Shown in pieces: positions 1 to 56,139 of a stretch of 56,139 nt of DNA. The stretch spans positions 1 to 56,139 of the forward strand of contig CACLEI010000005.1 in NCBI GenBank assembly GCA_902605935.1, given 5' to 3'. The stretch's first letter is position 1. Each line of letters starts with the position of its first letter. The notes beneath the pieces were generated by a model. That model saw only the letters and a program-made list of their open reading frames with translations, had not been told where the DNA came from and ran no database searches. The position numbers were made by a program, and so were the translations under genes. The stretch comes from an uncultured SAR86 cluster bacterium. GTDB lineage: Bacteria; Pseudomonadota; Gammaproteobacteria; Magnimaribacterales; Magnimaribacteraceae.

Positions 1-1
1 C

Positions 2-601
2 ATATCCCCTATGTTTGGAGGACAGGCAGTAAGAAAAGATGGGAGGCCTTTAGAAAGAGATCCTGAAAAAAGTTTTTCAAAAGCCCACTATGAACAACAT
101 ACATCTGGAAAAGGTATTATTAAAATAAATGGTGAAGAATGGACTATCGATGGCTTAGGCCTTAGAGATAAAAGCTGGGGTCCTAGATATTGGCAAGCAA
201 TTGAATGGTATAGATGGTTAACGATTAATATAAATGATGAGATAGGATTTATGTTTAGTATTGTTCACCAGAGCGAAGATTCTGAAAGAAGAGGAGGGAT
301 AGTTCTTAAAGATGGCAAATATGAGATTGTTAAGGACTGCAAAATAGAGACTGAATATGATGATGATCATTTTCAAAAGACTTTTACGGCTTGGGCAGAA
401 ACTGATGAAAGTGAATATGAGGTTGAAGGTAAAGTTATCTCTTTGATTCCCCTCAGAAATAGAAGAAACACTCCTGCAGGAGATAGCCTTGTGACAAGAA
501 TTACCGAAGGGATGACTCAGTACACATACAAAGGTATTGTTGGCTATGGTATGTCTGAATATTTAGATCAAGTAATTGATGGTAAGCCTATTGGACCATG
601 A
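2..601 (+). CDS. AttH/CrtC-like (DUF7064-type) protein, 5' end cut by window
   Basis: The open frame runs through the first base of the window with no stop, so the true start lies upstream and about 200 C-terminal residues are present. The stretch GLRDKSWGPRYW followed by alternating beta-strand segments resembles the C-terminal half of the lipocalin-like AttH/CrtC fold proteins (DUF7064/7065). These are common in marine and actinobacterial genomes and usually have no assigned reaction. I see no signal peptide in the visible part. The stop codon overlaps the next start as ATGA, which suggests translational coupling to the flavin oxidoreductase downstream. The family call rests on motif memory and no catalytic residues can be named. 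Confidence 0.6.
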   Translation: MSPMFGGQAVRKDGRPLERDPEKSFSKAHYEQHTSGKGIIKINGEEWTIDGLGLRDKSWGPRYWQAIEWYRWLTININDEIGFMFSIVHQSEDSERRGGIVLKDGKYEIVKDCKIETEYDDDHFQKTFTAWAETDESEYEVEGKVISLIPLRNRRNTPAGDSLVTRITEGMTQYTYKGIVGYGMSEYLDQVIDGKPIGP

Positions 602-1584
602 AGATAAGTGTAGTTGACCAATCTCCTATTTTTTCTAATTCAAGTGCAGATCAAGCAATTAAAGACACTAGAGAGTTAGCTAAATATTGTGATTCTTTGG
701 GATTGAACCGATTTTGGTTAGCTGAGCATCACGGGTCTTCTTCATTTGCTGGATGCTCACCTGAGATATTAATACCTAGTCTGGCATCAGAAACAGAATC
801 GATTCGCATAGGCTCAGGAGGGGTTATGCTTATGCACTATAGTCCCTACAAAGTAGCAGAAAATTTTCGACTTTTAGAATCATTATTTCCAAATAGAATT
901 GATTTAGGTCTTGGAAGGGCGCCAGGAAGCGATGCTTACCAGGCAGGTGCGCTTGCTTATGGTTCAAAGACAACTGGACCAGAATTTTTTCCGACAAAGA
1001 TGAATGATTTAAAATCCTTTCTAGAAGGAAGTGTTTCATCTACAAAATCTTTCGAGTCAGTTAACGTTACTCCGGGACTAGGTGAATTGCCCGAAGTTTG
1101 GCTATTGGTATCCTCAAGACAGGGGGCGGAATATGCTGCCCATTTTGGTCTACCTATGGCACTGGCATATTTTATAGATCCTTCATGCATAGACCTCGCA
1201 GATGTATATCGAGATAACTTTCAGTCATCCATTTTTGCAGATAAACCAAAAATAAGTGTTGGCGTATTTTCCATCTGTGCTGATACTGACAAGGAAGCAG
1301 AAGAATTATCTTTAAGCGCAGCTGCATGGAGACTAAATTCTCAAAAAGGAATTTTTGGAACATTCCCAACTTTGGAAGAGGCAAAGGACTCTATTAATGG
1401 CGATCTTTTGGGAACAAATGATAATAGAACATTTGTAGGTACTGCACAGACTATAAGAGAGAAGCTTCAACCAATTTTGAACAAAGTTGAACCTGAAGAA
1501 TTAAAAATCATCACTATATGTGAACCCTTTTCTGCCAGAGTAAGATCCTATGATCTAATTAAACAATCATTTGCTCTTAACTAA
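598..1584 (+). CDS. Luciferase-like (LLM class) flavin-dependent oxidoreductase
   Basis: This is a 328-residue TIM-barrel protein of the bacterial-luciferase superfamily. The N-terminus (KISVVDQSPIF), the WLAEHH segment near residue 41, SGGVMLMHYSPYKVAENFRL around residues 75-95 and the RIDLGLGRAPG segment are typical of the MsnO8/YhbW-type branch. These enzymes use FMNH2 or F420 and O2 to oxidise diverse substrates; the substrate here cannot be read from sequence. The length matches the family. It starts in an ATGA overlap with the preceding gene and is followed 19 bases later by the transporter gene, so the three probably share a transcript. Confidence 0.88.
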   Translation: MKISVVDQSPIFSNSSADQAIKDTRELAKYCDSLGLNRFWLAEHHGSSSFAGCSPEILIPSLASETESIRIGSGGVMLMHYSPYKVAENFRLLESLFPNRIDLGLGRAPGSDAYQAGALAYGSKTTGPEFFPTKMNDLKSFLEGSVSSTKSFESVNVTPGLGELPEVWLLVSSRQGAEYAAHFGLPMALAYFIDPSCIDLADVYRDNFQSSIFADKPKISVGVFSICADTDKEAEELSLSAAAWRLNSQKGIFGTFPTLEEAKDSINGDLLGTNDNRTFVGTAQTIREKLQPILNKVEPEELKIITICEPFSARVRSYDLIKQSFALN

Positions 1585-1603
1585 CTCAATAAATTTAATA
1601 TAA

Positions 1604-2839
1604 ATGGAATTATTTAAATCTCGTCTTTTGAGTGAAGGCAGTATTTGGCATATAGGGAGTCTTAGCGCAGTCTATTTATCTCAAGGACTTTCTGGAGGTA
1701 CTCTATTTGCCTTAACAACCTATCTTGTATCTATCGGTGCTTCCGTAAAAGATATCTCATTATTGTTATCTATAACAATGGTTCCGTGGACACTTAAAGT
1801 ATTTCTCGGGCCAATTATTGATTCATTTACTTTAAGTAGATTCGGTAGAAGAAGATTTTGGATACTGATCAGTCAGGTTGCAATGATGTTAGCTGTCTCA
1901 CCTTTAATCTTTATTGAGGTGACACAAGTTAACTTCATCCTTATAAGTTTATTGACGCTTCACAACACGTTTGTAGCAATATCAGATATTGCTATAGATG
2001 CCCTTGCTGCAGATAGTTTGCGTAAAGATCAAATGGCTAATGCAAATGGTTTCATGTGGGGGAGCAAGACCTTAGGTAGAGGTTTTGGGATGGCTTTGGC
2101 CACTTCTATTTTTTATGGGTATGGAGTTAATGAAGGATTCTTAGTCTTGATTTTACTGATGTCCTTAGCTTTCCTATTTCCGATTTTTTCAAAGGAGCTT
2201 TCCCATAAGGCTGGGCAGCAAGAGCAGTCCTATAAAGATCGACTTACACTTAATGAATTACTTAAAGGAGTTAGCCAAAGCTTATTAAATAGAAGTGCAT
2301 TTGCAGCAATAACATTTATGCTTTTCTCAAACATCGGATATGGAATATTTGATGTAATTTACAACGAATTCTATATTAAAGTTCTGGGTTGGACTGGAGA
2401 GGATATAGGCTCTTTGCGGCCCTATGGCATGTGGTTAGGAGGATTGATAGGTTTATCTGCAGGTTTATTAACTATCTATATTTCAAAAAGATTTCTTCTA
2501 CTATTTTTTATTACCGGACAAGCTTTTATCTTTCTCGCGGTAAGTAGTTTTAGTGCTGAGACTTCTGATCTGATTTCATCAATAGCTATCATTGGTGTAG
2601 ATGCAGTTGACGCAGGATGGTCAGTTTTAATATTTTCTATTTTAATGGCACTTTGTACTTCAAATACCAGCGCGACTAACTTTGGGATTTTTATGGGTTT
2701 TGGGAATATATCCATGTTGATAGGAAACAACATCGCTCCCCTAGTTTTAGGTTCAGGAGATTATGGCTTTGCTTTTATAATTGCTGCTTTAACGCTAATT
2801 CCTTGTTGGCTTTGTGGTTACTATTTAACTAAGACTTAA
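1604..2839 (+). CDS. AmpG-like MFS transporter
   Basis: This is a 411-residue inner-membrane protein with about twelve hydrophobic segments. The loop between segments 2 and 3 reads RFGRRRFWILI, the basic loop typical of major facilitator proteins, and the arrangement DIAIDALAAD in segment 4 resembles the AmpG/PucC-like group. AmpG proteins import muropeptides in enteric bacteria, but many distant members move other solutes, so the substrate is unknown. There is no clear Shine-Dalgarno sequence before the ATG. The 3' end overlaps the stop region of the convergent permease gene by four bases. Confidence 0.85.
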   Translation: MELFKSRLLSEGSIWHIGSLSAVYLSQGLSGGTLFALTTYLVSIGASVKDISLLLSITMVPWTLKVFLGPIIDSFTLSRFGRRRFWILISQVAMMLAVSPLIFIEVTQVNFILISLLTLHNTFVAISDIAIDALAADSLRKDQMANANGFMWGSKTLGRGFGMALATSIFYGYGVNEGFLVLILLMSLAFLFPIFSKELSHKAGQQEQSYKDRLTLNELLKGVSQSLLNRSAFAAITFMLFSNIGYGIFDVIYNEFYIKVLGWTGEDIGSLRPYGMWLGGLIGLSAGLLTIYISKRFLLLFFITGQAFIFLAVSSFSAETSDLISSIAIIGVDAVDAGWSVLIFSILMALCTSNTSATNFGIFMGFGNISMLIGNNIAPLVLGSGDYGFAFIIAALTLIPCWLCGYYLTKT

Positions 2840-5130
2840 TCAAATTTTCTTTTATCAAATCTTACAAGTAGATTTGGGAATAGAAAGAAATCAATAATTA
2901 GCGCGAAAACAAAAGCGAGTATAGAAAACTGGGCAAAATTATGCATTGGAAGAAAGCTTACAAGATGCAGAACTGAGAAGCCTAGAGCTAGAATGACTGT
3001 CATAGCTATTAAAGCAAAGCCAACCGCCTCAAAGGCATATAGCACTGCATCTTCTGGACTCTTATTCAGTTCTTGCCTTGCTAAATCATATTTACTGAGA
3101 AGGTGCACTGTGAAGTCAACGATGATACCTAAAGTAGAACCCATTCCAACTGCGACCATGAAATCTATTTGACCATCTATGATTGCCCAGATACCGAAAG
3201 CACTCACAATTGGAAGGATATTAGGAAAAGATGAAAGAAATCCAAAATAAGCTGATCTAAAGAAAAATCCTATTACAGTTATGATTAAGGCCATACCTAT
3301 AGTCACACCAATCAATAAAGAGTTCACTACGGCTTCCATCAAGTAGACAAAAATAACTCTGAATCCAGCAGGCTTTGAAATCGTACTTTCAAGATTGTTA
3401 TCCTTAAGATATGTAGAAACCTTTTTATCAAATACAAGATATTCTTTAGAGGTCATTTCTCTTAATGTTGCAGCTATCCTAGTAGAGCCTCTATCTTGGC
3501 TTATCGAGGTATTAAGATCCAGCCCCATAGGAAGAGACATTTCATAGAAGAAGAGGTATTGAGAGGATAACTCTTGATCTTCAGGTATAACTTTCATCTC
3601 TAAATCATCTCCATGCATGCTTTTGTTGAGTGATTTCATTGTTCTTGCTAGAGATGTAACATGAGTAACTTCATTTTGTCTCTCTAGCCACATGGAAAAA
3701 TTATCAAGGCTTTCAAGAAATTCTGGATTTGAAACACTGCCATTATCAGACGTAGCCTTGAAACTAATGGGGAAGCTTGCTCCAAGCTTTTTATCTAGCC
3801 ATAAAACATCGGGTCCATAGCTAGTGTATTTCTCTGAATACATTTGAGTAGGATTCATATCTAACTTATTCATAGGAATTAATAAAATCATTAGTAAGCT
3901 AGACAAAGGAATTATCAAAAGAAAAGCCTTTTTATTTGACAGACTAAAAATTGCAATCTTTCTAGACAAGTTAACTTGTTGTTGAGTTGATGTCGGAATT
4001 TTTACGTTTAAAAATGATATGAGAGGAGCGATAAAAAAGATTGTGTAAAAGAATGCAAATAAAACACCAATAGAAATGCCATTACCGAGATCCCTTAAAG
4101 GCTCCACATCAAGAGCATTGAATGACAAAAATCCAATACAAGTAGTAACTGTAGTCAGAAAAAGAGGTTGAAGATTCAATTCTAAACTTTTTATCATTGA
4201 GTTTTTACTAGTTTCTCCTCTGTTGCGTTCCTGAAAATAGATCGCAAAAAGATGAATGCAGTCAGCTAGTGCAAGGGTAATAATTAAAACTGGGTAAGTA
4301 ATTACCATTTGATTAAGCGCATTACCCAAAAGACCGACTGAACCGAAGGTTGATCCAATTGTGAGGATGATGACTCCAAAGGTCGAAAAAACTGCAGCAA
4401 GACTCCTTAGTACAAATAATATAGACAAGAAAATAACTAAAAACATTAGACTCATGACCGGTGGTATTTCTGCCTCAAGCATTTTTGGATCCATATATTC
4501 CTGATAAGGATTGCCTAATATTCTTATGTCTAGTTCAGGATTTTCTTTCTTAGCCTTATCAAGATATTCCAGAACATAATCAATAGTCACTTCTAGGTTT
4601 GCCTCCTTATTGGGCTGAGGGGGATCTATAACTAGGTTTATGATTGAAGTCCTCTTATCTTTAGAGATTACCGAGCCATATATAGCTTCCTCGCCTTCTA
4701 CTAATAAGGATTTTTCCTTTATTTCCTGATCGGTTAGAAGAAGAGCATTTTCAATGAAAGGCTCTACTAATAAATCATCATCAACTGATCGAACATAAGA
4801 AAAGTTTGTAAGGCTATCGACCCTTACTGAAAATGGAGTCGTCCATGACAATTCAGTAAGTTTTTCTATTACATTTAAAGTTTCTTTCTTGAAAATTGTC
4901 TCTTTCCCTCCACTTATCGCGATAATTAAACTATCAGTTGGAAGAAACGTATCATCTATATCTTCCATTAACTCGGTAGCAGGATGTCCTTTCGGGAAAA
5001 ATGTTTCTAAATCAGGATTGAATGTTAATTTAGATAGACCCTGAGATAATCCTAAGAATAATGCGATGCAAAGAACTATTGATAATTTCCTATATTCGAT
5101 TATCAATCTAGCTAACACCTTTTTATTCAT
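2836..5130 (-). CDS. RND/MMPL superfamily exporter permease
   Basis: This is a 764-residue membrane protein with the layout of single-chain RND permeases of the MMPL/COG1033 type. One N-terminal membrane helix is followed by a large periplasmic domain (about residues 45-220), a cluster of helices (about 220-390), a second periplasmic domain (about 410-590) and a final helix cluster. The motif DCIHLFAIYFQERNRGE after a helix is typical of this group. Such proteins move lipids or other hydrophobic molecules across or out of the inner membrane. It is the last gene of a minus-strand run, five bases after the barrel-like protein gene, and probably works with it and the LolA-like protein. The cargo is unknown. 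Confidence 0.88.
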   Translation of the reverse strand: MNKKVLARLIIEYRKLSIVLCIALFLGLSQGLSKLTFNPDLETFFPKGHPATELMEDIDDTFLPTDSLIIAISGGKETIFKKETLNVIEKLTELSWTTPFSVRVDSLTNFSYVRSVDDDLLVEPFIENALLLTDQEIKEKSLLVEGEEAIYGSVISKDKRTSIINLVIDPPQPNKEANLEVTIDYVLEYLDKAKKENPELDIRILGNPYQEYMDPKMLEAEIPPVMSLMFLVIFLSILFVLRSLAAVFSTFGVIILTIGSTFGSVGLLGNALNQMVITYPVLIITLALADCIHLFAIYFQERNRGETSKNSMIKSLELNLQPLFLTTVTTCIGFLSFNALDVEPLRDLGNGISIGVLFAFFYTIFFIAPLISFLNVKIPTSTQQQVNLSRKIAIFSLSNKKAFLLIIPLSSLLMILLIPMNKLDMNPTQMYSEKYTSYGPDVLWLDKKLGASFPISFKATSDNGSVSNPEFLESLDNFSMWLERQNEVTHVTSLARTMKSLNKSMHGDDLEMKVIPEDQELSSQYLFFYEMSLPMGLDLNTSISQDRGSTRIAATLREMTSKEYLVFDKKVSTYLKDNNLESTISKPAGFRVIFVYLMEAVVNSLLIGVTIGMALIITVIGFFFRSAYFGFLSSFPNILPIVSAFGIWAIIDGQIDFMVAVGMGSTLGIIVDFTVHLLSKYDLARQELNKSPEDAVLYAFEAVGFALIAMTVILALGFSVLHLVSFLPMHNFAQFSILAFVFALIIDFFLFPNLLVRFDKRKFD

Positions 5131-5135
5131 ACCTA

Positions 5136-6302
5136 TTAATCACCCATGTAATATATAAGTTCAAATCTCAAGAAATCGTCCTCTTTATAAGCCTGAAAAA
5201 GTTTGAATTCTTCATTATCCTCATTTGTATCATCGAAATAAAATCCTTCAATAGATATGGAACAACATATGCCCAACCTTCTAGATGCTTCCAATAGAAA
5301 TCCTAGTTCTTCGGATTTTTCATCATAGATTATCCCCGATAATATTTGAGTATCGGATGTATCATTAATTGTAAGTCTTGTACCTATTACTGCTGGCGAG
5401 CTTGGGAGTCGATCATCATGATTTGCCTCTACAATCCATCCTAGATCAAGTCTAGAACCAAAAATACCCACTTGCGTGTACTCAAAACCATATGTTGCAG
5501 CTGTAAATCTATCCTCCTGACCGGACCTAGAGATAATTTCTGATTTAATAGCAAAGCCTCCCAATAAATATTGGAATTCAAATCCCGTTTGATCAATCAC
5601 CTCATAAAGAGGAACTAACTCTTTCAGATTTTCATTCGTTAGAATAAACCTAGGTTCTCTTGAAGTTCCAGAAAAGTGAGAAATTGCTACTTCCAGTTGA
5701 TCAAAATAATTGCTCCACCTAAAGGCAAAATCCATTCTTTTATTTTTTGCAGCGGATAAGTAATGAGGTCTATCAGTATCAACGATCATCGGCTGTCTGA
5801 GTCTTCCGTCATAACCTGAGAAAGTCCTTTCCCGAAAACCAAGCAAAGCATAGAAATCTATTAGGCCCCAATTTTCTTCGAATGACACCTTAACCATAGG
5901 TTGACCGAGTTTATCCTCGCCATCTAAACTTTCAACAGCATCAGTTTGATTGATTATATCTACTCTATGAGTTGTTTCTGTTACACCCCAAAATTCTTTA
6001 CTTACCCCATATTTGATTTCTTTATCTTCTAGAATGTTGATTAGGTATAGCTCTTGTATGTCGACTAAGTTTCTCTCGGTGTCTATATTGTCTTTCCTTA
6101 ACTTTGGTTTAAAGTGGAAAATGGAATCTTCGTTCTCATGAAATATTTCAGGTGATAATGTGAATGAGGAATGATTTTTTTCTTGTCCTTGAAGGCCAGA
6201 ATTAAAGAAATATCTATTATCAAAAGAGTACTCTCCAATAATCTCTGCGTGAAGGGCAGGGCATAGGAAAGCAATAAATACTCCGAGAAATTTATAAGAC
6301 AT
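5136..6302 (-). CDS. Probable outer-membrane beta-barrel protein of an MMPL/LolA-like cassette
   Basis: This 388-residue protein begins with a signal peptide (SYKFLGVFIAFLCPALHAE, cleavage expected after AHA-like HA near residue 19). The mature part is rich in alternating polar and aromatic residues, for example residues around FEENWGLIDFYALLGFRER and RLDLGWIVEAN, and ends in a strand with an aromatic Tyr near the C-terminus. This pattern fits a porin-like barrel. It lies directly between the LolA-like gene (stop and start codons abut) and the RND permease gene, so the three probably form one trans-envelope pathway. I do not recognise a named family with certainty. Confidence 0.65.
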   Translation of the reverse strand: MSYKFLGVFIAFLCPALHAEIIGEYSFDNRYFFNSGLQGQEKNHSSFTLSPEIFHENEDSIFHFKPKLRKDNIDTERNLVDIQELYLINILEDKEIKYGVSKEFWGVTETTHRVDIINQTDAVESLDGEDKLGQPMVKVSFEENWGLIDFYALLGFRERTFSGYDGRLRQPMIVDTDRPHYLSAAKNKRMDFAFRWSNYFDQLEVAISHFSGTSREPRFILTNENLKELVPLYEVIDQTGFEFQYLLGGFAIKSEIISRSGQEDRFTAATYGFEYTQVGIFGSRLDLGWIVEANHDDRLPSSPAVIGTRLTINDTSDTQILSGIIYDEKSEELGFLLEASRRLGICCSISIEGFYFDDTNEDNEEFKLFQAYKEDDFLRFELIYYMGD

Positions 6303-7091
6303 TTATCTAGATCTTTTAAGACTATTTTGGGTGAAATCTCTATCTGTAAAGCCACTATTAAGCTTCACATTCTCAAATAATAGGATAGAACTTTTTCCAT
6401 TTTGATGGTTAATCATTTCCACTTTATGCGGTTGCCAAAAGAAACCTTCATATAATTTATATTCTTCAAATTTTTGAGTTTTCAGATGAAAAGATTTTCG
6501 ATCAAAAAGATGTATCTTGTGAATTAGATAATTTTCTTGATCAATCCATACCAGTTGTTTTGTATATCCTGAATAAGGATCTAGTGGTGTTCTTTCAATA
6601 ATAAAGCATTTGAGGTTCAAATAATCCTCTTCTCCAATATATTTATATTCATATTTTTCCACTTCCTGGAAAGAGAAATCTTCAAAGGAGAACTCACTTC
6701 CTAAAAATGGGCCAGATTTATTTTTTGAGGCGATCCTCTTTACTCTTTTTAATGCAGGCAAATAAAGCCATTGATCATCTGATTTAACCTTGTGTGCATA
6801 AGACAAAATTGCAACTCCTTTAACATCTCTGGGACTTTCAAATATTGCTATTGATTTATCTCCATCTCCTGGAACCTCTAATCTTTTGAACCTTAATTTT
6901 CTTGTGACTACATCACCTTTTCTATTAATTAAGTTCATGGTCATATCTGATGAACTATCTATAAATCCACTATTATTTTGGTCACTGAGTATAGCAATCT
7001 CTAAGGCGTCATTAGCATAGGTAGGATTAGAAACGGAGAGGACTATTGCGGAGAATATAAAAATTTTTTTTCCAAGATTTACTAAAGACAT
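6303..7091 (-). CDS. Outer membrane lipoprotein-sorting (LolA-like) periplasmic protein
   Basis: The protein has an N-terminal signal sequence (ending SNPTYA) and a LolA/LppX-like body. The segment MTMNLINRKGDVVTRKLRFKR and the stretch DDQWLYLPALKRVKRI followed by FLGSEFSFEDF are hallmarks of the outer-membrane lipoprotein-sorting family that accompanies MMPL exporters. It likely carries a lipid or lipoprotein through the periplasm. I chose the ATG at 7091 over a GTG at 7112 because it begins a standard signal peptide and is preceded by an AAAGGAAA-like ribosome site; the GTG start would overlap the mmsB stop. It is the link gene between the valine genes and the envelope cassette. Confidence 0.82.
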   Translation of the reverse strand: MSLVNLGKKIFIFSAIVLSVSNPTYANDALEIAILSDQNNSGFIDSSSDMTMNLINRKGDVVTRKLRFKRLEVPGDGDKSIAIFESPRDVKGVAILSYAHKVKSDDQWLYLPALKRVKRIASKNKSGPFLGSEFSFEDFSFQEVEKYEYKYIGEEDYLNLKCFIIERTPLDPYSGYTKQLVWIDQENYLIHKIHLFDRKSFHLKTQKFEEYKLYEGFFWQPHKVEMINHQNGKSSILLFENVKLNSGFTDRDFTQNSLKRSR

Positions 7092-7111
7092 TATTTTCCT
7101 TTTATATGTCA

Positions 7112-7990
7112 CTAAAGATACTTTTTTTGAATGCTTGAGAAATCTAGTGTACCAAATCCATCATCCATCATCTCCTCATAAAGCTGCATAGCAAGTTTGC
7201 CCATAGGGGTAGTTGATTTTGATCCCAGAGCCAATTCTGATGCTAATTTAAGATCCTTAAGCATTAAGGAATTTAAGAATCCACCTGAATAATTCTCACT
7301 AGCAGGAGCTGTCTCCATGACTCCTGGATAGGGATTATATTTCTCAAGAGACCAATTTCCTCCTGAACTATTCTTCATGATTTCAGAGAGAACTACTGGA
7401 TCTAATCCATTATTAACGCCTAAAGCGAGAGTTTCGGCAGTGCCACACATATGGACAGCCAACAACATATTATTACAGAGCTTGGCAATCTGACCAGAAC
7501 CTGATTCACCTGCATAAAATATTTTATCTCCCATGATTTTAAAAAGACTTAAACCTTTCTCTAGATCGGCCTGGCTTCCACCTACAATAAATGTAAGATT
7601 ACCCAATTCAGCTCCCTTCACACCCCCCGACACTGGAGCATCAAGCATTGAAATGCCATGATTTTTAGCTATCGTTGAAATTTTCTTACTTATTCCAGGA
7701 CTGATAGTGGATGATTCAATAATAAGTGTTCGCTTATTAATAACTTCAAGCAAATTATCCTCTAAAAATATTTTTTCTACTGAACTACCGTTTGGTAGCA
7801 TTGTAATGAGAGCATCTATATCTTCTAAAACACCTTTAGAGTCTTGTTTAATCGACATTCCTAAATTTTCAGCATGTATGAGGGCTTTTTCAGATAAGTC
7901 AAATGCATTAACCTCGATTCCTGCCTTTGAAATATTATTAGCCATTGGCAGGCCCATATTCCCTAAACCTATAAAACCTATTTTTTTCAT
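7112..7990 (-). CDS. mmsB: 3-hydroxyisobutyrate dehydrogenase
   Basis: This 292-residue enzyme oxidises 3-hydroxyisobutyrate to methylmalonate semialdehyde with NAD+ in valine breakdown. The N-terminal Rossmann motif is GFIGLGNMGLPMA, the substrate-binding motif DAPVSGGVKGAELG lies near residue 116, and the catalytic Lys sits in GSGQIAKLCNNMLL near residue 165. The length is normal. The gene sits one base after the hydrolase gene that makes its substrate, in pathway order, and precedes the LolA-like gene. Confidence 0.95.
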   Translation of the reverse strand: MKKIGFIGLGNMGLPMANNISKAGIEVNAFDLSEKALIHAENLGMSIKQDSKGVLEDIDALITMLPNGSSVEKIFLEDNLLEVINKRTLIIESSTISPGISKKISTIAKNHGISMLDAPVSGGVKGAELGNLTFIVGGSQADLEKGLSLFKIMGDKIFYAGESGSGQIAKLCNNMLLAVHMCGTAETLALGVNNGLDPVVLSEIMKNSSGGNWSLEKYNPYPGVMETAPASENYSGGFLNSLMLKDLKLASELALGSKSTTPMGKLAMQLYEEMMDDGFGTLDFSSIQKKYL

Positions 7991-7991
7991 T

Positions 7992-9104
7992 TCAGAGATC
8001 CTCCAAAGGATTTTTATCCCAGGCTACATCAGTATGCCTATCAAGCCATTCTGACGGCACGTTTGATATTGAATCATATTTCCATTTAGCTTTATTATCT
8101 TTATCTATTATGAGTGCTCGGATACCTTCCTTAAAGTCACCCATCCTAGTTATTTGAATTGCCATATTAAGTTCAAATTGAAATACTTTTTTTAGATCTA
8201 AATGTGATGAATTCTGACACTGCAACCAAATCAGATGTGCAGATGTAGGACTCCCTCTCTTCAATGAATCTTTACCTTTCAAATACCATTCATCATTAGT
8301 TTTATTCGACATAATATTCTTAGCAACTTCATGAAGATTTGAAGCATTGGTAAGTGACTGAATGTTGCTTAATTCATCTTTGAGCTTGCTCTTCGGAAAA
8401 TTATTTAATTTATTTGTGTAACCATCTTGGTGAACAATTGATTTCAATATTTTTAAGTTATCCTTTTTCATGTCTTTCCACTCGATTTCTTGGATCTCTT
8501 GAAAAAATTTTTCTAAATCTTCTGAGCTTAAAGAACAATCTGTCAAATTACAAAAAAGGGTATCAGCAGTATTCAATTGAGTTGAAGTTAGCATGATATA
8601 AAGACCCAATCCTTCTGGTAAATCTTTTATTACAGATGTAAATCCTACATCTGGAAATAAACCAACACCAATTTCTGGCATTGCAAATTTTGTTCTTTCT
8701 GTAGAAATCTTAAAACTACTTCCAAACATCAAGCCCGCGCCACCACCCATTACAATACCGTCTATGATGGAAATTATAGGTTTGGGAAAATTATGAAGCT
8801 TATAATCTAGTCTATATTCAGACTCAAAAAACGTTTCTGCAAAAATTGGACCGTCGGCAGAACACATCGATTCATATAATGCTCTGATGTCACCTCCAGC
8901 ACAAAAGGCCTTATCCCCTGAACCGTCCAATATGATCATTTTTATTTGGGGATCAGCTTCCCATTTGTCTAATAGTTTTGATATCTCATTGACCATATTT
9001 AATGTTAATGAGTTTAATGTTTCAGGAGAGTTGAGAGTTATATGGCCGATTCTAGTATTATTTTGGCACTCAAGTATCTCTACTAATAATTCATCATTAG
9101 GCAT
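7992..9104 (-). CDS. 3-hydroxyisobutyryl-CoA hydrolase (HIBCH-type crotonase)
   Basis: This is a 370-residue crotonase-fold protein. The segment FCAGGDIRALYE (near residue 67) forms part of the CoA oxyanion hole, and GGGAGLMFGSSFKISTERT followed by FAMPEIGVGLFPDVG is characteristic of HIBYL-CoA hydrolases rather than hydratases; the extended C-terminus of about 100 residues also fits. It releases free 3-hydroxyisobutyrate from its CoA ester in valine catabolism. Its start overlaps the upstream hydratase gene by eight bases and its product feeds mmsB directly downstream. Confidence 0.9.
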   Translation of the reverse strand: MPNDELLVEILECQNNTRIGHITLNSPETLNSLTLNMVNEISKLLDKWEADPQIKMIILDGSGDKAFCAGGDIRALYESMCSADGPIFAETFFESEYRLDYKLHNFPKPIISIIDGIVMGGGAGLMFGSSFKISTERTKFAMPEIGVGLFPDVGFTSVIKDLPEGLGLYIMLTSTQLNTADTLFCNLTDCSLSSEDLEKFFQEIQEIEWKDMKKDNLKILKSIVHQDGYTNKLNNFPKSKLKDELSNIQSLTNASNLHEVAKNIMSNKTNDEWYLKGKDSLKRGSPTSAHLIWLQCQNSSHLDLKKVFQFELNMAIQITRMGDFKEGIRALIIDKDNKAKWKYDSISNVPSEWLDRHTDVAWDKNPLEDL

Positions 9105-9876
9105 TTTGCCAGTTTGGTTTTCTTTTATCTAAGAATGCTTCAACACCTTCTTTTTGGTCTTTTGTATCAAATAAATTTACAAAAGGTTCAAGTTCTTCTC
9201 GATAAGGTTCGCTAGAAAGACGTGCTTTATGAATTAACTCCTTGCACTGTGCAATGCTAATAGGACTTTGGTTAGCAACGGAAGTGGCAATAGATAAAGC
9301 GGTTTCTAAAGCCTTTCCATCTTCGACCTTTTCTTCAATTAACCCAATTTTAAGGGCTATATCAGGTCTAATTTGTTCACCAGTTAAAATAATTTTTTTA
9401 GCCCAGCCTTCTCCAACTAGTCTTGGTAGTACTTGAGTCCCGCCTCCGCACGGCAATAAACCTACTTTAGGTTCAGGCAGGGCAAGTACTGCTTTTTCTT
9501 CAGCGACTCTAATATCACAAGCTAATGCACACTCGAGTCCTCCTCCCATAGCAAATCCATTGATAGCGGCGATAGACACACCTCTAAATTTACTTAGCGA
9601 GTTGAAGGCTTTTGAAAATGCATTACTCATTTCCTTAGCTGCATCTTTCCCTCCTTCTTGGAATACTTTAAGGTCAGCTCCTGCAGAAAAGAACTTTTCT
9701 CCCTGTCCAGTTATAACTAAAGAAAAGATCCCATCATCTTGATTGAGATGCTCAATAATTTCTTCTAATCCTGCTAGGCTCTCAAGATCCCATGTATTAG
9801 CACTAGGATTATTTATAGTAATCTTGGCAATATTATCTATTTTTTCGAGTATTAATTTTTCAGTCATAATTTTCAT
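9097..9876 (-). CDS. Enoyl-CoA hydratase (methacrylyl-CoA hydratase role likely)
   Basis: This 259-residue crotonase has both acid residues expected for hydration: the Glu in MGGGLECALACD and the Glu in LPEPKVGLLPCGGGTQ. The oxyanion segment FSAGADLKVF is near residue 63. The position between an acyl-CoA dehydrogenase and the hydroxyisobutyryl-CoA hydrolase suggests it hydrates methacrylyl-CoA. The ATG at 9876 overlaps the stop of the dehydrogenase as ATGA; a second ATG three codons in is also possible. Substrate assignment is by context. Confidence 0.9.
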   Translation of the reverse strand: MKIMTEKLILEKIDNIAKITINNPSANTWDLESLAGLEEIIEHLNQDDGIFSLVITGQGEKFFSAGADLKVFQEGGKDAAKEMSNAFSKAFNSLSKFRGVSIAAINGFAMGGGLECALACDIRVAEEKAVLALPEPKVGLLPCGGGTQVLPRLVGEGWAKKIILTGEQIRPDIALKIGLIEEKVEDGKALETALSIATSVANQSPISIAQCKELIHKARLSSEPYREELEPFVNLFDTKDQKEGVEAFLDKRKPNWQNA

Positions 9877-11033
9877 TGGATTATTGAGGCTGCATCTTCC
9901 ATTATCATTCTTCGCCCAATTATCATTTTCATAATTTCGTTAGTACCTTCTAGTATTTGATGGACCCTTACATCTCTTACATATCTTTCTAAAGGGTACT
10001 CTTGAATATATCCGTAACCTCCAAATATTTGAAGAGCTTCATTGCAAACATTAAAACCTACATCAGTAGCAAATCTTTTTGCCATTGCTGAATAGATGGT
10101 TGCTTCAGAATCATTTTTATCAACTTTTGAAGCTGCAAGTCTTGTCATAGTTCTGGCTGCAATAAGCTCAGTGACCATATCAGCAATCTTGAATTGCATA
10201 GTCTGAAATTCAGATATCTTTTTCCCAAATTGTTCTCTTTGATTCATATAGATCTGGGCTTCTTCTAATGCAGATTGAGCTGTTCCTATAGAGCAGGTTG
10301 CTATATTTATTCGACCTCCATCCAATCCTTGCATAGCGATTTTGAAACCATTACCTTCTTCTCCTACTAAATTCTTTTTAGAAACTTTCACATCAGTCAA
10401 AGACACCAATCTTGTTGGTTGATTTTTCCAACCCATCTTAGGCTCATTTTTCCCATACTCTATGCCTGGTAAGTCAGCTGGAATCAGAAAACATGAAATA
10501 CCTTTCGCACCTGAATCACCCGTTCTGGCCATCAACACAAGACAATCTGTAGCTCCAGATCCTGATATGAAAGCCTTTGAACCATTTAGAATGTAATTAT
10601 CACCATCTTTCTTAGCTGTAGTGCGCAAAGAAGCGGAATCTGAACCTGAACCAGGTTCAGTCAAACAATAAGAGGCAAGCTTCTCACCTGAGCTGAGTTG
10701 AGGAAACCATTCTGTTTTTAATTCTTCTGAACCAAATTTACTGACCATCCAAATCGCCATATTATGAATTGTCATAAAAGCTGTAGTGCTTGTGCATCCT
10801 TGGGCTAACTGTTCAAAAACTATTGAAGCATCCAGTCTACCTAAACCCATTCCCCCTAGATTAGTATCAACATAGAGTGATAAGAAACCTAACTCTCCAG
10901 CTTTCTGAAGAGTTTCTTTAGGGAAAAAAGCTTCTTTATCCCATTCAGCAGCATTAGGTTTCAGTTCTTTATCAGAAAAGCTTTTTGCTAAGTCCCTGTA
11001 ATGTTTTTGATCAGAATTTAAATCGAAATCCAT
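9873..11033 (-). CDS. Acyl-CoA dehydrogenase (isobutyryl-CoA dehydrogenase likely)
   Basis: This 386-residue flavoprotein carries the acyl-CoA dehydrogenase signatures YCLTEPGSGSDSASL (near residue 120) and FGKKISEFQTMQFKIADM. The C-terminal segment RDVRVHQILEGTNEI contains the catalytic Glu. Within the valine cluster it most likely converts isobutyryl-CoA to methacrylyl-CoA and passes electrons to ETF. The gene starts three bases after mmsA ends and overlaps the hydratase gene by four bases, so the cluster is tightly coupled. Chain-length preference is inferred from neighbours only. Confidence 0.92.
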   Translation of the reverse strand: MDFDLNSDQKHYRDLAKSFSDKELKPNAAEWDKEAFFPKETLQKAGELGFLSLYVDTNLGGMGLGRLDASIVFEQLAQGCTSTTAFMTIHNMAIWMVSKFGSEELKTEWFPQLSSGEKLASYCLTEPGSGSDSASLRTTAKKDGDNYILNGSKAFISGSGATDCLVLMARTGDSGAKGISCFLIPADLPGIEYGKNEPKMGWKNQPTRLVSLTDVKVSKKNLVGEEGNGFKIAMQGLDGGRINIATCSIGTAQSALEEAQIYMNQREQFGKKISEFQTMQFKIADMVTELIAARTMTRLAASKVDKNDSEATIYSAMAKRFATDVGFNVCNEALQIFGGYGYIQEYPLERYVRDVRVHQILEGTNEIMKMIIGRRMIMEDAASIIQ

Positions 11034-11036
11034 GAA

Positions 11037-12527
11037 CTACTCCAGATTGATGGTTAAGTTTTTTGTGCTTTCCTCATCTTCTTCAAACCATCTTTCAGTT
11101 ACAGTCTTGGTCTCTGTATAAAACCTAACTGCCTGCTTCCCATAGGCATGAAGATCTCCATAAAAGGATTGTTTCCAACCAGTAAATGAAAAGAAAGGTA
11201 GTGGAACAGGTATAGGTACATTTATTCCTACTTGGCCAACTTCAATTTCATGTCTGAATTTTCTTGCAGACCTGCCAGATGCTGTAAATATAGAAGTCCC
11301 ATTACCGTATGGATTTGCGTTTACTAACTCTATTGCCCCTTCTAAAGTGTCAACTTCGATGCAGAGTAAAACAGGTCCAAATATCTCTGTTTTATATATT
11401 TCAGATTCAGTCTTTACACCAGAAAATAAGGTAGTACCAATCCAGTTCCCATCAGGAAATCCTTCAACCTCACAATTGCTTCCATCTATTAGGCATGTTG
11501 CTTCGCTTTTTCCTTTTTCTATCAAACCAGTAATCTTTTCTTTAGCTTGAGCGCTAATGACAGGGCCAAATCCAGATTCTTTTGAGTCCCATGGACCTGG
11601 TTTCACGATTTCCATTTCTTTCTTAAGGTCTTCGATCCATTCCTTCGAAGAACCCACAAAAACAGCTACACTAATCGCCATGCATCTTTGACCTGCGGCT
11701 CCAACTGAAGCTCCCACTAAACTATCAATAGTTTTATTTTTATTCGCATCTGGCATCACAACCATATGATTCTTAGCCCCAGCGAAAGATTGAACTCTTT
11801 TTAGATGTTCAGTTCCTGTTTTATAAATATATTGGCCAACGGGAACTGATCCAACAAATGAAATAGCTCTTATGTCAGGATGTCTAATAAGCTGGTCTAC
11901 TTGATCTTTACCGCCATGGATTACCTGCAGGAGATTTGGAGGTGCACCAGCTTCTGTAAAAAGTTCAGCAAGTTTATTGGAGGTCATAGGATCTTGCTCA
12001 GAAGGCTTAAGAATAAAAGTGTTGCCACAGGCTATCGCCATCGGGAACATCCACAGAGGTATCATGGCAGGAAAATTGAATGGAGTTATACCTAAACAAA
12101 CACCTAGAGACTGAGTATAACTGTAAGAATCTATTTCTCTTGCAACATTTTCAACAGTTTCACCCATTAATAAAGGAGTTATATTCGCTGCTTGCTCAAC
12201 GACCTCTATACCTCTCCATACATCACCTTTAGCATCTTCAAAAGTTTTTCCATTCTCTTTACTAAGGATTTCAGCTATTTCATCTTGATTAATTTTTAGA
12301 AGATCTTGATATTTCATCATGACTCTAGATCTTTCAGGGGGAGGAGTTTCTCTCCAAGAGAAAAAAGCTTCTTTAGCAGAAGATATGGCACTCTCGATTT
12401 CTTCATCGGTAGCGCATGGAGCTTCGCAAAGAACTTCTTGTGTGGCTGGGTTTAGAACTTCAATCCAATTTTTTGTAGTACTCTTAACTGAGCTGCCGCC
12501 TATAAAGAGATTCAATTTTTCAGTCAT
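11037..12527 (-). CDS. mmsA: CoA-acylating methylmalonate-semialdehyde dehydrogenase
   Basis: This is a 496-residue aldehyde dehydrogenase. The block [19 protein letters not shown], the NAD-site segment [24 protein letters not shown] and the active-site Cys282 within [11 protein letters not shown] are specific to the MmsA branch, which makes propionyl-CoA from methylmalonate semialdehyde without a separate ligase. It is the first gene of the minus-strand valine run, and its promoter must lie in the 87 bases shared with the divergent nitronate monooxygenase gene. I could not identify a convincing operator there. Confidence 0.95.
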
Positions 12528-12614
12528 AAAGTATTTCTTCTTAATTTATCTGAAGTATCTTACTATCTTTCTTAGAAACTGATATAAATTGAATTAAATC
12601 GCGGGGAGAAAAAG

Positions 12615-13589
12615 ATGCTAAAAACAAGAATTACAGATTTATTTGGAATAGAACATCCAGTGATACAAGGTGGAATGCAATGGGTTGGATATGCCGAGTT
12701 GGTATCGGCGGTATCCAATGCAGGAGCGTTAGGAATTTTAACTGCGTTAACCCAACCTACACCTGAAGATTTAGCGAAAGAGATAGATAGGACTAGAGAA
12801 ATGACCGACAAGCCTTTTGGAGTAAACCTCACTGTACTGCCAACTATCAATCCTCCTCCTTATGAAGAATATGCTCAAGCTATTGTTGGGTCAGGGGTAA
12901 AGATCGTTGAAACTGCGGGACGCAGTCCAGAACCCTTTATGGAATTATTTAAAGAGTATGACGTGAAAGTCATCCATAAATGTACTTCAGTAAGGCATGC
13001 TTTAAAAGCTCAATCTGTGGGTGTAAGTGCAATAACAATTGATGGTTTTGAGTGTGCTGGTCATCCTGGTGAAGATGACATTCCTTCCTTAGTTCTTTTA
13101 CCACAAGCAGCAGAAGCTTTAGATGTACCTGTAGCGGGCTGTGGAGGATTTAGCGATGCTAAAAGCATGGTTGCAGCATTAGCTCTAGGCGGAGAAGCAA
13201 TAGTCATGGGCACTCGATTTATGGCTACTCAGGAAGCTGGTATACATCAAAATGTTAAAGAAAAAATGACAGAAGCAGATGAACTCTCTACAAACCTAAT
13301 GTTTAGAACAATGCACAATACAGCAAGAGTTTTTAAAAATTCAATATCTGATCAAGTAGTTGAGATAGAGTCTACAGGTTCTGCTACCTTTGAGGATGTT
13401 AAGGACCTTGTAGCCGGACAAAGGGGAAGAGTCGTTTTTGAAGAGGGAGATCTAGAGCATGGCATATGGTCGGCTGGAATCTCAGTAGCGAGAGTTAAAG
13501 ACGTGCCAACTTGTAAAGAAATGGTTGCTAGGTTAGTTTCAGAGGCAGAGGAGATCATAGACGGAAGACTGCAGTCGGTTAAGGCTTAA
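12615..13589 (+). CDS. Nitronate monooxygenase (2-nitropropane dioxygenase family)
   Basis: This 324-residue FMN TIM-barrel has the family opening LFGIEHPVIQGGMQWVGYAEL and the middle motif GFECAGHPGEDD with VAGCGGFSDAKS, followed by GGEAIVMGTRFMAT for phosphate binding. Enzymes of this family oxidise alkyl nitronates such as propionate 3-nitronate; many bacterial copies have no tested substrate. A GGGGAG ribosome site lies eight bases before the ATG. It is divergent from mmsA and co-oriented with the small DUF1330 gene ten bases downstream. Confidence 0.9.
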   Translation: MLKTRITDLFGIEHPVIQGGMQWVGYAELVSAVSNAGALGILTALTQPTPEDLAKEIDRTREMTDKPFGVNLTVLPTINPPPYEEYAQAIVGSGVKIVETAGRSPEPFMELFKEYDVKVIHKCTSVRHALKAQSVGVSAITIDGFECAGHPGEDDIPSLVLLPQAAEALDVPVAGCGGFSDAKSMVAALALGGEAIVMGTRFMATQEAGIHQNVKEKMTEADELSTNLMFRTMHNTARVFKNSISDQVVEIESTGSATFEDVKDLVAGQRGRVVFEEGDLEHGIWSAGISVARVKDVPTCKEMVARLVSEAEEIIDGRLQSVKA

Positions 13590-13599
13590 GGAGATATCA

Positions 13600-13917
13600 A
13601 TGGAAGATGTGAAAGTATATATGGTTGTAAACCTTGAAATTGAAGATAAAGATACTTATCTTAAATATGAAAAAGGTTTTTTCCCTATCTTAAAAAAACA
13701 TGGTGGTGAGTTTTTAACATTTGATGACTCATTTAGACATCTGGAGGGGCCAGAACCTCTATCTGGAGGTCGAGTAATAATATTTTCTTTTCCATCTGAA
13801 GCTGCAGCAGACGGATGGTACAATGATCCCGAATATCAAGAACTATCAAAGTTTAGAAAAGAAGGTGCTCCATTACGCTCATTGAGTCTAATAAAAGGTT
13901 TACCTCCAAGGTCCTGA
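13600..13917 (+). CDS. DUF1330 family protein
   Basis: This is a 105-residue protein of the dimeric alpha/beta-barrel fold. The segments VYMVVNLEIEDKDTYLKYEK, GGEFLTFD and VIIFSFPSEAAADGWYNDPEYQ match the DUF1330 pattern, in which a small monomer binds an unidentified ligand. An AAGGAG ribosome site overlaps the stop codon of the nitronate monooxygenase gene, so the two are probably co-translated and may act on related compounds. No catalytic role is established for the family. Confidence 0.85.
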   Translation: MEDVKVYMVVNLEIEDKDTYLKYEKGFFPILKKHGGEFLTFDDSFRHLEGPEPLSGGRVIIFSFPSEAAADGWYNDPEYQELSKFRKEGAPLRSLSLIKGLPPRS

Positions 13918-13918
13918 T

Positions 13919-14104
13919 TTATTCAAAAAAAGTGAAGTAAATTAGAAGAAGAAGCATCACATCAACAAACATCAGCACACTGATTGACGTACAGCCATAA
14001 GATATTTCTTCTTTGTGTAACGATTTATGGATTGAGAAGGAAAAGTATAAAAAAACAAGAAGGAAAAAAATTTTTATCACTGAATCAAACCCATTTTTTT
14101 GCAA
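13919..14104 (-). CDS. Possible small membrane protein (weak)
   Basis: An open frame of 61 codons with a TTG start encodes two hydrophobic stretches (IKIFFLLVFLYFSF and a stretch around LMFVDVMLLLLIYF). It overlaps the last 20 bases of the alpha/beta hydrolase gene on the same strand and nearly fills the gap before the convergent DUF1330 gene. I see no ribosome site and recognise no family. It could be a small inner-membrane protein or chance in AT-rich DNA; apart from it, the roughly 170-base gap holds nothing I can support. Confidence 0.2.
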   Translation of the reverse strand: MQKNGFDSVIKIFFLLVFLYFSFSIHKSLHKEEISYGCTSISVLMFVDVMLLLLIYFTFFE

Positions 14105-14960
14105 TATCCTTTATAGCTGCTGCCAAATCTAATGGCTGGTCCAATAGGACATGATGAGCTGCTTTTTCTATCGCCAACATTGGAGTATTCTCAGGAACAT
14201 TCTCTCTCATAAAATTTAGAATTTCATCTGTCATCATATTGCTTTCAGTTCCGTAAATAATTCCAAGATTACATTTAAGTTCAAAAGCTTGATTCTTTGT
14301 CATATGAGAAAAACCTAATTTATCAAATATTGTATCGTCAAATTTCCACTGATACCCATCTTGAACTTCTCTGATAGACCATTCAGCTATGTATTTAACT
14401 AAAAATTCATTTTCACATTCCTGCTCTGGAGTCAGCCTAAATCTCTCCAAAATAGCATCTCTTGTAGGGTAGGTTTTTATTCTTCTTATAGGCCCACTTC
14501 TTACATGAGTTGAATAGTCATAGGTTGGTGGCCTGATGGGTGAATCTATCATTATTATCCCCCCAAGCTTTTTGTCAGATATAGTGCCAGCAAAAGCACT
14601 CATGAAACCTCCCATGCTGTGTCCACAAATTATTGGATCAGATATCTCAAAAAAGCCACTGTCTTCAGCTACTGATAAGATTTCTTTAGCATAAAGTTTA
14701 GCAGAGTAGTCTTCTCTATGATCACTATCACCCATACCGGACATATCTATTGCACTAATTTGAAAATCTTCCAATAATAATGGAGCTATGAAGTCCCACC
14801 AGTGAGAATGACTTCCGCTGCCATGAACTAGAACCATGCCAGGTTTAGTTGCGTCGCCCCAATGTTGATAGTGAACAGTTCCATTATCGACATCTATACT
14901 CCTTTGTTCCTTTGGTATGGACAAGGCTTCTTTAAACCATTCAGGATGAGAATTCATCAT
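14085..14960 (-). CDS. Alpha/beta hydrolase
   Basis: This 291-residue serine hydrolase shows the oxyanion motif VLVHGSGSHSHWW near residue 40, the nucleophile elbow ICGHSMGGF near residue 111 and a late His in EKAAHHVLLDQP that fits the catalytic triad. The substrate is not predictable; related proteins include esterases and epoxide-hydrolase-like enzymes. It has no signal peptide, so it should be cytoplasmic. Two Met codons in a row allow either start. It is divergent from the Nudix gene across 86 bases. Confidence 0.88.
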   Translation of the reverse strand: MMNSHPEWFKEALSIPKEQRSIDVDNGTVHYQHWGDATKPGMVLVHGSGSHSHWWDFIAPLLLEDFQISAIDMSGMGDSDHREDYSAKLYAKEILSVAEDSGFFEISDPIICGHSMGGFMSAFAGTISDKKLGGIIMIDSPIRPPTYDYSTHVRSGPIRRIKTYPTRDAILERFRLTPEQECENEFLVKYIAEWSIREVQDGYQWKFDDTIFDKLGFSHMTKNQAFELKCNLGIIYGTESNMMTDEILNFMRENVPENTPMLAIEKAAHHVLLDQPLDLAAAIKDIAKKWV

Positions 14961-15019
14961 TTAGACATTCCTTTGAAATAAATTTATAGTTAATTAAGTT
15001 TTTGAAGATGCTAGTCTAT

Positions 15020-15025
15020 TATAAT
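15020..15025 (+). promoter_or_regulatory. -10 element before the Nudix gene
   Basis: A perfect TATAAT lies 21 bases before the start codon of the Nudix gene in the divergent gap, and an AAGGA ribosome site follows at 15036-15040. I see no good -35 at normal spacing; TTGAAG at 15002 is too close. A start point near 15032 would leave a short leader. Confidence 0.45.
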
Positions 15026-15046
15026 CTTAGACAATAAGGACGATTT

Positions 15047-15895
15047 ATGAAAAATCCATTACAAGGTGCAAATACTCAGATGGCAGACCCGAATGAAGAA
15101 CCGACTGTTCCTCAGGCTGCTGCAACAGTTTTATTGGTTAGAGATTCTAAAGACGAAGGAATAGAAGTCTTTTTAGTTGAAAGGGCATCTAAGGCAAATT
15201 TTGGAGGTGCTTTTGTTTTTCCTGGTGGAAAAGTAGATCCAGAAGATGGCTTGGATAATATGGAGGCAATAACAACTGGCTCATCTGATCAGTACCTTTC
15301 TAATATTCTAGGTGAAGAAAAAGGAGGGCTAGCATACTGGGTGGCCTGTATTAGGGAATGTTTTGAGGAAGCGGGAATATTAATTGCATTTAGGGAAGAT
15401 GGCTCTCCATTCGATCCCTCAGATTCTAATGAAAGGAAAAGATTTATGGAGTATAGAAATAGACTGAATGCTGGAGAAGCTGTATTGGAAGAGATGTGTA
15501 ACAATGAAAAACTAACCCTTGCTACTGAAAGACTTGCCTATTTGGCCCATTGGATAACTCCTAAAATAGAAAAGAGAAGATATACAACTCGTTTCTTTGT
15601 GGCCATTGCACCTCAAGGTCAAGAAGGTCTTCATGATGGCTCAGAGAGTGTAAATAGTTTATGGATTAGACCTGAAGATGCTCTGCAGCAACAAAAAGAT
15701 GGAAAACTTTTGTTGATAATGCCCACTATTAAAAATCTTGAGAGTATTTGTGGTTACTCAAATGTCGAAACACTCCTAGAGGATAAATCCTCAATAGACC
15801 CATTAACAATTCCTGCAATTGAACCTAAATTTTTTATGGAAGATGGAAAAATGGTAGGACTTCTTCCTGGAGATGAAGGTTATGAGGATCATTAA
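15047..15895 (+). CDS. Nudix hydrolase with interrupted Nudix box (NUDT19-like)
   Basis: This 282-residue protein has the two halves of a Nudix box, GGKVDPED (near residue 60) and RECFEEAGI (near residue 103). They are separated by 36 residues instead of the usual seven, so an insert of about 29 residues splits the box. This is the arrangement known from NUDT19/RP2p-type CoA and acyl-CoA diphosphatases. The likely role is hydrolysis of CoA esters or similar nucleotides in the cytoplasm. It overlaps the next gene as TAATG, and a good AAGGA ribosome site precedes its start. Confidence 0.85.
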   Translation: MKNPLQGANTQMADPNEEPTVPQAAATVLLVRDSKDEGIEVFLVERASKANFGGAFVFPGGKVDPEDGLDNMEAITTGSSDQYLSNILGEEKGGLAYWVACIRECFEEAGILIAFREDGSPFDPSDSNERKRFMEYRNRLNAGEAVLEEMCNNEKLTLATERLAYLAHWITPKIEKRRYTTRFFVAIAPQGQEGLHDGSESVNSLWIRPEDALQQQKDGKLLLIMPTIKNLESICGYSNVETLLEDKSSIDPLTIPAIEPKFFMEDGKMVGLLPGDEGYEDH

Positions 15896-16722
15896 TGGAA
15901 GCTGAAAAGGTTATACAAATCTCCCCTTTAATAAGAAGGATAACCGCTGGCAATGGAAGTGTTTTTACTGGCCCTGGAACAAATACCTACTTAGTAGGTA
16001 ATGAAGATGTAACAGTTATTGACCCCGGACCTGCTATGCAAGATCATATCGATGCCATTTTAGCTGCCTCTAAAAATATCAAACAAATACTCGTGACTCA
16101 TACACATCCAGATCATTCTCCTGGAGTTCGTTTACTTAAAAACAAGTTAGATATTCCAGCTTATGGCATGCTTACGAACTCTACGAAAAATCAAGATACA
16201 ACTTTTAGCCCGGAAAGAATTTTAGAAGATGGGGAATTGCTTGAAGAAAATGAATTTTCTTTAGAAGTGGTTCATACGCCCGGTCATGCCTCTAATCATC
16301 TCTGCTTTATTCTGAAGGAAGAGAAATTTATTTTCACAGGAGATCATATTATGAGTGGCTCTACTGTCGTTATAGGACCGCCAGATGGGAATATGAATCA
16401 GTATATAAAGTCATTAGAAAAACTTAAGAACTATGATCTTAAAAAGATAGCACCAGGTCACGGTGATATATTAGAAAACCCTCATGAAGTAGCTGACTGG
16501 ATAATCAGTCATAGATTAGAAAGAGAGAAGAAGGTATTTTCAGCCCTCAAAGAGGCTTCTCGAGGAACGCCCGAATCTTTGGTAGAACGGGTTTATGATG
16601 ATGTAGATTCCTCTTTATTTCCTATCGCAAAAGCTTCGCTTTTAGCCCACTTAATAAAACTTGAAGAAGATAAGGTTATTGCAAAAGAAGGCGAAGAATA
16701 TATTTGGCAAGAACTTAATTAA
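15895..16722 (+). CDS. Metallo-beta-lactamase-fold hydrolase (LACTB2-like)
   Basis: This 275-residue protein has the zinc motif THTHPDHSPG near residue 70, then VVHTPGHASNHLCF, FTGDHIMSG and APGHGDILENP, which supply the remaining metal ligands. The extended C-terminal domain, with LVERVYDDVD, resembles LACTB2, a metal-dependent ribonuclease or hydrolase of this superfamily. The start codon overlaps the Nudix stop, so the two are co-translated. The 3' end overlaps the convergent msrA gene by eight bases. The substrate is uncertain. Confidence 0.87.
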   Translation: MEAEKVIQISPLIRRITAGNGSVFTGPGTNTYLVGNEDVTVIDPGPAMQDHIDAILAASKNIKQILVTHTHPDHSPGVRLLKNKLDIPAYGMLTNSTKNQDTTFSPERILEDGELLEENEFSLEVVHTPGHASNHLCFILKEEKFIFTGDHIMSGSTVVIGPPDGNMNQYIKSLEKLKNYDLKKIAPGHGDILENPHEVADWIISHRLEREKKVFSALKEASRGTPESLVERVYDDVDSSLFPIAKASLLAHLIKLEEDKVIAKEGEEYIWQELN

Positions 16723-17356
16723 TTTCTACTCCTGTGCCGGCTAGAGCACAATAACCATCAGGATTTTTAGCTAGATATTGCTGATGATAATGTTCTGCAT
16801 AATAAAAGATACCAGCTTCCTTAACTTCAGTCGTAATTGAGCCAAATCCATTTAGGTCTAATTGAGATTGATATTTTTGTTTTGTCTCAGCAATGATTTC
16901 TTTCTCTTCCTCTGAGGAGTAATAAATGCCTGATCTATATTGGGTACCCATATCATTCCCTTGTCTCATGCCTTGAGTAGGATCATGATCTTCCCAAAAT
17001 GTTTTTAGTAATGATTCATAACTTATAATTTTAGGATCATAAATAACAAGCACAACCTCATTATGTCCTGTAAAACCGGTACAAACTTCTTTATAGGATG
17101 GATTTTTTGTAAAGCCACCTGCGTATCCGGCTGAAGTAGTATAGACGCCATCTAATTCCCAAAACCTTCTCTCGACACCCCAAAAACATCCCATTCCAAA
17201 TATGGCTTGTTTTAGGTGATCTGGAAAAGGACCTTTTAATGGCGTTCCCTTTACAAAGTGGTGCTCTGGAACTTCAACTTCCTCTTCTCTGCCAATCAAA
17301 GCTTCAGATTCAAGAGGTAGGATGCTTTTTTTATTTAGTAAATCTATTAGCGACAT
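16715..17356 (-). CDS. msrA: Peptide-methionine (S)-S-oxide reductase
   Basis: This 213-residue enzyme reduces methionine S-sulfoxide in proteins. The catalytic Cys57 is in FGMGCFWGVERRFW, followed by GYAGGFTKNPSY and WEDHDPTQGMRQGND, all diagnostic of MsrA. A resolving Cys lies in the C-terminal GYCALAGTGVEIN, as in the E. coli-type enzyme. There is no signal peptide, so it is cytosolic. Its start overlaps the acs stop as TAATG, an unusual operon partner that implies co-translation. Confidence 0.95.
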   Translation of the reverse strand: MSLIDLLNKKSILPLESEALIGREEEVEVPEHHFVKGTPLKGPFPDHLKQAIFGMGCFWGVERRFWELDGVYTTSAGYAGGFTKNPSYKEVCTGFTGHNEVVLVIYDPKIISYESLLKTFWEDHDPTQGMRQGNDMGTQYRSGIYYSSEEEKEIIAETKQKYQSQLDLNGFGSITTEVKEAGIFYYAEHYHQQYLAKNPDGYCALAGTGVEIN

Positions 17357-19293
17357 TATTTATTCTCTCTATTTGCAATGAGTTCATCAACTACAGATGG
17401 ATCTGCTAAAGTTGTGGTATCACCTAAGTTATCAATTTCGTTGGTGGCAATTTTTCTCAATATTCTTCTCATAATTTTACCAGATCTTGTCTTGGGTAAT
17501 CCAGGAGCCCATTGAATAATATCTGGTTTAGCAATAGGTCCTATTTCTTTTGCAACTAGTTTAACTAAATCAGATTTGAGGCCTTCTTCTGGCAAAATAC
17601 CAGACATCAAAGTTACATAGCAATAGATTCCTTGTCCCTTAATATCATGTTCGTAACCAACTACTGCCGCTTCAGCTACATCTTGATGAAGAACTAAAGC
17701 ACTTTCAACTTCTGCTGTCCCTAATCTATGACCGGATACATTGAGTACATCATCTACTCTTCCAGTTATCCAATAATATCCATCTGAATCCCTTCTCGCT
17801 CCATCTCCAGTTGTGTAGTATCCAGGATACATTGAGTAGTAAGTATCTATGCATCTCTGATGGTCGCCATATACCGTTCTGATTTGTGAGGGCCAGCTAG
17901 ATTTAATGACAAGATTTCCAGAACCCTCGCCTATAATTTCTTCTCCACTTTCGTCCAGCAGAGCTGGCTCAATTCCAAGAAAAGGTTTTGTTGCACTTCC
18001 TGGCTTCATCGAAGTAAATCCTGCTACAGGGGTAATCATCATGGCTCCAGTTTCAGTCTGCCACCAAGTATCGACTATGGGACAAGAAGAATCTCCAACA
18101 ACTTTAAAATACCATTCCCAGGCTTCAGGGTTAATAGGCTCTCCCACTGTCCCTAAGATTCTCAGTGAATCTCTGCTCGATGATTTAACAAATTCATCAC
18201 CTTGTGCCATAAGAGCTCTTAGTGCAGTTGGTGCTGTATAAAAAATATTTACTTTGTGTTTATCAATAACTTCCCAAAATCTTGAAGGCGAAGGAAAAGT
18301 GGGTATTCCTTCGAAGATTAATGATGTTGCACCATTTGCTAGAGGCCCATAAACAATATAAGAATGCCCCGTAACCCAGCCAACATCTGCAGTACACCAA
18401 TAGATCTCATCATCCTTATAGTCAAATACAAGCTTGTGAGACATAGCCGCTTGAAGAAGATATCCACCTGTAGTGTGCAAAACTCCTTTTGGCTTACCTG
18501 TTGATCCAGATGTGTAGAGAATAAAAAGAGGATCTTCGGAGTCCATTATTTCAGGCTCGCAATTGGAAGGAACACTCTTTGAAATTTCTTCAAATCTAAC
18601 ATCGCAGTTCTCATTCCATGAAATCTCTGCTCCTGTTCTGGTGATGACTAAAACAGTATGGACATTTGGACATCCTTGAAGAGCCTCATCGACACTCTCT
18701 TTAAGAGGAACTGTTTTTCCTCCTCTTAAGCCCTCATCAGCAGTCACAACAGTTTGGCAATCAGAGTCCAGGATACGGTCTTTTAAGGACTCAGGGGAAA
18801 AGCCTCCAAAAACAACAGAGTGAATCGCCCCAATTCTCGCACAAGCCAACATCGCATATGTTGCTTCGGGGATCATTGGCATATATATACAAACTCTATC
18901 GCCTTTTCTTACATTCCTGGCTTTAAGGACATTCGCAAATTTACATACTTCATCGTGAAGTTTCTGATAGCTAATATTTTTTGTTTCTTCAGGATTATCT
19001 CCTTCCCATATGAAAGCAGTTTTTTTTGCATTTTCAGGAAGATGTCTGTCAATGCAGTTCACAGAAGCATTTAATTTTGCATCTTTAAACCATATGATTT
19101 CGCCTTTCTCTAAATTAGTCTCTTTTACTGTAGACCATTTATTATTCCAACTTAGATAATTCTCAGCCTGGGAAGCCCAAAACTCTTCTGGTTTGCTTAA
19201 AGACCATTGGTATAGTTCTTCAAATTCAGATTCTTTTATATTCGAATTCTCCAGAACTGATAGGGGAGGGTTATAGATTTTATCTTTAGTCAT
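17356..19293 (-). CDS. acs: Acetyl-CoA synthetase
   Basis: This 645-residue AMP-forming ligase activates acetate to acetyl-CoA. The ATP-binding motif [20 protein letters not shown] lies near residue 265, WWQTETGAM near residue 413 and the C-terminal acetylation-site motif [12 protein letters not shown] near residue 605. The length is normal. It begins five bases after the kinase gene and ends in msrA. In Pseudomonas, as I recall, acs also follows the dksA-pcnB-panBC-pgi region, so its position here looks ancestral. Confidence 0.96.
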
Positions 19294-19298
19294 GAAAT

Positions 19299-19988
19299 TT
19301 ATATTAATGCAGGTGAGGGATTAAAGTACATTTTGGAACCTTCTGGTTTATTAAAATACTCAAGTAACTTTTCCAAAAGAAGGTTGTAATCGCTTTTATC
19401 GACTTGCAAGTCTAAATAATCCGAATTTACTATCAAAACTGGCGATCTATTGTATTCAAAGAAAAATTCTTTGTATGTCTCATTTAATAATTCTAGGTAG
19501 TCAAAACTGATTGTTTTTTCCATTTCAATCCCTCTATGCATAACTCTTTCATATAGAGTTTTTGTCTCAGCTTGAAGATATATAACCAAATCAGGAGACG
19601 GAAGATCTATGGCAAGATACTGATAGATTTGTTCGTAAAGCTTTAATTCTTCTGCTGAAAGGGTTGCCTTAGCAAACAGTTTGTCTTTATCTAAAAGAAA
19701 ATCTGAAACCCTATTAGATGAGAAGATGTCTTCTTGTTTAAGCTCTTGGATTTGTTTTACTCTTTGAAAAAGAAAAAAAAGTTGAGTTGCTAGAGCAGCT
19801 TGTGACTGATTGATATAAAAATCAGGTAAAAAAGGATTTTCGGATGGTCGCTCCAAAAAAGTATCATAACTAAAAGAGTCTGCAAGAAGTTTTGTTAAAG
19901 TTGTTTTTCCGGCGCCAATAGGTCCTTCTACAGCTATAAATGTAGGCAACTTATTATACTTTTTTATATCTACTTTACCTTTTTCCAT
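19299..19988 (-). CDS. Deoxynucleoside kinase
   Basis: This 229-residue P-loop kinase has Walker A in [14 protein letters not shown] near residue 20, the substrate motif ERPSENPF and the lid region [12 protein letters not shown]. These fit the deoxyadenosine/deoxyguanosine kinase family that salvages deoxynucleosides. The 11-residue N-terminal extension before the core may not be translated. In relatives this gene sits between folK and panB, downstream of pcnB; here it directly follows pcnB with folK and pan genes absent. Confidence 0.88.
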
Positions 19989-20059
19989 TTGCTAGGTTAT
20001 TACAAAATATATCTTATCCTAACTTCAAAACATTTGAGTATTTTTAGGTTTGAATGGCT

Positions 20060-21250
20060 TTAATTTGCAATTTTTTTTGTCCACCAAGCACCAACGCCGC
20101 TAAGATCTTCTCCTGATTTTTCTCTCAACAAAAGAAAATCATAAGAAGCTCTAAATCTAGGATGCTTAATTAAAATTTTGGATTTTTCAGGTATTCTTAA
20201 TAACATCACTTGCATCTCCCATGTCTCTTTTATGGATTTTTGAATTCTACCCGGGATAAAGCAATGTTCATTATGTCGTTTGAGTATTATGTTTGCTGCT
20301 CTTGTAATCTTTGGAACCTTTATTTTCTTTGAATTGAGTTCACCTACCTTATTTATTAAGGCAGGCCATAAGAATACTGAAAATAAAAAGGATGGAGTTA
20401 GTGTTTTATCCTCATGAAATCTTTTATCTGTGTTTCTTAAAGCATTAAATATAAATCTTCTATCTTTCTTGGCATCCAGATAGCCTCGCGTTACAGGGAG
20501 GATATATTTAGTAATTTGATACTTTTGCATATCTTGCATTATTGATTCCGCATTTCCCGTTAGAAACAATTTTAGTGTTTCTTCATAAATTCTTCCTGGT
20601 GATATTTCATTGAGTAAGTGCGAAAGTTTGAGAATTTCTTTCTCAAGTTTGAGCTCAAAAGTCAGATTTAGCTTAGACCTGAATCTGATGGCTCTAATTA
20701 TTCTTACAGGATCTTCTCTGAATCTTTTTGAACTATCTCCAATTGATCTGAGCACTCCATTTTGTATATCTTCGTAGCCACCAACGAAATCAATTACATC
20801 CATATTTCTGATATCTAAATATAAAGAATTAATTGTAAAGTCTCTTCTGAAGGCATCATCTTCTATGTTGCCATAGCTATTATCTCTGAGAATAATTCCT
20901 TTTTGAGATTTTCTAGTATCCCTATTACTAGATGATCTAAACGTAGATATTTCTGTAATATTTCTACCGGATCTTGCATGAACTATTTTAAATCTTCTTC
21001 CAATGATTCTTGTTTTTGGAATAGCCTTTTTTATTTCTTCTGGCGTGGCATTTGTAACTACATCACAATCTTTTGGTTTTAGTCCCAGAATTGAATCTCT
21101 TACAAAGCCGCCAACTATAAACGCATCGAACCCTGAATTATTTAGTTTTGCGATGATGGAATTAGCATCCTTATCAAGATGCTTAATATCTATACCATGT
21201 TTAGAGGCCTTGATGACCTTGGGAGAGTTGGTATTTTGGTTTAGCACCAA
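20060..21250 (-). CDS. pcnB: Poly(A) polymerase I
   Basis: This 396-residue class II nucleotidyltransferase adds 3' adenosine tails to RNA. The motif FIVGGFVRDSILGLKPKDCD contains catalytic Asp61 and Asp63. IIGRRFKIVHARSG and FRRDFTINSLYLD separate the enzyme from CCA-adding enzymes. The C-terminal FRASYDFLLLREKSGE is typical of PcnB, though the protein is shorter than the E. coli enzyme. It starts six bases after dksA, a known gammaproteobacterial pairing. Confidence 0.93.
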   Translation of the reverse strand: MVLNQNTNSPKVIKASKHGIDIKHLDKDANSIIAKLNNSGFDAFIVGGFVRDSILGLKPKDCDVVTNATPEEIKKAIPKTRIIGRRFKIVHARSGRNITEISTFRSSSNRDTRKSQKGIILRDNSYGNIEDDAFRRDFTINSLYLDIRNMDVIDFVGGYEDIQNGVLRSIGDSSKRFREDPVRIIRAIRFRSKLNLTFELKLEKEILKLSHLLNEISPGRIYEETLKLFLTGNAESIMQDMQKYQITKYILPVTRGYLDAKKDRRFIFNALRNTDKRFHEDKTLTPSFLFSVFLWPALINKVGELNSKKIKVPKITRAANIILKRHNEHCFIPGRIQKSIKETWEMQVMLLRIPEKSKILIKHPRFRASYDFLLLREKSGEDLSGVGAWWTKKIAN

Positions 21251-21256
21251 AACATT

Positions 21257-21862
21257 TTAGCCATATTGTTGCCTTTCATGAATCTCTTCGATGGTTTTGC
21301 AATCAATACATCTAGTTGCAGTTGGCCTAGCCTCTAACCTTCTAATTCCAATTTCTATCCCGCAGGATGCACAATATCCATAATCATCAGATTTTAGATC
21401 TTCAATAGATTCGCTAATTTTTGATAAAAGTCTTCTTTCTCTTTCTCTTGTCCTAAGTTCTAGAGTAAATTCTTCCTCATGTGTAGCTCTATCAGATTCA
21501 TCTGGAAAGTGGCTAGCATTTTTTTGTATTTTATCTGCAGTTCGGTCTTGTTCTAGTTGTAATTGTTTTTTCCAACTAGCTAGTATTTCTTGAAAATGCT
21601 GTTTCTGTTTGGCATTCATATATTTTTCGTTCTTCTTAAGCGCATAGGGCTTAATTGAAGCTAGGAATTGAGACTCTTCGTAACGATCTACTTTCTTAGT
21701 TTTTTTAGATGTTACTTTTTTAGTTGATACGTTCTTTTCTGAACTTTTTTTAGCAGTTGTTTTCTTAGCAGGCTTTGTTTTAGTAGAAGCTTTTTTTGCC
21801 GATACTTTCTTAGCAGGAGTCTTTTTGATAGTCTCTTTTTTTATTGTTTTTTTCGCAGGCAT
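21257..21862 (-). CDS. dksA: DksA transcription factor with lysine-rich H1-like N-terminal tail
   Basis: The C-terminal 140 or so residues are a standard DksA that binds the RNA polymerase secondary channel and acts with ppGpp. The coiled-coil tip reads DESDRATHEEE, keeping the key Asp-x-x-Asp-x-Ala pattern, and the zinc finger uses Cys164, Cys167, Cys185 and Cys188. The first 57 residues are an added tail of Lys, Ala, Thr and Ser (PAKK, SAKKAS, TAKKSS repeats) like histone H1 or AlgP. The E. coli protein lacks such a tail. The tail should bind nucleic acid, which is my inference. Confidence 0.92.
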   Translation of the reverse strand: MPAKKTIKKETIKKTPAKKVSAKKASTKTKPAKKTTAKKSSEKNVSTKKVTSKKTKKVDRYEESQFLASIKPYALKKNEKYMNAKQKQHFQEILASWKKQLQLEQDRTADKIQKNASHFPDESDRATHEEEFTLELRTRERERRLLSKISESIEDLKSDDYGYCASCGIEIGIRRLEARPTATRCIDCKTIEEIHERQQYG

Positions 21863-21920
21863 TTTATGAATTTTCTAATTGTTTAATGCTGAAGGCGCAG
21901 CAATTTAGCAGAATAATTTT

Positions 21921-22928
21921 TCAATTGCTAGTAAAAGTTCTTTTAATTTCTTCGTATTCTTTTTTTGACAGTCTAGGCCCATTTTTTTGAACAATTTTAG
22001 AAGCAGCATAGCATCCAAATTTTGAGGATTCTTCAAGATTTTTTTGATTATTTAGACCATTTAAAACAGCACCAGCAAACATATCTCCAGCACCATTTGT
22101 ATCTATAGCCTTGACCTCTTGTCCAGAAACAGAAAATTCATAATTTTCATCATAACCGATGCAGCCATCCGACCCTTTTGTAATGATAAGGTTACGAGTG
22201 TAATTTTTAAAATAACTAAAAATTTCCTTTTCAATAACACTACCGGCGAACTCCTGCGCTTCAGATTCATTACAGAAAATTAGATCGCAATTAATTTCTA
22301 TGAGTTCTTCAAGTTCTTTCTTAAATGACTTCACTATAAAAGCATCTGACAAAGATAGAGCTACTTTAGTATTATGTTTTTTTGCTTGTGTTATTGCCTC
22401 TTTGAAAGTGTCATAACCTTCTGGAGAAGCAACTAGATAGCCTTCTAAAAATATGTAATCAGAATTTTTGATAACTTCTTGATCCACATTGCTGGTAGAA
22501 ATATTAGAATTTATTCCAAGGTTTGTGCACATGGTTCTTTCTGCATCATCTGAGATCATAACTAGACATTGCCCTGAAGGTATTTCTGAATCAATCAATT
22601 CAGTAGTATGACCTATTCCATTAGACGACAAATCTTCCAGGTAAAATCTTCCGTTGTCATCATCAGAAACAATACAAGACATATGACAAGAAGATCCAAA
22701 AAGAGAGGCAGCAACAACTGAATTAGTGGCAGAACCGCCGCAAGCCCTATCAGGTGATTTCCCGAGATCCATGAGCTCTTGAATTAAATTAATCTGATCA
22801 TCTTTTTCAATTAATGTCATGCCTCCCTTGGCTATACCTCTCTCTTCATTAGCTTCAACGAAATCATCGTCAATTTGAAAGGTTATATCGACTAAAGCAC
22901 TACCAAGACAACAAAGATCATATTTCAT
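21921..22928 (-). CDS. PfkB-family kinase (adenosine kinase-like)
   Basis: This is a ribokinase-fold sugar/nucleoside kinase of about 335 residues. It shows the N-terminal CLGSALVDI, the GGSATNSVVAASLFG motif near residue 65 and the C-terminal catalytic motif AIDTNGAGDMFAGA, with the general-base Asp. It resembles bacterial adenosine kinase-like proteins, and inosine-guanosine or sugar kinases are alternatives. I prefer the ATG at 22928 over an upstream TTG at 22940. It is divergent from the PBP1b gene. Confidence 0.85.
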   Translation of the reverse strand: MKYDLCCLGSALVDITFQIDDDFVEANEERGIAKGGMTLIEKDDQINLIQELMDLGKSPDRACGGSATNSVVAASLFGSSCHMSCIVSDDDNGRFYLEDLSSNGIGHTTELIDSEIPSGQCLVMISDDAERTMCTNLGINSNISTSNVDQEVIKNSDYIFLEGYLVASPEGYDTFKEAITQAKKHNTKVALSLSDAFIVKSFKKELEELIEINCDLIFCNESEAQEFAGSVIEKEIFSYFKNYTRNLIITKGSDGCIGYDENYEFSVSGQEVKAIDTNGAGDMFAGAVLNGLNNQKNLEESSKFGCYAASKIVQKNGPRLSKKEYEEIKRTFTSN

Positions 22929-22992
22929 TTTTTTACACAAAATTTTTTAAAAACGTAGACTGTGCCAAATGGAGCAAGTAATCAAGTATTAA

Positions 22993-25290
22993 ATGAAATT
23001 TAAGCTGACAATAGGATTTTTTATCGGTTTTATTTCGGTAATAGTCTTTATTTTCACTGCCGCAACTGTTGCAGTTCTGGATTATCGAGTTTCATCTAAA
23101 CTAGACGGAGTACTGTGGACCATACCTGCAAAAATATACTCACGTCCTTTGGAATTAGCAGAAGGTATTAACCTCAATAAGGATAATCTGATTAAAGAAT
23201 TAGAAATGCTTTCGTACGAAAGGGTTAAAAATCCTGTGCAGCCTGGTGAGTTTAAATTTTCTAAAAATGATTTAAAAATATTTCTAAGAGGTTATTTAGA
23301 TCAGCGCTCGGGTATATTTAATATCAATTTTGATGCTTCTGAGATCAAGGGAATTACCAATCAGTTGGGTATAGCCGAGGATTTAATAAAACTTGAACCA
23401 ACCGTTATCGGTGGCATGTACCCCTCCCATATGGAGGATAGAGTGCTTCTTAATTGGCCAGAAGTGCCACCTATATTAGTCGATACTATTCTTGCAGTGG
23501 AGGATCAAGATTTTTTTAATCACTATGGGATATCATTGAAATCTATTTCACGAGCATTTCTAAGAAATGTGCAAGCCGGAGAGGTAGAGCAAGGCGGAAG
23601 TACTATCACGCAACAATTAGCTAAAAGCCTTTTCTTTTCATCTGAGCAGACCATCAGAAGAAAGGCTCTGGAAGCAATAGCTTCTTTGATAATAGAATTT
23701 CGTTACACAAAAGAAGAAATTCTTTTGGCATACATTAATGATGTATTCCTTGCACAATCAGGGAAGAGAGCAATTCACGGATTTGGGATGGGCGCACAAC
23801 ATTTTTTTGGCACTTCAATTCAAAATCTTTCTACAGATCAAGTAGCTCTTTTAGTAGGAATGCTCAAAGGGCCTTCTTTTTATAATCCAAGAAGAAATCC
23901 AAATAATGCCACTGAAAGAAGGAACTTAGTTTTAAGAGTGTTAAACACCAGTAATAAGATATCGGACTCAGCATTTGAAACATTAAAAAACAAAGAGCTT
24001 GGTGTCTCCTTACCAAATTATAGAACTGAGACACGATATCCCGCTTTTCATGACATAGTTAGGCTTGAACTCCAGAAGAATTTTAATGAAAAAGAACTTA
24101 GAACTAAGGGCTTGGCTGTCGAAACTAATTTGGATCCTGTATTACAAGATTCTTTAGAGAATAATCTTCAAAAAACTAAACTGCAGTTAATAAAAAAATA
24201 TGGATCTGGATTAGAGGAGCTTGAAGGTGCTGCCATTGTTGTTGATATTTCCAGCGGTGAAGTCAAAGCTGTAGCAGGAAGTACTGAACCCTCTAGTTAT
24301 GGTTTCAATAGATCTATAAATGCTATAAGACCAATAGGATCTTTAGTGAAACCTTTTATCTATCTAACTGCTTTAGATCAATATAACGATTACAACCTCA
24401 CAACTTTATTAGATGATTCTAGGTTAAGTCTTATGAGTGGCGGTAAGCTTTGGGAACCTGATAATTTTGATAAGAAATTTCACGGTGAAATACCATTACA
24501 CGTGGCTTTATGGCAATCTTACAATATAGCTTCAGCTAGGCTTGGATTAGATGTGGGATATGAGGCTGTAGAAAACATGTTTCTAAACCTTGGCATAACA
24601 AAGGATGTTCCGAACTATCCTTCCCTTTTTATTGGGTCATTTGAACTTTCTCCTTACCAAGCTATTCAAGCTTACCAGACTATAGCAAGTGACGGTTTTT
24701 ACTCGCCGTTGAGATCAATTAGGCAAATCAAAGATACTGAGGGTAAGATCGAATTCTCTTACCCTTACAGTATAGATCAAACAATTAGACCTGAACCGGT
24801 AGCATTATTGAAATTTGCTATGCAACAAACCTTTGAACGCGGCACTGCTAGAGGATATTCAAAGAAGCAGATTCAATTATGGAATGCAGGAGGTAAAACA
24901 GGTACTTCAGATGATCAAAGAGATAGTTGGTTTATTGGTTTTGCAGGCGAACTTTTGGTTCTTGTATGGCTGGGATTTGATGACAATAGACAAACTCCCT
25001 TGACTGGACGAACGGGTGCTTTTCAAGTTTGGAAAAATTTCATAAATGATATTAAACCGGTTAAAACCATTAAATCTTCATTGCCACGTATCAATTATGT
25101 ATGGACGGATATTGAGGATGGACTACGAAGTGGTAAAAAATGTAAAAATTCTATACTTATTCCTTTTATAGAAGGCACTGAACCGAATAAAATTCCAGAA
25201 GTCAGAAGAGAGTGTTCAAGTAAGATTGAAAATTCAAGAAATACTGTAATGGATAAGTTAAAACAAGTTTTTGAGGTGGGTCAGGGATGA
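22993..25290 (+). CDS. mrcB: Penicillin-binding protein 1b (bifunctional)
   Basis: This 765-residue peptidoglycan synthase has one N-terminal membrane helix (residues 7-30), a UB2H-like regulatory region (about 60-130) and a GT51 glycosyltransferase with EDQDFFNHYG (catalytic Glu near 169) and QGGSTITQQLAK. The transpeptidase has active Ser about 450 in GSLVKP, the SYN motif in WQSYNIAS and GGKTGTSDD near residue 632. A second-strand domain as in E. coli PBP1b explains the length. The stop overlaps the start of a TPR lipoprotein gene, its probable activator. Confidence 0.96.
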   Translation: MKFKLTIGFFIGFISVIVFIFTAATVAVLDYRVSSKLDGVLWTIPAKIYSRPLELAEGINLNKDNLIKELEMLSYERVKNPVQPGEFKFSKNDLKIFLRGYLDQRSGIFNINFDASEIKGITNQLGIAEDLIKLEPTVIGGMYPSHMEDRVLLNWPEVPPILVDTILAVEDQDFFNHYGISLKSISRAFLRNVQAGEVEQGGSTITQQLAKSLFFSSEQTIRRKALEAIASLIIEFRYTKEEILLAYINDVFLAQSGKRAIHGFGMGAQHFFGTSIQNLSTDQVALLVGMLKGPSFYNPRRNPNNATERRNLVLRVLNTSNKISDSAFETLKNKELGVSLPNYRTETRYPAFHDIVRLELQKNFNEKELRTKGLAVETNLDPVLQDSLENNLQKTKLQLIKKYGSGLEELEGAAIVVDISSGEVKAVAGSTEPSSYGFNRSINAIRPIGSLVKPFIYLTALDQYNDYNLTTLLDDSRLSLMSGGKLWEPDNFDKKFHGEIPLHVALWQSYNIASARLGLDVGYEAVENMFLNLGITKDVPNYPSLFIGSFELSPYQAIQAYQTIASDGFYSPLRSIRQIKDTEGKIEFSYPYSIDQTIRPEPVALLKFAMQQTFERGTARGYSKKQIQLWNAGGKTGTSDDQRDSWFIGFAGELLVLVWLGFDDNRQTPLTGRTGAFQVWKNFINDIKPVKTIKSSLPRINYVWTDIEDGLRSGKKCKNSILIPFIEGTEPNKIPEVRRECSSKIENSRNTVMDKLKQVFEVGQG

Positions 25291-25727
25291 AGTTAATTAA
25301 GTTATCACCAATCCTTTTAGTTGTTATTGGCCTATGGTCATGCGCGTCTAATCAAAACATGAGGGAGGTTAGTAATTATAAGATCCCAGTAGATGATTTC
25401 TCCAGAACTGTTGAACTCTTGATTTCTAATCAAGAGTTTTTGGAAGATGAAATTATGAAAATAAATTCACAAAATCCTTCTGTACAAAGGATACTTTTAG
25501 CTGCTGACTCCGATTTGAAACAAGAAAACTATATTAAAACTAATTCTGAACTTGAGAGGGCTTTTAGGATAACTAAAAATGACGGTGCTCTTTATCTGAG
25601 ATTAGCACACTTAAGATATAAACAAGGGTTATTGAAGGAATCTGAATCCTTTGCCTCTAAAGGATTGATGTTAACAAATATTTCATCTTGGGAAAGATTA
25701 CTCCTAAATGTTTATCTAAAAAACTAA
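25287..25727 (+). CDS. lpoP: TPR-like lipoprotein, probable LpoP-type activator of PBP1b
   Basis: This 146-residue protein starts with a lipoprotein signal (LLVVIGLWSC, acylated Cys19, followed by Ala, which favours outer-membrane sorting). The C-terminal part contains helix pairs with a TPR pattern, for example residues around ALYLRLAHLRYKQGLLKESE. In Pseudomonas aeruginosa the TPR lipoprotein LpoP, encoded beside ponB, activates PBP1b in place of LpoB. Here the gene overlaps the mrcB stop by four bases, which supports the same role. Homology is inferred from architecture and position. Confidence 0.72.
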   Translation: MKLIKLSPILLVVIGLWSCASNQNMREVSNYKIPVDDFSRTVELLISNQEFLEDEIMKINSQNPSVQRILLAADSDLKQENYIKTNSELERAFRITKNDGALYLRLAHLRYKQGLLKESESFASKGLMLTNISSWERLLLNVYLKN

Positions 25728-25753
25728 GCCTAGATAGTCTTATTGCAAGTATA

Positions 25754-25782
25754 TATAATCCGCTTCCCTTAAATGTGGAAGC
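25754..25782 (+). promoter_or_regulatory. Possible argC promoter and overlapping inverted repeat
   Basis: TATAAT at 25754-25759 is followed by the inverted repeat GCTTCC (25762-25767) and GGAAGC (25777-25782). The right arm overlaps the GGAAG ribosome site of argC. No convincing -35 is present. The repeat could be an operator or an RNA hairpin that masks the ribosome site; I did not find a clear ArgR box. Confidence 0.35.
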
Positions 25783-25788
25783 ATATTG

Positions 25789-26796
25789 ATGACTAAAGTT
25801 GGAATTATAGGAGGATCAGGTTTTACTGGCGAGGAGCTAATAAAACTCTTATCTCTCCATGACTCAACCTCTTTAATAGCTATTAGCTCTAGAGAGCTAA
25901 AAAACACTCCTGTGTCAGACTTATTTCAAGGTTCTGATTTAAATTTTGTAGATCCGGAAGATCAGATCTTTTTTCAATGTGATGTCGTTTTCTTTGCAAC
26001 TCCGCACGGAACTGCAATGGATAAAGCAAATTCTTTTATCCAGAAAGGAATAAAAGTCATTGACCTATCTGCAGATTTCCGACTGAAAGATCCTTCAATC
26101 TGGAAAGAATGGTACGGTTCGAATCATAGAGATTTAGAAAACTTAAAGAATTCTATTTATGGTCTAACTGAACTTAATGCTGAGTTGATAGAAACCAGCA
26201 ATCTTGTAGCTGTACCTGGCTGTTATCCAACTGCATCTATTCTTGGACTGCTACCTTTAGTTAAGAACAAGCTTCCAATAGATTCAATTATTATTGATGC
26301 AAAGTCAGGAATTAGTGGAGCAGGTAGGACTACAGTTAATGAAAATCTAAAAGATGACATTCATGAAAATTTTAGAGCATATGCTACTGGAGGACATCGA
26401 CATCTCCCAGAAATAATTGAAGTCCTTGAAGGAGTTTATGGATCATCTTTAAAAATTAATTTTTTACCTCACCTTATTCCCGCCATGAGGGGAATCTACT
26501 CAACAATATATGTTAATTTTGAGGATACTCAGAATAAATCAATAGAAGAGATTTATAGAGATTTTTACCAAGACTCACTTAATATTGAATTAATGTTAGA
26601 TGGTCAGGTTCCTGAAATTCTAAAAGTTGCTGAGACAAATAATTGTCAGATAGGTATTTATCAATCAGCCATTGAGAATCAAATTGTAATCATTTCAGCT
26701 ATTGATAATTTAGTTAAGGGAGCCGCAGGTCAAGCGATAGAATGCTATAATCTAATCACTGGTAATTATCAATTGAAAGGTATAAATAATGGTTGA
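25789..26796 (+). CDS. argC: N-acetyl-gamma-glutamyl-phosphate reductase
   Basis: This enzyme of about 335 residues catalyses the NADPH-dependent third step of arginine synthesis. The nucleotide motif is [17 protein letters not shown], the catalytic Cys145 is in VPGCYPTAS, and [14 protein letters not shown] and [10 protein letters not shown] follow as in the ArgC family. The ATG at 25789 is preferred over an adjacent upstream TTG because of the GGAAG site. It overlaps erpA by eight bases. The argC-erpA-anmK order matches Pseudomonas. Confidence 0.95.
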
Positions 26797-27139
26797 GACT
26801 TATACACCCTCTTTAATGCAACTGACTGACGGAGCTGTTCATAAGATTTTATCTCTTAAAAATAAAGAGTCAGAATCTGAAATTTTAAATCTTAGGGTAT
26901 ATGTTACCGGCGGAGGGTGTTCGGGTTTTCAGTATGGATTTTCCTTTGATAAGACAATAGATGAAGACGACACCTGTATAGAAAAAGAGGGAGCTAATCT
27001 GGTTATTGACTCATTAAGCCTGCAGTATCTGCAAGGATCAACAGTAGATTATGTAGAGGATTTAACTGGTTCAAAATTTATAATTTCTAATCCGAATGCC
27101 ACTACAACTTGCGGCTGTGGAGAATCTTTCTCTATTTAG
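26789..27139 (+). CDS. erpA: Iron-sulfur cluster insertion protein
   Basis: This 116-residue A-type carrier delivers Fe-S clusters to apoproteins. The three conserved cysteines are present: Cys44 in [12 protein letters not shown], and Cys108 and Cys110 in TTCGCGESF. The [11 protein letters not shown] segment identifies the ErpA/IscA family, and synteny with argC and anmK supports ErpA. Its 3' end overlaps the convergent anmK gene by eight bases. Confidence 0.95.
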
Positions 27140-28241
27140 AAGGTAAATATACTTTACCTAAGAATACTTTTTCATTGCTTCCTGTAATTGCACTCATATT
27201 AAATTTAATATTATTTACTCTTTTATATGCTAACCAAGCAAAACAAATAGCTTCTATGTAATCTGGATTTAGCCCAAGTTTATCTGTTGAGTAACATTTC
27301 TCTCCTAAAAGGAATGATATCCTACTCATCAAAAATTTATTATGAACTCCGCCGCCGCATATATACATTTTTTCATTGATGATTTTAAGTCTCTTCAAAG
27401 AATTTGAAAGACTGCTTGCAGTAAGTTCTGCCAAGGTTGCTTGAGTATCACGAGGATCTATTTCTTGCTTAAGTTTCGTAAGACAATCTTGAAGCCAAGA
27501 TAAGTTAAAGTAATCTGGGCCAGTGCTTTTAGGTGGTTCAAGCGAAAAATAATTGTCTCTCATCATTATATTCAGTAAGTCATGATCTACAGTCCCTGAT
27601 TTTGCCCAATTACCTTCGTTGTCGTAGTTACCCATTTTATTTTTCTTTGTCCAAATATCTAAAAGACAATTTCCTGGGCCAGTATCAAAACCTATTAATT
27701 TTGCGCCACCTAATAAGGAAATATTAGTAATACCTCCGATATTTATTATTACCCTCTTCTTATTCTCTATAGCGAATACTTCTTTATGAAAAATGGGAGA
27801 CAAAGGTGCACCTTGTCCTCCTTTCGCAATGTCATCATCTCTAAAATTGGCAATAGTTTTTATGCCGAGCTGATTACTTATTAACTGAGGATTACCAATT
27901 TGAAGTGAAAAAGGAGGTATAGAATTAGGTTCATGTTTTATAGTTTGCCCATGCGAACCTATCGCTTCAATTTTTTCTTTTTTCAAACTGAGAGATGTAA
28001 TAAATTCTTCTACTCTATCGGAAAAAAATTCGCCTAGTCTTAAATCTAAATCTTTGATTAGAGTTTCGTTAAGCTCTTTAGATCTTGTATTTTTACTAAT
28101 TTCTTCCTTTAAATTACTCGGTATATCGTAATTCTTTAGTCCAATAATGTTCAACTCATTATCAGAAAACTCAACTGCTGCGCAATCTAAAGAATCTGCA
28201 CTAGTTCCAGTCATTAAGCCAATGTAGATTTCACCCGCCAT
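27132..28241 (-). CDS. anmK: Anhydro-N-acetylmuramic acid kinase
   Basis: This 369-residue kinase cleaves and phosphorylates 1,6-anhydro-MurNAc during peptidoglycan recycling. The ATP-site motif [15 protein letters not shown] opens the protein, [11 protein letters not shown] follows near residue 95, and [11 protein letters not shown] and [12 protein letters not shown] are family hallmarks. It overlaps the upstream M23 peptidase gene by 11 bases, so the two are probably co-translated. Muropeptide uptake could involve an AmpG-type carrier such as the one at 1604-2839. Confidence 0.95.
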
Positions 28242-29535
28242 AAACTTCTCTTTGATTAATGAGATATTTATAGTTACTTAGTTCATTAAGGAGATTTTGA
28301 GATTTTTTTCTATAGTTATTAAGTTCTGAAGAATTAATGGGTGAGGCATTTGGAAATTTTACTTTAAGAGGGTCCGTGTGTTTCCCATTAACATGGAATT
28401 CATAATGCAGATGAGGCCCAGTTGCTAGACCAGTGCTACCTACATACCCAATTGTTTGACCTTGTTTGACCTTACGACCAACTTTTGTTCTGGAGCTAAA
28501 TTTATCGAGATGACAGTAACGAGTAACATAATCTTCAGAGTGCTTAATCTTAATTTCATTACCGCATCCTCCATTATATTCAGCAAATAATATTGTTCCA
28601 TCGCCAGTCGCTCTAATTGGAGAGCCTTTATTGGCTGCATAATCTACTCCTTTGTGTGCCCTTATTGTATGTAAAACAGGATGTCTCCTATTAAGATTAT
28701 ACTTTGAACTTATGTAACTTAATTTCACAGGAGATCTAAGAAATGCCTTCTTAACATTTTGGCCATCAAGATTGAAATACTCTGAAGTTTTTGAATCTAA
28801 GTCGTATCTTACTGCAATAAATTTTTTATCCCTATTATTAAACTCTGAAATAAGGATATCCCCGTCAATTGCTTTTTCTCCATTAATAATTATTTCCTCA
28901 TAGATTATGCTGTAACTATCACCTTTTCTTATGTCATGAGTAAAATCTATATCCCAACCATTGATGTAAGCTAAGTCCATTAATACACTGTCCGGGACAT
29001 TCTCCTTTAGACCGGATACATACATTGAATCTTCAATAATCACATGCTTAAAGACTTTAACCTTTTCGATTTTTGATACATATTTTGAAATTGAGTAACT
29101 ATCTTCGTTTCTTTCAGCTTTTATGCCACTCTTTATGTCATCAATATAAAACATCTTCAGTAGCTCTCCTCTGTCATTCATTAAGATCTTGATCTTATCT
29201 CCGACTTCAATTTTCGATAAAAGACTACTTTCTTGACTATTAATTAACTTGATTATGTCTTCTTGCAAAACTCCAAGTTGATTCAGAATTGTGAAGAGTG
29301 AATCATTTCTTTTAATTAAAGCCTCTTTTTCTATCGGGGGTATATCAATTTGATAGTCATCAGTAAGGGAACTAAGTGAAAGTGATTTTATGAGTTCAGA
29401 ATATTGATTGTCTTCAGTAAATTTTATATTGCCTAGTAGGCTGATAGAAATTATCAAAATCAAGCCAATCAAAAGAGTAAAGATATGCTTTCTCGGAAAG
29501 TTTTTTAAAACATTGATTAATTCTCTAACCAGCAT
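28231..29535 (-). CDS. M23 family murein endopeptidase (MepM-like)
   Basis: The protein has a basic N-terminus and one membrane helix (near KHIFTLLIGLILIISISLLG), a periplasmic region with a LysM-like/OapA-like segment, and a C-terminal LytM domain. Zinc ligands appear in RAHKGVDYAA (His and Asp) and GPHLHYEFH, so the domain should be active. It likely cleaves cross-links to allow cell-wall growth. I prefer the ATG at 29535; ATG 29565 or a TTG at 29580 would extend it into the tyrS promoter. It is divergent from tyrS. Confidence 0.88.
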   Translation of the reverse strand: MLVRELINVLKNFPRKHIFTLLIGLILIISISLLGNIKFTEDNQYSELIKSLSLSSLTDDYQIDIPPIEKEALIKRNDSLFTILNQLGVLQEDIIKLINSQESSLLSKIEVGDKIKILMNDRGELLKMFYIDDIKSGIKAERNEDSYSISKYVSKIEKVKVFKHVIIEDSMYVSGLKENVPDSVLMDLAYINGWDIDFTHDIRKGDSYSIIYEEIIINGEKAIDGDILISEFNNRDKKFIAVRYDLDSKTSEYFNLDGQNVKKAFLRSPVKLSYISSKYNLNRRHPVLHTIRAHKGVDYAANKGSPIRATGDGTILFAEYNGGCGNEIKIKHSEDYVTRYCHLDKFSSRTKVGRKVKQGQTIGYVGSTGLATGPHLHYEFHVNGKHTDPLKVKFPNASPINSSELNNYRKKSQNLLNELSNYKYLINQREVYGG

Positions 29536-29564
29536 AAAGTCGAATGATACCTTAAAAAAGGACA

Positions 29565-29570
29565 TATAAT
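29565..29570 (+). promoter_or_regulatory. -10 element of tyrS, near-leaderless
   Basis: A perfect TATAAT ends nine bases before the tyrS ATG. A start point at the usual distance would fall about three bases before the ATG, leaving essentially no 5' leader, and there is no ribosome site. The element lies in the short gap shared with the divergent peptidase gene. The -35 is weak. Confidence 0.45.
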
Positions 29571-29579
29571 AGAATAACA

Positions 29580-30770
29580 ATGAGCAAAGAGAACCTAGAA
29601 TTACTCACTAGAGGGACTGAAGAAATTATCCCTGAAGAGAGCTTTTTGGAGCAGATAAAATCAAAGAGAAAGTTAAGAGTTAAAGCAGGATTCGATCCTA
29701 CCTCGCCTGATTTACATTTAGGCCATACTGTACTTTTGAATAAGATGAAAATCTTCCAAGATTTAGGTCATGAAGTAATTTTTTTGATTGGAGATTTTAC
29801 TGGTCTTGTTGGAGATCCTTCGGGAGTAAATGAAACACGCCCAGTTTTAACTCAAGACCAGCTTGATAAAAATGCAGAGACTTACAAAGAACAGGTTTTC
29901 AAAATCTTAGATCCAAGAAAAACAGAAATCAGATTCAATTCTGAATGGATGAACCAAGTTGATCCTTCTGAATTTATTAAAATGCTTTCGTCTTATACGG
30001 TTGCAAGAATGTTAGAGCGGGATGATTTCTCAAAAAGATATAAATCTCAACAGCCGATTTCTATTCATGAATTTTTGTATCCCATTTTGCAAGGGTTTGA
30101 TTCCGTAAAATTGGAAGCGGACATTGAATTGGGTGGAACAGATCAGAAATTTAATTTACTTTTAGGTCGCGAAGTCCAAAAACACTATGGATGTAATCAA
30201 CAATCCATTATCACTGTTCCACTTCTTGAAGGATTGGATGGTGTTAAGAAGATGTCTAAATCTTTAGGAAATTATGTAGCTTTAGAAGATAGCCCTGATG
30301 ATATGTTTGGAAAAATTATGTCTATTTCCGATGATTTAATGTGGCGATATTTTTCTCTTTTGAGTTTTAAATCATCTGAAGAGATATCTAACCTGAAAGA
30401 TGACATTAAAGAAGGAGCTAATCCAAGAGATATTAAGTTTTTACTGGCTGAAGAAATAGTTGAGAGATTCAATAATGGTTGGGGTAGCAAATCAAAAGAC
30501 AATTTTATAAACAGGTTCCAAAAAGGAAATATTTCACAGGAGCTTGACGAAATAAATTTTGAAATCTCAGAAAATTCAGAGCTTTTAACTAGAGTATTAA
30601 AAGAATCAGAGTTGCTAAAGAGCACCTCTGATGCCATCCGGATGATAAAACAAGGTGCAATCAAAGTTAATGATGAAAGAGTTTCAGATCCTAAATTCTC
30701 ATTAAAAAAAGGCTCTTCGAATTTAGTGTTGGTAGGTAAAAAGAAAGCTGCAAAAATTAATATCAAATAA
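29580..30770 (+). CDS. tyrS: Tyrosyl-tRNA synthetase
   Basis: This 396-residue class I aminoacyl-tRNA synthetase charges tRNA-Tyr. The HIGH-type motif is HLGH at residues 46-49, KMSKS is at 224-228, and a C-terminal S4 RNA-binding domain includes [18 protein letters not shown]. The sequence around the HLGH motif fits the TyrZ-type branch found beside the rRNA operon in Pseudomonas. It is directly upstream of the rRNA operon, and no strong terminator separates them, so some read-through is possible. Confidence 0.95.
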
Positions 30771-30785
30771 TAAAGAAAAACTTCT

Positions 30786-30812
30786 TTGAAACACCATATT
30801 ATGTTGTATACT
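30786..30812 (+). promoter_or_regulatory. rRNA operon promoter (P1-like)
   Basis: TTGAAA (30786-30791) and TATACT (30807-30812) form a sigma-70 pair with 15 bases between them. A GC-rich discriminator, GCGCTGCC, follows at once. Such discriminators mark promoters under stringent control by ppGpp and DksA, and dksA lies in this window. The spacing is short, so the exact -35 may be shifted by one base. The gap 30771-30972 holds only this promoter and the leader. Confidence 0.6.
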
Positions 30813-30818
30813 GCGCTG

Positions 30819-30844
30819 CCTTCGTTCGCGAAGGGGAGTTTTTT
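30819..30844 (+). other. Leader hairpin with following T tract
   Basis: CCTTCG-TTCG-CGAAGG forms a six-pair hairpin at 30819-30834, followed after four bases by TTTTTT. It sits just after the probable rRNA start point. It is not a standard terminator because of the spacer. The following AGTTTTTTAAAA could be a degenerate boxA antitermination site. Confidence 0.35.
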
Positions 30845-30853
30845 AAAAGTTTT

Positions 30854-30889
30854 AATAAGTAATTCGTGTGGGCGCTTATAATTAAGCGC
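30854..30889 (+). other. 5' arm of the pre-16S processing stem
   Basis: The 17 bases at 30854-30870 are perfectly complementary to 32553-32569 in the spacer after 16S, and the pairing extends further with wobble pairs. This is the long stem expected for RNase III cleavage of pre-16S RNA. An internal hairpin, GCGCTTA-TAAT-TAAGCGC (30872-30889), competes with its inner part. Confidence 0.8.
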
Positions 30890-30972
30890 AACTTACCAAA
30901 GTCAGTAATTAATCCATATTTATATAGATTAATAAGCTGATTTAGTGTCATTTTGGCACTTAATTCAAAATT

Positions 30973-32525
<1,553 letters not shown>

Positions 32526-32813
32526 AAATAAAATCGTTTTTTTGTAGGCGTTCACACGAATTACTTATTTATCTTTGATCTCTTAGGGATTCTAGATGCG
32601 TTTTTTAACATTTTTATAAGTTCAATCAAGTCATATCAAGAGCATTTATGTTCTAGATATGCAAATTAATTATTCATTAAAGGTTTTATTATTCTTTTAA
32701 TCCGAAACCTTATTTGAATAACTGCAAAGTAATTTGGCGTTTTTGTGTTTTTTAAAAACACATGTAGTAGATAGAAATGCTTGAAAATATCATTAAGTTA
32801 ATTGATGTAATAT
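32526..32813 (+). other. 16S-23S spacer without tRNA genes
   Basis: The spacer of about 288 bases contains the 3' arm of the 16S processing stem (32545-32569) and the 5' arm of the 23S stem (32802-32820, pairing with 35704-35722). Between them are only AT-rich sequence and small hairpins. I found no tRNA-Ile, tRNA-Ala or tRNA-Glu, and no arm motif such as GGTTCGA. Confidence 0.85.
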
Positions 32814-35711
<2,898 letters not shown>

Positions 35712-35774
35712 TATTACATCAAGTAATTTCTTGATATTGCCAAGTTGCTAATTAGATTGAATTTATAAGTTTAT

Positions 35775-35890
35775 GTCTGATGACCATAGCAAGAGTGAAC
35801 CACCTGATACCTTTTCGAACTCAGAAGTGAAACCTTTTAGCGCCGATGGTAGTGTGGTTGTGACCATGTGAGAGTAGGACATCGTCAGAC
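35775..35890 (+). rRNA. 5S ribosomal RNA
   Basis: The 116-base RNA has the conserved centre CGAACTCAGAAGTGAAAC and GCGCCGATGGTAGTGTGG. A terminal stem is formed by GTCTGATGA at the start and TCGTCAGAC at the end. It lies about 60 bases after 23S. No tRNA follows it before the terminator. Confidence 0.95.
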
Positions 35891-35902
35891 TTTTTTTAAA
35901 TT

Positions 35903-35935
35903 ACCCTTCTAATTTTTAATTAGGAGGGTTTTTTT
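35903..35935 (+). terminator. Rho-independent terminator of the rRNA operon
   Basis: ACCCTTCTAATT and AATTAGGAGGGT form a 12-pair stem (one G-U pair) with a TTT loop, followed by seven T. It lies 12 bases after 5S. Its right arm overlaps the last codons and stop of the convergent kinase gene, so one DNA segment serves as terminator and coding sequence. Confidence 0.9.
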
Positions 35936-36746
35936 CTGCCAATAATAGTGCACCAAGAGCGGAGGCATATTCTCCATTTTGCGGGAAATGTGGTGTAAAT
36001 CCTGTGATAGAAGCGGCTTCTTCAAGTGACTCTTTAAGACCATTAAAAGAAGGAGCTCTTCCAACAACTACAATTTGTTTAGCCTCGAACATCATTGCTA
36101 CTGATGTTGCTATCCTAGCGGCCGTCTGACCTACTAAGTTAACAATACCAGCTGCAATATCTTCCTTAGAGTAGCAATCTTCAATTTTAGTTATCTTCCC
36201 AAAGTTAACTGCTGTTGTAGAGGGAGGTAATTGACCTATGGGACCTGATACGACATCTTCCAATATTAAATCAACCTGATTTTTATTACCTTTTTCTGCC
36301 ATAGATGCGATTTCAAAAGGGTCACTAGTATCTAATAGCAGTTTACTTAAACCCAGAACAGTTCCTCCACCAACTCCTGTACCAGAGCAATGTGTGAATA
36401 TCCCATTTTGAGCATGAATACAAGCGGTACCTGATCCAGCACTAACTATAATTACTGAGTCTTCTTTATTTAATCCAGAAAGATTCATTGAACCCTCTCC
36501 TATCGCTTCTATTTCATTTATATGAATAATTGGAGTTGAATCTATTTCATCGCCTAACTCTAAATGTCTGCCACCAGTAACAGCCAAAAAACCCTGATTT
36601 GAATTAAAGTCTACATCAGGAAAGAGTTCCCTAATTCTTTGATGATCCAAATCTTTAGAGCTTAGCTCCATACTATGGTCTAACTCGTCACCATTTCTTC
36701 TAAGTGTATCTGTTACTGTAATACCAAAATCAGCCGATATATTCAT
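35916..36746 (-). CDS. Type II pantothenate kinase-like protein (CoaW/fumble family)
   Basis: This 276-residue protein has the actin-like ATPase fold of type II pantothenate kinases. It shows a phosphate loop near the start (ADFGITVTDTL), SAGSGTACIHAQ and CSGTGVGGGTVLGLSKLL near residue 120, and PSTTAVNFGKI, which parallel the staphylococcal enzyme. It would phosphorylate pantothenate, the first step to CoA. The first Gly-rich loop is less canonical than usual, so a related function is possible. The gene converges on the rRNA operon and ends in its terminator. Confidence 0.75.
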   Translation of the reverse strand: MNISADFGITVTDTLRRNGDELDHSMELSSKDLDHQRIRELFPDVDFNSNQGFLAVTGGRHLELGDEIDSTPIIHINEIEAIGEGSMNLSGLNKEDSVIIVSAGSGTACIHAQNGIFTHCSGTGVGGGTVLGLSKLLLDTSDPFEIASMAEKGNKNQVDLILEDVVSGPIGQLPPSTTAVNFGKITKIEDCYSKEDIAAGIVNLVGQTAARIATSVAMMFEAKQIVVVGRAPSFNGLKESLEEAASITGFTPHFPQNGEYASALGALLLAEKNPPN

Positions 36747-36817
36747 GGGGTATTCTATTAATAATGAGTTAGTATAAGCGAGGTTATTATTTAAAGGGGA
36801 ATATAGTAGGTTTGTAA

Positions 36818-37552
36818 ATGGATATAAGACAGATAGTTATGGTCTCAGCTCTAAGAGATCCAATTGTTAATAGTCTATGTGAGTTGTTTGAATGCGAAGT
36901 TGCTTTTAATGATCCTGGAGTTGGCCATTTTGGTCTTGAAAATGCCGTTATACCTATAGGAACAGATTTTCTAGAGGTAGTTAGTCCGAAGGAAGAAAAT
37001 ACAACAGCTGGGAGATATTTGGAAAAGAGAAATGGCGATGGCGGTTACATGATTATAATTCAAGTAGATGACTTTAAGGATTCAAAAGGCTTAGTAGAAA
37101 AGAATAATATAGGGGTTGTTTGGGAAACAGACCTACCCGAAGCAAAAGCTATACATCTTCATCCTAAACAAATGGGAGGGGCAATACTTTCTCTTGACTG
37201 GATGAATCCTAAGGAAAGTTGGAAATGGGCTGGACCGGAGTGGACAAGTCATATATCTGGACCTATTACAGGTGTAGATGGAGTTCAAATTCAGTCTGAT
37301 AATCCTGAAGCTATGTTTCAAGACTGGCTTGAAGTTTTAGGCAATCCCACATCAAGTAAAGAAAAGTTAAAAATATTTTTAGATGACACCTGGTTAGAAT
37401 TTATTTTGGATAGTGATGGAAGAGGTCCTGGGATTTCAGCTTTTAGCCTCAAGGCAAAAGATCACGATATTATTAATAAAAGAGCTGCAGAGTTAGGCTT
37501 TATAAGTGAAGGTATGATTTGTTTAGGCGGATTAAAGTTCTATCTAGTATGA
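36818..37552 (+). CDS. VOC family (glyoxalase-like) protein
   Basis: This 244-residue protein appears to be built from paired beta-alpha-beta modules of the vicinal oxygen chelate fold. QIVMVSALRDPIVNSLCELF and FGLENAVIPIGTDFLEVVSP form the first module, and the second lies near residues 145-244. It resembles members of unassigned function that act on small molecules with a divalent metal. No signal peptide is present. The stop overlaps the start of the lipidated protease gene as ATGA, which is an odd pairing of a cytosolic with an exported protein. Confidence 0.82.
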   Translation: MDIRQIVMVSALRDPIVNSLCELFECEVAFNDPGVGHFGLENAVIPIGTDFLEVVSPKEENTTAGRYLEKRNGDGGYMIIIQVDDFKDSKGLVEKNNIGVVWETDLPEAKAIHLHPKQMGGAILSLDWMNPKESWKWAGPEWTSHISGPITGVDGVQIQSDNPEAMFQDWLEVLGNPTSSKEKLKIFLDDTWLEFILDSDGRGPGISAFSLKAKDHDIINKRAAELGFISEGMICLGGLKFYLV

Positions 37553-40017
37553 AGAAAAGTATTCCATGCTTTTTAATGGTTTTTCTCTTGTCTTGTGGGG
37601 GTGGCGGCGGAGGCAGTTCGAGTTCTCCGGTTCCCCAAACTTCCACTGGAAGCGAAAGTACTCAAAGCACAAATACGTCCTCGTCTTCAACTTCCACAAC
37701 AACAACTACTAGTTCTTATAATCCTAATCTACCTACTTCAGGTTCAATTTCGCTTACCGGCAATTTTGATGCCGACAAAATGACCTATGAAGACTCCTCA
37801 GAATATAGTGATCAATATGGTTTAGGTCTAATCAACGCTTCATCTGCTTATGCGAGAGGAGCTACAGGAAGAGGTGCAATTATAGGTATCATGGATTCCG
37901 GCGTTGATACTTCTCACCAAGAGTTAAACAGCTCCAATAAACTATTACCGGAAAGTTATTTAGTCTATCCAGATAGATCACCAACAACTGATGAAAAACG
38001 ACATGGTTCTCATGTTGCAGGTATCGCCTTGGGCGAAAGGGATGGATCTGGAATACATGGAGTTGCATTTGATGCTCAGTTATTTTTTATCTCTATAGAA
38101 CTAGGAACTGCAGGTGATACTTATGACCCTGCAACTATTGATTCGTCAGTAGACTACACTGGAATCGATAATAGTTGGTCTCAACTTGAAGCTGAGTTTG
38201 TTTCTAAGGAGGTTACAGTTGTTAATGGAAGTTTTGGCTATCAAGGTAATATAAATGACTATACCGAAGAGAATATAAGGCAAGCATTTCCAAAGACTAT
38301 TGAAGTATTGGCACAATCACAAAAAGCAGATGAAAATAAAACAATTTTTGTTTGGGCGGCTGGTAATGGTGGCGGCTATGCAGATCAAGGAGTTGATTAT
38401 TCAAGTCCAGAGGTATTCGGAGGTTTGGCGTACCTACTACCGGAACTAAGAGGAAATACCGCTGCTGTTGTTTCTGTCGATGAGGATGGCTCTATAAGTA
38501 GTTTTTCTAATAGATGTGGTGTTGCACAAGACTATTGTTTGGCAGCTCCTGGAAATTCCATCTTGAGTGTATATGCTCAAGATGAACCCACAATTGATTC
38601 TTATGGAAGAGCTAGTGGTACTTCAATGGCAGCACCTCATGTTTCAGGCGGAATAGCTCTTCTCGCTGATTATTTTGATGGACAGTTAGGTAATACAGAA
38701 ATACTGCAAAGACTTTTTATTACAGCAAATAAATCAGGTATCTATTCAGACTCTGAAATTTATGGTCAAGGTCTAATGGATTTGGATGCTGCAACAAAAC
38801 CAGTAGGCACTGCAATGATCGCAACGGCCGGTGCATCTCTTTCTGCCTTAAATCTCAAAGAAGAGGGAAGTTATATAGGAATAGTAGGTCCAGCATTTGG
38901 TAATGTTATCTCTAAGAAATTAAGCAAGTTATCTTATGTAGTTTTTGATGAATTAGGTGCTCCTTTTGAGAGATCTTTCAATGATCGCATATTGAATAAC
39001 ATACCTAATATAAGTTGGCTGACATCTTTTCAACTCAATCCAAGTAAACGGGTTTATGAGAGATCAATTGCAATGAAAAATGGTTTCATTCAATTAGGCA
39101 TTAATGATGGTTATTCTCAAGAACATAATCTTCTATCTTTGTGGGCCGATACTGAGAATAAATTAGCCTATTTTTCATTTGAACAAAGTCTTACCCAAAA
39201 TAGTAAATTATTTTTTGGCAGCGGAACAAGTCCTAATACCTATCTTTCATCAAAAAAAGGCTTCAAATATAAAGGAATCCCTTTTCTGGAGTATTCATCT
39301 GATGGATCTTATGTTGGTATGGATATCGATATGCCTTCGAAAAAATCTATGCTTTTTTCATTTTTTCAAGGCTATCATCGAGATGGTAAAAGGTTCGTTA
39401 ATCAAATAGGAGATAGCAAAGGTATTCTTTTAGAGGTTAGAGATTATAAAGAAATGTCTTCAATCTCATATCAAGTAGGGCTCACAACAAATAATTCCAA
39501 TTTATTAGGCATATCTTCAGAAGGAAGTTTTGGACAGGCTGACAAATCTCTTACTTCTTTTATTGGTGTAGACTTCTTAAATAGAGTAAAAGACACTTTT
39601 TTTAAAAGTTCATTTCATGTAGGTATGACTTCTTCAACTTTCAATCAAATGGGAATGATAGAAGATATAGAGGACACATACTTCTCATCTTTTGATATAG
39701 GAATTTACAAAGATAATATATTCACTTACTCAGATTCATTAGGAGTGGAAGTGTATCAACCTCTGAGGTCAGAACGAGCTAATATTAATTTCTCTCTTCC
39801 TGTTGGCCGGACAAAGGACAGACAGATAGTCTTTCAAAACCTTAATCTAGATTTAACTCCTTCAGGAAGACAAATAAATTCTCAATTAGTTTATAACACG
39901 AAAAGTCGTAACCTCTCTTTCTTTGGAAAGATAGGTTTAGTGTCTAACGAATTTCATCAAAAAGAAAGTAGAGTGAAGCCATACTTTCAGTTCGATGTTG
40001 AATTGAACCTAGAATAA
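37549..40017 (+). CDS. Lipidated subtilisin-like (S8) protease with autotransporter-like C-terminus
   Basis: The 822-residue protein begins with a lipoprotein signal (MVFLLSC, Cys16). A low-complexity Gly, Ser and Thr linker follows (about residues 17-66), then an S8 protease domain with Asp116 in IMDSGVD, His152 in HGSHVAG and Ser359 in GTSMAAPH. The oxyanion Asn is in WAAGNGGG. From about residue 420 to the end it is beta-rich, with alternating residues ending FQFDVELNLE, like an outer-membrane barrel. Lipidated subtilase autotransporters such as NalP have this layout. I chose the ATG at 37549 over an upstream TTG at 37519. Confidence 0.85.
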   Translation: MKKSIPCFLMVFLLSCGGGGGGSSSSPVPQTSTGSESTQSTNTSSSSTSTTTTTSSYNPNLPTSGSISLTGNFDADKMTYEDSSEYSDQYGLGLINASSAYARGATGRGAIIGIMDSGVDTSHQELNSSNKLLPESYLVYPDRSPTTDEKRHGSHVAGIALGERDGSGIHGVAFDAQLFFISIELGTAGDTYDPATIDSSVDYTGIDNSWSQLEAEFVSKEVTVVNGSFGYQGNINDYTEENIRQAFPKTIEVLAQSQKADENKTIFVWAAGNGGGYADQGVDYSSPEVFGGLAYLLPELRGNTAAVVSVDEDGSISSFSNRCGVAQDYCLAAPGNSILSVYAQDEPTIDSYGRASGTSMAAPHVSGGIALLADYFDGQLGNTEILQRLFITANKSGIYSDSEIYGQGLMDLDAATKPVGTAMIATAGASLSALNLKEEGSYIGIVGPAFGNVISKKLSKLSYVVFDELGAPFERSFNDRILNNIPNISWLTSFQLNPSKRVYERSIAMKNGFIQLGINDGYSQEHNLLSLWADTENKLAYFSFEQSLTQNSKLFFGSGTSPNTYLSSKKGFKYKGIPFLEYSSDGSYVGMDIDMPSKKSMLFSFFQGYHRDGKRFVNQIGDSKGILLEVRDYKEMSSISYQVGLTTNNSNLLGISSEGSFGQADKSLTSFIGVDFLNRVKDTFFKSSFHVGMTSSTFNQMGMIEDIEDTYFSSFDIGIYKDNIFTYSDSLGVEVYQPLRSERANINFSLPVGRTKDRQIVFQNLNLDLTPSGRQINSQLVYNTKSRNLSFFGKIGLVSNEFHQKESRVKPYFQFDVELNLE

Positions 40018-41148
40018 TCCTTGAGCTGCATGAGCAGCTAATTCTTTCTCAGATTGTTGGTCTATTTCCTTAGATGACTCTAGTGGCTTATTGAGTTCTG
40101 CCCAATCAATTTCAAATTGACTATCTGCATCCATATACGAAGTAAGATTAAGCTTTTCGTAAAGTGGAAGTACTTTATCTGTGAGAAGACCGATTCTTTT
40201 CAGGTTTGGCATAACTCTGCTGAACAAGAGATTCGTAAACATGTCCTGAGTTTCATCATTGACCAACATTTCTCTAATTTCTTCTTCACTTATATTAAAC
40301 CACCTTGCAGGCAATTCAGTATTGATGATTCGATCTCTCATGACTACACAGGCTTCATAAGCAAACATTGCTCTATCTTCTACCTCTTCTTCTGAAAGGG
40401 TGCTTAAGAAATCTTCAAGATAATTCACTCCAAAGGTAACATGTCTAGCTTCATCTCTAATGACATAATGCACCAGTTGTCTTAGCAAGGGGCAATTTGA
40501 AGTTTCTTTAGTTGTTTGAAAAGCTGCCAGTGCTAATCCTTCGATTATTATTTGCATGCCTATGAATTTAAGGTCCCATCTTGGATCCGAAAGTATTTTA
40601 TCGATCAAGGATTTTAGATTTTTGTTAATTGGATATTCAATTCCACTTACTTCTTTTAAATATCTAGCAAAAACTTCGACATGTCTCGCTTCATCAAAAG
40701 TTTGTGAAGCTGCATAAAGTTTAGCTTGGTAGGTTGGGGCACAAGATACTAGTTGTGAGGCAACTAATAATGCGCCTTGCTCACCGTGAAGAAATTGACT
40801 CAATGACCAAGCACTATCATGTCGCATATACTCTATTCGCTCATCTTCAGGTAGTGCAGCAAGAGGGCCTTCCATTCTAGCTATCAACTCCGCTTTCACT
40901 GGAGGTTCATCTTTTTTTATAGCTTTCGACCAGTCTAGGTCTATAGAGCCATCCCAATTTAGTTTTTTACCTAATTCATATAATTTCTTTATACGAGTAT
41001 CAGCATCAGTATAGTCCCAATTGTAGTGTCCAATTAAGGGTGTGTTGAATATTTCGACGACGTCTTCAATATTTTCTTCACTGAAACCTTCTGGAAGATC
41101 AAACTCCCTCGGATCTACAGGGGGATTTTCAACAACTTTTATCTTCAT
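40009..41148 (-). CDS. Diiron (ferritin/R2-like) protein, second of a tandem pair
   Basis: This 379-residue helical protein contains two E-x28-DEARH motifs: Glu in GEQGALLVASQLV with DEARHVEVF, and Glu in IIIEGLALAAF with DEARHVTFGV. This spacing matches the E-x28-37-DE-x2-H rule of ribonucleotide reductase R2-like diiron oxygenases such as AurF. It has no signal peptide. The protein is closely related to the next gene upstream, which it follows by seven bases. The substrate is unknown. Its stop overlaps that of the convergent protease gene by nine bases. Confidence 0.82.
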   Translation of the reverse strand: MKIKVVENPPVDPREFDLPEGFSEENIEDVVEIFNTPLIGHYNWDYTDADTRIKKLYELGKKLNWDGSIDLDWSKAIKKDEPPVKAELIARMEGPLAALPEDERIEYMRHDSAWSLSQFLHGEQGALLVASQLVSCAPTYQAKLYAASQTFDEARHVEVFARYLKEVSGIEYPINKNLKSLIDKILSDPRWDLKFIGMQIIIEGLALAAFQTTKETSNCPLLRQLVHYVIRDEARHVTFGVNYLEDFLSTLSEEEVEDRAMFAYEACVVMRDRIINTELPARWFNISEEEIREMLVNDETQDMFTNLLFSRVMPNLKRIGLLTDKVLPLYEKLNLTSYMDADSQFEIDWAELNKPLESSKEIDQQSEKELAAHAAQGLF

Positions 41149-41155
41149 ATCGTAA

Positions 41156-42265
41156 TTAAGCAGTTTTGGAGGAATAATCTAGGGGTTGAGATAGTTCATC
41201 CCAATCAATGCTTCCATTATCTTCTAGATCTTGGAATTGGAGAATATCCATCTCTTCGTATTTTTCTATGGTCTTATCTGTTAATAAACCTATTCTTTTA
41301 AGATTTGGCATGATCTTAGAAAATAATAGATTATTAAAAAGTCTTGATGTTTCAGATTGATTCAGGACTTGCTGTGCCTCTTCAACATTCCATCCGTAAT
41401 GTTTCATGACGTTATCAGATCCAAATCTATTTCTCATTACCACACATGCTTCATAAGCAAAATCGGCTCTATCTTCTTTCTCTTCATCAGATAATGTATC
41501 TACAAATTCTTCTAGATAATTCACACCAAATGTTACATGTCTAGCTTCATCTCTAATTACTAGGTAAAATAGATCCTTGAGTAATGGGTCCATCGCAGCA
41601 GCTCTTTGTCTTTCAAACGCAGCGAGAGCAAGTCCTTCAATAATAATTTGCATTCCAATGAATTTGAGATCCCATCTTGGATCAGAAAGTATTTTATCTA
41701 AAAGTAATTTAAGTCCTGGCATAACTGGATAATTCCATCCAATTCTCTCTTGGAGATACTTATTAAAGACTTCAACATGGCGCGCCTCATCAAAAGTTTG
41801 GGAAGCTGCATAAAGCTTAGCATTATATGTAGGTGCGCATGAGACCAGCTGAGAAGCTACTAGCAATGCTCCTTGTTCGCCATGTACGATTTGACTCAAA
41901 CCACTTGCTAATAAATGCCATGAACACTCAATTTTCTTTTCCTCAGGAAGGTCATCATAGGGTTTGAAACCTTTGAGCTGTTGAAATTCAGGATTAGTTG
42001 CCCATTGAGTGTGTGGATATGGATCCTTTGACCAATCTAGATCTAAAGTTGCATTCCAGTTTAATTTTTTACCGAGTTCATAAAGCTTTTTGAGACGATT
42101 ATCTGCATGCGTATAGTCCCAATTATAAGTCCCTGTTAAAGGCGTTTGGAAGATCTCGACAATATCTTCTACGTCTTTTGGTTCGAGTTTATTTTCTAGA
42201 TCATCATCATGATCATCAAAGTACTTGATATCTGATGGACAGTTTTCAACTTTTGTTATTCGCAT
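41156..42265 (-). CDS. Diiron (ferritin/R2-like) protein, first of a tandem pair
   Basis: This 369-residue paralogue of the following gene has the same two E-x28-DEARH sites, and the sequence around them is almost the same (ASQTFDEARHVEVF and VIRDEARHVTFGVNYLEEF). An N-terminal segment (VEIFQTPLTGTYNWDYTHAD) is also shared. A duplication is clear, with differences concentrated in the C-terminal third. It likely forms a dimer or heterodimer with its partner and catalyses an oxygen-dependent oxidation. It follows the CobT-like gene by 80 bases on the same strand. Confidence 0.82.
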   Translation of the reverse strand: MRITKVENCPSDIKYFDDHDDDLENKLEPKDVEDIVEIFQTPLTGTYNWDYTHADNRLKKLYELGKKLNWNATLDLDWSKDPYPHTQWATNPEFQQLKGFKPYDDLPEEKKIECSWHLLASGLSQIVHGEQGALLVASQLVSCAPTYNAKLYAASQTFDEARHVEVFNKYLQERIGWNYPVMPGLKLLLDKILSDPRWDLKFIGMQIIIEGLALAAFERQRAAAMDPLLKDLFYLVIRDEARHVTFGVNYLEEFVDTLSDEEKEDRADFAYEACVVMRNRFGSDNVMKHYGWNVEEAQQVLNQSETSRLFNNLLFSKIMPNLKRIGLLTDKTIEKYEEMDILQFQDLEDNGSIDWDELSQPLDYSSKTA

Positions 42266-42345
42266 TTATATTTCCTAAAATTTTATGTAGTTTACATTAA
42301 ATCAGTCAAAACTGCTTTTATTGCAACACATAAAAGTAAAATTCT

Positions 42346-44103
42346 TTAATCTACTTTAAAAAGATCTGTTAACTGTTCTAACATTGCTCCGCCAAGCTCT
42401 TCAGCCCTATGAATGGTAACAGCATTTTTATAGTAGCGAGTTACGTCATGACCAATACCAATTGCTATAAGATTAATATCTGATTGTGTTTCGATTGAAT
42501 GTATTACTTGTCTTAAATGAAGATCTAAGAAATTAGTTGGATTAGTTGATAAGGTGCTATCGTCTACCGGAGCTCCATCAGAAATTACCATGAGTATCTT
42601 TCTCTGTTCAGTTCTTCTTGCGAGTCTATCATGAGCCCAAATTAGCGCTTCTCCATCAACATTTTCTTTTAGCAAACCTTCCCTGAGCATTAATCCAAAG
42701 TTTTTTTGTCCTCTTCTCCAAGGTGTATCAGCCGATTTGAAAATAATATGTCTAATATCATTTAACCTTCCTGGATTTTCTGGCTTACCATTTTCCATCC
42801 ACAATTTTCTACTCTCTCCTCCCTTCCATTGCTTAGTTGTGAAGCCCAAAACCTCAGTCTTTACATTACAACGCTCTAGGGTAGTGCTTATTATGTCGGC
42901 ACAAATTGCCGCTACTGTCATAGATCTACCTCTCATTGACCCCGAGCTGTCTACCAGAAGAGAAACGCTCGTATCTCGGAATTCAGTATCCTTCTCTATT
43001 TTGTAAGTTAAAGGGGTAAGAGGATCGGTAATGATTTTATGTAAACGCGCTGAGTCTAACATTCCTTCATCTTTATTATATTCCCAAGATCTATTTTGTT
43101 GAGCCATTAAAAATCTTTGTAATCGGTGAGCTAATTTAGAGATTGTAGCCTTACTGGGACCCATAAGTTGATCAAGATGTTTTCTAAGCCTCTGAAGCTC
43201 TTCGGGGCTGCATAAATCCTCTGCTTTGATTTCCTCGTCAAAATTTCTTGTATATACTTTATATGAGAATGTTGAAGTCTGACCTACAAGAGATTCAAGC
43301 CATGATTGATTAGTCATGATCTCCTGATTTTCGTCTACAATTGCATCTTCATCTATGTCTCCAGAATCCGCATCAGTCTCTTCATCACCTTCTTGATTAT
43401 CTTGTTCTGTTGAGCTCTCAGATTCTTGAGATTCTTCATCTTCTCCGCTTTCAGAAGCTGATTCTTCTTCTTGTTCATTCTCATCTTCTAAATCACTTTC
43501 TTCTTGTTCATTTTCTTCTTGATCAATATTTAGACTCTTTAAAAAGTCTTCAGCAATCTCTTGAAATTTAGTTTGGTCATTCAGTGATTCTTTTAATCTT
43601 TCTTTGAACTCTGTTTCTTGATTATCAAAAACCTTGCCCCAATATTTCAGAAATAAACTGGAATTATTTGATTCAATGTTTGGAAGGCATGAATTTCTTA
43701 GCCAAGTTTCTAAAGCAATTTCTAGATGATCTTCGTGATCTTCAAAGCTTTCATATAATTTACATTTATCTTCAAATTTGGATTTGATATTTGTTGCTAT
43801 GCCTGGATAATTCATCGACCCAAGTATTTCTACCCGTGAATCCTCCATAACTTTAATTAGAGAATTAACTTTTTCGTTGTTTGCGGTAATCCTGACCGAT
43901 TTATCTCTATATTTTTCTACACATGCAAGAGAATCAGCTTTTCCTCTGTAAGCTGTTAACTCTTTAAGCGTTTTAGGAGGATGAGGCAGTGATGAGCCCA
44001 TTCCTCCAAAATTAATTTCTAATTCTTTGTTGCCTGATATTGCTCTAGTTGCTGCTGTAATCGCTTCTTTTATGGTCTCAGACTGAGAATTTTTTGATGC
44101 CAT
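42346..44103 (-). CDS. cobT: CobT-like VWA-domain protein
   Basis: This 585-residue protein resembles the CobT subunit of aerobic cobaltochelatase. It has an N-terminal region with YRGKADSLA, a very acidic Glu- and Asp-rich linker (about residues 195-265) and a C-terminal von Willebrand A domain with the MIDAS motif [10 protein letters not shown] near residue 384. With a CobS-type AAA+ partner it would form a remodelling machine. No cobN or cobalamin genes are visible here, so the target may be another metalloenzyme. It begins nine bases after the CobS-like gene. Confidence 0.85.
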
Positions 44104-44112
44104 TTTGGCTAC

Positions 44113-45096
44113 TTAAACCTTTTCTACTTCTTCAGCAATAGAATCTGCGGTTTCAGAATCAAAACACCTTTGGTAGTACTCTGCAATTATAACCCTCTCG
44201 GTTTCATCACATTTATTAAGAAAGGTTATTTCAAAGGACTTATTAAGGTCACTAAAGATTTTAAAATTTTCTGCCCAACTAATTACTGTTCTTGGAGACA
44301 TTAAAGTTGATATATCTCCATTTGCAAAACCCTGCCTAGACAGATTAGCTACAGAAATCATATTTCTTGCAACTTCTTGACCTTCTTTGTTATCCAGACT
44401 TGGAACTTTTGAAAGAACAACCTTTAATTCTAGTTCTGGATCAAGGTAATTTAGGGTTGAGACAATGTGCCATCTATCCATCTGCCCCTGATTTATCTGC
44501 TGTGTTCCGTGATAAAGGCCTGATGTATCTCCTAAACCTACTGTATTTGCTGTTGCAAATAATCTAAATCCTGAATGGGGAGAGATAACTTTATTTTGAT
44601 CTAGAAGAGTTAATTTACCCTCAACTTCTAGCACTCTCTGAATAACAAACATCACATCAGGTCTTCCTGCATCATATTCATCAAAAACTAGTGCAGTTGG
44701 AGTCTGAAGAGCCCATGGAAGAATACCTTCTTTAAATTCAGTTATTTGTTTTCCATCTTTTAAGGTTATTGCGTCTTTGCCTAGTAAATCTATTCTACTT
44801 ATATGGCTATCTAGATTAACTCTGATGCATGGCCAATTCAGTCTGGCAGCTACTTGTTCAATGTGAGTTGATTTACCTGACCCATGATAACCTTGGATCA
44901 TTACTCTACGGTTATGAGAAAACCCAGCAAGTATGGCTAAAGTGGTATTTTTATCGAATTTATAAGATTCATCTATACTAGGTACATATTCATTTGGTTC
45001 TTTGAAGGCCATTACCTTAAGGTCAATATCTATATCAAATATTTTTCTTACATCTATCTCAAGATCTGGGATTTCTTTATCGGTTTTATTATTCAT
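44113..45096 (-). CDS. cobS: CobS-like AAA+ ATPase
   Basis: This 327-residue MoxR-type AAA+ protein has Walker A GYHGSGKST (residues 69-77), Walker B LVFDEYD (136-142) and the sensor segment LFATANTVGLGDTSG. The N-terminal region (FKEPNEYVPSIDESYKF) and DLLGKDAITLKDGKQ are typical of CobS. CobS and CobT energise cobalt insertion by CobN; similar AAA+/VWA pairs activate other metalloenzymes. It is the first gene of a minus-strand run that ends in the two diiron genes, and diverges from cysE. Confidence 0.88.
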   Translation of the reverse strand: MNNKTDKEIPDLEIDVRKIFDIDIDLKVMAFKEPNEYVPSIDESYKFDKNTTLAILAGFSHNRRVMIQGYHGSGKSTHIEQVAARLNWPCIRVNLDSHISRIDLLGKDAITLKDGKQITEFKEGILPWALQTPTALVFDEYDAGRPDVMFVIQRVLEVEGKLTLLDQNKVISPHSGFRLFATANTVGLGDTSGLYHGTQQINQGQMDRWHIVSTLNYLDPELELKVVLSKVPSLDNKEGQEVARNMISVANLSRQGFANGDISTLMSPRTVISWAENFKIFSDLNKSFEITFLNKCDETERVIIAEYYQRCFDSETADSIAEEVEKV

Positions 45097-45141
45097 GTTT
45101 AATTCATTATAGGGAGGCGCCCATTATCCTGATTTGAACCG

Positions 45142-45170
45142 TTTCAGCAATACTTAGGCTGAAGTACAAT
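45142..45170 (+). promoter_or_regulatory. cysE promoter with overlapping inverted repeat
   Basis: TACAAT (45165-45170) lies six bases before the cysE ATG, with TTTCAG 17 bases upstream as a weak -35. A perfect inverted repeat TTCAGC-N9-GCTGAA (45143-45163) fills the spacer and could be an operator acting on cysE and the divergent cobS. No ribosome site is present. Confidence 0.45.
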
Positions 45171-45176
45171 AGTCAT

Positions 45177-45965
45177 ATGAAAGATAAGGAATCTATAGAA
45201 AATATTTGGAATACGATTCAAGACGAGACTCAAAAGAGAGTTAAAGCAGAACCTGTACTGGCAAGTTTTTTTCATACGACTATATTAGAGCATAGCTCCT
45301 TTTCTGCAGCGATAGCAGATCTAATTGCAAATGATCTTGGTAGCAGTTCGGTCCAACCTATGATGCTTAGAAGCGTCATTAAGGATGCAATTAATTCAAG
45401 TGAAGAAATTCTTGAAGGAACAATGACGGATCTTATTGCAGCGAAGGAAAAAGATCCTTCCTGCAAATATCTATCTGAGCCTCTGCTATTTTTTAAAGGA
45501 TTTAAGTCCTTGCAATCCCATAGAGTAGCTAGCTGGTTATGGAAAAATTCGCGACATACTCTAGCTCATTATTTTCAGAGTAGAACATCTGAAGTTTATG
45601 GAGTAGATATACACCCAGCAGCAATATTAGGTAAGGGAATAATGATTGATCATGGTACTGGAGTTGTTATAGGAGAAACCTCTGTTATAAAGGATAATGT
45701 CTCAATCTTTCAAGGTGTAACTTTAGGCGGTACTGGTAAAGAAACAGGAGATAGACATCCAAAGGTAATGGAGGGTGTTCTTTTGAGTGCTTCTTCTACA
45801 GTGCTTGGAAATGTAGAGATTGGGCGTAATGCTAAAATAGCTGCAGGGAGTGTTGTCCTCGAGGACGTGAAGGAGGGCACAACAGTTGCGGGTGTTCCGG
45901 CAAAAGAGGTCAGTCAAACGGTAGATAATGTACCTGCTGATGACATCGATCATTTAATCGAATAG
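45177..45965 (+). CDS. cysE: Serine O-acetyltransferase
   Basis: This 262-residue enzyme makes O-acetylserine for cysteine synthesis. The helical N-terminal domain is followed by a left-handed beta-helix of hexapeptide repeats. Catalytic residues lie in DIHPAAILGKGIMIDHGTG and the signature VSIFQGVTLGGTGKETGDRH. The C-terminal tail (AKEVSQTVDNVPADD) continues beyond the helix. The gene lies nine bases before a crotonase gene. Confidence 0.95.
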   Translation: MKDKESIENIWNTIQDETQKRVKAEPVLASFFHTTILEHSSFSAAIADLIANDLGSSSVQPMMLRSVIKDAINSSEEILEGTMTDLIAAKEKDPSCKYLSEPLLFFKGFKSLQSHRVASWLWKNSRHTLAHYFQSRTSEVYGVDIHPAAILGKGIMIDHGTGVVIGETSVIKDNVSIFQGVTLGGTGKETGDRHPKVMEGVLLSASSTVLGNVEIGRNAKIAAGSVVLEDVKEGTTVAGVPAKEVSQTVDNVPADDIDHLIE

Positions 45966-45974
45966 GAAACCTAT

Positions 45975-46856
45975 ATGAAATATGAAACTATAAAATATGA
46001 AGTAGAGAGCAACATTTTAACTCTCACCTTAAACCGTCCTGAAAAACTAAATGCTTTTACAGGCCAGATGATGGATGAATTAATATCTGCATTCGATGAA
46101 GCGGGTAGAGATGACGATGTAAGAGTGATAATTGTTACAGGTGAAGGTAGAGGATTTTGTGCAGGAGCTGATCTATCTTCTGGATCTAATACTTTTAACA
46201 GAGATGTTAGAAATAATAAGAGTGATGAGATCGATCACAAAAAAAATCCAGAATGGATGAGGGATGGTGGTGGAAGGACTACTTTATCAATATTTGACTG
46301 TCCAAAACCTATCATAGCCGCAATTAATGGCCCTGCTGTTGGAGTAGGTGTGACCATGACTTTACCAATGGATATTAGGCTTGCTAGTGAGGATGCTAAG
46401 TTTGGATTTGTTTTTGCTAGAAGAGGTTTAGTGCCTGAGGCTGCTTCAAGTTGGTTTCTGCCACGTTTAGTAGGCATAAGCAAAGCATTAGAATGGACAT
46501 ACTCTGGTAAGGTTTTTAGTGCTTTAGAGGCAAAAGAAGGAGGCTTAATCCGTTCTATCCATAAACCGGATGAACTTCTAGAAGAGGCGAGGTCGATAGC
46601 TTATGAAATAATTCAAAACACTTCATCAATATCAGTTTCTCTAACAAGACAGATGTTATGGAAGATGTTAGGAGCCGACCATCCTATGGAGGCTCACAAA
46701 GTTGATTCAAGGTTTATATATGAATTAGGTAGAGGTGATGATGCCAAAGAAGGTGTTAACTCTTTTCTTGAAAAGAGATCACCTAATTTCCCTAATAAAG
46801 TCTCTAAAGATATGCCAGAACATTACCCTTGGTGGGAGGAGAAGAAATTTACTTAG
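45975..46856 (+). CDS. Enoyl-CoA hydratase/isomerase family protein
   Basis: This 293-residue crotonase-fold protein has the oxyanion-hole motif GFCAGADLSSG near residue 58 and GPAVGVGVTMTLPMDIRLAS near residue 117. In the second acid position it has FARRGLVPEAASSWFLPRLVG, as in hydratases of the PaaG-like branch. An insert after the first motif (about residues 70-90) is longer than in the short crotonases. It may be a hydratase or isomerase of acyl-CoA. The gene is followed after one base by tesB, so both probably act on acyl-CoA esters. Confidence 0.85.
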   Translation: MKYETIKYEVESNILTLTLNRPEKLNAFTGQMMDELISAFDEAGRDDDVRVIIVTGEGRGFCAGADLSSGSNTFNRDVRNNKSDEIDHKKNPEWMRDGGGRTTLSIFDCPKPIIAAINGPAVGVGVTMTLPMDIRLASEDAKFGFVFARRGLVPEAASSWFLPRLVGISKALEWTYSGKVFSALEAKEGGLIRSIHKPDELLEEARSIAYEIIQNTSSISVSLTRQMLWKMLGADHPMEAHKVDSRFIYELGRGDDAKEGVNSFLEKRSPNFPNKVSKDMPEHYPWWEEKKFT

Positions 46857-46857
46857 T

Positions 46858-47727
46858 ATGCAAAAAAAAGCTCTAAAAAAATTAATAAAATTATTGGATC
46901 TTGAGACCTTAGAAGAGAATCTTTTTAGGGGCCAAAGTGAGAATATAGGGGGCCCCAGAGTTTTTGGTGGCCAAGTAATAGGACAGGCACTAACGGCTGC
47001 AGCCAGAACAGTTCCCGAGAAGAGATACACTCACTCTTTACATGCATATTTTCTTCGTCCAGGTGATATGGAGTATCCAATAATCTATGATGTTGAAAGA
47101 ACGCGTGATGGAGGAAGTTTTACTACACGTCGTGTAGTAGCTATTCAGAAAGGTGAACCTATATTTGATATGGCATTATCTTTTCATAAAAAAGAAAAGG
47201 GTCCATCTCATCAAATAAACATGGAAAACATCCCTGGTCCAAATGAGTGTGTCAGTGAATTAGAGATCAAAAAGAAAATGATCGATAAGGTACCAGCAAA
47301 GTATAGAGATTTCTTTCTTAGGGAGAAGCCAATTGAAATGAGACATTTGCCCGGTGAAAGCATGTTTGATGAACCAAAAAATAAACTCCCCTATAAGCAT
47401 GTGTGGATGAAAGCAGTTGGAAAACTACCAGACAATGCGTTGCAACACCAAGCTATATTGGCATATGCATCTGACATGGGACTTCTTAGCACTTCGATGA
47501 ATCCTCATAAACTAAGCTTTGCTAAAGGCAATGTAATGAGCGCAAGCTTAGACCATGCTATGTGGTTTCACCGCCCTTTTAGAGCTGATGAATGGATGTT
47601 GTATTCTACTGATAGCCCAAGTGCCAGCAATGCAAGAGGCTTCAATAGAGGAAGTGTTTACACTGAAAAAGGTGTCTTGGTTGCTTCAGCGGTCCAGGAA
47701 GGTCTAATGAGAGTTGTGAAGAAGTAG
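46858..47727 (+). CDS. tesB: Acyl-CoA thioesterase II
   Basis: This 289-residue double hot-dog thioesterase releases fatty acids from acyl-CoA. Family features are [17 protein letters not shown] near residue 25, [12 protein letters not shown], and catalytic positions in [11 protein letters not shown] (Asp and Thr) and [11 protein letters not shown] (Gln). The length agrees with E. coli TesB when the start at 46858 is used; an upstream in-frame ATG inside the crotonase gene is less likely. It lies one base after that gene's stop. Confidence 0.92.
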
Positions 47728-47748
47728 TATTTTTCCAAAAGAAATCAT

Positions 47749-49200
47749 TTATTTGAGAGTTGTCGACCCCATTAAATGCCGATCTATTTCTCGAGCTGCA
47801 GCCCTGCCTTCATTTATTGCCCAGACTACCAGAGATTGCCCTCGTCTACAGTCGCCTGCAGCGAACACTTTTGGATTAGATGTTTGATGTACATTGTGTT
47901 CTGCTTTGTAATTAGATCTTTCATCTAGCTGAATATCTAAACTTTGTACAGAATACTCCTCTGGGCCTAGGAACCCCATAGCAAGCAAAATTAGATCCGC
48001 TTCCCATTCCTTTTCAGTGCCAGAGATTTCTTGAAAGTTTTTATCAACTTCAATAGTCTTGATTCCTCTTAGTGTTCCATCTTCATTTCTTAAGAATTCT
48101 TTTCCTGATATTGAATAAACTCTGGGGTCATCACCATATATTTCTTGTGATTCTTCATGGCCATAATCAACCTTATATATTCTTGGGAACAATGGCCAAG
48201 GATTATTATCTGCTCTCTCTTTGGGCGGTTCAGGCATGATCTCAAAATTTATTAAAGATTTACATCCATGTCTCAAAGAAGTCCCTATACAGTCTGTCCC
48301 TGTGTCTCCACCACCTATGACAATAACATTTTTATCTTTTGCAGATATGAAATTCCCATCATCATGTTCGGAGTCTAATAAACTCTTAGTATTTTTTCGC
48401 AGGAAATCCATTGCAAAATGAACTCCCGCACCTTCTCTTTGTGGGATTGGCAAGTCTCTTGGATTAGTAGCTCCAGTTGTCATTAAGACAATATCATTTG
48501 ACTCATCTAGCTCTTTAACACTGACAGAGTTTTCTCCTTTTCCCCCAACATCTGCGTTTGTAAAGAACTCTATGCCTTCCATTTCCATTATTTCTAGTCT
48601 TTGATCGATTATAGATTTATCTAACTTCATATTGGGAATGCCATACATCATGAGACCACCTATCCGATCTGCTCTTTCGTAAACTTTTACGTTATGACCA
48701 ACACTGTTAAGCTGTTGAGCAGCAGATAGCCCTGCCGGACCTGAACCAACTATAGCAATTGACTTTCCAGTTCTATTTTGGGGAATTTGTGGTTTTAGCC
48801 AACCATTTTGAAAGCCTTTATCTGCTATAGCAAATTCTAAGTTCTTAATTGCTACAGGGCTTTCTGTAATACCTAGTACACATGCTCCTTCGCAAACTGC
48901 TGGACAAACTCTTCCAGTAACTTCAGGGAAATTATTGGTTAGCATTAATTTATCAAAAGCTTCTTCCCATTTGTTTTGATAGACCAGGTCATTCCATTCA
49001 GGAATGAGGTTATAAACAGGACACCCTTCACCGGATTGGCAAAAAGGAACTCCACAATCCATGCATCTAGCACCTTGGACAGCAAGTTTTTCATCATCAT
49101 GATCGGTATAGATTTCCTTGAAATCTAAAACCCTTTCTTTTGCAGGACGGTAAGGCTCAACTGCCCTAGAGAATTCTTTAAATCCAGTAGTTTTACCCAT
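47749..49200 (-). CDS. gltD: Glutamate synthase small subunit
   Basis: This 483-residue subunit feeds NADPH electrons to GltB. The N-terminal domain has [4Fe-4S] cysteines in [19 protein letters not shown] and [15 protein letters not shown] binding is by [16 protein letters not shown] near residue 150, and the NADPH site is [15 protein letters not shown] near residue 292. The C-terminal [19 protein letters not shown] closes the FAD site. Its start overlaps gltB by eight bases. Confidence 0.96.
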
Positions 49201-52200
49201 TGCTTTGTCGTTTTATTTTCATTTCATTTAGAACACGTTTGTAATCCGTCGGCATAACTTTTACGAATTTTTTAGAAGCATTTTTCCAATTTTTAAGAAT
49301 ATTATCTGCAACAGTCGATTCGGTATAATTCTTATGTTTTAGAATCAAACCTTTGAGGTCAGATAAGTCTTCTTCCATTAGATGCTCTAATTCAAAAGTT
49401 TCATTATTACATTTTTTCTTAAAGTCACCTTTATCATCAAAAATGTAAGCTATTCCTCCACTCATTCCTGCACCAAAATTCCTTCCAGTTGGACCTAGAA
49501 TAACAGCTTTACCTCCTGTCATATATTCACATCCATGATCTCCAATCCCCTCTACAACAACTGACGCACCGCTGTTTCTGACGCAGAATCTTTCCGCAGC
49601 TATGCCTCTAAAATAAGCTTCACCTTCGGTTGCTCCATAAAGTGCTACATTCCCAAGAAGGATATTTTCTTCGGCTACAAATTTACTATTTTTAGGAGGA
49701 TATATGATGAGTTTACCTCCTGAGAGCCCCTTGCCTACATAGTCATTAGCATCGCCTTCTAGTCTGAATGTAATTCCTTTAACAAGCCAAGCAGCAAAGC
49801 TCTGTCCAGCGGACCCATTGAAATTTATTTCTATCGTATCTTCAGAAAGATTATTGGTCTCCCAAACTTTAGCAACTTCGTTTGAAAGCATAGTTCCAAC
49901 AGTTCTATTAATATTATTAATTTTGCTATTAAAGACAGTCTTTTCACCTTGTGTAATTGCATTTTTACATTTATCTATCAGAATATTATCCAAGGCTTTA
50001 TCAAGACCATGGTCTTGACTTTGAGTATTATAGACTTCGGTATTTTCGAATATCTTTTGAGCAGGCTCAAGGATACCACTGAAATCAAGCCCATTTCTTT
50101 TCCAGTGATCTATAGCTATGTCAGTTTCCAAACAATCAACTCTACCGATCATTTCGTTGACAGTTTTGAAACCCATTTCTGCCATTATCATCCGTAAATC
50201 TTTGGCTACCATGAAAAGATAATTTACTACATGTTCAGGCTTGCCTTTGAATTTTTTTCTTAATTCCTCGTCTTGTGTTGCTATGCCAACTGGACATGTA
50301 TTGAGGTGACATTTTCTCATCATTATGCAACCTAAAGTAACTAAAGGAGCAGTTGCAAATCCGAATTCTTCGGCTCCTAAAAGAGCGGCAATGGCTACAT
50401 CTCTTCCGGTTTTTATTTGTCCATCTGTTTGGAGAACTACTCTTGAGCGTAAGTTGTTCATAACCAAGGTTTGATGAGTTTCAGCTACACCTAATTCCCA
50501 AGGAAGTCCTGCATGCTTTATGGATGTAAGAGGAGAAGCGCCCGTTCCTCCGTCATGACCTGCGATTACAAGATGATCAGTTTTAGCTTTCACTACTCCA
50601 GAGGCAATAGTTCCAACTCCAACTTCTGAAACTAATTTCACGCTTATTCTAGAATTTCTATTAGCATTTTTTAAATCATGGATTAATTGGGCTATGTCTT
50701 CTATAGAATAAATATCATGATGTGGAGGAGGGCTGATTAAACCTACTCCAGGAGTTGAATGTCTAATCTTGGCTATGTATTCATCAACTTTTTTGCCAGG
50801 TAACTCTCCACCTTCACCAGGTTTGGCACCTTGCGATATTTTTATTTGTAACTCATCTGAATTGGTTAGATATCTCATTGTTACACCAAACCTACCTGAA
50901 GCTACTTGCTTTATCGCTGATCTTTTAGAAACACCTGATTCATCAGGGGTGAACCTGATAGGATCTTCACCACCTTCGCCAGTATTAGACTTTCCGCCTA
51001 ATTTATTCATAGCTATTGCCAATGACTCATGAGATTCAGTAGAAATAGAACCTAAGCTCATTGCCCCAGTTGCAAACCTTTTTACTATTTCCTTTTCACT
51101 CTCAACTTGATCTATATTGATTGAATCTAGAGTACTTTTGAATTTTAAGAGACCCCTTAGTGAGCTTTGTTTTGTAGAAACTTCATTGGCGTGTTTTGCG
51201 AAAGCCCAATAAGCGTCTTCATCATTAGTTCGAGCAGCTAGTTGCAAGGATGAGATGGTTTTCGGGTCCCACATATGAGCATCTCCTCCATTTCTCCAAT
51301 GAAAGTCTCCAGGATTGGGAAGTGTAGTGACATTAATTTTTTCTTCTGGGAACCCTAAATCATGCCTTCTTTTCTGTTCGTCAAATAATGCTTCAAAACT
51401 TATACCTCCGACCCTGCTTGCTGTTCCAGGAAATGATTTATCTATGATTTCATTAGAAAGACCAACAGCTTCAAATATTTGTGCACCCTTATAAGAGTGG
51501 AGAGTAGATATTCCCATTTTTGCCATTACTTTAAGAATTCCTTTTTTTGTTCCTTTCTTGTAGGCATTTACTATTTGTTCATTGTTTTCCAAAGTTGCAT
51601 CTTTAAGAGTACCGTCCTCTAAGGATTGAAATATTGCCTCAAATGCAAGGTAAGGATTTATAGCATCTGCTCCATATCCAAAAAGCAAACAATGGTGATG
51701 CACCTCTCTTGCTTCCCCAGTTTCTATGACAATACCTATTTTAGTTCTAAGTTGTTTTTTTATAAGGTGATGATGTACTGAAGAGCACGACAAAAGTGAG
51801 CTAATAGATATTCTTGATTCGGACACTCCCTTGTCAGATAACACTACAAAAGAATAACCTTGTTCAATGGCACTCTCTGCTTCCTGACAAACCTCATCAA
51901 GCCTTGATAGCATACCTTTTAAGCCATCCTCTTTTTGATAGGTTAGATCTATAGTTTTAGTATTCCAATTACCATCAGAGATTTCCTTGATAGAACTCAA
52001 TTCTTTATTAGACAGAATTGGATTTACAACTCTTAATCTTTTTACATTGTTTTTATCGTTTTTTAGAAGATTCCCTTCTGGGCCAATTAAGCACTCCAGA
52101 GACATGATTACTTCTTCTCTAATTGAATCTATCGCTGGATTAGTAACTTGTGCAAACAGCTGTTTAAAGTAATCGAATAGCAGTCTAGGTTTATCAGAAA

Positions 52201-53752
52201 GGCAAGCCAATGCTGCATCATTACCCATTGATCCTAGGGGGTCTCTTAATTCGGAAACAAGCGGTAAAAGCATGAATTGCATGGTCTCTGTCGTATAGCC
52301 AAAAGCTCTCATCCTCTCGATAAGATTTTTGCCTACACCATCTTCCTCCGATTGGCTGTTGAGGCTTTCTAGTTCTACTATGGACTGATTCCATTCTACG
52401 TAGTCATGTTGATTTGCAATGTCTTTCTTGATAGTTTCATCAGGAATCATCTCACCCTTTTCAAAATCAATAAGGAACATCTTGCCTGGTTGCAATCTCC
52501 CTTTTTCAACTACTTTTTTTGGGTCAACAGGTAATACCCCAACCTCTGATGCCATTATGACTTTATCATCATCAGTCAGATAAAATCTGCTCGGCCTTAA
52601 ACCATTCCTATCTAAAACTGCTCCAACTTTTTTTCCATCAGTGAAGACGATAGAGGCTGGTCCATCCCATGGTTCAATCATAGATGAGCTAAATTGGTAG
52701 AATGCTTTTTTTTGATCTGACATATTCACATCTGATTGCCATGCTTCTGGGATCATCATCATGATAGATTCTTGTAGACTTCTTCCTGATAGCAGTAGGA
52801 ACTCTAAGACATTGTCAAAACTACCTGAATCAGTGCAGTCTAATTCTGTAATAGGGAAAAGTTTTACTATTTCCTTGCCAAACAAGTCACTTTCAACGGT
52901 TCCTTGCCTAGCTTTCATTGCATTCATATTACCTTTGAGGGTATTGATTTCACCGTTATGACACATATATCTATTAGGTTGAGCTCTATCCCAGGACGGA
53001 AATGTATTTGTGCTGAACCTTGAGTGCACCATAGCTAAATGAGTTTCAAAACTTTTATTCTCTAAATCGGGATAGAAAGGAAAAAGTTGTGAGGGAGTGA
53101 GCATTCCCTTGTAAACCATTACAGTGGTTGACAAGCTACATATATAAAAAAGTTTTGCTTCTTTAAGTTCTTCTGAGCTTCGAATAAAGTTGCTGATTCT
53201 TTTTCTGATTAAATAGAGTTTTCTATCAAATTCATCCTGACTAATGCTGTCTGTACATTGAATGAAAAGTTGTTTTATGTGTGGTTGTGCACCTCTAGAA
53301 GCTGGACCTACATTAGCTCCTTCTGGATCTACAGGAACCTCTCTCCATCCTAAGCAAATTTGATTTTCTTCTTTTATGATTGATTCTGTTTGTTCAATAC
53401 AGAATTCTCTTTCACCCTCATCGGTTGGTAAAAATATATTTCCAACAGCATATTGACCTATTTCAGGGAGGCTTATTTGAATTTTTTTGGCTTCTGCTCT
53501 GAAAAAACTATCGGGCAATGCCATAAGTATTCCAGCTCCATCGCCTGTATTTTCTTCAAATCCACATCCACCTCTGTGATCCATTTGAGAATTAACATGA
53601 AAGGCATCATCCATTATTTCTCTTGAAGGAATCCCCTTAATATTAGCAACTAGTCCTACACCGCAAGAGTCTTTTTCAAATTGTGGGTCGTATAGTCCCC
53701 TTTTTTCGGGGAAACCAAACCTGTACTTGTCTTTAAGTCTAAAATTTTTCAT
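49193..53752 (-). CDS. gltB: Glutamate synthase large subunit
   Basis: This 1519-residue enzyme makes glutamate from glutamine and 2-oxoglutarate. The N-terminal amidotransferase nucleophile is Cys30 in KDSCGVGLVAN, exposed after removal of a 29-residue propeptide. The central FMN synthase domain includes GEGGEDPIRF and GHDGGTGASPLTSIKHAG, and the 3Fe-4S cluster lies in CIMMRKCHLNTCPVG. The C-terminal GXGXG-type beta-helix includes GGIAYIFDD. A possible -10 (TACAAT, minus strand, 53824-53829) lies upstream. Confidence 0.97.
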   Translation of the reverse strand: MKNFRLKDKYRFGFPEKRGLYDPQFEKDSCGVGLVANIKGIPSREIMDDAFHVNSQMDHRGGCGFEENTGDGAGILMALPDSFFRAEAKKIQISLPEIGQYAVGNIFLPTDEGEREFCIEQTESIIKEENQICLGWREVPVDPEGANVGPASRGAQPHIKQLFIQCTDSISQDEFDRKLYLIRKRISNFIRSSEELKEAKLFYICSLSTTVMVYKGMLTPSQLFPFYPDLENKSFETHLAMVHSRFSTNTFPSWDRAQPNRYMCHNGEINTLKGNMNAMKARQGTVESDLFGKEIVKLFPITELDCTDSGSFDNVLEFLLLSGRSLQESIMMMIPEAWQSDVNMSDQKKAFYQFSSSMIEPWDGPASIVFTDGKKVGAVLDRNGLRPSRFYLTDDDKVIMASEVGVLPVDPKKVVEKGRLQPGKMFLIDFEKGEMIPDETIKKDIANQHDYVEWNQSIVELESLNSQSEEDGVGKNLIERMRAFGYTTETMQFMLLPLVSELRDPLGSMGNDAALACLSDKPRLLFDYFKQLFAQVTNPAIDSIREEVIMSLECLIGPEGNLLKNDKNNVKRLRVVNPILSNKELSSIKEISDGNWNTKTIDLTYQKEDGLKGMLSRLDEVCQEAESAIEQGYSFVVLSDKGVSESRISISSLLSCSSVHHHLIKKQLRTKIGIVIETGEAREVHHHCLLFGYGADAINPYLAFEAIFQSLEDGTLKDATLENNEQIVNAYKKGTKKGILKVMAKMGISTLHSYKGAQIFEAVGLSNEIIDKSFPGTASRVGGISFEALFDEQKRRHDLGFPEEKINVTTLPNPGDFHWRNGGDAHMWDPKTISSLQLAARTNDEDAYWAFAKHANEVSTKQSSLRGLLKFKSTLDSINIDQVESEKEIVKRFATGAMSLGSISTESHESLAIAMNKLGGKSNTGEGGEDPIRFTPDESGVSKRSAIKQVASGRFGVTMRYLTNSDELQIKISQGAKPGEGGELPGKKVDEYIAKIRHSTPGVGLISPPPHHDIYSIEDIAQLIHDLKNANRNSRISVKLVSEVGVGTIASGVVKAKTDHLVIAGHDGGTGASPLTSIKHAGLPWELGVAETHQTLVMNNLRSRVVLQTDGQIKTGRDVAIAALLGAEEFGFATAPLVTLGCIMMRKCHLNTCPVGIATQDEELRKKFKGKPEHVVNYLFMVAKDLRMIMAEMGFKTVNEMIGRVDCLETDIAIDHWKRNGLDFSGILEPAQKIFENTEVYNTQSQDHGLDKALDNILIDKCKNAITQGEKTVFNSKINNINRTVGTMLSNEVAKVWETNNLSEDTIEINFNGSAGQSFAAWLVKGITFRLEGDANDYVGKGLSGGKLIIYPPKNSKFVAEENILLGNVALYGATEGEAYFRGIAAERFCVRNSGASVVVEGIGDHGCEYMTGGKAVILGPTGRNFGAGMSGGIAYIFDDKGDFKKKCNNETFELEHLMEEDLSDLKGLILKHKNYTESTVADNILKNWKNASKKFVKVMPTDYKRVLNEMKIKRQSNG

Positions 53753-53858
53753 ATTTAGTGGGTTGTGGACTCTCAGCTGACTTTTAGCAAAAAAGTAAGT
53801 TATGAAAGTTGCGCAGGTGCGTAATTGTACCTTTTGTTGAACGATCTGGGAAGTTAGC

Positions 53859-54932
53859 CTAGGTTAATTTAATAGACTCAATAATATCGGATTCTTGTAT
53901 GTCGGATAAAATTTGTGCTTCTCCGATAGAGCTTAGCAAAATAAAATTAAGACTATCACCTTTCTTTTTTTTATCTGCTGACATCAGTCTAACCAAATCA
54001 TTTGGTTGAAATTCACTTTTTAATAGCTCCTCAGACAGAATTGAATAAATAAGCTGCTTGATCTTATCTATTTCTTTTTTTCCGAGATTCAGGATTTTCT
54101 GAGATAAATTTGTAGCCATAATCATTCCTAACGCAACAGCCTCGCCATGAGAAAATCTCTTATAGTTACCGTAAACTTCAATAGCATGTCCAAAAGTATG
54201 ACCAAAGTTAAGCCATTTTCTAATTCCTTGCTCAGTTTCATCCTGTGAGACTACTTCTGCTTTTATCTCGATGGATTTATAGATAGCTTCCAAGAGTTTT
54301 ACATCATTACCCTCTATAAGGTCTTCTATATTTTCTTCTAACCATTTGAAAAAGGCTTCATCTTTGATTAAAGCATGTTTTATAATCTCTGCCAGACCTT
54401 CTCTGATTTGTACTTTCTCTAAACTTTTTAAAAGCTTAGTATCGGTTATTACTTTCGAAGGTTGATGAAAAGCTCCAATCATATTTTTTCCCTTGGGATG
54501 ATTTATTGCGGTTTTCCCCCCTACCGAAGCATCGACTTGAGATAACAAGGTTGAAGGAATTAGAACAAAGTCGACTCCCCTGAGGAAGGTAGCAGCTGCA
54601 AATCCTGTCATGTCACAAATAATCCCTCCTCCCAGAGCAAAAAGGATGCAATCTCTACTGTAGCTTTTCTCAATAAGTAGGTCATGAATGATAGATAATG
54701 TTTTACTAGACTTATTTTCTTCACTTGCTTCTATAGTTAATTCAGAATACTTTAATGATATATTTGATAGAGTTATCTGAACCTCCTTTTTTACTGATTC
54801 TTCAATTTTTGAATCAATCACTAATAGGATTTCTTTATTTGAAAACTCTTTTAAATTATTTTCACTAAGAATATTTGTTCCTACTAAAACCGGATAATTT
54901 CTAGAGTCTGTATTTATCTTTATCTCTTTCAT
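53859..54932 (-). CDS. aroB: 3-dehydroquinate synthase
   Basis: This 357-residue NAD-dependent lyase makes 3-dehydroquinate in the shikimate pathway. Diagnostic motifs are FALGGGIICDMTGFAAATFLR and PSTLLSQVDASVGGKTAINH near residues 95-150, then LNFGHTFGHAIE with zinc-binding His near residue 240. The length is normal. It overlaps aroK by four bases, the usual gammaproteobacterial coupling. Confidence 0.96.
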   Translation of the reverse strand: MKEIKINTDSRNYPVLVGTNILSENNLKEFSNKEILLVIDSKIEESVKKEVQITLSNISLKYSELTIEASEENKSSKTLSIIHDLLIEKSYSRDCILFALGGGIICDMTGFAAATFLRGVDFVLIPSTLLSQVDASVGGKTAINHPKGKNMIGAFHQPSKVITDTKLLKSLEKVQIREGLAEIIKHALIKDEAFFKWLEENIEDLIEGNDVKLLEAIYKSIEIKAEVVSQDETEQGIRKWLNFGHTFGHAIEVYGNYKRFSHGEAVALGMIMATNLSQKILNLGKKEIDKIKQLIYSILSEELLKSEFQPNDLVRLMSADKKKKGDSLNFILLSSIGEAQILSDIQESDIIESIKLT

Positions 54933-55426
54933 TTTTTTAACTTTGCAACGATCAGATCTACCGCTTCATTTGGATCATTTGTTTCTTTTATAGTTATATC
55001 GCTATAAGTTTCATATATTGGATTGCGTACCTCAGCAATTTTTCTGAGTGTCTTTTCTTTGTTGACTCCATAAAGAAGTGGTCTATCTTGATCATTAATA
55101 GTTCTTTCTAATTGAGTTTGAATACTTATTTTCAAATATATTACTGTACCTTTATTAAATAATTCTCTATTTTCTTCTCTTAAAACTATACCGCCGCCTG
55201 TTGAAATCACACAATTTTCAGTACTTGTGAGATTGCTAAAAGCTTGATGCTCCCTGTCTCTAAATTTCTCTTCACCTTCAACATCAAAAATCCAAGATAT
55301 TTTAGCTCCAGCTTTTTTCTCAATTTCATTATCTATATCAAAAAAATCTAGACCTAACTTTTTAGAAAGTTTTCTGCCGACAGTAGACTTTCCAGAAGCC
55401 ATAGAGCCGATAATTATTAGCCTCAT
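54929..55426 (-). CDS. aroK: Shikimate kinase
   Basis: This 165-residue kinase phosphorylates shikimate. Walker A is GSMASGKSTVGRKL near residue 7, the substrate Asp motif is FFDIDNEIEKKAG, and STGGGIVLREENR and the lid RPLLYGVNK follow. The gene is divergent from mrcA across only 20 bases. In Pseudomonas the pilMNOPQ operon lies between these two genes, but it is missing here. Confidence 0.95.
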   Translation of the reverse strand: MRLIIIGSMASGKSTVGRKLSKKLGLDFFDIDNEIEKKAGAKISWIFDVEGEEKFRDREHQAFSNLTSTENCVISTGGGIVLREENRELFNKGTVIYLKISIQTQLERTINDQDRPLLYGVNKEKTLRKIAEVRNPIYETYSDITIKETNDPNEAVDLIVAKLKK

Positions 55427-55446
55427 TAGGTTATTATAACTCCTAG

Positions 55447-56139
55447 ATGTGGCTTAAATTGAAAACATACTTCTTTTTACTTTCATACGGCTTCTATGGA
55501 AAGATCTTTCTTATATTCCTTAGTATTTCAGTAATGTCCTTATCTAGTTTGAATATATATATTGATAGCAAGCTGCCAAATGAACAAACGATCAGGGATA
55601 TCGAACTTCAGATACCTCTCAAAATTTTTTCTTCAGATGGGAAATTAATCGGTGAGTTTGGAGAACAAAGAAGAACGGCTTTAAATTTTAATGAAATACC
55701 AAATCATTATGTAAATGCTGTATTGGCGGCAGAGGATGATAATTTTTTTTCCCATTCTGGAGTGAGCTATACCGGACTTCTCAGGTCTCTTTATAGGGTT
55801 GCAGTTTCAGGCCGAATCCAAGGAGGGGGAAGCACTATAACAATGCAGGTTGCTGGGAATTATTTAACAAGCAGAGATATAAGCCTTTTCAGAAAAGTAA
55901 AAGATATATTTCTAGCTTATAGGTTAGAAAAGACATACTCAAAAGAAGAAATTTTTGAGTTTTATGTGAATAGAATTTTCTTTGGAAATCGGGCTTACGG
56001 AATTGCTGCAGCGAGTGAAGTTTACTATGGCAGGCCTTTATCAGATTTAAATTTAGCGCAATGGGCAATGATAGCTGCACTACCTAAGGCACCTTCTTCC
56101 ATAAATCCTCTTGTAAACCCTAAAAGGGCGTTGATAAGA
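55447..56139 (+). CDS. mrcA: Penicillin-binding protein 1a, 3' end cut by window
   Basis: The open frame of 231 codons runs off the window end. It starts at an ATG just after an in-frame stop. An N-terminal membrane helix (near KIFLIFLSISVMSLSSLNIY) is followed by the GT51 glycosyltransferase domain, with AEDDNFFSHSG (catalytic Glu near residue 96), GGGSTITMQVAGN near 126 and FYVNRIFFGNRAYGI. The divergent position beside aroK matches PBP1a (ponA/mrcA) and separates it from the PBP1b gene in this window. The transpeptidase part is not visible. Confidence 0.93.
   Translation, partial: MWLKLKTYFFLLSYGFYGKIFLIFLSISVMSLSSLNIYIDSKLPNEQTIRDIELQIPLKIFSSDGKLIGEFGEQRRTALNFNEIPNHYVNAVLAAEDDNFFSHSGVSYTGLLRSLYRVAVSGRIQGGGSTITMQVAGNYLTSRDISLFRKVKDIFLAYRLEKTYSKEEIFEFYVNRIFFGNRAYGIAAASEVYYGRPLSDLNLAQWAMIAALPKAPSSINPLVNPKRALIR

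Follow-up and report, generated by a model that had tools for sequence, protein, structure and literature searches.

The window, a stretch of 56,139 nucleotides from an uncultured SAR86 bacterium, contains a run of four genes on the minus strand (40009-45096). The first is a cobS-like AAA+ ATPase gene (44113..45096; 327 aa, CobS_N and AAA_5), followed by a cobT-like VWA protein gene (42346..44103; 585 aa, CobT and CobT_C) and by two paralogous genes of the R2-like/AurF family (PF11583), here named dFeA (41156..42265; 369 aa) and dFeB (40009..41148; 379 aa); proteins of this kind are called dFe below. The original prediction had described the run as four minus-strand reading frames with intergenic gaps of 9, 80 and 7 bases; its coordinates were reproduced, and the families were assigned by Pfam. 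A promoter-like site (TTGACT-18-TAAAAT; 42280..42309, minus strand) is located in the 80-base gap between cobT and dFeA, in a region where such sites occur at chance level (20 versus 17.3 in shuffles). The 3' end of dFeB and the end of a convergent S8 protease ORF share 9 bases. As an anti-phage system the run was rejected, PADLOC giving only weak IetA matches on the AAA+ domain.

The CobS and CobT proteins

Both proteins score under the curated equivalog cut-offs of their families, CobS with 520 bits for TIGR01650 (cut-off 558.55) and CobT with 626 bits for TIGR01651 (cut-off 759.05), each with E <1e-150. CobS has a long match to the solved CobS 9ujv (485 bits). CobT reaches 544 bits to the solved CobT and matches its VWA domain closely; the best-conserved portion is this C-terminal VWA part, with 320 bits for CobT_C. 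Walker A (GYHGSGKS, aa 69-76 of CobS; 44869..44892, minus strand), Walker B and the MIDAS motif (DSSGS, aa 385-389 of CobT; 42937..42951, minus strand) are all intact, and the pair thus possesses the Walker A/B AAA+ protein and the MIDAS-bearing VWA partner that characterise AAA+/VWA pairs.

Adjacent CobS and CobT subunits with intact ATPase and MIDAS motifs are shared with the aerobic cobaltochelatase CobNST, but the window pair differs in its linkage to R2-like proteins, in its scores under the equivalog cut-offs and in the cobalamin gene content of its order (see below). Like the MoxR pairs NorQ/NorD and CbbQ/CbbO, it combines an AAA+ protein and a VWA-MIDAS partner beside a probable metal enzyme. 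It differs from these in belonging to the CobS/CobT lineage (by phmmer, the window CobS has 25.7 bits to solved NorQ and 30-35 to CbbQ), and in that relatives have the candidate client dFe without the pair.

The dFe proteins

dFeA and dFeB are 57.6% identical and score 58.8 and 46.8 bits, respectively, for AurF (PF11583, gathering cut-off 29.6). The double E-x28-DEARH motif claimed for both tandem proteins is confirmed, twice in each: in dFeA as E130...DE160ARH163 (41777..41878) and E210...DE240ARH243 (41537..41638), in dFeB at aa 123-156 (40681..40782) and aa 203-236 (40441..40542), all on the minus strand. The six ligand positions E130, E160, H163, E210, E240 and H243 (dFeA numbering), i.e. 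four carboxylates and two histidines, are invariant in 37 aligned rows and, judged from sequence, would bind metal.

The AlphaFold2 model of dFeA (pLDDT 81) resembles chains of R2lox, AurF and R2/NrdB with Z about 21-23, in a structural comparison restricted to candidates proposed by Foldseek, and an R2-like fold is predicted for dFe. R2lox and class I RNR R2 are the best structural matches (Z 21-23) and have an identical ligand order, but the best NCBIfam R2lox model gives 30-36 bits for dFe against a cut-off of 194. R2lox carries a Mn/Fe cofactor and a Tyr-Val cross-link. AurF, the p-aminobenzoate N-oxygenase, matches in fold (2jcd_A, Z 22.1 over 291 residues), but dFeA is only 12% identical over this alignment and lacks a His four residues ahead of E240, residue 236 being Val; a third His, four residues before the last Glu, is the seventh ligand of AurF. 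dFe is a probable two-metal enzyme; its metal need not be iron, as the top structural matches include Mn/Fe enzymes.

Distribution of cobST, dFe and cobN

CobN was not found in the genome of the window, which is 50.68% complete. Two cobalamin genes were probed across the order, PF02514 (CobN/ChlH-type) and PF02570 (CbiC/CobH). CobN occurs in one of 151 genomes, on a contig fragment of a genome without a CobT match, and is found neither in the 40 most complete genomes nor in the 114 CobT-bearing ones; CbiC/CobH is found in 0/151. For these two genes, the lack of a cobalamin gene context claimed for the window holds, with that one exception, for the order. With these counts a cobalamin operon is rejected, and because of them a cobalamin role for the window's CobS/CobT is very unlikely; the bacterium seems to be incapable of B12 synthesis. 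Of the 40 most complete genomes, 33 keep CobT itself, in matched frames without stops.

In all 36 cobT loci read, which belong to three families of the order, cobS, cobT and dFe follow each other on one strand; for these genes the co-occurrence in relatives that had been proposed as a check is present. dFe lies downstream of cobT with a median gap of 55 bases (36 loci). The three-gene block has short gaps in 35 of the 36 loci and an inserted ORF in the remaining one, and the genes flanking it partly differ between families. Since the one-strand order recurs in 36/36 loci, the linkage is not due to chance; it is old. An acyl-CoA thioesterase gene is likewise present near cobST in all 36 loci, the synteny of the order being conserved generally, which counts against reading dFe as the client.

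The fourth family of the order possesses no CobT (0/21 genomes), whereas dFe is found in 19 of the 21, once as a weak match. At one locus of this family (L100), dFe directly adjoins the SDR and thioesterase genes found upstream of cobS in second-family loci, with no remnant of cobST; L100 is apparently an in-place deletion of cobST that left dFe behind. Outside the fourth family, three of the 36 most complete genomes (G057, G059 and G072) lack CobT and carry a single dFe copy; that of G057 and that of G059 belong to the solitary clade of dFe, so the linked dFe is missing there along with cobT. None of the block's flanking genes was found at the contig ends of G057 (far end of contig 11 excepted), and the joint absence in both genomes may instead be an assembly or bin gap.

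Beyond the order, the gammaproteobacterium G195 has dFe beside cobST in divergent orientation, about 530 bases apart. Its CobT groups with that of the order (support 100/99), and its cobST pair, like that of SAR86, is under the curated cobaltochelatase cut-offs, while the pair of G491, which lacks cobN, exceeds both. In the CobT tree, several terminal branches are long. Elsewhere, cobST was found near none of 80 dFe loci, in a stretch of at most 8 kb on each side. All 17 gamma-type genomes whose dFe shares 58-63% identity with the Caulobacter query lack CobT, and the complete genome G163 possesses dFe without CobT. Among alpha-type genomes with dFe, 29 of 31 have CobT, as do all nine genomes outside the class with a dFe match; this co-occurrence is weak support for a link, because CobT is common there generally. 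Outside the class, 105 genomes bear CobT, and 96 of these have no dFe match.

Outside the class, 26 of 80 genomes with CobT lack CobN, as do seven of nine gammaproteobacteria outside the order with a near full-length CobT. Six genomes with weak or VWA-part CobT matches (G196, G292, G347, G372, G380 and G411) were left out of these nine; one of them, G292, has CobN. Six of the seven gammaproteobacteria with orphan cobST lack a dFe of the SAR86 kind, among them G269 with a weak partial match (32% over 114 residues). In the cobN-less G491 and G724, bolA and a dnaJ-domain gene, not dFe, are located upstream of cobS-cobT (bolA confirmed by Pfam at L243 and L246). In G413, cobST has XdhC/CoxI as its neighbour and a molybdopterin hydroxylase nearby; another orphan cobST (L146) adjoins MttB-like and corrinoid-protein genes, as read from the sequences. 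The Caulobacter genome G664 has CobT and dFe and lacks CobN.

Possible roles of the pair

The best explanation, a tentative one, is that CobS and CobT form an AAA+/VWA pair that remodels proteins or inserts metal independently of cobN, and that the R2-like protein linked to it is a likely but dispensable client. The four genes would form a long-standing operon whose CobS/CobT-type machine works without the chelatase subunit CobN. CobS/CobT would act as an ATP-driven remodelling chaperone: the CobS ring might pull or twist CobT, by analogy with NorQ/NorD, and the VWA domain of CobT would grip the client so that metal enters a buried site. For SAR86, the R2-like two-metal protein encoded behind cobST would be the best candidate. 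Such help would be useful and not obligatory, because relatives without the pair retain dFe. NorQ/NorD are described as putting iron into a buried site through remodelling (PMC13036017). Protein remodelling by the SAR86 pair, dFe as client and metal loading as outcome are inferred. To our knowledge, no AAA+/VWA chaperone is recorded for R2-like oxidases as a client type, and no link between CobST and an R2-like protein appeared among the open-licence papers and passages listed for orphan CobST, for CobT with MoxR or diiron proteins and for SAR86 CobT or B12.

The original prediction held that the pair matures the dFe proteins and that the four genes are a self-contained system. A link of the pair to this enzyme family is supported by its stability in three families and by G195. 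Neither a need of the pair for maturation nor self-containment is supported: the fourth family, L100, the 17 gamma-type genomes and G163 keep dFe without CobT, and obligate maturation of dFe by CobST is not accepted as demonstrated. Two arrangements had been named beforehand as contrary to the prediction: cobST apart from dFe is found, outside the order, whereas cobN plus a cobalamin pathway is not.

It is also quite possible, if somewhat doubtful, that cobST is a cobN-independent AAA+/VWA chaperone whose main client is encoded elsewhere, is common to alphaproteobacteria and some gammaproteobacteria, and that the adjacency to dFe is simply inherited. The frequent lack of CobN beside CobT outside the order, the orphan pairs without a SAR86-type dFe, their neighbours bolA, dnaJ-domain gene and XdhC/CoxI, and the 17 gamma-type dFe genomes devoid of CobT agree with this, as does Caulobacter, where according to the fitness results cited from PMC12004947 disruption of cobT alters fitness under EDTA and cobT is among the copper-fitness genes. 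An adjacency merely inherited is, however, harder to reconcile with a block kept in 35 of 36 loci while its outer neighbours partly change, and with the survival of the adjacency in the divergent arrangement of G195. The scores of SAR86 and G195 under the cut-offs, with G491 above both, could in turn mean a specialised clade. That CobS/CobT is generally a cobN-independent metal-insertion chaperone, with cobaltochelatase as one use among others, and is specialised for the two-metal sites of R2-like oxidases in SAR86 and a related lineage, is rather unlikely.

A service to corrinoids, in which the pair inserts or retains cobalt in scavenged cobamides or loads B12 enzymes via another large subunit, is improbable. 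The two proteins closely resemble genuine cobaltochelatase subunits, btuB is described as widespread in SAR86 (PMC11582366), and the neighbourhood of L146 would fit, but the PF02514 subunit is missing in 150 of 151 genomes and CbiC/CobH in all 151, and cobST is linked to a metal-carboxylate protein. Moreover, scavenged cobamides already contain cobalt. Least credible, and very improbable, is a functionless, drifting relic of a lost cobaltochelatase: the fourth family without CobT, the long CobT end branches and the scores under the curated cut-offs could be read in this way, but three families have kept the pair in their streamlined genomes (among the 40 most complete of the order, in 33), with no stops in the matched frames, and its motifs in the window are intact.

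On the preferred reading, that of a cobN-independent pair with dFe as dispensable client, SAR86 offers a concrete candidate client, and Caulobacter is a tractable genus for testing it. Genes labelled as cobaltochelatase subunits are common without CobN, and a B12-gene label on them misleads B12 ecology. For the ChlI/ChlD homologues, the role of the small and medium subunits without the large one is called unexplored (PMC9227772).

A third dFe paralogue is present in the window's genome, solitary on a separate contig (G000:C14). Solitary SAR86 dFe has no cobST-type pair alongside and is surrounded by housekeeping genes (replicative helicase and CTP synthase, from reading the sequences); in alphaproteobacteria and Alcanivorax the neighbourhoods of dFe are mixed. 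Thioesterase genes occur near dFe in SAR86, in Alcanivorax and on a Streptomyces plasmid, a weak hint, uncontrolled for chance, of an acyl-CoA or acyl-carrier substrate.

The four-gene run and its setting in the order

Four minus-strand genes at 40009-45096, separated by gaps of 9, 80 and 7 bases, encode a CobS-like and a CobT-like protein, then dFeA and dFeB, tandem members of the R2-like/AurF family (PF11583, here dFe), as originally described. CobS and CobT are clear family members (485 and 544 bits against solved CobS and CobT) with intact catalytic motifs, and score under the NCBI curated cobaltochelatase-subunit cut-offs (520 versus 558.55 and 626 versus 759.05). Both dFeA and dFeB possess the E-x28-DEARH motif twice, as had been noticed. 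The dFeA model (pLDDT 81) adopts an R2-like ferritin fold, with Z of 21-23 and 11-19% identity to R2lox, AurF and R2/NrdB chains among the 50 matches shown. The label "diiron" is an assumption, because the top structural matches of dFeA include Mn/Fe enzymes. An S8 subtilase ORF (37519-40017, TTG start as listed) is convergent with dFeB, with a 9-base overlap.

The genome that contains the window is 50.68% complete, its 37 contigs totalling 0.85 Mb; the order sample comprises 151 genomes of 0.7-1.8 Mb in four families (f1-f4) and 22 genera. This agrees with PMC11582366, which gives SAR86 four families and 22 genera, one family having ~1.05 Mb and a fast clock; CHAB-I-7 has four genera, "Suzuki" 10, and no other family more than four. 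We infer that f4 is CHAB-I-7, from its genome size, and f2 (10 genera) "Suzuki", although genus counts depart from that description: f4 has one genus in the sample versus four for CHAB-I-7, and f1 has seven, where only "Suzuki" exceeds four.

dFe is found in 142 of the 151 genomes (40/40 of the most complete) and CobT in 114 (33/40). In all 36 CobT loci examined (f1 8, f2 17, f3 11), cobS, cobT and dFe follow in this order on one strand, with median gaps of 3 and 55 bases; L109 alone has a 337-aa ORF without Pfam match inserted ahead of dFe. The association proposed from the window is real, conserved and under-described. Linkage alone is nevertheless weaker evidence than it appears, because the wider synteny is equally conserved: an acyl-CoA thioesterase gene also lies near cobST in 36/36 loci. 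Upstream of the block are a cysE-like gene (f1, f3) or thioesterase or SDR genes (f2), the genes downstream vary by family, and outer neighbours only partly differ overall. A 2OG-Fe(II) oxygenase gene stands directly behind the linked dFe in L067 (5186-5797), similarly in four other f3 loci. Tandem copies of dFe are seen in f1 and also in the f2 genome G056, where the second copy is short. In a tree of 75 dFe proteins, with very long outgroup branches and a poorly placed root, 19 solitary f1-f3 copies, i.e. those away from cobST, and one copy of the gammaproteobacterium G195 form one clade, the order's linked copies fall into three groups, and f4 copies form a deep branch.

Cobalamin genes in the order

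The search covered PF02514 (CobN and Mg-chelatase large subunits) and PF02570 (CbiC/CobH), with control matches in 5/14 and 7/14 named genomes. PF02514 is present in 1/151 order genomes and 0/40 of the most complete, PF02570 in 0/151. The absence of CobN noted for the window holds in nearly all sampled genomes of the order, and CobS/CobT are very unlikely to serve a cobalamin pathway there. The sole match is a contig fragment in G094, which has no CobT match; it lies near a contig end (L061, C55) of this 64% complete f4 genome and is possibly mis-binned.

dFe and CobT apart

In f4, CobT occurs in 0/21 genomes and dFe in 19/21 (one weak). In L100 (G070, 1922-5698), the gene order dFe, SDR, thioesterase, HemE-like matches that of f2 loci like L076 once cobT-cobS is taken out. 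The three remaining f4 loci have dFe with different neighbours, and none of the four contains a cobST remnant at usable significance. Aligned f4 copies (L098, L100) keep all ligand residues. L100 looks like a natural deletion in which cobST was cleanly removed from between dFe and the SDR gene, the enzyme being kept. f4 has the smallest genomes of the order. Outside f4, G057, G059 and G072 (>90% complete) lack CobT and hold a single dFe copy each, solitary-type in G057 and G059 (the G072 copy was left out of placement); an assembly gap may account for the missing CobT and linked dFe.

Among 274 genomes of the class, nine that do not belong to the order encode a near full-length CobT (six weaker matches were left out), seven of them without CobN. 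Of these seven, G195 has three dFe copies and G269 a weak partial match (32%, 114 residues). One G195 copy is divergent from cobST, with ~530 bases between. The CobT of G195 clusters with the order's (support 100/99); its position outside all of them has only 86/60, on a long branch. In the other six, cobST neighbours, mostly named from sequence reading, differ from those of G195: homoserine-dehydrogenase-like genes with SDR and thiolase genes in two, XdhC/CoxI adjoining cobST near a molybdopterin hydroxylase subunit (both by Pfam), plus MttB-like and corrinoid genes, in G413 (L146), and mixed neighbours in the remainder. The L146 setting resembles that of CoxD/CoxE.

Of the 349 genomes in the phylum sample, 114 have CobT. 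The class does not include 105 of these, among which named bearers are alphaproteobacterial (Caulobacter, Phenylobacterium, Zavarzinia). CobN is present in 54 and absent in 26 of the 80 tested among the 105. A dFe match of any kind is present in nine of the 105 (>50% identity in five: G446, G487, G628, G664, G667), in none near cobT. Outside the class, every genome of this sample with dFe also has CobT, which fits a link and also the high CobT base rate there. In L243 (G491, 4018-8093) and L246 (G724, 4343-8431), both from genomes without CobN, a dnaJ-domain gene and bolA, the latter on the opposite strand, lie upstream of cobS-cobT; L247 has a dnaJ-like gene too, and a J-protein-like gene precedes cobS in 17/34 loci scanned, including the two query loci, most with little upstream sequence. 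The bolA/dnaJ neighbours suggest a chaperone or iron-related CobST role outside B12. In L244 (G475, 3379-8192), a DNA cytosine methyltransferase-like gene, by sequence reading, and another gene separate cobS and cobT.

Among named genomes, 579 relatives were found; the 80 dFe loci listed from them come mostly from relatives of Caulobacter, Phenylobacterium, Hyphomonas, Zavarzinia and Alcanivorax, and cobS or cobT is near dFe in 0/80 of these (up to 8 kb each side). The whole-genome CobT search covered 50 of these 80 records, from genomes of unstated completeness. CobT is present in 29 of the 31 treated as alphaproteobacterial and in a record labelled Hydrogenophilaceae, gives a weak match in another labelled Phormidium, and is found in 0/17 gamma-type records. 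Of these 17, 11 bear the name Alcanivorax, Alloalcanivorax or that of their family; four are "Gammaproteobacteria bacterium", one is Moraxellaceae and one just "bacterium". G163, listed as 100% complete, has dFe at 51% identity and no CobT. In L275, a contig labelled Phormidium willei, dFe is 74% identical to the Caulobacter one and probably derives from a companion bacterium.

Possible roles of CobS/CobT and dFe

According to PMC13036017, the AAA+/VWA pair NorQ/NorD can pull on its partner, letting iron into a buried site. CobS/CobT consist of the same parts and, by analogy, would pull on a partner protein to open a buried metal site. The orphan pair is probably a protein-remodelling machine; that its chief client in SAR86 is the linked dFe is slightly less likely than not. 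The original prediction, in which the pair matures dFe to give a self-contained oxygenase system, stays plausible but faces substantial counter-evidence, not visible in the window itself, in f4, L100, G163 and the gamma-type records. Two findings had been named as counting against it: cobST apart from dFe is indeed seen outside the order, in the six gammaproteobacteria and around the 80 dFe loci, whereas PF02514 and PF02570 are nearly absent from the order. According to PMC12004947, disruption of cobT in Caulobacter affects fitness in the presence of EDTA, and the gene also appears in a list of copper-fitness genes; together with the Caulobacter genome G664, which has CobT and dFe and lacks CobN, these data are consistent with a metal-related CobT role.

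For dFe itself, two small thioesterase genes lie just upstream or one predicted ORF away in 10/11 Alcanivorax-family loci (L318-L321, L324-L330), hinting at an acyl-CoA substrate; both examples scanned are 4HBT by Pfam.
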